This document shows positions 1-33,851 of a stretch of 33,851 bases of DNA, in pieces; positions within the stretch are counted from its first letter, which is position 1, and each line of letters begins with the position of its first letter. The notes under the pieces are model-generated. The model did not search any database, was not told the DNA's origin, and saw nothing but the letters and a program-made list of their open reading frames with translations. The stretch comes from Deltaproteobacteria bacterium. GTDB lineage: Bacteria; Desulfobacterota; Syntrophia; Syntrophales; UBA2210. The position numbers were made by a program, and so were the translations under genes. The stretch covers positions 1-33,851 of the forward strand of contig JAFDBG010000007.1 of the NCBI GenBank assembly GCA_019313385.1. The letters are read 5' to 3'.

Positions 1-195
1 GAAATAAATCCGTGTCTCTCATGATGATCTGTATCAACCTCCTTCATCTCTTGATCACGGATATCTATCACGTCCTAAATCACATTACCCATACTTTTTA
101 GCGAGGAGCCGAAAAAGTCCTATATAAATTCCCAGCACACAAAAAGCGAGGCGGAAAGCTACATCTATAATGTCCGCTTCAGCATGGATTAGACC

Positions 196-225
196 AGCGG
201 GGACAGGTTTAAATCTGTCCCCGCT
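196..225 (-). terminator. strong hairpin after ribF
   Basis: An 11-bp perfect stem (AGCGGGGACAG at 196-206 pairing with 215-225) closes an 8-nt loop, 3 bases beyond the ribF stop codon. It could serve as the ribF terminator, although the T-run on the minus strand is poor. From memory, palindromes of this type (GGGGACAG, A/T-rich loop, CTGTCCCC) are dispersed in deltaproteobacterial genomes, so it may be a repeat rather than a dedicated terminator. Confidence 0.5.
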
Positions 226-228
226 TAT

Positions 229-1185
229 TTATGGGGCCATGTCTTTCATTCGGGATGACAGGATTTCTTTGGCTCTTTCGATATCCTTTTTTATCTGCCG
301 GATAAGTTCTTTAGGGCCTTTAAATTTTATTTCATCACGCAGTCGGTCGATAAAGAATACTGTGATATTTTTTCCATATATATCGCCTTCAAAATCGAGC
401 AGGTGCACCTCCGCTGAAATCTCTTCGTTATCGAAAGTGGGATTGCACCCGATATTGATGACACCCTGATGTCTGGCTCCTTCAAACTCGGCAATAATAA
501 CATAGACACCTGTCGCGGGAATTACCTTTTCGGATTTTATATTGGCGGTGGGATAGCCTATATCGGTGCCACGCCTGTAACCTTTAACGACGGTGCCGGT
601 TACGCTATAGGGTCTTCCCAACATTTCTGCCGCCAGTTTGACATTTCCGTCAAGTATCGCGAGGCGTATGCCTGTGCTGCTGAAAATCGTGCCGCTTGTT
701 TTCACGGCGCCGATTTCCTCTACCTCAAACCCGAGTCTCCTGCCGTATAACTTTAGAAATTTCGCGTTTCCTCCTTTTCCTTTTCCGAATGCATAGTCAT
801 AACCGACAATCAGTTTGCTCAAACGCAGTCTTTCCCACAGGATATTCTCTACGAATTCTTCGGCGGTTATCCTGGCAAACTCAATGGAAAATGTAATCAG
901 AATGACGGCATCCACATCGCAGGATTCTACGAGTCTCAGTTTTTCATTCAGGGGGCTCAGCAGGAAGAAGGGTCTCCTTTCCGGGTGTATGATCTTCTGG
1001 GGATGGGGATCAAAGGTAATGGCCACTGATTTTTTGTTTCTTTCGCCGGCTTCTTTCACGATCTTTCTGAAGATTTCTTTGTGTCCAAGGTGTACTCCGT
1101 CGAAGTTTCCTATGGTAACTACGGCGCCCGTCAAATCTTTGGGGATGTTATCAATATTTTTTATAATCTTCATAACCCATTCCAT
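229..1185 (-). CDS. ribF: bifunctional riboflavin kinase / FMN adenylyltransferase RibF
   Basis: Converts riboflavin to FMN (kinase domain) and FMN to FAD (adenylyltransferase domain) in the cytosol. The N-terminal nucleotidyltransferase signature GNFDGVHLGH is at about residues 26-35. The C-terminal flavokinase domain begins near residue 190 with GRPYSVTGTVVKGYRRG followed by GYPTANI. The 318 residues fit the family's usual 305-320. The outermost start gives MEWVMKII; an internal ATG at 1173 (MKIIKNI) looks more like typical RibF starts, and neither has a clear Shine-Dalgarno, so the start is uncertain by four codons. It is transcribed divergently from tRNA-Leu and followed at once by a strong hairpin. 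Two neighbouring gene products (an acyl-CoA dehydrogenase and others of that class) would need FAD, but no operon link is visible. Confidence 0.95.
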   Translation of the reverse strand: MEWVMKIIKNIDNIPKDLTGAVVTIGNFDGVHLGHKEIFRKIVKEAGERNKKSVAITFDPHPQKIIHPERRPFFLLSPLNEKLRLVESCDVDAVILITFSIEFARITAEEFVENILWERLRLSKLIVGYDYAFGKGKGGNAKFLKLYGRRLGFEVEEIGAVKTSGTIFSSTGIRLAILDGNVKLAAEMLGRPYSVTGTVVKGYRRGTDIGYPTANIKSEKVIPATGVYVIIAEFEGARHQGVINIGCNPTFDNEEISAEVHLLDFEGDIYGKNITVFFIDRLRDEIKFKGPKELIRQIKKDIERAKEILSSRMKDMAP

Positions 1186-1227
1186 AAAAGGATTTTTTCT
1201 GGTGAAACCACCATGTTTAGAAGATGC

Positions 1228-1255
1228 ACAATAACACTTATTCCATTATTTTCAA
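1228..1255 (-). promoter_or_regulatory. putative ribF promoter
   Basis: On the minus strand TTGAAA (1250-1255) lies 16 bp from TATTGT (1228-1233), about 45 bp upstream of the ribF start. It is a fair sigma-70 match identified by eye only. Confidence 0.35.
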
Positions 1256-1267
1256 GGGTAATTTCAC

Positions 1268-1296
1268 TTGACAATAGCAGGGTGTATAAGTATAAG
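1268..1296 (+). promoter_or_regulatory. tRNA-Leu promoter
   Basis: A perfect -35 TTGACA (1268-1273) and a -10 TATAAG (1291-1296) are separated by 17 bp. The predicted start, about 1303, is roughly 12 bp before the tRNA 5' end. The same TATAAG form can be read upstream of tRNA-Glu in this window. Confidence 0.8.
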
Positions 1297-1314
1297 CGTT
1301 TCATAGTTTTCAAT

Positions 1315-1401
1315 GCCGAAGTGGCGGAATTGGTAGACGCGCTAGGTTCAGGGTCTAGTGGGCTTAAGCCTGTCCGAGTTCAAGTCTCGGCTTCGGCACC
1401 A
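1315..1401 (+). tRNA. tRNA-Leu (anticodon CAG)
   Basis: The acceptor stem GCCGAAG (1315-1321) pairs with CTTCGGC (1391-1397), followed by discriminator A and an encoded CCA (1399-1401). The anticodon loop TTCAGGG sits in a CTAGG/TCTAG stem. A long class II variable arm and a GTTCAAGTC T-arm are present. The overall sequence resembles bacterial tRNA-Leu(CAG). A tyrosine recombinase relic starts 67 bp downstream, so the 3' end was probably used as an attachment site. Confidence 0.97.
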
Positions 1402-1414
1402 TAAAAAAAACGGG

Positions 1415-1457
1415 AGGTTAGCTGGGAAATTGGCTAACCTTTTTGTTTTATTTTTTT
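1415..1457 (+). terminator. rho-independent terminator of tRNA-Leu
   Basis: AGGTTAGC (1415-1422) pairs with GCTAACCT (1433-1440) across a 10-nt loop, followed by a T-rich tract broken by single G and A residues. A preceding A-run makes it plausible in both directions, serving the convergent integrase relic as well. Confidence 0.85.
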
Positions 1458-1467
1458 GTCTTGGTCA

Positions 1468-1830
1468 CTATTTGCGGAAAAGACCTGCATACGGTCGACC
1501 GCTGCCCCTCAGATCACCTTCGTCAATGGTATTGTACCTATCGAATGTCGACCTTGTCGAATGACCCGTGATCTCCATAATGACGGATTCAGGAACACTG
1601 GCCTTCCTCATATTAGTATTGAATGTATGGCGGAGGTCATGGAAGACAAATCCGCCTTTCCCTTCCTGGTCATAAGTAATTTTCGCGCTCTTACCAGCCC
1701 TGTTCTAAGGTCTGTAATCGGCTTTCCTTTATATAGGTTAAACACATGGTTGTTATAGATGGCCCTTGGGATGCTCTGGAGCGTGTCATACAGTCCGTCA
1801 GAGATAGGGATGGGGCGTTCAATGCTTTTA
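1468..1830 (-). pseudogene. tyrosine recombinase (phage integrase) C-terminal relic
   Basis: The minus strand encodes an open stretch with integrase catalytic landmarks: FHDLRHTFNTNM (box II HxxR), EITGHSTRST (the second His region) and FDRYNTI with the nucleophilic Tyr, ending at a stop at 1468-1470. Upstream it reads YNNHVF..YKGKPITDLRTGLVRAR, typical of the region before box II. The box I Arg region, the arm-binding domain and any start codon are missing. Similarity fades around 1820-1830, where a GC-rich palindrome begins. The 3' end lies 67 bp from the tRNA-Leu CCA, as expected for an integrase beside its attachment site. It is inactive as it stands and no matching second att copy is in the window. 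Confidence 0.85.
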
Positions 1831-1833
1831 AGA

Positions 1834-1857
1834 TACCCCGCTGCTTGCGGCGGGGTA
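1834..1857. repeat. GC-rich REP-like palindrome
   Basis: TACCCCGC (1834-1841) pairs with GCGGGGTA (1850-1857) around the loop TGCTTGCG. It sits where the integrase relic breaks off. From memory, this palindrome is common as a dispersed element in deltaproteobacterial genomes and gives spurious ORF peptides such as ELPRRKQRGI. A search for further copies was not possible. Confidence 0.55.
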
Positions 1858-1908
1858 GTTCATTCTGTGGTTTGTCGGGCCATGCCATATGCGATAGTCA
1901 TTATTCCA

Positions 1909-1937
1909 TTGACACACAAGACCGTTTTTCTTATACT
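1909..1937 (+). promoter_or_regulatory. promoter of the AMIN/PilZ/MinD operon
   Basis: A perfect -35 TTGACA (1909-1914), a 17-bp spacer and a -10 TATACT (1932-1937; one mismatch to TATAAT) stand about 50 bp upstream of the first gene. It is one of the two best sigma-70 promoters seen in the window. Confidence 0.75.
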
Positions 1938-1994
1938 CTTTTCGTAAAAAGAGAAATTCCTTTAAGATTTTTACAGAGACGGATGGGGTCACAG

Positions 1995-2867
1995 ATGAGA
2001 TCTTTTAGTAGGGCATGGGTAATATTGGCAGTTTGTATAGCAATCTGTTGTGGTGTGACCACGGTGGCGAGCGCTTCCCTTCTTCGGGACGTAAGAGTAG
2101 GAGAACATGAGGATTTTACCAGGCTGGTATTTGAGTTTGACAGCCCCGCGCGATATTCGCCACCGGTACTCAAAGACAAAGACACCATTGCGGTGACGTT
2201 TCTCAAAAGCAAAACGCCAGACACTCTAACCCGCCGCAATCTGCAGAGAAGCACGAGACATTTCAATACCGTTACATTCGAACAGCGGGGATCCGATTTG
2301 ACTGTACACGTGACTGTAACACCCCCTCATTTCAAGATTAAGGCTTTCTCCTTGTTGAAACCATCTCGCGTAGTGATCGACGTGCACTGGCTTGATGCGC
2401 CGCTCCAGACAACAGTCGCACCGCCGCCGGTTCCTCTCATGCCTGAGAAGACAGAACCGAAGCGCACGAAGAAGGTCACAGCATCACCGAAGCCACAAAA
2501 GGAAGACGTGCCGGTAATGATAACGCCTGAAAAGATAGCGAAAATCCCGGCGGTATCTTTAACGAGGCCGGATAAGGTAGCTGTTTCCGGGCCTTCGCAA
2601 ACTACGCTACCGGGCACCATACAACTCGCGCAGGCGACACTGCGATACAGCAGATTGCAACTCTATCTCATGGTGGTGCTTATTGCCTTGAATATAATAG
2701 TCATCATTATTTTTACAGTCATACTCTGGTTCTGCTTGCGAAAAATTGAGTTTCCCAAATATGGTGTAACCAATGAGATTGCAGATGCTTTTGCAGTGCA
2801 GGACTCCACTGCGGTGTCCATAGATAGCGAGATTAGAAAGAAATTCCAAAAATACGAAGTGTTATGA
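1995..2867 (+). CDS. AMIN-domain bitopic membrane protein
   Basis: 290 residues from the chosen ATG, which follows a GGATGGGG-like ribosome binding site and directly begins a signal-like segment. A hydrophobic N-terminus (about 7-28, ending ASA) precedes an AMIN-type beta domain (about 30-125: VRVGEHEDFTRLVFEF, then a RVVIDV strand). A Pro/Lys-rich linker follows, then one strong transmembrane helix (about 222-246) and a tail of about 45 residues. AMIN domains occur in AmiC and PilQ and localise proteins to septal or polar peptidoglycan. The likely topology is a periplasmic AMIN domain with a cytoplasmic tail, linking the envelope to the cytosolic genes downstream. An in-frame ATG at 1983 is possible. 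The open frame extends back to 1746 through the integrase relic, but that part is not credible coding sequence. First gene of the operon. Confidence 0.8.
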   Translation: MRSFSRAWVILAVCIAICCGVTTVASASLLRDVRVGEHEDFTRLVFEFDSPARYSPPVLKDKDTIAVTFLKSKTPDTLTRRNLQRSTRHFNTVTFEQRGSDLTVHVTVTPPHFKIKAFSLLKPSRVVIDVHWLDAPLQTTVAPPPVPLMPEKTEPKRTKKVTASPKPQKEDVPVMITPEKIAKIPAVSLTRPDKVAVSGPSQTTLPGTIQLAQATLRYSRLQLYLMVVLIALNIIVIIIFTVILWFCLRKIEFPKYGVTNEIADAFAVQDSTAVSIDSEIRKKFQKYEVL

Positions 2868-2880
2868 TTTGGTAATCCTT

Positions 2881-3192
2881 ATGGACGATGAACTTCATCC
2901 CGAACTGAATATAGGCCTTTCTGAAGAGGAGCGGGACGATCTCGAAACTCTTATTAAATCTCTTCGGGAAGACAAGCATGCAACGGGTCCTGACGTATCG
3001 CTTGACGAATTCCGCCGGTATGTCGAAACGATGGTAGAAAATGTCGTTTGTCTTTCCGATATGATGCTGAAATATGATGACAGGATAAAGATGCTTTATG
3101 AGATCTTAAGGCTCTCCCATAAAAAGAGTGAGGCCATAAACAACCGTATTACGGCCATCACAGAATACTTGACAGGCAAAAAGAGTGTGTGA
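2881..3192 (+). CDS. small acidic helical protein, unknown function
   Basis: 103 residues from the ATG at 2881 (MDDELHPELN); an in-frame TTG at 2869 is a less likely start. It is rich in Asp, Glu and Lys and predicted mostly helical, with heptad-like hydrophobics in the second half (MMLKYDDRIKMLYEILRL) suggesting a coiled coil or helical hairpin. No signal or membrane segment. It lies 13 bp after the AMIN gene and its stop overlaps the next start (GTGA), so co-translation is likely. I do not recognise the family; a scaffold or adaptor for the neighbouring PilZ and MinD-like proteins is a guess. Confidence 0.75.
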   Translation: MDDELHPELNIGLSEEERDDLETLIKSLREDKHATGPDVSLDEFRRYVETMVENVVCLSDMMLKYDDRIKMLYEILRLSHKKSEAINNRITAITEYLTGKKSV

Positions 3193-4382
3193 ACAGGGTG
3201 CGTATGTTGGACGAGCTGACTGAAAAAAGTAATGACGTTGTGAACAGTGTCTTAGATGGATCACGTACCATCGACACGCCGGAGGAGTTCAAAGAAATTA
3301 TTGAAACCGATCCGGAAAATCCTTCGCTTTTGCTTGCCTACGGAGATTCTCTCGTACGCGGCACAATGTTCGATGAAGCGGCGCGCGCGTACAAAAAGTC
3401 GGCAGGCCTTTTCGTAAAATCGGGAGCCATTGTACAGGCAATGCTCTCAAAGATCCTCCAGTGGGGTGTAGGCAAGGTTTCGGAAAGGGAATGCCGGTCG
3501 ATTTACAGAGCACTGCGTGATATCAAATCCGAAGAGATTCCTTCCCTTCACTTTTTCGCAAGAATGTCCTATTCAGAACTCATTGCCGTAATGGAAGAAT
3601 TGGAGCAGGTTCAATTTTCTTCAGGTCAGGTCCTCAGGGAACCGGACGATCCCGAGTTCAGCATTTTTTTTATCGCCTCGGGTCTCTTGGGTGAGAACGT
3701 CAATTCTCATTCAAGCACAGAGGAATCGGAACCGTTCACGGCGACCTTGACTGAAAACATGTTTTTTGGAGATATTTACCCATTTGAGGAAGAGAACCTT
3801 TCACCATCCCGCATTGAAACAATTACCGATGTTCGACTGCTAAGATTCTCAAAGCCGGATGTCATGCGCGTGTGCCGAAAACACCCGAATATCATATTTC
3901 TGATAATGGAACTCTGTCAGACTCGCCGCGGATCCGAGTCGCAACGATATTCACCTCTTGTCAGAGCTGCCACCAGATATCAGCTTCAGACAAAAGTAAT
4001 CCTGAAGATTCTCCCGGACGAAAAAAATGAAAGCCCGTTTGTACTAAAGTGTATATTGGAAGACGTATCAAAAAGCGGTGCCTGCCTCAATCTCGGCGAA
4101 AAATACTGGACCGGTTCATCTGCCGATCTGGTAGGGAAAAGGGCAAAGATGCTGATCAGTGTTCCCAAGGCATCCATCAGTTTTGAAGCTACGGGAAATA
4201 TCATGTGGAAAAGAGAGGTGCCTCATGATGAAACAACGCACATCCTTGTGGGCATTCAATTTGTTCAGATGGCTGAGGACGATTTCAACTTCCTTAAAAA
4301 ATATTGTTATGTGGGCGACGGCGAGCAAAATATGATATACGGCCTGTGGGAATCCTATGTAAAGAAAGAACCTTACCGATGA
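3189..4382 (+). CDS. cNMP-binding-like / PilZ domain protein
   Basis: 397 residues from a GTG overlapping the previous stop. An N-terminal helical, TPR-like segment (about 25-115) is followed by a cyclic-nucleotide-binding-like jelly roll (about 120-235: SSGQVLREPDDPEFSIFFIA, then FFGDIYPF and a LLRFSKPDV strand) and a C-terminal PilZ-type domain (about 258-385: RYQLQTKV.., EDVSKSGACLNL, ILVGIQFVQM). PilZ domains usually bind c-di-GMP through RxxxR and D/NxSxxG; here DVSKSG matches the second motif, while the RxxxR is not clearly conserved (RAATRYQLQTK). The phosphate-binding cassette of the cNMP domain also looks degenerate, so ligand binding is uncertain. Predicted cytosolic sensor or adaptor, 18 bp before the MinD-like gene. 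Confidence 0.8.
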   Translation: MNRVRMLDELTEKSNDVVNSVLDGSRTIDTPEEFKEIIETDPENPSLLLAYGDSLVRGTMFDEAARAYKKSAGLFVKSGAIVQAMLSKILQWGVGKVSERECRSIYRALRDIKSEEIPSLHFFARMSYSELIAVMEELEQVQFSSGQVLREPDDPEFSIFFIASGLLGENVNSHSSTEESEPFTATLTENMFFGDIYPFEEENLSPSRIETITDVRLLRFSKPDVMRVCRKHPNIIFLIMELCQTRRGSESQRYSPLVRAATRYQLQTKVILKILPDEKNESPFVLKCILEDVSKSGACLNLGEKYWTGSSADLVGKRAKMLISVPKASISFEATGNIMWKREVPHDETTHILVGIQFVQMAEDDFNFLKKYCYVGDGEQNMIYGLWESYVKKEPYR

Positions 4383-4400
4383 GCTAATGGAAGATACCGA

Positions 4401-5324
4401 ATGGAAGAGGAAAGGAAACTACAGATAGACGCGCACCCTCAGATATGGGCTGTCGGCGGAGGGAAAGGCGGAGTTGGCAAGAGTGTGATAAGCGTCTTGC
4501 TGGCCTTCTGGTTGACACGTATGGGGAAACGTACCATTTTGATCGACCTTGATCTCGGCGGAGCCAATATTCATACCCTTATGGGGATTAAAAGTCCGCC
4601 CAAGACGCTGAATGATTTCGTCACCAGAAGACTCGACTCACTCGAAGAAGTATGTATCGAGACGGATGTCGAAAACCTCCGCCTTATCTGCGGTGCCAGC
4701 GATATCCTCACGCTGAGCAATCCCCATGTGGCCCATAAAATCAAAATTATTAACCACGTCAGTAAACTGGATGCCGACTATGTCGTGCTGGACCTCGGGG
4801 CAGGCACTTCATTCAACGTACTCGACTTTTTCCTTGCTGCCGAGAAAAAAATTGTAGTGATGACGCCGCAGCCGACGGCAATTCAGAATGCCTATTCATT
4901 TGTGAGAAATGTGGTGTACCGGAGGATAAGCAGGCTTGCCAGCCAGCAACCACCCCTTCAGGCAATGATAAAGAGTGCAATGGACGAGAACAACGAATTG
5001 AGAGTGAGAACGATCCGAGACCTTCTGCAGGCGGTAGAAGACATCAGAGGCAATGAGGTAATGGAAACGCTCCGTGGAGAGATTGAAGCAATCAGGCCCA
5101 CTGTGATCACCAATATGGTAACGAACAACAACGATAAAAATGCCGGACGGGTGATACAGCTCGTGTCGGAAAAATATCTGATGGTACATCCCCGCAATCT
5201 CGATAGTGTGGCATATGATAAACAGATAAATCAGATGGTTTCCAGTATGGTGCCGATTACCACTCTGGGACAATCGAGCGATGCCTTTGCGAATCTCTAT
5301 GATATTACTATGAAATTGCTCTGA
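4401..5324 (+). CDS. MinD/ParA family ATPase (FlhG-like)
   Basis: 307 residues. The deviant Walker A GGKGGVGKS (about 20-28) is followed by LIDLDLGGANIHTLMG and a Walker B-like VVLDLGAG, as in MinD/FlhG ATPases that dimerise on the membrane to position flagella, pili or division sites. The C-terminus lacks an obvious long amphipathic membrane-targeting helix, so recruitment may depend on the AMIN membrane protein or the PilZ protein encoded upstream. No flagellar genes (flhF, fliA) are adjacent, so a flagellar role is not supported by context. Its stop overlaps the start of a 45-codon ORF (TGATG). Confidence 0.9.
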   Translation: MEEERKLQIDAHPQIWAVGGGKGGVGKSVISVLLAFWLTRMGKRTILIDLDLGGANIHTLMGIKSPPKTLNDFVTRRLDSLEEVCIETDVENLRLICGASDILTLSNPHVAHKIKIINHVSKLDADYVVLDLGAGTSFNVLDFFLAAEKKIVVMTPQPTAIQNAYSFVRNVVYRRISRLASQQPPLQAMIKSAMDENNELRVRTIRDLLQAVEDIRGNEVMETLRGEIEAIRPTVITNMVTNNNDKNAGRVIQLVSEKYLMVHPRNLDSVAYDKQINQMVSSMVPITTLGQSSDAFANLYDITMKLL

Positions 5325-5461
5325 TGGATCTCGTGGGGGGAGAAGTAGACGGCAAAGACGGGCTGAAGGAACACAATTTGCTGACAGAGGAATTAATAAT
5401 GTCATGCTTGGATTGTTCCAAGGCACCTTTGAACGATTCGAACACGCCTCATGACGATTAG
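5324..5461 (+). CDS. 45-residue CxxC microprotein
   Basis: The ATG overlaps the stop of the MinD-like gene (TGATG), the classical translational-coupling arrangement. The product begins MDLVGGEVDGKDGL and contains a CLDC motif near residues 28-31 before an Asp/Asn-rich tail. It is hydrophilic with no membrane segment. The CxxC could bind a metal or be redox-active as a dimer, but two Cys alone are weak evidence. Translation is inferred from the overlap; conservation in relatives would decide it. Confidence 0.45.
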   Translation: MDLVGGEVDGKDGLKEHNLLTEELIMSCLDCSKAPLNDSNTPHDD

Positions 5462-5512
5462 ATTAAGAACTTTTATGATATCAAACGCTTGTTTTTTTAA
5501 AGGGGGATAATA

Positions 5513-7213
5513 ATGGTTCTGTTAAATCCTAAAAAACACAGTCGCGAATATCCCGATGAACGGTCGCGGGACATTATGCAGAAAACCATCGAGTTTTTTG
5601 AGACAAAGGGGAAGATCAAACTCAAGGAAGACGACCACGCGCGAATATGGTATCGAGACTTTCTCGATTTCATAAAGAAAGAAAAGGTATTTGCCCAGCT
5701 TCTGACACCGACGAAATACGGGCTCGACGACAATTATCGCTGGGATACATGGCGGAACTGCGAGTTTAATGAACTCCTCGGTTTTTACGGCCTGCACTAC
5801 TGGTATACCTGGCAGGTCTCCATCCTCGGTCTGGGGCCTATCTGGATGAGCGATAATGAAGAGGCCAAGAAAAAGGCGGCAAAGCTTCTCGACGAGGGCG
5901 CCATCTTTGCCTTCGGGCTCTCGGAGCGGGACCATGGCGCCGATATATATTCTACTGAAATGATGCTGGCGCCGCAGCCGGACGGAACCTACCTGGCAAA
6001 CGGCGAGAAATACTACATCGGAAACGGAAATGAGGCCGAGATGGTGTCCACCTTCGGCAAGATGTCCGACACCGGCGACTATGTATTCTTTGTCTCAAAT
6101 TTCCATCACAAACAGTACGAACTCATTAAAAATATCGTGAACGTCCAATCCTATGTGGCTGATTTCAAACTGAAGGACTATCCCATCACTGAGGCCGATA
6201 TCCTCAAGAAAGGTCCACAGGCCTGGGATGACATGCTAAACACGGTAAATGTGGGAAAATACAACCTTGGTTGGGCATCGATCGGTATCTGCACTCACTC
6301 CTTCTACGAGGCCCTCAACCATGCCTCGCACCGAAAGCTTTACGGAATGCATGTCACCGATATGCCCCATGTAAAGCAGATGTTTACCGACGCCTACGTG
6401 CGGCTTGTGGGGATGAAACTCTTCGGTCTCCGATGCTCTGATTATATCCGCACCGCTTCTGACGAAGACCGACGGTATCTCCTTTACGATCCCACCATGA
6501 AGATGAAGGTAACAACGCAGGGAGAGGAAGTGATCAACCTTCTCTGGGATGTCATCGCCGCCAAGGGCTTTGAAAATGATACCTATTTCGAGATGGCGGC
6601 GCGTGATATCCGTGCCCTGCCGAAGCTCGAGGGGACGGTCCACGTTAATATCATGCTCATTGTCAAGTTCATGCAGAATTATCTCTTCAACCCCAAGGAA
6701 TATGAGGAAATAGGAACGGTCAACGACAGGAATAGTGACGACTTCCTCTGGGAACAGGGACCGACCAAGGGACTTGGCAAGGTCCAGTTCCACGATTACA
6801 ACATTGTCTACGACAAATTCGATCTGCCCAATCTGAACATCTTCAAGGAGCAGATAAGGATTTTCAAGGAGATGCTTATCAATGCCACACCGGAGAAATC
6901 ACAGGGGATGAACCCCGACTTTACACTCACCGTCGGTGAAATGTTTACACTTATTGTCTATGGCCAGCTCATCCTCGAAAACGCTCCCACTCACAATGTA
7001 GATAACGGTATCATCGATCAACTGTTTGACTGCTACGTGAGGGATTTCTCAAGCTTTGCACTCGGTCTCTACAGCAAGTCGATGACAACGGAAGCACAAA
7101 TGGAGTACTGCATGAAGATGATCAAAAAGCCTGCCGTCGATGAAGCCCGGTACCAGAGGGTATGGAAAGATCACGTATTTGCCCTGAAAGATACCTACAC
7201 CATGAATGAGTGA
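5513..7213 (+). CDS. acyl-CoA dehydrogenase family protein (long form)
   Basis: 566 residues after a strong AAGGGGG ribosome binding site. The order of segments is that of the acyl-CoA dehydrogenase fold: N-terminal helical domain (about 1-130), a middle beta region with FGLSERDHGADIYSTEM and YLANGEKYYIGNGNEAEMV, then a helical C-terminal FAD-binding part (about 240-560) with an extra C-terminal helical extension relative to the 380-residue short-chain enzymes. The family oxidises acyl-CoA thioesters to enoyl-CoA using FAD. In syntrophic fatty-acid or aromatic degraders such enzymes pass electrons to ETF; the substrate here cannot be told. It is a stand-alone gene, 51 bp after the microprotein, with no ETF or thiolase nearby. 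Confidence 0.85.
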   Translation: MVLLNPKKHSREYPDERSRDIMQKTIEFFETKGKIKLKEDDHARIWYRDFLDFIKKEKVFAQLLTPTKYGLDDNYRWDTWRNCEFNELLGFYGLHYWYTWQVSILGLGPIWMSDNEEAKKKAAKLLDEGAIFAFGLSERDHGADIYSTEMMLAPQPDGTYLANGEKYYIGNGNEAEMVSTFGKMSDTGDYVFFVSNFHHKQYELIKNIVNVQSYVADFKLKDYPITEADILKKGPQAWDDMLNTVNVGKYNLGWASIGICTHSFYEALNHASHRKLYGMHVTDMPHVKQMFTDAYVRLVGMKLFGLRCSDYIRTASDEDRRYLLYDPTMKMKVTTQGEEVINLLWDVIAAKGFENDTYFEMAARDIRALPKLEGTVHVNIMLIVKFMQNYLFNPKEYEEIGTVNDRNSDDFLWEQGPTKGLGKVQFHDYNIVYDKFDLPNLNIFKEQIRIFKEMLINATPEKSQGMNPDFTLTVGEMFTLIVYGQLILENAPTHNVDNGIIDQLFDCYVRDFSSFALGLYSKSMTTEAQMEYCMKMIKKPAVDEARYQRVWKDHVFALKDTYTMNE

Positions 7214-7465
7214 TCTGAATCGCTAAGGAACTGAAAATAAATAATCCTTACGCTATATCAACTCTCGGTTTGATTTTATAGTTCCACTCACCGTGAAAAT
7301 TTGATTGTTCTATACGGACATTCCCCAATTTTTTGTCGGTTATCTTTCTGCCAAGTCAAGGCAGGGGAAAAGCATTATTATCTTCGCTACAAAGACAAGG
7401 TCCGGCGGATTGCCATGCGCAGGGTGCTTGAATCAAAGGATATAAATCTCACAGTTGCGGGTCTT

Positions 7466-8005
7466 TCATTTGACCAGTCGGGAGATTTCTCTGAATCTGT
7501 CGTCTCCCGCGATTTTCAGGAGCTCGAACAGTGCCATCTCCGTGCTTGTGAGTTTTGCCCCCTCGTCTCTCATCCTCTCAATGCCAAGGGTCCTATTGTC
7601 GGTTGTTCTTGATGAGATGCAGTCTGTTATTATGTGCACATCATATCCCATACGGATCAGGTCAGCTGTTGCCTGATAGACACAGACGTGTGATTCGATG
7701 CCGGCAACGAGAATCTGTGTGCGCTTTATGCTCTCCAATTCCCTCATGAACAGGGCCTCTTCGCAACAGCTGAAGCTTGATTTGGGGATGGGACTGATAG
7801 TACCCAGCAGAGAGGATATTTCCGGGATTGTGGGACCCAGTTTTTCCGGGTTCTGCTCTGTGACAATCATGGGAATATCCAGAATTGTGGCGCCTTTGAT
7901 TATCTTCTGAAGGTTTTTTACAAGGGTTTCCTTTTCGTGCATGACCCGCGCGAGGCTGTTCTGAATATCAATCACGACCAATATGCTGTTCTCTATTGTT
8001 AGCAT
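7466..8005 (-). CDS. isochorismatase-family cysteine hydrolase
   Basis: 179 residues with the expected catalytic triad: Asp13 in VVIDIQNS, Lys75 in PKSSFSCC and Cys108 in GIESHVCVYQ. These enzymes hydrolyse small amides or isochorismate-like substrates (nicotinamidase, ureidoacrylate or N-carbamoyl hydrolases); context does not indicate the substrate. The size and the ESHVCV motif resemble the YcaC-like branch. A GGAAAGGA ribosome binding site precedes the ATG. It is convergent with the acyl-CoA dehydrogenase gene; the 252 bp between them contain no convincing gene. Confidence 0.88.
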   Translation of the reverse strand: MLTIENSILVVIDIQNSLARVMHEKETLVKNLQKIIKGATILDIPMIVTEQNPEKLGPTIPEISSLLGTISPIPKSSFSCCEEALFMRELESIKRTQILVAGIESHVCVYQATADLIRMGYDVHIITDCISSRTTDNRTLGIERMRDEGAKLTSTEMALFELLKIAGDDRFREISRLVK

Positions 8006-8111
8006 GTGTTATATCCTTTCCACTATTCTAGTTTCCACCGCATAACATATAAGATGAAGTAGAAACAATATATTCTTACGCGAGTGCCATATAATTGGTC
8101 CCAATGGGTGT

Positions 8112-8257
8112 AACCGTTAACGGTTTACAGCTATCGGTTTACAGTTGAAAAAACAAAGAGTTAGAATCAATACCCAAAAGGTTTCGGTCGTTATGCTGCA
8201 CGCATCGTTGCATAGTTTATTAGAAAAACCGTGAACTGTGAACTGACAACCGTGAAC
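8112..8257. repeat. heptad-spaced inverted repeat cluster
   Basis: A perfect 14-bp palindrome AACCGTTAACGGTT (8112-8125) overlaps the first of two CGGTTTACAG copies spaced 14 bp apart (8121 and 8135). About 85 bp further on, inverted variants occur: CCGTGAACTG (8229), TGTGAACTG (8237) and CCGTGAAC (8250). Units recur at about 7-bp multiples. The 283-bp gap between the hydrolase and the ammonia-lyase holds only this. Confidence 0.6.
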
Positions 8258-8288
8258 GATTACCAATGGATTAAGGAGGCAAAGCAAG

Positions 8289-9449
8289 TTGGAACTTTTC
8301 CAAAATCACAGTCCCTCGGAAATACAGGCATATCCGTCCCATGTGCTGGAGGATGTTGCCCGGTTTCACAGGGCGCTTCCAGGGTATGCACCCACTCCCC
8401 TTATTTCGATGGACGGAATTGCCGGCGATCTGGGGGTCGGGCATCTGCTGGTAAAGGATGAGGGGAGGCGTTTTGGCCTGAAGGCATTCAAGGTGCTTGG
8501 AGCATCCTATGCCGTATATCGTGTGCTTCATGATCTCAGTGGTGGCCGCCTTGAGCCGGAGGAATTTGTCGGAGAGAGAGGGCGCGATCTGGCGGATGGC
8601 ATAACCTTTTCCTGCGCGACCGACGGCAACCATGGACGGGCTGTTGCCTGGATTGCGGGGTTGCTTGGAAGACCCGCTGTTATTTATGTGCCGGGGGGAA
8701 CGGTGTCCGCGCGTATCGACGCGATCAGGTCGGAAGGGGCTCAGGTTGTTGTTGTGGATGGTGGTTATGACGATGCCGTGAGACGCGCGGCGGAAGAAGG
8801 TAAAAATGACCGCATGATTATAGCAGATATCGCGTATCCTGGTTACACAGAGATCCCACGCTACATCCAGCAGGGATACCTCACCATTTTCAATGAGGTG
8901 TCTGTGCAGCTTGAAAAAGAGGGCGAAGATCCCCCGGATATTGTCTTTATACAGGCGGGTGTTGGCGCCTTTGCGTCTGCTGCGGCTCAATTCTTCAACA
9001 ACCCGTCGGATGGCGTTCGCCTGGTTTGCGCTGAACCGCAGGCCGCTGATTGCCTCTTCCGATCCGCACAGGCCGGAGATGGTCTGCCACGCTCCGTTTC
9101 ATCCGGGGCAGGCACCATAATGGCCGGGTTGAATTGTGAGACACCGTCCATGACCGCATGGCCGGTGGTACGCGACCGGTTTGACGCATTTGTTTCCATG
9201 GAGGATCACTGGGCGGAGGAGGCGATGAGGCGTCTTGCCGCCGGGGGTGTCGTGTCAGGTGAATCCGGGGCCGCGGGGCTTGCCGCCCTTATCGCGCTCT
9301 GTGCCAAGATGCCCGGTTTCCTGGGTGAAAAGTTGCATCTTCGTGATAATACCCGGATACTTGTCGTCAATACGGAGGCGGATACCGACCCGGATGCATA
9401 TCTCAGGACCATCGGAAAAGAATCATCTATGGATGAAAAGCCAGGATAA
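8289..9449 (+). CDS. dpaL: diaminopropionate ammonia-lyase
   Basis: 386-residue PLP enzyme of the fold II (tryptophan synthase beta-like) family. RFGLKAFKVLGASYA (about 61-75) aligns with the DpaL/YgeX active-site segment, with Lys68 the likely Schiff-base lysine. The substrate region CATDGNHGRAVAW and a later GVGAFASAA follow the family pattern. It converts 2,3-diaminopropionate to pyruvate and ammonia. The start is TTG: an AAGGAGG box 8 bp upstream points to it, and no nearby in-frame ATG gives a complete N-terminus. It is followed 18 bp later by a membrane-protein gene, probably co-transcribed but functionally unrelated. Threonine dehydratase-like activity is the main alternative. Confidence 0.9.
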   Translation: MELFQNHSPSEIQAYPSHVLEDVARFHRALPGYAPTPLISMDGIAGDLGVGHLLVKDEGRRFGLKAFKVLGASYAVYRVLHDLSGGRLEPEEFVGERGRDLADGITFSCATDGNHGRAVAWIAGLLGRPAVIYVPGGTVSARIDAIRSEGAQVVVVDGGYDDAVRRAAEEGKNDRMIIADIAYPGYTEIPRYIQQGYLTIFNEVSVQLEKEGEDPPDIVFIQAGVGAFASAAAQFFNNPSDGVRLVCAEPQAADCLFRSAQAGDGLPRSVSSGAGTIMAGLNCETPSMTAWPVVRDRFDAFVSMEDHWAEEAMRRLAAGGVVSGESGAAGLAALIALCAKMPGFLGEKLHLRDNTRILVVNTEADTDPDAYLRTIGKESSMDEKPG

Positions 9450-9467
9450 CTGTCTGGGAGGGGGAAT

Positions 9468-10127
9468 ATGGAAAACATTATAATCATCGCTACAGCGGTA
9501 CTTCTGCTTGCCGTGCTTCTCTATCATATAAAGAGGAACAATCAGAAGAGCGCCCTGCTGACCAAGACAGTTCTTTCGTCTCTGTTTGTCTTCGCGGCCC
9601 TTGTCCAGCCGCACCTTATCAGTGGATATTACAACTTTCTCCTTGCCGGATTGATATTCTGCCTGCTGGGGGATATTTTTCTGGCCCTGCCTCAGAAGGG
9701 GATGTTTCCTGCGGGGCTGGTGGTTTTTCTGACGGGGCATCTGCTGTATGCCTTCGGTTTTTTGCGCGTAACAGAGATTGGGCAATGGGCAGGGACAGGA
9801 TTTCTGGTGATTATCGCCGTCGGCGGCCTAATCTATTTCCGGTTGAGGACTTACCTGGGGCGCATGAAGATACCGGTTATATTCTACATGATCGTTATTT
9901 CCGTTATGCTGACGGGGGCGTGGGCAGTTTTCGGGGATTGTGGCCTGGCCAGATCAGGAAGGATCATGATTTTTGCCGGAGCGCTTTTGTTTTATCTATC
10001 CGATCTATTTGTGGCGCGTAACCGTTTTGTGAAAGAGGAATTTTCCAATCGTCTTGCAGGCCTGCCTATGTACTACACGGGACAGTTTCTCCTGGCTTTT
10101 TCCGTGGGTTTTCTGGAGCGGTTATAA
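9468..10127 (+). CDS. YhhN/TMEM86-family membrane protein (lysoplasmalogenase-like)
   Basis: 219 residues, with about seven to eight predicted membrane helices and little soluble sequence. Family landmarks include CLLGDIFLAL (near 65), FLTGHLLYAF (near 87), IFYMIVISVM (near 138) and GALLFYLSDLFVA (near 170), with the intramembrane Asp residues of the YhhN/TMEM86 family. Relatives hydrolyse the vinyl-ether bond of lysoplasmalogens. Anaerobic deltaproteobacteria can contain plasmalogens, so the activity is plausible but unproven. The start has a GGGAGGGGG box. It overlaps the convergent DUF493 gene by 6 bp. Confidence 0.85.
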   Translation: MENIIIIATAVLLLAVLLYHIKRNNQKSALLTKTVLSSLFVFAALVQPHLISGYYNFLLAGLIFCLLGDIFLALPQKGMFPAGLVVFLTGHLLYAFGFLRVTEIGQWAGTGFLVIIAVGGLIYFRLRTYLGRMKIPVIFYMIVISVMLTGAWAVFGDCGLARSGRIMIFAGALLFYLSDLFVARNRFVKEEFSNRLAGLPMYYTGQFLLAFSVGFLERL

Positions 10128-10400
10128 AACCATCTTTACTGCGGGATGATTCCTCAATGTATCATATATCTCTATGCGGCATCCTTCGTCGTCAACCAGC
10201 ACTTCGAGGGTCAGGCTGTGATACCTGCCTGTCTTGCTGATGTTGGACGGTGCGATAGTGTAATCACGTCCCCTGACGATTTCTTTTGTGATCTTTTCCA
10301 ATTCCCTGCTATCGGAACCTATTATTTTATAGATCCACCGGCAGGGATATTCAATGATGGGCTTTTTGCAGTCTTCGTCTGGTCTCTCTTCTCTTTCCAT
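10122..10400 (-). CDS. DUF493 / YbeD-like small protein
   Basis: 92 residues. The pattern YPCRWIYKIIGSD followed by a single alpha/beta ferredoxin-like (ACT-like) domain is that of the YbeD/DUF493 family, thought to be a regulatory ligand-binding fold. Here it has an acidic N-terminal extension with a CKKPI segment. A GGAGG box lies just upstream of the ATG. No function can be assigned from context. Confidence 0.85.
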   Translation of the reverse strand: MEREERPDEDCKKPIIEYPCRWIYKIIGSDSRELEKITKEIVRGRDYTIAPSNISKTGRYHSLTLEVLVDDEGCRIEIYDTLRNHPAVKMVL

Positions 10401-10441
10401 TTTCCTCCAACGATGTGCATGCGGCTATGTCCTGAATAGAT

Positions 10442-10468
10442 CCGCGGGAAGAGAATCTCCTCCCGCGG
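10442..10468 (-). terminator. hairpin between the baeRF and DUF493 genes
   Basis: CCGCGGGA (10442-10449) pairs with TCCCGCGG (10461-10468), with an inner GAG/CTC pairing. It follows the baeRF stop, but no T-run follows on the minus strand, so it may act as an attenuator or mRNA 3' stabiliser rather than a terminator. Confidence 0.45.
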
Positions 10469-10478
10469 GGAGCTTCAA

Positions 10479-11576
10479 TCAATAGCGGAAGATAGCGGCA
10501 AGTGCCGAATCGATCGGGATTTTATCGTGGTCCATGGCGTATACCGTTCCGCCGTTCAGTATGGTTTGTATGGCGGCAAGATCCAGCAGGTCTTCATTGC
10601 CGGAACTGGCGTCTGTGTCCAGTTTGACTTCACTTGTGGCGGAGTCAAATGTTCCCCACTGCTGCACACCAACAGAGACGAAAAGTATGCCGACACGTCC
10701 ATGATAAGCTGCCTGGACTATTTCACTGACGTCGCTGGAGGTGAGGCCGGTTCCGGCGTTCTGCCGGTACTGTGACAGGGCATCTTCTCTCTTTGCTTCG
10801 AGGAAGCCCTCCACAATTGGTCGTGCCATATCGCGCAGTTTGTCCGCACTCAATCCTTCCGGATTGCCTGATATTCCTCTGTCTGTGAGGTGGGGATAGG
10901 TGTTTGCCTCTCGGTATATGGGGAGAAGATAATCTACCCCCGCGAATATGAGGGGTACCTTCTTGTCTTTCAAGAGTTCACGCAGTCCCCTGTCAACCTG
11001 CTGAAAATATTGTAAAAGATTTGCCTTCATATCTTCGGAGCCCGTGTGGCGCTGGAGGCGTTTCTCGAAATCGTCAAGATTCAGCGCGTCATCAAGATTT
11101 TCCGGGATGCCTGTAATGTTCATTTCTTGTACATGTCGCAGCGAACACCTCAACGGCCGTACATTCTTCTGGCTGATTGCCAGGATATAGAATTCCGTGT
11201 CAGAGGCCAGCGCCGGTATGAGTGGTTTAATGTGGAAACGATCAGTTATAACAACCAGTTCTTCGAAGCTTTTCGGCAGCCGGTAATATCTGAACGAATC
11301 AGGTGACAGGAATACGGCAAGCCCCTCACTCTGGTTTTGCCAGAAGGGTATATTACCTGACATTTCCTGCGCGGGAGCAAACATGTCCTTTATCTCCGAT
11401 GGTCGCAATTCACTTGAGAGCAGACGATCTTCGGCATCACGAAGCAGGTTTTTGTATCGTATCTGATTCTGTTGTGTTTCAGGTCCCTTTCTGATTGCAG
11501 GCATATAGATGGAAACACATATTCCAAGTTGTTTCTGCATCAGAGACTTCAGTTCGTTTCCTGATAGCATGTCCAT
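10479..11576 (-). CDS. baeRF-family protein (eRF1-like domain)
   Basis: 365 residues. The N-terminal half (SIYMPAIRKGPETQQNQIRYKNLL, FWQNQSEGLAVFLS, FHIKPLIPAL, then FYILAISQKNVR) matches the pattern I recall for bacterial archaeo-eukaryotic release factor (baeRF) proteins. The second half (VPLIFAGVDYLLPIYREA, then ILFVSVGVQQWG) is the eRF1-like domain 3 region. The family is proposed to act in ribosome rescue or stress-linked translation, largely on comparative grounds. A typical GGQ loop is not apparent. AGGAGG sits upstream of the ATG. No ribosome-hibernation gene is adjacent. Confidence 0.8.
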   Translation of the reverse strand: MDMLSGNELKSLMQKQLGICVSIYMPAIRKGPETQQNQIRYKNLLRDAEDRLLSSELRPSEIKDMFAPAQEMSGNIPFWQNQSEGLAVFLSPDSFRYYRLPKSFEELVVITDRFHIKPLIPALASDTEFYILAISQKNVRPLRCSLRHVQEMNITGIPENLDDALNLDDFEKRLQRHTGSEDMKANLLQYFQQVDRGLRELLKDKKVPLIFAGVDYLLPIYREANTYPHLTDRGISGNPEGLSADKLRDMARPIVEGFLEAKREDALSQYRQNAGTGLTSSDVSEIVQAAYHGRVGILFVSVGVQQWGTFDSATSEVKLDTDASSGNEDLLDLAAIQTILNGGTVYAMDHDKIPIDSALAAIFRY

Positions 11577-11692
11577 ACGATTAACCTCCTCTCACTAAAA
11601 AAACTGGTTGACTGCTCTGGGCAACTGAAGTCGCTCCTGGCCCCACTATTTATTTATACCTGAGTAGTTACGAATTGGCTATAACTGCTTCC

Positions 11693-12361
11693 CTATGATT
11701 TCTTGACAACAGAAGGAAGCCACCTGTAAACTGGGGTCAGGTCTCTTGCCACCTGTCCCTTTCGGGGTATCATGAAGATGAAACACTTTTTCTGGGCGGG
11801 AACAATCGCAATATGTCTGATAGTACCCGGATCGGGGTTTCGATTGATAAAATCCATCAAGCGGGTATGAGTTTCCATGGTCTCGTAGTACAGGTGAAAG
11901 GTATACGCTCCCCATGTCACTGTTTCTTTGTTTAAGCGTTCAGTGCCCGTTATCGCCGCGCCGGCAAACCGCGAATATTGTGTTTCTATGAGGTGACATT
12001 CCTCCTCAGGCTTGTTTTTGACATACAGTTCTATAAATAATCTATCATATTTTCTTATGAGTTTTGATATCGGAAAATAAAGCCATGAGTGCCTTGGGAG
12101 CATAGTAATTGTGGCGTCAACGCGCGACAGGAACGCACCCTTTTTTCTGATGAAGAGATTGGCATGGTATCCAATGGCGCCTCCGATATTGGTAAAGGTC
12201 TGATCGTCGGGGCGGAACACCTCCATAAGATCATTAAAGGCGCTGAGGAATATCTCTCTGTTATGTCTTCTCCCCCAGAAATAGCCAAACGTAAGGAGAA
12301 ACGAAAAGGCAACAAAAAGAAAAAAAACAGGCTGTGTTATTATGTGCTCGTATTTGGACAT
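11693..12361 (-). CDS. membrane-anchored protein of the Get3-like operon
   Basis: 222 residues from the ATG at 12361 (MSKYEHII); the open frame extends to a TTG at 12379 that overlaps the ATPase stop. A single N-terminal membrane helix (about 9-30, PVFFLFVAFSFLLTFGYF) is followed by a basic, mixed alpha/beta cytoplasmic domain with several Tyr/Trp-rich strands. I do not recognise the domain. Its tight coupling to the Get3/ArsA-like ATPase suggests a membrane receptor or effector, as a Get1/2-like analogue by position only. No similarity to ArsB or Get1/2 is visible. Confidence 0.75.
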   Translation of the reverse strand: MSKYEHIITQPVFFLFVAFSFLLTFGYFWGRRHNREIFLSAFNDLMEVFRPDDQTFTNIGGAIGYHANLFIRKKGAFLSRVDATITMLPRHSWLYFPISKLIRKYDRLFIELYVKNKPEEECHLIETQYSRFAGAAITGTERLNKETVTWGAYTFHLYYETMETHTRLMDFINRNPDPGTIRHIAIVPAQKKCFIFMIPRKGQVARDLTPVYRWLPSVVKKS

Positions 12362-12372
12362 AGATTCAACAG

Positions 12373-13299
12373 TTACCAAGAGTCGGGAATAATACCTTCT
12401 GGGACATCGTACAGCGTACCCTCCCTGCCGTCAAGAAGAGTTTTGGCCAGATGTATGCGCTCGAGGGGGACATCCTGCGCCACTCCCTTCATCTGTTTTT
12501 CAACATACCCCGCCATCTCTTCATTCGCTTCGGTCACCTTGTTGTTTATAAGCAGGCGCAGGGGAATCCCCAGGTCGCTGAGGCCTTCGATCAGACGTTT
12601 CGATTCCTTGAGCGAGAGTATGTCGGGGTTGAATACCACTACGACATGACAGTCGCTGCCGCACAGTGTCCTGTTCAGGGTCTGGTAATTATCGTTGAGT
12701 TTCCACAGCCTTTTCAGGATGTCGTCATCTTCCTCTTTATAATCCAGTACGGTCTCTTCTGAACTTAAAGTTCCCCTTATCCTGTGGATTGTATAGCGCT
12801 TTTCCAGAATTTGTCGTCTTATTCCTATCAATCTGTCGATCCAGGTTATCGTAACCTTCGGCAGGGCGAGAAACCTGAGAGTTAGTCCTGTCGGAGGCGT
12901 ATCGAAGATTATATAGTCGAATCCCGTTTCATCTCTTATAGTCTTCTCAATGCTTGTAAGGAGAGCATATTCCTCTATGCCGGGAGAGTACTTGAGTATG
13001 GAAAAATAGTTATCCAGATTCAGCACTTGGAGATATCTATAGGTACTGGAAAGTACATTGATTTCTTTCTGCAGATATTCTCTGGACAGCTTCTGTAGAT
13101 TTACTTCTTCCAGGTAGAGCGTATCCGTGAATTTCGTCTTCCCGTCTTTGATAACCGTTCCGAATATGTCACCCAGGTTGTGCGCCGGATCCAGGGAAAC
13201 TATCAGTACACGGAACTTCTGGGAAAGCTGCCATGCCGAGGCCGCCGCCATAGTGGATTTTCCGACACCACCCTTTCCCGTAAAAAAGAGAACTTTCAT
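12373..13299 (-). CDS. Get3/ArsA-family ATPase
   Basis: 308 residues, a single ATPase domain. GKGGVGKST (8-16) is the deviant Walker A with the intermonomer Lys; DPAHNLGD (37-44) and DTPPTGLTLRFL (133-144) are the switch I and switch II/Walker B signatures of the ArsA/Get3 family. The methionine- and helix-rich client-binding insert expected between switch II and the A-loop is short. Only two scattered Cys are present in the C-terminal half (CGSDCH), not the arsenite site of ArsA or a clear zinc CxxC of Get3. No arsB, arsC or arsR is nearby, so arsenite efflux is not supported. It sits in a gene trio with overlapping or abutting ends (TGAATG upstream, TAA within a TTG overlap downstream). Confidence 0.88.
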   Translation of the reverse strand: MKVLFFTGKGGVGKSTMAAASAWQLSQKFRVLIVSLDPAHNLGDIFGTVIKDGKTKFTDTLYLEEVNLQKLSREYLQKEINVLSSTYRYLQVLNLDNYFSILKYSPGIEEYALLTSIEKTIRDETGFDYIIFDTPPTGLTLRFLALPKVTITWIDRLIGIRRQILEKRYTIHRIRGTLSSEETVLDYKEEDDDILKRLWKLNDNYQTLNRTLCGSDCHVVVVFNPDILSLKESKRLIEGLSDLGIPLRLLINNKVTEANEEMAGYVEKQMKGVAQDVPLERIHLAKTLLDGREGTLYDVPEGIIPDSW

Positions 13300-13581
13300 T
13301 CAGTCAATACCTATTGTCCCGCACATTTCCGCCAGCATGTCTCCGGCGTCTCTTGCCCTGCTGTTAAGTACCTTCAATTCCCGTTCCATGAAGGGCAGAA
13401 GCTCAACTGCCAGGAACGAGGGAGGGGCCGGGAGTCCTATGAAAGAACCCAAAAGCAGCAGCGCGAAGATGTTCTCCAGCTCCCGCACTTCAACCCTTGT
13501 TAAAGCTGCGGCGCTTTCCCGGTGCGAAGTATCGAAATCGGAAAGTATGCGTTTAAGAAATTTGAGCATTGAAAGACTCAT
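13300..13581 (-). CDS. small partner protein of the Get3-like ATPase
   Basis: The stop TGA is directly followed by the ATPase ATG. From the ATG at 13581 (MSLSMLKF) the product has 93 residues; upstream ATGs (to 13653) give up to 117, and no start has a clear ribosome binding site. The central part is strongly hydrophobic (ENIFALLLLGSFIGLPAPP, then VELLPFMERELKVL). I recall small proteins with an LLLLG..GLP.PP..L...LLP.ME pattern next to archaeal and bacterial ArsA-like ATPases, but could not check. It could be a helical-hairpin client or adaptor of the ATPase. Confidence 0.65.
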   Translation of the reverse strand: MSLSMLKFLKRILSDFDTSHRESAAALTRVEVRELENIFALLLLGSFIGLPAPPSFLAVELLPFMERELKVLNSRARDAGDMLAEMCGTIGID

Positions 13582-13643
13582 TGGGTGGTTTACGAAACAA
13601 TGAATAGTTTGTGTCCGGCCGGAAATGAGTAGGCACTGGTTAA

Positions 13644-13674
13644 ACCGGCGCACGGTTTCATTCCGTGCGCCGGT
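13644..13674 (-). terminator. hairpin downstream of cstA
   Basis: A 12-bp perfect stem (ACCGGCGCACGG at 13644-13655 with 13663-13674), 7-nt loop, 25 bp beyond the cstA stop. The T-run after it on the minus strand is short (TTTAA), so termination may be partial. Confidence 0.6.
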
Positions 13675-13699
13675 AACACATGCAGATTACGAGAGAAGA

Positions 13700-15424
13700 T
13701 CAATCAACCTTGTACGCCTTGGATTTGATGAAATCCCAGATAAACACAAAGTTCAGAATCAACATCGCGCACAGGAGAACCATGACTGTCCACCCGGGAC
13801 CAGGTTTCGCGGCAATGGCGCCAGGCTGAACGACCACAATGAACCATACAATAGCGCAGGTCACGGTGATCCAGAGGAGGTAGGCCGGGATGACTGCCGC
13901 ATTGGCGAAGCTTGATTTCAACTTCTTGGCCGCGAAGGCAGCCCCGGTCATGAGGGCAATGGACGCAACCAACTGGTTTGCAGCTCCGAAGGAACCCCAG
14001 ATGATGAGCCAGTTACCGCTTGCAGCCAGCCAGATCCCGATTGCCGCCGGAACAACGGAGGCCACCCAGCGGTTGGTCAGGGCGTTGTAAAGTCCGGTGG
14101 CGCTGTCTTTCAGAGGAGCGGCCATTTCAGAGAGGCAGTAGCGCGCGAGGCGATTTGTGGTATCCAGTGTGGTCATGGCAAACGCGGCGACCCACATGCC
14201 GGCAAGAACTTTAACGAACTGAGTGGGAATAAAACTCAGCCATGTCGCGTTTACCATGTCGGCATACGACTGGATGAAGAGATTTGCCTTTGAAAGCTTC
14301 ACCGAGGCCGACGCTTTAGTGAACATAGTCCCCCAGTTGCCTGCATTTAATGTTTCAGCGGATACGCCAGCGTTCTGAAGGGCAGTATATCCGAAACCGG
14401 CTATAGCGACGATAACCATCGTGGAAAGGAAACCCTCGGTAAACATTGCGCCGTAGCCAATGAAAAGACCGTCACTCTCCTTTTCAAGTTGCTTGGATGT
14501 AGTGCCCGAGGCTACCAGTGAATGGAAACCGGACAGCGAACCACAGGCTATAATCAGCGGAATGGCCGGCCAGAAAGGCGTTGGTTTGCCTCCGAGAAGA
14601 ATGGGTGAGAAAGATGAGAATGCCGGAATCTCAAATCCCCTGAATGCGAATATAGCGGCGATAAAACCTATGATCAGTCCCGCATAAAGGAGAAAAGAAT
14701 TCAGATAGTCCCTCGGCTGTAGCAGGACATTAACGGGAATAGCGGCAGCGATAATAATGTAGAGAAAAAGGAATATCATCCATGTGTTGTAACTTGCCTT
14801 GATGGGGGTCTGAACTCCCAGCCAGATAGCGGCAAGCAACATGACAATGCCGATCAAGGTAACTCCCGTGAAGTTCATCTTAACGCGATACATTAGAACA
14901 CCGAGGATCAGGGCCGCTACAATCATCCATATGAAAGCCGAGGCAATAGCGGGAATCCTGACGAACATTCCCCCCACAATGGCACCGAAAGCGGCCACGA
15001 CAAGGATAAGCAGAAAGAAAACGATCCAGTAGAATGCCCTACCCGTTCGCTTCCCAATGAGATCCGAGGCAACAAACTGGATAGACTTGCCATCGTAGCG
15101 GACAGATGCCATCAGGGCCAGGTAATCGTGGACGGCGCCGATGAAAATATTGCCGAACCATACCCAGAGAAGACCCGGGACCCAGCCCCAGCATATTGCC
15201 AGCGCGGGACCGATAATTGGAGCTGCGCCAGCGATGGAGGCAAAGTGATGTCCGAAAAGGACCTCTTTCCTCGCCGAGATGTAATCGACCCCGTCATAGA
15301 GGCGTTTGGATGGGGCCTCGTTGTCATCCGAAGCCATCACTACACCCCGCTCCAGCTTCTTGCCGTAGGTGAAATAAAAAATCAAATAGAGTAAAAAACC
15401 GATTACGATAATTAATGTTGTCAT
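13700..15424 (-). CDS. cstA: carbon starvation protein CstA family transporter
   Basis: 574 residues with many predicted membrane helices. The family signature GHHFASIAGAAPIIGPALA follows an N-terminal LYDGVDYISARKEVLFGHH segment, and a later CGSLSGFHSLVASGTTSKQ is typical of CstA/BtsT. Members take up peptides or pyruvate, energised by cation symport. The short C-terminus lacks the extended domain of enterobacterial CstA (about 700 residues), as in many anaerobes. GGGAGG lies 6 bp before the ATG. It is monocistronic, with a 358-bp upstream region containing an imperfect inverted repeat. Confidence 0.93.
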   Translation of the reverse strand: MTTLIIVIGFLLYLIFYFTYGKKLERGVVMASDDNEAPSKRLYDGVDYISARKEVLFGHHFASIAGAAPIIGPALAICWGWVPGLLWVWFGNIFIGAVHDYLALMASVRYDGKSIQFVASDLIGKRTGRAFYWIVFFLLILVVAAFGAIVGGMFVRIPAIASAFIWMIVAALILGVLMYRVKMNFTGVTLIGIVMLLAAIWLGVQTPIKASYNTWMIFLFLYIIIAAAIPVNVLLQPRDYLNSFLLYAGLIIGFIAAIFAFRGFEIPAFSSFSPILLGGKPTPFWPAIPLIIACGSLSGFHSLVASGTTSKQLEKESDGLFIGYGAMFTEGFLSTMVIVAIAGFGYTALQNAGVSAETLNAGNWGTMFTKASASVKLSKANLFIQSYADMVNATWLSFIPTQFVKVLAGMWVAAFAMTTLDTTNRLARYCLSEMAAPLKDSATGLYNALTNRWVASVVPAAIGIWLAASGNWLIIWGSFGAANQLVASIALMTGAAFAAKKLKSSFANAAVIPAYLLWITVTCAIVWFIVVVQPGAIAAKPGPGWTVMVLLCAMLILNFVFIWDFIKSKAYKVD

Positions 15425-15602
15425 TTTCTACCTCCCTTTCTAATAGTTAAGCAGTTAAAAATTAACAAGCCACCGCTACCTCTTTATGCTTAGCATGGTA
15501 TTGAGAACCACGCCGGGATGAATACATTTTATGATGAATGAAACAACAACTTTACAATATGAAAATCAGCAAACAAAAGTTTTTTCTGATATATACCCGC
15601 TC

Positions 15603-15670
15603 TAATTAGTACTATCCCTTCATAAATTTAAAGTCAAATTTTTTTTGATTGATTCAGGGATAACTAATTA
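15603..15670. repeat. imperfect inverted repeat upstream of cstA and the EamA fragment
   Basis: TAATTAGT-AC-TATCCCT (15603-15619) is the reverse complement of AGGGATAACTAATTA (15656-15670) except for a 2-nt bulge. The 36-nt loop is very A/T-rich with an eight-T run. Outside it, the 358-bp gap between cstA and the EamA fragment (15425-15782) shows no gene. It could be a small MITE-like element or a transcription-control structure. Confidence 0.55.
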
Positions 15671-15782
15671 AGAAAAAAGATGATTTATTATAATGTGTTG
15701 TATGCTTTTGTTGGAATGCCGACTCATGTGATAGTCAAATATTCCGATCCATTGGAGATAGTATGTCGTTTTGGAGAATAAA

Positions 15783-16118
15783 ATGATTAGAACCATAGCG
15801 ATACTGTTTGTCGGTATAGTCTCCATATCCTTCGCGGCTATATTCATAAGATTCTGTGACGATGTGCCGGCGATTATGATAGCCACATACAGGATGTGCG
15901 TTGCGTCCATTATCCTCCTCGTGTTCTCCTGGATAAAAGGAATTTCATTCAGGACCGTGTGCAGGAGGGATCTGCTACTTTCGCTTGCGGGGGGCGTGTT
16001 CCTCGGCCTGCATTTTATATTCTGGACAACGTCCCTGAAATATACATCGGTTGCGAGCAGCGTGGTCATTGTCACCACAAACCCCATATTTTGTGGGCAT
16101 TTATTATTGATGACTTAA
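15783..16118 (+). pseudogene. EamA/DMT-family transporter, truncated
   Basis: Starts at an ATG with a GGAG box 6 bp upstream and encodes four membrane helices of the first EamA repeat: SISFAAIFIRFC, ATYRMCVASIILL, LAGGVFLGLHFIFW and YTSVASSVVIVTTNPIF. Family members normally have two such repeats and about 290 residues. The frame stops after 111 residues, with the match lost right after TTNPIF (about 16090). No second half is found downstream, so the gene is cut by a deletion rather than a point mutation. A half-size single-EamA transporter cannot be excluded, but such proteins end at a helix boundary and this one does not. Confidence 0.8.
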
Positions 16119-16169
16119 AACTTGCGAGTTCCGATGAGTCGGGATGACAAAAGAGGCATTCTGCAAACC

Positions 16170-16643
16170 TTATTCAGCCTTCTTCGGCATTCTTACCATT
16201 AATACTGGTACCTTGCCTCCTCGCAGTACTTTATCGGTGACACTGCCGAAAGCCAATCGGGAAAGACCATGCCGTCCGTGTGTTGACATGGCCACCAGGT
16301 CAGCCCCGACTTCTTTTTCAGCCTTAATAATCTCATTAGCCGAGGAAGTGCCGAAGACCGCCTCACATTTTACAACGACCCCTTTACTCCTCAGACCTTC
16401 ACCGGCTTCATTGAGGTAATCCATTGTCCTTTTCTTTATTTGCTCCAGCTCGCTCTCAATATAGGGAATCTCGACAGCAGCCTCTCCAACAGCGATAGTA
16501 TGAGTCAATGATGTAATTACCTGGAAGAGAACAACTTCTGTCTTCTCTCCCAGTGCCGGTTCAGACACCCTTTCCTCAATGTAGCGCAGGGCCGCTTCGC
16601 CTAATGTAGAGCCATCCAGTGGAATCAATATTTTTTCGGACAT
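16170..16643 (-). CDS. universal stress protein UspA family (1)
   Basis: 157 residues. It starts MSEKILIPLDGS, the first beta strand and nucleotide-proximal Asp of the family. It ends with the ATP-binding pattern GRHGLSRLAFGS (G-2x-G-9x-G-S type) and KVPVLMVR, so an ATP-binding UspA is expected. It carries a loop insertion around residues 45-75. GGGAGG stands 6 bp upstream of the ATG. It is one of two USP genes, of opposite orientation, bordering the decayed liv region. Confidence 0.92.
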   Translation of the reverse strand: MSEKILIPLDGSTLGEAALRYIEERVSEPALGEKTEVVLFQVITSLTHTIAVGEAAVEIPYIESELEQIKKRTMDYLNEAGEGLRSKGVVVKCEAVFGTSSANEIIKAEKEVGADLVAMSTHGRHGLSRLAFGSVTDKVLRGGKVPVLMVRMPKKAE

Positions 16644-16836
16644 AATACACCTCCCTATGCTTCAATGTCCTGTTGCTCAAGCCTCCAAGCTTTATGGGCT
16701 GATCTTCCCCATATTCCGAAGGCCAACAGTAACAGCGGATAGCGCCATATTCAACGGCTCCGGTGTTATTCCTTATTCCATTCTTTTGTCCTGAGTCAGC
16801 GTTCTGCCTACTAAATTCACAGGATGTGTCTGGTTA

Positions 16837-16866
16837 TGATTAAAACACAGTATGTGTAATTGTCAA
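16837..16866 (-). promoter_or_regulatory. candidate promoter and operator of usp (1)
   Basis: On the minus strand TTGACA (16861-16866) is followed after 18 bp by TAATCA (16837-16842). The spacer contains the dyad ACACA-GTA-TGTGT (16845-16857 on the plus strand). It lies about 195 bp upstream of the gene, so the transcript would have a long leader. A guess by eye. Confidence 0.35.
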
Positions 16867-16921
16867 CACCCAAAAATCTTGTTGCAGCGGAAGTTTTCCG
16901 TCAGTGAGGGCGGAGGAGAGA

Positions 16922-17146
16922 TCAACATTTTCCGTGGGTTTTTACGAAAAACCTCGACTTTCCCCCGGGATTGATGGCATGCACGTCATCATATCCGAGA
17001 TAGGCTTCGATCACGTTGGGGTTGTTATAGACCATCTCCGGGCGGCCCTCCGCTATTTTGGCCCCTTCGTCCATCACGATGACCCAGTCGGAAATACCCA
17101 TTACAACATTCATATCGTGCTCTATAAGGAATATGCTGAAATTTTC
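16922..17146 (-). pseudogene. branched-chain amino acid ABC transporter ATPase (LivG/LivF-like), C-terminal scrap
   Basis: The minus strand reads ENFSIFLIEHDMNVVMGISD followed by WVIVMDEGAKIAEGRPEMV and VIEAYLGYDD, the H-loop and C-terminal end of LivG-type ATPases. Walker A, the signature motif and Walker B are absent. The frame enters directly from a different gene fragment at about 17138-17146, so a deletion joined the two. Confidence 0.8.
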
Positions 17147-17469
17147 TTTGCGCCGAATTTTTCGGATGCAACCTTCGCAAAGAATGCTCCCTGCGAATCA
17201 TCACGGCCACAGGTTCGGAAAAAGTAATTGTGCGTGAGACGGACAGCCGTTACACCATAGCCCATGTTAACCTTCTTGAATTTCTCGTAGATATTAGAAG
17301 CTGGTTCACATATAGATGAGCCATAGGTGGACACTGAGGCTATGACATCTTTTTGACCAACCAGTTTCATTGCCGCCAGGGCGCCTGTCTTGGGCTCACC
17401 CGCGTCATCAACCACTCTGAGTTCGACCATGCGGCCTCCGAGAATGCCGATTTTTTTTACTGTCGGCAA
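17122..17469 (-). pseudogene. branched-chain amino acid substrate-binding protein (LivK-like), internal scrap
   Basis: The open frame contains GGRMVELRVVDDAGEPKTGA, then AAMKLVGQKDV, ASNIYEKFKKVNMGYGV and FRTCGRDDSQGAFFAKVASE. This is the N-terminal half of a periplasmic leucine/isoleucine/valine-binding protein, without signal peptide and without the C-terminal two thirds. It runs into livG-like sequence in another frame at about 17140, showing loss of livK 3', livH, livM and livG 5' by deletion, if the ancestral order was the usual one. The first dozen codons (NTGILPTVKK) look unrelated to LivK. Confidence 0.75.
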
Positions 17470-17654
17470 AATGCCTGTATTTTCAAGAGTAGCGAGCGCA
17501 TAAAATCAAAAATTTTCCTTATGTAAATGACAGGAGTTCCATGTGCCGGATTTTTCGCTTGACCGCGAAAGCAATAAGGGGGAGCATATAATTATCTTTT
17601 GCTATATGTAGCTGACCATCTACAAGTCCAGCAATTTTGAAAGGAGGATCTACT

Positions 17655-18086
17655 ATGTTTAAAAAAATACTGTATCCAACCGATTTTTCGGATGAAGCGC
17701 ACAGGGCCCTGGATTTTATTGTTTGTCTGAAGGATGCCGGCGCGAGGGAAGTGATTATACTCCATGTTATCGATAAGGGGAACTTTGACGCCATAGCCAG
17801 ATATGCCACAAAAGACATCTTGGAGATCGAGAGAAATCTGAGAGAAAGGGCAATGGCCGAAATAACACCAATAGAAGAAAAGTTGAAAAAAAAGGGCTTC
17901 AAGGTCAAGGTGATAATCAGCAGGGAGACCCCCTTCATGGAGATACTGAGAGTGGAAGAAAAAGAAAAGGTTTCCGCTATTGTTATCGGCTCTCATGGCA
18001 TGAGTAACATTGCGGAGATGTTTCTCGGGTCTGTTTCGGAAAAGATAATAAGGAAGGCAAAAACACCTGTCCTTGTTATCAGGTAA
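17655..18086 (+). CDS. universal stress protein UspA family (2)
   Basis: 143 residues from the ATG at 17655, set by AAGGAGG at 17641-17647. It opens with MFKKILYPTDFSDEA and ends with the ATP-binding pattern GSHGMSNIAEMFLGS and TPVLVIR. A charged helix (DILEIERNLRERAMAEITPI) is inserted before the core third strand. Only distantly similar to the other USP gene 1 kb away. It is followed by a terminator and then by the displaced tRNA-Glu half that marks the island edge. Confidence 0.92.
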   Translation: MFKKILYPTDFSDEAHRALDFIVCLKDAGAREVIILHVIDKGNFDAIARYATKDILEIERNLRERAMAEITPIEEKLKKKGFKVKVIISRETPFMEILRVEEKEKVSAIVIGSHGMSNIAEMFLGSVSEKIIRKAKTPVLVIR

Positions 18087-18166
18087 CGCAGATAAAATTC
18101 TTAAGGGCTGAAATCGGGGCCTGGGGCTGAATCCAGGGTTGGAAACTGAAAATCAGGCAAAACAAA

Positions 18167-18202
18167 AGGGGTTGCGATTTCCTCACAGCCCCTCTTGTTT
18201 TT
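18167..18202. terminator. terminator at the left island border
   Basis: AGGGGTTG (18167-18174) pairs with CAGCCCCT (18186-18193), preceded by an A-rich run and followed by CTTGTTTTT; it can work in both directions. It would end usp (2) and was probably the original terminator of tRNA-Glu before the island inserted. Confidence 0.7.
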
Positions 18203-18254
18203 ATTATTGGCGTCCCCACGGGGAGTCGAACCCCGGCTGCCGGCGTGAAAAGCC
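18194..18254. repeat. attachment-site repeat (displaced 3' half of tRNA-Glu)
   Basis: 61 bp identical to 22930-22990. It includes the 3' 47 nt of tRNA-Glu (CCA, acceptor 3' strand, T-arm, variable loop and anticodon region on the minus strand, 18208-18254) plus 14 bp of 3' flank. The 5' half of the tRNA is absent here and identity stops abruptly at the anticodon stem. This is the pattern of an att site displaced by site-specific integration into the tRNA 3' end. Confidence 0.93.
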
Positions 18255-18618
18255 AAAAGAAACGCCTTATTCCGCCATTTCATTGACCTTTTAACCATGG
18301 CTAAACCTCTTAAACCCGATCAAGTCCCGACCAGATTCACTGACCAAATATTTCTAATGTTCACCTTGTGTTCTTATGGATTCGGGGATGTTATAAACAA
18401 TCTTGAAGGATCGGGGTAAAATGGGGAGAGTGAATCTGTACTTCACCTGATGCCAGAGAGCATGTTTAATAGATTAGATCCTCTTCCCACTGCTTTGTTC
18501 AGTAACTCGTACGGTATCATAAACCTTCTCAGATGGGAATGAGTTTGCACTTGCAAGGTTGATTCGAACGAAGCTATTTTACTTGAGGTTACATTAAATT
18601 ACGAGGAGGTATTGTAGT
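18255..18618. other. island left end, no gene seen
   Basis: These 364 bp between the displaced att half and the transposase fragment show no credible ORF on either strand and no clear structure. They may include decayed insertion-sequence DNA. Confidence 0.5.
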
Positions 18619-19104
18619 ATGTCAGTATCGGTTCTTGGCAAGGAAATCGAGAAGGTCAGGAAACAGATTGCCGATTTGATTGATCAGGATCCGAACCTGA
18701 GAAACAAGAAAGACCTCCTGACATCCATTCCCGGTATCGGCACAGCAACCATTCCTCACATCCTGGCAGAATTAGATGATCTGGAGAAATTTAATCATGT
18801 GCGTGAACTGGTAGCGTTTATCGGACTCGCACCAAAGGAAACGCTCTCAGTGTCGTCTATTAAAGGCAAGCCCAGATTATGTAAAATCGGACATGCGCGG
18901 CTCAGAAAAGCCCTGTATATGCCGGCCCTGGTATCGATCCAGTGCAATCCTTTGATGATCACTTTTTATAATCGTCTTAAAGAAAAAGGCAAGAATGGGA
19001 AAGTGATTGTCTGTGCGATAATGCGGAAACTGGTCCATCTTATCTTTGGAATCCTGAAATCAGGGAAAAAGTACGATCCAAATTATAAACCAGCTTTCGC
19101 TTGA
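18619..19104 (+). pseudogene. IS110-family transposase, C-terminal domain only
   Basis: 161 residues starting at an ATG with GAGGAGG upstream. LLTSIPGIGTATIPHILAEL is the helix-hairpin-helix-like motif of the Transposase_20 (IS116/IS110/IS902) domain. AFIGLAPKE, then KIGHARLRKALYMPALVSI and a C-terminal VIVCAIMRKLVHLIFGIL complete it, and the catalytic Ser region of IS110 enzymes lies in this half. The N-terminal DEDD RuvC-like domain (about 150-180 residues) is missing and an in-frame TAA lies about 10 codons upstream, so it cannot transpose alone. The matching kind of N-terminal fragment lies on the other strand at 22380-22469. Confidence 0.85.
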
Positions 19105-19119
19105 CAAGAACGGTATCTA

Positions 19120-19490
19120 CTAATAAATGATTTCGATCAAAGAGGAATACTGCGGATTACCTTTGGAGGTGTAGTAGAATGAAAAGTTGACCGGGAGCGT
19201 CAGCGATCCAGTGAAACGCTGGGTTATGCATAGCTTCTCCAGTTCCAGTATTCTTCCTCCAGCCAACAACAAAGTGCCTCTACCATGATCAATTGCCGCG
19301 AGGGTTTTCTCTCTTGTCGGCTTCACCAACGGCTTCAACCACCATGTGACACTGTCGTCATTATTATGAATTGCCATATCTATTTCAGTTTCGTTAGCAA
19401 AAAGGGATAAAGGTATTACCAACTCCAGTTTGCGCCACCAACTGGCAAGGTCACAGTATTGGCCATTTGTTTGCCTGTCATATTAGTCCC
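19120..19490 (-). pseudogene. possible broken small gene
   Basis: On the minus strand a start with an AAGGGGG box (near 19483) opens MTGKQMANTVTLPVGGANWSW and stops after 21 codons. A second frame is open across nearly the same stretch and continues as WWRKLELVIPLSLFANETEI to a stop at 19120. One frameshift near 19430 would join the two into about 120 residues. I recognise no family. The 486-bp stretch between the transposase fragment and marR otherwise holds only the marR promoter region. Confidence 0.25.
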
Positions 19491-19526
19491 CCTTTCGCCG
19501 CCAGTTTTCGGTTTGGGCGACGTCAT

Positions 19527-19569
19527 TTGCTAAAATCTGCAAAATATGTTATCGTTCGTGTACGAAACA
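19527..19569 (+). promoter_or_regulatory. marR-abl promoter with MarR-type operator
   Basis: A weak promoter, TTGCTA (19527-19532), 17 bp, TATCGT (19550-19555), is overlapped by the pseudo-palindrome TCGTTCGT-GT-ACGAAACA (19552-19569). Its half-sites match at 6 of 8 positions around a 2-bp spacer, with a core TTCGT/ACGAA. It lies 22 bp before the marR start, a position suited to autorepression of the marR-ablA-ablB operon. Confidence 0.55.
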
Positions 19570-19590
19570 TTCTGGAAGGAAGGATATGAT

Positions 19591-20091
19591 ATGGGGAACC
19601 AGGGCGGTAACGATTACGAATACCGAATTCTCATTGCTTTGCGTCGTGTTATACGGGCTGTTGATATCTATTCCAAAAAATTACATACCGAGTTAGGGAT
19701 TACAACCCCTCAGCTTTTGTGTCTGTACACGGTGGCGAAATCCGAGAGCATGACTCTGACAAATTTGGCTCAGAGAGTAAGTCTCAGTGTCAGCACTGTC
19801 AATGGCATTATCGACCGGCTTGAGGCGAGGCAATATCTGACTCGGAAGAGATCGGTTGCTGATCGGCGCAAAGTCTATCTGGAAATCTCCCTGGCCGGCA
19901 AGGAGATTGTGGCAAGAGCCCCGTCGCTGCTCCAAGATAAATTGGCCGCTGCCTTATCGCGCCTGTCCCAAACCGAGCAGGTGGCAACAACAGAGGCATT
20001 GGAACGGGTTGTAAAACTCATGGAAGTCGAAACTATCGACGCCTCCCCGAATTTGTTTTCCAGTGAATTGCCTACAGACAGTTCACCTTAA
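19591..20091 (+). CDS. MarR-family transcriptional regulator
   Basis: 166 residues from the ATG at 19591, set by GGAAGGAAGGA upstream (an in-frame ATG at 19546 lacks one and lies inside the operator). The winged helix-turn-helix is clear: [20 protein letters not shown], then [20 protein letters not shown] and the wing [20 protein letters not shown] with the conserved DRR. The N- and C-terminal helices form the dimer interface. It sits 29 bp before ablA in the same orientation. MarR-type regulators also precede ectoine genes (EctR) in halotolerant bacteria, so osmotic control of the abl genes is a reasonable inference. Confidence 0.9.
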
Positions 20092-20120
20092 GGGCTATAC
20101 AACAAAAGAAAGGATTACCG

Positions 20121-21419
20121 ATGTTAAGTAAAAAACAACAAGCAATACTGAATGAAATTGATGACGGCTCAGTGAGTAAGTGGAATGATTGGAGATGGCA
20201 GATCAAACACTGCGTCAGAGGCCTTGAGACCTTCGAGAAACTTCTCAATATTGAACTTTCAGATGAGTTACGCCGGAATTTCCAGGCGATTATTAAAAAA
20301 TTCCCCATGTCCATAACCCCGTATTATCTCTCCTTGATAAAGACCGATGATTTGGAAAATGATCCGGTCTTCAAGCAGAGTTTTCCCGTTATTAAAGAAC
20401 TGCATGTCCAAAAAAACGAAATGGCGGATCCCCTCCATGAGGACAAGGATAGCCCGGTGCCGGGATTGGTCCACCGGTATCCAGATCGGGTGTTATTTCT
20501 GGTCAGTAATATGTGCGCCATGTATTGTCGACATTGCACCAGAAAACGTCGGGTGGGAGACCGGGACTCCATTCCTGGTCGAGAGGAGATCCTCAAAGGA
20601 ATTGAATATATCCGCCAGACCCCTCAGATCAGAGATGTCCTGTTGAGTGGCGGTGATCCCTTTCTGTTATCGACGGACTATCTGGACTGGATTCTCACCG
20701 AGTTGCAGACCATCGAACATGTGGAGGTGATCCGCATCGGCACCCGGACGCCTGCCGTCCTACCCTCGCGTATCACCGACAACCTGGTGAACATGTTGAA
20801 GAGACATCACCCTATCTGGATCAACACCCATTTCAACCATCCTCGAGAGCTAACAACCTCATCAAGAAGGGCCCTGGCGAAACTGGCTAATGCCGGTATA
20901 CCCCTTGGCAACCAATCGGTTCTTCTCTCCGGGATAAACGATTGCCCTCGGATCATGCGTTCCCTGGTTCATAAGCTGGTGGCCAGTCGGGTGCGGCCAT
21001 ACTATCTCTACCAGTGTGATCTTTCCGAGGGCCTGGGTCATTTCCGGACCCCGGTTGGTAAGGGGATAGAGATTCTCGAAAGCCTCATCGGTCATACCAG
21101 TGGATTTGCCGTGCCCACCTATGTAATTGATGCCCCGGGTGGCGGCGGCAAGGTCCCGGTGATGCCAAACTACCTGATCTCCTGGTCCACCAATAAGGTT
21201 ATTCTCCGGAACTATGAGGGGGTCATCTCCACCTATAAAGAGCCGGATTCATACGAGCCAACCTCCTGTGACAGAGATTGTGACAAATGCGATTTGCAAC
21301 TCTCCCTTGCCGACGCCGATGAGAGCAAGGCAGTGGGGATTGAAAAATTATTGGCTGATTATAGCAATACCATCTCTCTGATTCCCAAGAATAATTCTCG
21401 ACATGAAAGAAGGGATTAA
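20121..21419 (+). CDS. ablA: L-lysine 2,3-aminomutase (beta-lysine forming)
   Basis: 432-residue radical SAM, PLP enzyme. The cluster motif CAMYCRHC (132-139) binds the 4Fe-4S cluster. [15 protein letters not shown] places the PLP lysine at about Lys344, and the C-terminal Cys triplet CDRDCDKC (383-390) resembles the structural zinc site of the clostridial enzyme. It interconverts L-alpha-lysine and L-beta-lysine. With ablB 8 bp downstream the pathway is lysine to beta-lysine to N-epsilon-acetyl-beta-lysine, a compatible solute first known from methanogens. An alternative role in lysine fermentation is less likely because no kamDE or kdd genes are present. AAAGGA precedes the ATG. Confidence 0.95.
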
Positions 21420-21427
21420 CAGGCGGT

Positions 21428-22297
21428 ATGACAGAGCAAATTCCAGACCAGGTAACAGAACTTCCCTGCGGGTCGATTATCCAGCATGGGCCGTATAACG
21501 ATAGGATATATCTCATGAAAATAGGGGATAATAGCCCTGACTCCCTGCCGTCAGACCTCATTGATATGGCAAATGTTCATGACTACTCAAAGATCTTTGT
21601 GAAGGTGCCTCTCGATTCTTTGGGACAATTTGTTAGAGAAGGGTATGTTAAGGAGGCCTCGATCCCAGGTTTCTATAATGGCGAAGAAACCGGCGCCTTT
21701 CTGGGGTACTACCTGAGCGAGTCCCGGGCCTCTAAGGAGGATGCCGAGACTCTGGACAGCATCCTCTACCTTGCCTTCGACAAATCGGAAAACGCCCCCG
21801 CCCCCTTGGATGAGGAACGTTTTGCCCTGCGGTCATGTGGGGAAGGCGATGTCGAGGAAATGGCTTCGCTCTACCGGGCCGTTTTTGCAACTTATCCCTT
21901 TCCAATCCATGACCCGTCATACCTGTTGAGCACCATGCAGAGTCATGTGGACTATTTTGGCATCGAACGCAATGGCGAGTTGATTGCCCTTTCCTCTGCG
22001 GAGATGGACCGCTCGGCATTCAACGCGGAAATGACTGACTTTGCCACCATCTCCCAGTGGCGGGGCCATAGTCTGGGGGTATGCTTATTGCGAAGCATGG
22101 AAAAAGAAATCAAGCGAAAAGGGATAAAAACGGCGTATACCATTGCCAGTGCACGGTCTGTCGGCATGAATATCACCTTTGCCAAGCTCGGTTATACGTA
22201 TGGGGGACGATTGATCAATAACACCAACATCTCCGGTGATGTGGAAAGCATGAATATCTGGTACAAGATGATCGCTGTCCCATCGCCCATCCATTAA
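21428..22297 (+). CDS. ablB: beta-lysine N6-acetyltransferase
   Basis: 289 residues. The N-terminal half (about 1-130) has the substrate-side domain of AblB, with HDYSKIFVKVPLDSLGQFV and GFYNGEETGAFLGYYLS. The C-terminal half (about 135-280) is a GNAT domain with TDFATISQWRGHSLGVCLL as the acetyl-CoA loop (R/Q-x-x-G-x-G/A type, here QWRGHSLG) and an AKLGYTYGGRL ending. It acetylates beta-lysine at the epsilon amino group. It is translated right after ablA (8 bp gap) within the same operon. The pairing of these two domains with a lysine aminomutase is diagnostic. Confidence 0.93.
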   Translation: MTEQIPDQVTELPCGSIIQHGPYNDRIYLMKIGDNSPDSLPSDLIDMANVHDYSKIFVKVPLDSLGQFVREGYVKEASIPGFYNGEETGAFLGYYLSESRASKEDAETLDSILYLAFDKSENAPAPLDEERFALRSCGEGDVEEMASLYRAVFATYPFPIHDPSYLLSTMQSHVDYFGIERNGELIALSSAEMDRSAFNAEMTDFATISQWRGHSLGVCLLRSMEKEIKRKGIKTAYTIASARSVGMNITFAKLGYTYGGRLINNTNISGDVESMNIWYKMIAVPSPIH

Positions 22298-22379
22298 TAC
22301 CTGCATCCTCATGGAATCGAACCTGCCGAAATACCCGCAAGAGGATGCCCCTGTCATGAACAAACTAGATTTTACCTAC

Positions 22380-22469
22380 TCAATCCCCTGTTATCCCGCA
22401 GGCATCGAACTTATCCTTGGAAACATCGATTTCGACAAAACCATCAAAGCTACCTTCTAATCCTAACAT
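22380..22469 (-). pseudogene. IS110-family transposase, N-terminal scrap
   Basis: With a GGAGGTG box before its ATG, the minus strand encodes 29 residues including GFVEIDVSKDKFDACGI. This is the start of an IS110-type DEDD domain (GIDVSKDKxD with the first catalytic Asp); the stop comes 12 residues later. It faces the abl genes from the right, whereas the C-terminal fragment at 18619 faces them from the left. The rest of 22298-22603 shows no gene; the part right of the ATG may be IS left-end non-coding DNA. Confidence 0.75.
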
Positions 22470-22603
22470 CGCATCACCTCCAATACTCACATCTTTGCTA
22501 TTAGAATCGCTTCGTCGAACACTGAGATATGTGACGCTATTCTCTGACACCTTTTGCGTAAACTCATCTATGTGAAATATCCGAACTAGGGGAGTGCAGA
22601 GAT

Positions 22604-22843
22604 ATGGATAAGGAAACAGCAATAGCATTGGCACGGTCATATCTGGCGGGTGGAATAGAAATCAAGGAAATCTCCCAGGAAGAAGTTGATCGTCTCACTT
22701 TGTATTTTAGCGGAGACCGTCATGATTACTATTTCTTCTATTTCCGAGGACCGATGGAGGCACTTGGTGTCGGAGGTTCACATTGTGTGGCCGTCTCCAG
22801 GAAAGATGGGAGCGTAAGTGATCTGGGAACGGTTAGTGAATAA
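22604..22843 (+). CDS. small YrhB/Imm35-like protein
   Basis: 79 residues, with AGGGGAG 9 bp before the ATG. Charged N-terminal helix (DKETAIALARSYL), beta-rich middle (YYFFYFRGPMEALGVGG) and an ending VSRKDGSVSDLGT. The KDGSV..LG ending and size resemble YrhB/Imm35-type proteins, some of which are immunity proteins of polymorphic toxins. I see no cognate toxin. It is the last gene of the island before the terminator and tRNA-Glu. Family assignment is tentative. Confidence 0.65.
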   Translation: MDKETAIALARSYLAGGIEIKEISQEEVDRLTLYFSGDRHDYYFFYFRGPMEALGVGGSHCVAVSRKDGSVSDLGTVSE

Positions 22844-22902
22844 GGCGAAAATTAACAAAGTGTGTGGGGTATAGCATGGGGTAACCCAATTCTATAAATT
22901 AA

Positions 22903-22938
22903 CAAGGGGCTACGGTAAACCCGTAACCCCTTGTTTTT
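22903..22938. terminator. bidirectional terminator behind tRNA-Glu
   Basis: CAAGGGG-c-TACGG (22903-22915) pairs with CCGTA-a-CCCCTTG (22921-22933) with one mismatch, followed by TTTTT on the plus strand. It can end both the small gene at 22604 and, on the minus strand, tRNA-Glu. Confidence 0.8.
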
Positions 22939-22990
22939 ATTATTGGCGTCCCCACGGGGAGTCGAACCCCGGCTGCCGGCGTGAAAAGCC
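22930..22990. repeat. attachment-site repeat inside tRNA-Glu
   Basis: Identical over 61 bp to 18194-18254. It comprises the 3' half of the intact tRNA-Glu and 14 bp of flank, and is presumed to have been supplied by the island on integration. Confidence 0.93.
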
Positions 22991-23019
22991 GGTGTCCTAG
23001 GCCACTAGACGATGGGGAC
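22944..23019 (-). tRNA. tRNA-Glu (anticodon TTC)
   Basis: On the minus strand the acceptor GTCCCCA pairs with TGGGGAC, followed by discriminator G and an encoded CCA (22944-22946). The anticodon loop CTTTTCACG in a CCGGC/GCCGG stem gives TTC. The D-arm (GTCTAGTGGCCTAGGAC) and the T-arm (CGGGGTTCGACTCCCCG) are regular. Intact despite its use as an integration site. Confidence 0.97.
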
Positions 23020-23050
23020 GCATTTCGAAGTCATTGAAAATCAACTGCCG

Positions 23051-23080
23051 CTTATATATCCTTATCTGCCACTCTGTCAA
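23051..23080 (-). promoter_or_regulatory. tRNA-Glu promoter
   Basis: On the minus strand TTGACA (23075-23080) is followed after 16 bp by TATATA (23053-23058), or after 18 bp by TATAAG (23051-23056), about 35 bp upstream of the tRNA 5' end. Confidence 0.7.
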
Positions 23081-23153
23081 CAATTAATTGAGCCTTACGT
23101 GTGACCACCTGTCTCTGATGTATGGTGACAAGAGGGTTAGTCCCGCATAGTTG

Positions 23154-23440
23154 TCAATATCGTCTGGCCGTCTCTTCTCCCAGCAGTACCCGCAAAGCCC
23201 CTGTGGCCATTTCATCTTCACCGGGATACACGAAGATGGGAGCCATAAAGCGTGTTCGTTGTTTGATCCACTCTGTCAGCATTGTGGAGTGTACCAGCCC
23301 CCCGGTCAGTATTATATCGTTCACCCTTCCTTTGAGAACTGTGCTCATTGAACCGATCTCCTTGGCTGTCTGATAGGCCATTGCCTGATAGATAACCTCT
23401 GCGGTTATGTCTCCTTTTTTGATCCTTTTCTCTACTTTCC
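23154..23440 (-). pseudogene. butyrate kinase, C-terminal scrap
   Basis: The minus strand reads KKGDITAEVIYQAMAYQTAK, EIGSM, NDIILTGGLVHSTMLTEWIK, then APIFVYPGEDEMATGALRVL to a stop at 23154. This is the final quarter of an ASKHA-fold butyrate or branched-chain carboxylate kinase (LTGGLxHS and PGEDEM are typical). The N-terminal three quarters are missing and the frame joins a phosphotransbutyrylase-like relic at about 23430-23450. Confidence 0.82.
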
Positions 23441-23772
23441 TGCCATCTACACATCAGTGAAGCAAGGGCTATCTCCGTCACCCTGTTTTTTTCTCTCTCT
23501 CCAGAGATAATGCCAACCCGTGGTCTGGCATAACCCAGGAGGTTGGAGAAATGGACTGCATTTTTTATGACATTCATCTTCGTCCGAAAATCCGGTTCTA
23601 TATTCACACCGGTATCCGTAAAGATTATCAGCCGATCAAGTCCGGGAATCTCCCAGAGAGAGATCACGCCTACGGTTCTTCGCTCTTTCCTTCTTGATTT
23701 TGCCTGTATTACCGAGCGGTAGACATAGGATGTGGGAATTTGTCCCTTGCCGCGATAGAAAAACGCACTCGT
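23440..23772 (-). pseudogene. phosphate butyryltransferase-like relic
   Basis: The minus strand, open from about 23772, encodes GKGQIPTSYVYRSVIQAK, then VGVISLWEIPGLDRLIIFTD, TGVNIEPDFRTKMNVIKNAV and NLLGYARPRVGIISGE. This is a middle piece of a Ptb/Pta-like acyl-phosphotransferase (PGxDRLxxxTDxGVNIxPD pattern). No start or catalytic C-terminus remains. Together with the adjoining kinase scrap it shows that a ptb-buk pair was collapsed by an internal deletion. Confidence 0.75.
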
Positions 23773-23830
23773 TTACTGGCGTGTGGCCAGGCCCCGGGGC
23801 AATTCATTATGGGGGTGAAAGGGTTGTTTC

Positions 23831-25963
23831 TCAATCAAACACAACCGGTTCCCTCAGGATGGCTCTTCTTGCCGTGGCGGCAAGGGAAGCTATCCGCGGA
23901 TGAGTGTCCTTTAGGGATGCTATCTGATGGAGGCTGTCCGCCGTTCTCGATATCAGCATGGCAAGATCGCCTTCCGCCATCTTTGTCCTCTGAACTATAC
24001 GGTCCCATTCTGTACCGGAAGCCCAGCTGTAGATGGCCGCGGATGTCCAGAGGGGGAGGGATGCCGTGTCAAATCCTGCAGCCGTCATCCTTTTTGAGAG
24101 AGGCTCTGCTGACTTGTATGTCCTGTCGATGGCCTTCCTTAATCGTTTCGGCAGTGAAGTTCTGCTTATGGTGGTATTATAGCTCCTGTCGTACGCGAAT
24201 GGCGCGATAACAGCGGCAAGAAGGGCCTCGCTCTCGTATGGGAAGGCGTCATCTCTCAGACATTGCGCGATCAGGAGGGGCTGGTCCAGCCTGAGCTGTG
24301 AAGTCCAGACGCCGTCTTCTGTAAGACTGTTTCCCTCATCCACAAAACCTTCCGCTTTCAGAAAATCGAGGTGCCTGCTAAAATCTTCCCAGAGGATTGT
24401 TTCGCCCCCATTCTTTTTATGCTGATAATCAGCGAACGATCTTTCAAAGATATTCTTGATCCCTTCAGGGTTATGGGACAACAGTAGATTCATCGCCATT
24501 GAGAAATCACTTCGAATACGGCTCGTTATCTTTTCCGGCTTCGAAAAATAGACTTTTTGGATATGCAGGAGATCCATGAATTTTCCGGGGAAGGCCATCA
24601 TAAAGCCTATTTTATCCTGTCCCCTTCTTCCGGCTCTTCCGGTCATCTGGTGAAAGGCGGTTGCGCCCAGGGGCATAAATTCATGACCGTTGAACTGGTC
24701 GGAGTTGAACAGCACAACTGTTCTCGCGGGAAAGTTTACCCCGGCGGCCACCGTGGATGTGGCGAATACCGCGTCAAGATGCTCCCCTTTCATCATGGTT
24801 TCCACAACGGATTTCCATGCCGGGAGTTGTCCCCCGTGATGTGCTCCAACCCTTGAATACCGGAGACTGTGAAGCTGTTTGTGGTTCTTCATGTAGGGAT
24901 GGTGTTCCAGTATTTCTTGAAGATCTTTTTCGAAGTGGCCATTGTTGCCGCGATCCGAAGTGAGCTTGCAGAGGTTTACCGCGGCATCGCAGTCCCCCCT
25001 TGATTTCAGGAAGAAGATTGCCGGCAGCAGGTTGAACTCGCGCATAATTTCTATGATTGTGTCAAATGGAGGCAGTTTGCCCCTGAAGGAACGTCTGTTT
25101 CTATTTTTCTCAAGCCAGGAGATGGCGGCGTCATTCAATGATCTTCCATTCAAAAGAGGAGTTATCTTTCCCAGGGGATGAAGGAACAGGGGGTAAAGTG
25201 GGACAGGTCTTTCATCGCCACTTATAACGACACACTCCTTGTTTCGCAGCGAACTCAGCCATCCGGCGATTTCCCCGCTGTTTCCAATAGTGGCGGACAG
25301 CATGAGCATATTTATTCTGGTGGGGAGATAGATCATTATCTCTTCCCATACCACGCCCCTGTCTTTGTCTCCCAGAAAATGTGCTTCGTCCAGTATGACA
25401 AGATCACAATCAAGGGCCTCACCGCTGTGCATGGCCTCATAGAGCTTGTTCCTCAGAATTTCAGTTGTACCCACGATTATGGGTGCATCTGAGTTCTCCT
25501 TTGTGTCGCCTGTAAGAATGCCCACATTTTCATCTCCGAAGGCCTCTCCAAACTCCGCCCGTTTTGAATTGGTAAGCGCCTTCAACGGAGAGGCATACCA
25601 GCAGCGACCGCCCCTCTCATAGATGGATTGAATGGCCCTCTCGGCAATCCATGTCTTCCCCGCCCCGGTAGGAGCTGTAACAAGACAGTCGGTCTTCTGT
25701 ATGGCACTGAGGGCATCTGACTGGAAGGGATCGGGCCTGAAGGGCGCGGGATCCGGGTTCCCGATTCGGGAAAACACCTTATTCAATACCGGATCGGCCT
25801 GCGGTTTCACCACAGCACTGTTCTCCTGATGGGTTTCCTTGCTTCTTCTCCGTGAATGGTGGTAGTTATATCTCTTTTTTTTGGGGGTGGCGTAGGGCTT
25901 TCGGGTCTGTGTCATATGTTGTATTATATCCCGTCCGGCATTATTAGACGGCATAGATATCAC
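23831..25963 (-). CDS. Ski2/Mtr4-like superfamily 2 helicase
   Basis: 710 residues from the outermost GTG; ATGs at 25954 and 25915 (MTQTRKPYATPKKK) are alternatives, and conserved sequence begins only near residue 55. Motif I is APTGAGKT (97-104), motif II DEAH (192-195), motif III SAT (223-225), then VFATSTVAAGVNFP and motif VI QMTGRAGRRG (439-448). The GRAGRRG form and the post-helicase C-terminal helical region (about 450-700) are those of Ski2/Mtr4-like enzymes, which translocate 3' to 5' on RNA or DNA. The N-terminus is basic and disordered (KKKRYNYHHSRRRSK), suiting nucleic-acid binding. It probably acts on RNA, but DNA repair (Hel308-like) is not excluded. It is divergent from the MFS gene. 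Confidence 0.9.
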   Translation of the reverse strand: MISMPSNNAGRDIIQHMTQTRKPYATPKKKRYNYHHSRRRSKETHQENSAVVKPQADPVLNKVFSRIGNPDPAPFRPDPFQSDALSAIQKTDCLVTAPTGAGKTWIAERAIQSIYERGGRCWYASPLKALTNSKRAEFGEAFGDENVGILTGDTKENSDAPIIVGTTEILRNKLYEAMHSGEALDCDLVILDEAHFLGDKDRGVVWEEIMIYLPTRINMLMLSATIGNSGEIAGWLSSLRNKECVVISGDERPVPLYPLFLHPLGKITPLLNGRSLNDAAISWLEKNRNRRSFRGKLPPFDTIIEIMREFNLLPAIFFLKSRGDCDAAVNLCKLTSDRGNNGHFEKDLQEILEHHPYMKNHKQLHSLRYSRVGAHHGGQLPAWKSVVETMMKGEHLDAVFATSTVAAGVNFPARTVVLFNSDQFNGHEFMPLGATAFHQMTGRAGRRGQDKIGFMMAFPGKFMDLLHIQKVYFSKPEKITSRIRSDFSMAMNLLLSHNPEGIKNIFERSFADYQHKKNGGETILWEDFSRHLDFLKAEGFVDEGNSLTEDGVWTSQLRLDQPLLIAQCLRDDAFPYESEALLAAVIAPFAYDRSYNTTISRTSLPKRLRKAIDRTYKSAEPLSKRMTAAGFDTASLPLWTSAAIYSWASGTEWDRIVQRTKMAEGDLAMLISRTADSLHQIASLKDTHPRIASLAATARRAILREPVVFD

Positions 25964-25997
25964 AATTTGGTGAACTTGTAAAAGCGGGGGTTATTGC

Positions 25998-27239
25998 GTG
26001 GGGGTTATTGGAAGATTGAAGGATATATACTGGGGCTGGTTTGTCGTCACTGGAGCATTTTTTGTCCTGAGCGTGAGCTATGGTGCCAGATATTGCTTCG
26101 GGATATTTGTACACCCGATGTTTGTAGATTACCACTGGCAAATGTCTGCCATATCCCTTGGGTTTTCAATAAACATCCTGATGTACGCGCTGGGCGGTCT
26201 GGTCAGCGGGCGGCTTCTTGACAGGATGGCGCCCAGGTGGATAATGACAATCGGGGCATGTGTCGTCGCGCTCGGTTTTATCTCCACAGGTTTTATCCAT
26301 ACGCCGGGCCAGTTGTATCTGACTTACGGGGTGGTGTGCGGCATAGGGTCCGCCGGGATAGGTGTTGTGGTAAACAGTTCCTCTGTCGGGAAGTGGTTTG
26401 TAAGGCATAAAGGGCTGGCTATCGGTGTGGCATCAATAGGGATCGGCTTCGGCACCATGGTATTAACGCCGGTGGTGGGCTATATAGTCGAGAACTACCA
26501 CTGGCGCAATGGTTTTATATTCCTCGGGGTTATAGTGCTGGTCGTGAGCGTGCTTGTTTCGCAGATGCTGATGGGAAAATCCAGGCCTGAGGAATATGGT
26601 ATGTTGCCGGATGGAGATCAACCGGGGATAAAGACGCTTGAGCGAAAGGAAGATATTCCCAATGTATCTTCCTCATCTGTTCTCAGGGATCATCGTTTCT
26701 GGGTGCTTGTGATCTGTTTCAGCGGCGCGATTATGGCGGAGATGATGATGTTTGTGCACCAGGTTTCCTACGCGGTTGACAACAGTATAGGCAGAATAGC
26801 CGCCGCTTCATCTCTGGGCACCATAGGTGTCGCGAGTATATTCGGGAGATTTTTCTTCGGATGGATCAGTGATCATATCGGTGATCCCAAATATTCAGCC
26901 TTCTTGGGATTCCTTGTAATGGCATCGGGGATGCTTATTCTGCTGAACACAGAGACTGCCGGAATGCTGTATGTGTACGCCCTTGTCTTTGGTTTCGGAT
27001 ATGGTTCCCTCGCGCCCATGATGCCGGTACTGCTCTCTGACAGATTCGGCAGGGATGTGCTCGGATCCGCTTACGGTCTGTTGACGTTCTTCACTGCTGG
27101 TATAGGAGGAGTCATAGGCCCTGTGCTGGGAGGGATAATTTACGATAGGTCAGGTTCATACGATCATGCGTGGCTCCTTAACATTATCATTCTGATTTTT
27201 GTCTCTCTTCTCATACTTACCTTGAAACCGAAAAAGTGA
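25998..27239 (+). CDS. MFS transporter, OFA (oxalate/formate antiporter)-like
   Basis: 413 residues with about 12 predicted membrane helices and a central cytoplasmic loop (about 195-230, rich in Glu/Asp). YWGWFVVTGAFFVLSVSYGA and SVGKWFVRHKGLAIGVASIG fit the OFA/monocarboxylate branch, and RFFFGWISDHIGDPKY is the second-half MFS signature. Predicted to move a monocarboxylate or dicarboxylate across the inner membrane. The start is GTG preceded by a GCGGGGG box; GTG gives an N-terminus right before the first helix. Confidence 0.88.
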   Translation: MGVIGRLKDIYWGWFVVTGAFFVLSVSYGARYCFGIFVHPMFVDYHWQMSAISLGFSINILMYALGGLVSGRLLDRMAPRWIMTIGACVVALGFISTGFIHTPGQLYLTYGVVCGIGSAGIGVVVNSSSVGKWFVRHKGLAIGVASIGIGFGTMVLTPVVGYIVENYHWRNGFIFLGVIVLVVSVLVSQMLMGKSRPEEYGMLPDGDQPGIKTLERKEDIPNVSSSSVLRDHRFWVLVICFSGAIMAEMMMFVHQVSYAVDNSIGRIAAASSLGTIGVASIFGRFFFGWISDHIGDPKYSAFLGFLVMASGMLILLNTETAGMLYVYALVFGFGYGSLAPMMPVLLSDRFGRDVLGSAYGLLTFFTAGIGGVIGPVLGGIIYDRSGSYDHAWLLNIIILIFVSLLILTLKPKK

Positions 27240-27600
27240 AATTCCGGCGGGAAAGCGCGGGACAGGATAAAATGAATGATTATACGGTGTAACATGACCC
27301 TCATTCAGAGTTGTTTCCTCATGTTCTGTTTATATCTGGAATTCGAGTGACTGCTAAACAACTAAAATCAGGATATTAAGTGCTAACTAATTGATACTAT
27401 TGCATGTAATTACATGCTCATTTTGTGGGCAATCTGGTATAAGTAGGAGATTCTAAAGCACTTGCAAGTTCTATTAACAGGGTTATCAACACTCTTGTCA
27501 ACAATTCTGTGGATTACCTCTCCGCCTCATACTGTAGTGGTGGAAATCAAAGGAGATTTTCCCGGAGACTCCTGATCCGGGAAAGATAAGGATGCTTTTT
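27240..27600. other. intergenic region with a palindrome and DnaA-box-like 9-mers
   Basis: No gene seen in 361 bp. It holds a perfect 16-bp palindrome GCATGTAATTACATGC (27402-27417). It also holds two 9-mers one mismatch from the DnaA box: TTATCAACA (27483-27491) and TGTGGATTA (27508-27516, reverse orientation). Confidence 0.6.
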
Positions 27601-28347
27601 ATGGCACTGGATCAAATCACAATCTTTTTTCTTATAGGACTGCTTGCCGGTTGTATGAGTGGAATATTCGGAATTGGCGGAGGCGGTATCAGGATACCCC
27701 TGCTTAATCTGGCAGGACTACCGTTATTGAGCGCTTTCGCAATCAATATCATTGTAATTCCCTTCTCATCGGCTGTGGGGGCCATTAGTCAGAGAAAAAA
27801 TATAGATAATAAAATTGCCTTGTATATGATTGTTGGCGGCACATTGGGCTCGGTAATGGGCGCATATCTTGCCGGTCTGATTCCAACATTAACTCTGGCG
27901 ATTATTTTTGTGATCGTTTCCATTATAACGATACTTGGAATATATCTCGACAGAATTGCCCCGGAATTCTCCAAAAGAATAACTCCCGGTTTAAAAAACA
28001 TTGTCATCAGTTCATTCTGCCTGAACCTGATAACAGGCATGCGAGGTGGAAGTGGAGGCGCTCTTTTCCCGCCATTCCTCAGGGCCATGCACCTTAATAT
28101 TCACAAGGCAATCGCCACATCGCTATTTGTGACAATTTTTACAGCTTCCGCCGCTATAGTTATCTACTGGCACCGCGGCAATATAATATGGCTGCCCACT
28201 TTATGCGTGCTTGTGGGATCAATGATCGGCGCAAGAGCAGGAAGTAAAGTTTCACTTAAGGCAAAACCTTTCTGGCTGGAAATAGGTCTTTCCGTATTGA
28301 CCGTAGCCCTGGCTCTTCTCACGGTCTATAAGGCGGTGTGGTGGTAA
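27601..28347 (+). CDS. TauE/SafE-family (sulfite exporter-like) permease
   Basis: 248 residues from the ATG at 27601, chosen because AAGGA lies 8 bp upstream; an in-frame ATG at 27592 overlaps that box. Seven to eight membrane helices are arranged in two repeats: FLIGLLAGCMSGIFGIGGGG in the first and LITGMRGGSGGALFPPFLRA in the second, the paired Gly-rich signature of the TauE/SafE family. Members export sulfite, sulfoacetate or other organosulfur anions. No sulfonate genes adjoin, so the substrate is unknown. Confidence 0.9.
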   Translation: MALDQITIFFLIGLLAGCMSGIFGIGGGGIRIPLLNLAGLPLLSAFAINIIVIPFSSAVGAISQRKNIDNKIALYMIVGGTLGSVMGAYLAGLIPTLTLAIIFVIVSIITILGIYLDRIAPEFSKRITPGLKNIVISSFCLNLITGMRGGSGGALFPPFLRAMHLNIHKAIATSLFVTIFTASAAIVIYWHRGNIIWLPTLCVLVGSMIGARAGSKVSLKAKPFWLEIGLSVLTVALALLTVYKAVWW

Positions 28348-28645
28348 ATTGGAGGCCCGGACACATCTTCTCCATTCCATGATCATTGGCGCCGCATCCC
28401 ACGTATGGGGGCTATATCTCCTTGACATACAAGGGCGTTATTCCTGTACATTGCTCCTATCAGAAGCAAGATCTTATCAAAAACGGGGCAAGGGCGCTAT
28501 TATGCTTAGAGACAGGCTCCCGCGGTTTTTAGAAGGTTTTAAGAGAGCGAACGTATGATGGTTTCGGAAAAAACTAATATTACGAAACCGTCAACAAGCG
28601 TAATACGATAACAAAGGATCAGCCTCTACAGGAACATACGTTACG
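28348..28645. other. intergenic region, no convincing gene
   Basis: An open frame of about 60 codons crosses this 298-bp stretch, but its codon use and lack of a ribosome binding site argue against it. TTGACA at 28422-28427 is followed by only a weak -10 (TGTACA), so a promoter for the next gene is possible but uncertain. Confidence 0.4.
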
Positions 28646-29944
28646 ATGGATTGGTGGTTTACCTGGAAAATTTTTAAGGGATTGCTGGCCGTAAGCGCAC
28701 TGCTCTTATCCGCTGTCGGTGTGGTTGCCATCTGGCGGGTACGCGGAATTTTACATTGGAAAGATTCCCTCCGTGAAGAGTTCAAAGGCTTACAAAAGGC
28801 GGCCGGCGAGTCGCAGGGGGGCCGTCGCCGGGCACTTGAGGTGGTGATAGAATCCTGTGACCGGATCTGGCGGGCGACCTCCCTTGATCCCGGGGAATTG
28901 TTGCGTCTTAGCACCTATATCCGTTCTATCGCCAGCTGTTATTACCCGGAAGCGAAGAGACCCGAACTGCGCGTCAGCACCGGGAGTTTTCTCAATGCCG
29001 CCCGGGCATCTACCGATCGCTTGGGACTGATTCTGCGGCGGCCGGGGTTTGAACGGTTACAAAAGATTCGTATCCGTCATATCCGTCAGTCTTTTGTATG
29101 GTATCAGCGGGTGTGTCAACACCGGATTGTCAGGTATCTTTACCGATACCGTAACATGATGCGCAGGGTATATCGATTGCGTCTGATAATCCTGCCCGAC
29201 CCCTTTTCCTGGCTGGCCTATTTTTCCAATCGTCTGACAATGTTGGTTCTAACCCGGTGTTTATTGATGGATGTTTATCTATTCGTAGGCAAAATGGCTG
29301 TCGACACCTATGATGAAGCCGTTGGCGAAGATACGGTCTTAAATCCGGTCGATGGAATAGAAAAGGCACTTGAAGCGCTGGATGCTGTAAAACCTTCGGA
29401 ACCGTATCAAAGCGACCCGCGGATTCGGGAGATACGCAATCGGCTGGTGGGAATCAACAACTTTCTTTTTTCCACCTCCGGGTTTCAAGACTGGAAAACA
29501 GCCGTGCAGGAGACCGCCGAGGTGATTGCCGCTCACCATTTTCCTGCCGCTGAGCATCCGCTGGAGGAGGCCGCCATTGGGCCCCTCCTGCATTGCTGTC
29601 GGGACTGGATCAGGACGCTTTCTGAAACCGAAAAAATTCCAATAGTGAAACAGCTTCATCGGGTACGCCTGGAATCACTTTATAATATAAAATCCATTAC
29701 CGAATTCAAGTTTCCAAGCCAGGCATTGATAATCGCCAAAAGAACCTGTGATCTATATCTTTGGATGAAATGGCCGCTTAGGATTTACCGCTGGATAAAA
29801 AAGACGTCGCCTTTGAAAATCACAATTGATGCGGGCTGGATACTGGCAAGAAATGGGTTCGTTAATTTTGCCCTGCGCTACACCTTCGACACCGCCTGCA
29901 GAGAATTGGATGCGGTGTATCGTCAATCCCGGACAACGCATTAA
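28646..29944 (+). CDS. membrane-anchored protein of unknown function
   Basis: 432 residues. One N-terminal membrane helix (about 10-30, GLLAVSALLLSAVGVVAIW) and possibly a second hydrophobic region (about 180-215, LIILPDPFSWLAYF and LTMLVLTRCLLMDVYLFVG). The rest is helical and unusually rich in Arg and Tyr (for example RQSFVWYQRVCQHRIVRYLY). Highly basic stretches alternate with acidic helices, as in scaffold or chaperone-like membrane proteins. I do not recognise the family. Only an AGGA box 12 bp upstream supports the start. It stands alone, with its own GC content slightly above the flanking spacers. Confidence 0.75.
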   Translation: MDWWFTWKIFKGLLAVSALLLSAVGVVAIWRVRGILHWKDSLREEFKGLQKAAGESQGGRRRALEVVIESCDRIWRATSLDPGELLRLSTYIRSIASCYYPEAKRPELRVSTGSFLNAARASTDRLGLILRRPGFERLQKIRIRHIRQSFVWYQRVCQHRIVRYLYRYRNMMRRVYRLRLIILPDPFSWLAYFSNRLTMLVLTRCLLMDVYLFVGKMAVDTYDEAVGEDTVLNPVDGIEKALEALDAVKPSEPYQSDPRIREIRNRLVGINNFLFSTSGFQDWKTAVQETAEVIAAHHFPAAEHPLEEAAIGPLLHCCRDWIRTLSETEKIPIVKQLHRVRLESLYNIKSITEFKFPSQALIIAKRTCDLYLWMKWPLRIYRWIKKTSPLKITIDAGWILARNGFVNFALRYTFDTACRELDAVYRQSRTTH

Positions 29945-30055
29945 CATCAATAAGGAAATCAGATTATGTTACGTATAGCAAATACAAGTCTTCACGTGAG
30001 CTGATCAGACCAACTCATTGAATACGGGGTGAAGTGCGTATTATCGTAAAGTGGC

Positions 30056-30307
30056 TCACTTATACGCTTGTCTTTCCAGTGGAATCCTGGGTGGATAGAA
30101 GGTCATACTAATAATAAGGAAAAGAGGCAGGTCTGCCAAGAGTTGAAATTCATTCCTTATGAACCTCCCAAGAGAGAAATGGAGATCAGTAAGATTATTT
30201 TTCTGCATATTAGCTATGACGGTTTTCTCCTGCAATGATAGGCTGGAAAGGAGAAGGTTCGCTGCTTGTGCAACTGTTTTGTGCAACGCTTTGCTCTTTT
30301 CATACAT
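30056..30307 (-). CDS. small DUF6794-like protein, possibly truncated
   Basis: 83 residues from an ATG two bases after the stop of the SLOG gene (TAAGATG), so translation is probably coupled. The segment LSLQEKTVIANMQKNNLTDL followed by HFSLGRFIRNEF matches a helical DUF I recall as DUF6794, in which HF.LG..IRN.F is the hallmark. Family members continue with a Trp/Gly-rich tail that is lost here, the sequence ending in an unrelated-looking FYPPRIPLERQAYK. It is either a real short protein or a gene with a recent 3' frameshift. Confidence 0.5.
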   Translation of the reverse strand: MYEKSKALHKTVAQAANLLLSSLSLQEKTVIANMQKNNLTDLHFSLGRFIRNEFQLLADLPLFLIISMTFYPPRIPLERQAYK

Positions 30308-30308
30308 C

Positions 30309-30779
30309 TTACAATCCATCCATGAAAAGTGTTTCAAGAATCTTCGCAGTCATATTATAGATATCAGGATCTTTGCTCGCTCTTGGTCCCGCCACGTTCA
30401 GAACCTGTATTTCATTATTTTCAATCCATACTCTCAGAGTATCTACCGCGGCATTTACTGATAGTTCATTCATATTAAGATGAATATGTGGGCGCTTATA
30501 ATCTTCGGCAAGTTTTTGGGTCAGCGCTGATCCCCCGGTAAGCTTGCCGTGAGACACGATCACTGTGCCATCTGAATCAAGCACATTTTGTTCGGTTCTC
30601 TTTGAACAGCTGTTGGTGGGCATTTCCTGCAACTGATATTTATCCGGGAGCACGCCGTCTTCGGTTTCCCGTCCTTTTGGTGTCCAGCCTCCGTGAGGTA
30701 TTCCCGCTTTAATAGCAGCATCAAGTGTTGCCCGGTCTGCACCAGTTTGCCCACCGGAAATTATCTTTTCAATCATCAT
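30309..30779 (-). CDS. SLOG-fold putative molybdenum carrier-like protein
   Basis: 156 residues from the ATG at 30779, with AGGAT 8 bp upstream; a GTG at 30785 is the alternative. IISGGQTGADRATLDAAIKA is the nucleotide-binding P-loop-like motif of SLOG/YpsA proteins. GGWTPKGRETEDG, then RTEQNVLDSDGTVIV and KLTGGSALTQKLAEDYKRP give the MoCo_carrier family layout (Rossmann-like). Biochemical roles in the SLOG superfamily range from molybdenum-cofactor carriage to nucleotide sensing in conflict systems. No molybdenum genes are near. A type I restriction-modification locus lies 400 bp away on the other strand. Confidence 0.85.
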   Translation of the reverse strand: MMIEKIISGGQTGADRATLDAAIKAGIPHGGWTPKGRETEDGVLPDKYQLQEMPTNSCSKRTEQNVLDSDGTVIVSHGKLTGGSALTQKLAEDYKRPHIHLNMNELSVNAAVDTLRVWIENNEIQVLNVAGPRASKDPDIYNMTAKILETLFMDGL

Positions 30780-31191
30780 ATTCACTATCCTATCGGTATT
30801 GGTTAATGGTTTATACTTTCCTTTTCTGATACTCAGCCTGTAACTGCTTCAGCTTGTGGAATAAGCAGACAAATTTATTTTTCCATACGTAATCTTGCAT
30901 AATTGATAAAAGTTATCAAGCAAACATTTCAGGGAGTTATGACACAGGAGAATCGAGTGGTTGGACTTGCCTCTCCACCTGGTCTGACACAGGTATCTTC
31001 CGCCGTAATATCCCTTGACAAGATATCGTAGCGGCGTTAATCACTCAAAGTGTTCTATGGGATTTTTACCATCCGCGACAAAAGGAGATTTATCGTGTGA
31101 ATATGACAGCCTTGTTTTTCGAAAAGAGAAGCGGGGCTTTTGTTTTCCGGCAATCAATAAGTAAACAGATTTATATGAGAGGGCTGTCTGC
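30780..31191. other. upstream region of hsdM with a possible leader ORF
   Basis: A TTGACA at 31015-31020 has only a poor -10 partner. From 31103 a 32-codon ORF (MTALFFEKRSGAFVFRQSIS...) ends at a TAA (31199-31201) overlapping the hsdM start, so it could couple to hsdM, but its AAAGGAG box is 16 bp away. The remainder shows nothing clear. Confidence 0.35.
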
Positions 31192-33597
31192 GTGGCAATA
31201 AAGAAATCCGAACTTTACACTTCCCTTTGGTCAAGCTGCGATGAACTCAGGGGCGGCATGGATGCCAGCCAGTACAAGGACTACGTGCTGGTGATGTTGT
31301 TCATCAAGTATGTCAGTGACAAATATGTTGAGGTGCCCTATGCGCCTATCACCGTTCCGAAAGGCTCAAGTTTCAAGGATATGGTGGCGCTCAAAGGTAA
31401 GCCCAACATTGGCGACGACATCAACAAAAAGATCATCGCGCCGATAGCCGATGCGAATAAGCTGTCCAGCATGCCCGATTTCTATGATGCCACAAAGCTC
31501 GGAAGCGGGAAGGAGATGGTTGATCGTCTCACCAACCTCATTGCCATCTTTGAAAACCCGGCCCTCGATTTCAGTAAAAACCACGCCGAGGGCGACGACA
31601 TCCTGGGCGACGCCTATGAATATCTGATGCGCCACTTCGCCACCGAAAGCGGCAAGAGCAAAGGGCAGTTTTACACACCTGCGGAAGTCAGTCGCATCAT
31701 GGCAAAGATCATCGGCATCGGTACCGCAAAAACAAGCGCCTCGACCACGGCCTACGATCCCACGTGCGGGTCGGGTTCCCTGCTGTTAAAAGTCGCGGAT
31801 GAAGCGGGAACAGACATCACCCTGTACGGGCAGGAGAAAGATTCGGCGACATCGGGTCTGGCCCGAATGAACATGATCCTCCACAACAATCCAACGGCGG
31901 AGATCAAACAGGGAAACACCCTTGCCAATCCACTCTTCCTGAATGAAAATAGTGCGCTAAAAATCTTCGACTATGTGGTTGCCAATCCGCCATTCAGTGA
32001 CAAGCGCTGGGGCAACGGCGTTGACGCGGAAGGGGATATTTACAGAAGATTCAAGGAGTTTGGCATTCCTCCCGCGAAGAACGGCGACTACGCCTTCCTG
32101 CTTCACATCATCCGCTCTCTGAAGGGCAAAGGGAAAGGCGCGTGCATTTTGCCGCATGGAGTTCTCTTCAGGGGAAACTCCGAAGCGGAGATCCGAAGGA
32201 ACATCATCCGCAGAGGATACATCAAGGGCATCATCGGCCTGCCTGCAAACCTCTTTTACGGCACGGGGATTCCGGCCTGCATTATCGTGATCGATAAAGA
32301 GAACGCCCAAAACCGCAAAGGGATTTTCATGATCGACGCCGGGAAGGGTTTTATGAAAGACGGCAACAAAAACCGCCTGCGCAGTATGGATATCCACGAA
32401 ATTGTCGATGTCTTCAACAGGCAGCTTGAGATCGACAAATACTCCCGGATGGTCCCCGTTGCCGAGATTGAAGAAAACGAATACAACCTGAACATTCCCC
32501 GCTATATCGACAGCCAGGAAGCGGAAGACATCCAGGACATAGAAGCCCACCTTCTGGGCGATATTCCGAACGCTGATATCGAGGCGCTGGATAACTACTG
32601 GAAAATCTGCCCCTGTCTTAAAAACTCCTTGTTCGGGAAAAGCCAGCGGGCACAGTATTCACGTCTCCTGGTTGAAAAAGAGGAGATAAAGCAAACCATA
32701 TTCCGGCATCCCGAATTTACGGAATACATGCAGGAAATGGCCGGGCTGTTCGCGCAGTGGAAACAAACGACCACACAGGCCCTGAAAAACCTGCAAACCG
32801 GATTAAGACCCAAATGGCTTATTGCTGAACTTTCCGAAAGCCTGCTGCAACATTATACCGGCAAGGCGCTGATCGACAGATACGATGTCTATCAGCACCT
32901 GATGAACTACTGGGCGGATACCATGCAGGACGACTGCTACATCATCGCTGACGACGGCTGGAAGGCCGAAACCTATCGCATTTTAGTCGAAAACAAGCAG
33001 AAGAAGATGGTAGACAAAGGCTGGACCTGCGATCTTATCCCCAAATCACTGGTGATCGACCGTTTCTTTTCAGCGGAGAAAGAGGCTCTGGAAGAACTGG
33101 AAACCGCGAAGGAAACCATCGCCGCCCAACTGACCGAACTGGAAGAGGAGAACAGCGTTGAGGACGGGTGCTTTGCGGAGATGGACAAGGTAAACAAGGG
33201 CAATGTACAAGGTCGCCTCAAGGAAATAAAAGACGATCCCGATACCAAAGAAGAAATCACGGTGCTGAAAACCTACCTGAAACTGCTTGCCCGTCAGGCC
33301 GACATAAACAAAAAGATCAAAGATGCCGACGCGGAATTAGACAAGAAGGTCTATGCCCGATACCCGATGCTGACGGAAGACGAAATCAAGGCCCTGGTGG
33401 TTGATGAAAAATGGATGGCGACCATTGAAAAGGCAATCAAAACCGAAATGGACCGCATCAGCCAGCGCCTGACACAGCGCGTCAAGGAACTGGCCGAACG
33501 GTACGAAACGCCATTGCCCGCGCAGACCGATGAGGTGAAGGAATTGGAAAGCAGGGTCAATGCGCATCTGGAAAAGATGGGGTTTGTATGGAAGTAA
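31192..33597 (+). CDS. hsdM: type I restriction-modification DNA methyltransferase subunit HsdM
   Basis: 801 residues from a GTG with GAGAGGG about 8 bp upstream. HsdM N-terminal helical domain (1-130, KKSELYTSLWSSCDELRGGM), then GQFYTPAEVSRIM (158-170), SAM motif I DPTCGSGSLL (189-198) and catalytic motif IV NPPF (265-268), making it an N6-adenine methyltransferase. Beyond residue 470 it has a long charged helical extension (coiled-coil AKETIAAQLTELEEENSVED and more), giving a longer protein than the classical 490-530-residue HsdM. hsdS overlaps its last 10 bp. No hsdR is in view. The methylase appears intact, but specificity requires HsdS, which is disrupted. Confidence 0.96.
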   Translation: MAIKKSELYTSLWSSCDELRGGMDASQYKDYVLVMLFIKYVSDKYVEVPYAPITVPKGSSFKDMVALKGKPNIGDDINKKIIAPIADANKLSSMPDFYDATKLGSGKEMVDRLTNLIAIFENPALDFSKNHAEGDDILGDAYEYLMRHFATESGKSKGQFYTPAEVSRIMAKIIGIGTAKTSASTTAYDPTCGSGSLLLKVADEAGTDITLYGQEKDSATSGLARMNMILHNNPTAEIKQGNTLANPLFLNENSALKIFDYVVANPPFSDKRWGNGVDAEGDIYRRFKEFGIPPAKNGDYAFLLHIIRSLKGKGKGACILPHGVLFRGNSEAEIRRNIIRRGYIKGIIGLPANLFYGTGIPACIIVIDKENAQNRKGIFMIDAGKGFMKDGNKNRLRSMDIHEIVDVFNRQLEIDKYSRMVPVAEIEENEYNLNIPRYIDSQEAEDIQDIEAHLLGDIPNADIEALDNYWKICPCLKNSLFGKSQRAQYSRLLVEKEEIKQTIFRHPEFTEYMQEMAGLFAQWKQTTTQALKNLQTGLRPKWLIAELSESLLQHYTGKALIDRYDVYQHLMNYWADTMQDDCYIIADDGWKAETYRILVENKQKKMVDKGWTCDLIPKSLVIDRFFSAEKEALEELETAKETIAAQLTELEEENSVEDGCFAEMDKVNKGNVQGRLKEIKDDPDTKEEITVLKTYLKLLARQADINKKIKDADAELDKKVYARYPMLTEDEIKALVVDEKWMATIEKAIKTEMDRISQRLTQRVKELAERYETPLPAQTDEVKELESRVNAHLEKMGFVWK

Positions 33598-33738
33598 GAG
33601 ACGGATACAAACAGACCGAGGTGGGGGTAATTCCGAGGGATTGGGAAGTGAAAAAGCTGGGGGAGATAGCTGAATTAGCAACAGGTAATACACCACCAAC
33701 AAACAAACCGACTAATTATGGAGATCAGTTCTTTTTCG
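33588..33738 (+). pseudogene. hsdS: type I specificity subunit HsdS, cut by an insertion sequence
   Basis: The ATG overlaps the hsdM stop. The first 50 or so residues are a normal HsdS N-terminus: GYKQTEVGVIPRDWEVKKLG followed by EIAELATGNTPPTNKP. HsdS sequence ends in QFFF and from 33739 the DNA turns into a GTAA-starting end that contains transposase coding sequence on the other strand. Without both target-recognition domains it cannot direct methylation or cleavage; the remainder of hsdS presumably lies beyond the element. Confidence 0.85.
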
Positions 33739-33851
33739 GTAACTATTCAGCACAATGTTCTTTCACATCCATAAATGTTGGGCACTTTCCCTGAAACAGC
33801 AGGCGCAAGGCATCGGACGCAGTAACGCCTTGTTTTCTGCACGTTGACAGA
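33739..33851. mobile_element. end of an IS66-like insertion sequence (continues past window)
   Basis: Starts GTAACTATTCAG, matching the GTAA terminus of IS66-family elements, and interrupts hsdS. Only 113 bp are visible; the other end and any 8-bp target duplication (here CTTTTTCG at 33731-33738 would be one copy) lie outside. Confidence 0.6.
33743..33851 (-). CDS. transposase C-terminus (partial, IS66-like)
   Basis: The minus strand reads in from the window edge as LSTCRKQGVTASDALRLLFQ then GKCPTFMDVKEHCAE to a stop at 33743-33745, four bases from the element's end. The LSTCRKQG..A.DAL.LLF pattern is that of transposase C-termini as I recall them. The IS66 assignment rests on this plus the GTAA end and is tentative. 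Confidence 0.6.
   Translation of the reverse strand, partial: LSTCRKQGVTASDALRLLFQGKCPTFMDVKEHCAE

Follow-up and report, generated by a model that had tools for sequence, protein, structure and literature searches.

An AMIN, PilZ and MinD-type ATPase cassette of Syntrophales and Desulfobacterales-type bacteria as a putative envelope-linked positioning module

Background

Several described systems bear comparison with the locus reported here. BcsQ is a MinD-like ATPase that acts with the cyclic di-GMP (c-di-GMP) sensor BcsE, the sensor domain of which is GIL, and FleN is an anti-activator. HubP and FimV are peptidoglycan-binding landmarks with a single transmembrane (TM) segment, whose clients include FlhF and FlhG and which show links to TPR domains and to c-di-GMP (PMC12918733). 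AMIN domains bind peptidoglycan and are required for the recruitment of PilQ to the septum or the pole (PMC5285504; PMC10653833).

Here we describe a cassette of four genes, encoding an AMIN protein, a small protein, a TPR-like/cNMP-fold/PilZ protein and a MinD/FlhG-type ATPase, in the window, that is, the whole stretch of 33,851 nucleotides analyzed (contig JAFDBG010000007.1, from a deltaproteobacterium of the Syntrophales). On balance, we consider it probable that the four genes constitute one envelope-linked positioning module which places or licenses an envelope machine under the control of c-di-GMP. With HubP and FimV, the cassette shares a periplasmic domain of the peptidoglycan-binding type, one TM segment, a cytosolic part, an ATPase of the MinD/FlhG type as presumed client, TPR, and links to c-di-GMP. 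Unlike these landmarks, however, it has AMIN rather than LysM, a tail of ~45 residues instead of hundreds, and no C-terminal FimV TPR domain; its TPR-like helices are fused to PilZ in a soluble protein distinct from the anchor, and its ATPase is encoded in the same operon, falls outside the FlhG clade, and occurs in several carriers that are non-flagellate. The cassette is an analogue of HubP/FimV, not a member of that group.

If the positioning module is real, recognition of the septal or polar wall, c-di-GMP signaling, and positioning of the ParA/MinD type, three fields that are usually separate, would be joined in one compact operon, in anaerobes whose cell polarity is almost unstudied. A literature search, which had subscription papers outside its reach so that absence from it is no proof of novelty, yielded no paper that joins an AMIN domain with PilZ and MinD and none on the cassette; the papers found on these topics deal with HubP/FimV, PilQ, Bcs, and ParA/MinD.

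Results

The four open reading frames lie on one strand, with intergenic distances of 13, -4 and 18 nt, which bears out the close or overlapping starts pointed out in an earlier sequence-only reading of this DNA. Upstream of them is a sigma-70-like promoter (TTGACA-17-TATACT; 1909..1937, forward strand) that agrees with the consensus at 11 of 12 positions and is the best in the region; the scan returned 8 matches against 5.9 expected, a count that in itself is no enrichment, and this site is the best of the 8. The sequence-only reading had placed five genes behind the promoter. The promoter and four of the genes stand, whereas the fifth, a 45-aa 'CxxC' frame (5324..5461, forward strand), has no homologue at any related locus, tblastn at all loci examined matching only the frame itself, and was therefore dropped from the unit. 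In agreement with the same reading, no flagellar, pilus or division genes were found near the cassette, and its flanks in the window are ordinary metabolic genes; the assignments to AMIN, PilZ and the MinD family likewise hold, with Pfam matches above the gathering scores.

The four-gene order was found in 9 of the 155 genomes sampled from the window's class (all from one order), hereafter the carriers, which belong to five families. The fused cNMP/PilZ protein is present in 8 of the 155, and the small protein in those 8 and in G049; a tenth match to the small protein (G044, 6e-4), within a 655-aa frame, is probably due to chance. An initial contig scan with a single-protein query gave no match. 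With the ATPase alignment as query, the species genomes of GTDB yielded 80 loci, 37 of which have the cNMP/PilZ gene, always with the ATPase gene directly 3' of it; the small gene lies 5' of the cNMP/PilZ gene at all 35 assessable loci, and the AMIN gene 5' of the small gene at 32 of the 33 loci with enough upstream sequence. The cassette order recurs at 37 further loci of Syntrophales- and Desulfobacterales-type bacteria (~38 genomes in all), sulfate-reducing and syntrophic relatives, two of which, Desulfosarcina widdelii PP31 and D. alkanivorans PL12, are isolates whose chromosomes are complete. The synteny on which the sequence-only reading had staked its case, AMIN-small-cNMP/PilZ-MinD, is thus kept across several families and orders.

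The flanking genes vary between families, being metabolic in the window, DnaJ-type in G007, malic-enzyme-like and NlpC/P60-type in f15, and those for valyl-tRNA synthetase and DNA polymerase I in G049 (names read from sequence except for genes tested with Pfam), which identifies the four genes as the unit. The one exceptional locus (G143/L066) has the other three genes, no AMIN gene, and a lytic-transglycosylase-like gene in its position; we count this absence against the positioning-module reading. In a phylum-wide sample of 390 genomes, the small protein was detected in G000 and G021 only, so the distribution of the cassette is patchy. The weak TPR-cNMP matches in the phylum search belong to another gene, which adjoins lolC/lolD.

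The first gene (1983..2867, forward strand) encodes a protein that matches AMIN-like (4.2e-6) and AMIN (2.5e-4) in Pfam, both above the gathering score, and, in a profile search, the structures of AmiC and Myxococcus xanthus PilQ. As in PilQ of the type IVa pili of Pseudomonas and Myxococcus, AMIN would be the wall-reading part; unlike PilQ, the cassette protein is bitopic in the inner membrane and has no secretin. A signal-like N-terminus and the AMIN domain are followed by a proline-rich linker, one TM segment (residues ~230-248), and a 46-residue tail, predicted to be cytosolic, with a conserved terminal helix, IDSEIRKKFQKY. One strong TM segment follows a variable linker in all 31 AMIN proteins, usually with a positive stretch and then a tail of ~45 residues, and 26 of the 31 carry the strict pattern I[DN]xx[IL]x(2-3)[LFMI]xx[YHFLMKI] near the end. 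Near-variants (L075, L079, L080) have LD replacing ID; of the other two, L086 has a masked tail and L077 stops early. That the tail is conserved next to a variable linker suggests that it acts as a peptide for docking or activation. The tail is short compared with the long cytosolic part of HubP/FimV, a feature that we count against the positioning-module reading.

The second gene (2881..3192, forward strand) encodes a 103-aa protein composed of a short N-terminal helix (residues 15-32) with the motif GLSxEExxDLExxI, a linker, and a 58-residue helix of the coiled-coil type (AlphaFold model, pLDDT 80). Family searches in Pfam and NCBIfam and a structural search with Foldseek returned no match, and the sequence matches to PDB entries were dismissed as coiled-coil noise; the protein represents a small family without known relatives.

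For the product of the third gene (3189..4382, forward strand), Pfam reports cNMP_binding (8.3e-8) and PilZ (1.3e-6), both above the gathering score. The AlphaFold model (mean pLDDT 79.5) consists of a TPR-like helical part, the beta-roll of a cyclic nucleotide-binding domain (CNBD), and a PilZ barrel with helices, the relative placement of which is uncertain given the pTM of 0.59; the Foldseek matches of the model are CNBDs (E ~1e-8). The PilZ signature is complete throughout the 37 relatives (RxxxR in 37/37 and, in [D/N]xSxxG, D or N, S, and G in 37/37 each), and reads RxxxR and DxSxxG in the window. The phosphate-binding arginine of the CNBD (position of R82 in CAP, a correspondence aligned by hand in the FFGDIYP... 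segment) is replaced, mostly by Ser and otherwise by Cys, Ala or other residues, which renders cAMP binding doubtful and, taken together with the complete PilZ signature, makes c-di-GMP the ligand to be expected from the sequence. All nine carriers encode GGDEF proteins.

The fourth gene (4401..5324, forward strand) encodes a 307-aa ATPase of the deviant-Walker, MinD/FlhG type (Pfam ParA/CbiA/AAA_31; best match 1.9e-17, others weaker). The deviant Walker A motif KGGxGKS, with its signature and Walker lysines, and the aspartates of Walker A' and B are intact in all 34 aligned proteins, which thus carry the full catalytic signature of the dimerizing MinD/ParA family. FleN/FlhG, the closest solved relatives, come first in the profile search of the PDB (2e-36), followed by MinD (4e-17 to 4e-14), but the match to FleN spans only the N-terminal half (residues 10-169). 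In the tree, the cassette ATPases (21 rows) form a clade of their own (100/100), and the FlhF-adjacent FlhG genes of the window's class form a separate one (100/100). FlhF and flagellin are present in some carriers and absent from G000, G007 and G021, each at least 93% complete. The window's host has neither FlhF nor flagellin nor MinC, and it encodes PilT and GGDEF proteins. Given this separation and the several hosts without FlhF and flagellin, identity with FlhG/FleN was rejected. Membership in a Min system was rejected as well: the cassette ATPase shares the deviant-Walker fold of the MinD type, but is closer to FleN than to MinD and scores below the MinD family level (TIGR01968, 58.4 bits against a cut-off of 212.9), and MinC (MinC_C) was found in 0 of the 9 carriers, with positive controls. 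The cassette, then, is neither a Min system nor a flagellar FlhG system. The C-terminal helix of the ATPase is weakly amphipathic, which, with regard to membrane targeting, counts against a positioning module. An identity as a defense system was also considered and discarded, the library search giving a weak P-loop match only.

The phylum search with the fused protein also led to stand-alone PilZ genes, and all 12 of those checked, which had been found by PilZ similarity alone, adjoin an ATPase gene of the same subfamily. A thirteenth pair is visible in L151, and the ATPase side contributed more (L102-L104, with PilZ confirmed by Pfam for L104); in L105, L107, L109 and L110 the partner resembles PilZ more weakly (8e-4 to 5e-5). 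The ATPases of the pairs are the sister clade of the cassette ATPases (joint support 93/81; pair clade 97/91), and the two-gene pair is more widespread than the four-gene cassette. We infer that the pair is ancestral and that it later acquired the TPR/cNMP-fold part, through fusion, as well as the AMIN anchor and the small protein. The cassette defines a new ATPase clade as well as this wider PilZ+ATPase pair.

Discussion

In the positioning module that we envisage, the AMIN domain would recognize septal or polar peptidoglycan and thereby provide a landmark in the inner membrane, the tail helix of which, alone or via the coiled-coil small protein, may recruit or stimulate the ATPase. The TPR/cNMP-fold/PilZ protein would bind c-di-GMP and gate the ATPase cycle, and either its TPR-like part or the ATPase itself could dock the client. 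The output, triggered by c-di-GMP, would be an envelope machine placed, or licensed, at the division site or a cell pole. The envelope-linked positioning proposed in the sequence-only reading has gained from the complete PilZ signature residues, the intact ATPase, and an AMIN protein with a TM segment and a conserved, predicted cytosolic tail, and has lost its fifth gene. A more ambitious scenario, which we offer tentatively, as a possibility that falls somewhat short of probable, is an undescribed family of c-di-GMP-gated MinD-type ATPases, founded on the ancestral PilZ+ATPase pair, that in Syntrophales and Desulfobacterales became a four-protein landmark reading the wall through AMIN and carrying an envelope machine to its polar or septal site, an independent analogue of HubP/FimV-FlhG. 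The cassette lends itself to direct tests, either in Desulfosarcina species that are in culture or after reconstitution in a heterologous host.

The ordinary metabolic flanks might be taken to mean that unrelated housekeeping genes stand side by side by chance, but the presence of the four-gene order in 38 genomes, with near or overlapping starts and variable flanks, refutes this notion and leaves it next to no credence. An anti-activator of the FleN/FlhG type, whereby the ATPase would titrate a transcription regulator in response to c-di-GMP and the AMIN protein would supply an envelope-stress input, accords with the closest solved relatives of the ATPase; we nevertheless deem it highly improbable, considering that FlhG of the same class belongs to a separate, fully supported clade, that no transcription regulator is linked, and that three carriers have no FlhF or flagellin. 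It is also unlikely that the ATPase and the c-di-GMP sensor regulate, at the inner membrane, the activity or assembly rather than the position of a polysaccharide or protein exporter, in a complex resembling BcsR-BcsQ-BcsE. BcsQ and BcsE set the precedent for such a partnership of a MinD-like ATPase with a c-di-GMP sensor, and the PilZ+ATPase pair recurs without the AMIN anchor, but the cassette sensor is PilZ as opposed to GIL in BcsE, none of the examined loci has a linked synthase or exporter gene, and matches to the BcsQ family are weak (TIGR03371, 18.9 bits, 8e-4, against a cut-off of 157.85; Pfam CBP_BcsQ, 0.028); the wall anchor, which is absent from Bcs, would be left unexplained.

A specific version of the positioning module, with the client genes located elsewhere, is an accessory for the localization of type IV pili (T4P) or gliding, in which the AMIN anchor would park the T4P machine at the pole; we regard it as conceivable but rather doubtful. 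T4P machines are recruited via AMIN domains in other bacteria, PilT is strong in all nine carriers, and two kinds of motility-related genes are found near the cassette, namely, in the L070/L083 group, a T2SSE/MshEN (PilB/GspE-type) ATPase gene 3' of it and, at ten Desulfosarcina-type loci, a neighboring roadblock/Ras-like GTPase (MglA-like) module. However, PilT exceeds the cut-off in 146 of the 155 class genomes, so that the presence of the cassette, in 9 of the 155, does not track T4P and the correlation was discarded as uninformative. The motility neighbors, moreover, are lineage-specific, which, like the failure to track T4P, we count against the positioning-module reading in general. No carrier in the window's class has the MglA-like gene, for which reason MglA/roadblock was rejected as a general partner. 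A link to flagella was dropped as well (FlhF in 57 of the 155 genomes; some carriers have it and others do not). Type IV pili are our best guess for the likeliest client of the cassette.

AMIN domains in PilQ-sized proteins are no correlate of the cassette, occurring in carriers and non-carriers alike. The genome itself encodes such a PilQ-sized AMIN protein (631-aa frame), separate from the cassette.

Sequence flanking the operon and variants of the cassette

A short way 5' of the operon, the window carries a tRNA-Leu followed by the truncated C-terminus of a tyrosine recombinase on the minus strand (1315-1760; HDLRHTFNTNMRKASVPESVIMEITGHSTRSTFDRYN), and this recombinase piece is a remnant of an integrated element. 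A GC-rich palindrome of 10 pairs (TACCCCGCTGCTTGCGGCGGGGTA, 1834-1857) lies shortly before the promoter; in appearance it is either a repeat of the REP type or a terminator that lacks a clear T tract.

Among the relatives, one locus (L081:4749-8101) carries the fused cNMP/PilZ gene twice, the additional copy being diverged and lying immediately 3' of the cassette ATPase gene. Loci L059/L066 are of note upstream of the small gene: genome G143 (L066) has the small, cNMP/PilZ, and ATPase genes without AMIN, and there the small gene is adjoined upstream by a lytic-transglycosylase-like gene on the opposite strand; such a gene is likewise found in G140, in that case 5' of AMIN.

Neighbors and distant relatives

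A few kb 3' of the cassette, genomes of the Desulfosarcina type encode a Ras/Arf-like (MglA-like) GTPase together with a roadblock/LC7 protein and one unassigned protein (L106:7470-10428, with a similar arrangement in nine further loci); in L106, a PilZ protein is also encoded close to this group. In three Myxococcota-type loci (L133, L140, and L141), very long ORFs of about 960 to 1530 aa have an N-terminal domain that is distantly related to the ATPase.

Several genomes of the phylum encode a separate TPR-like protein with two cNMP-type domains, and, because its gene stands between lolC-like and lolD-like genes (L149, L157, and L160, whole loci of about 3.7 kb), the arrangement suggests that a CNBD protein is linked to lipoprotein export.
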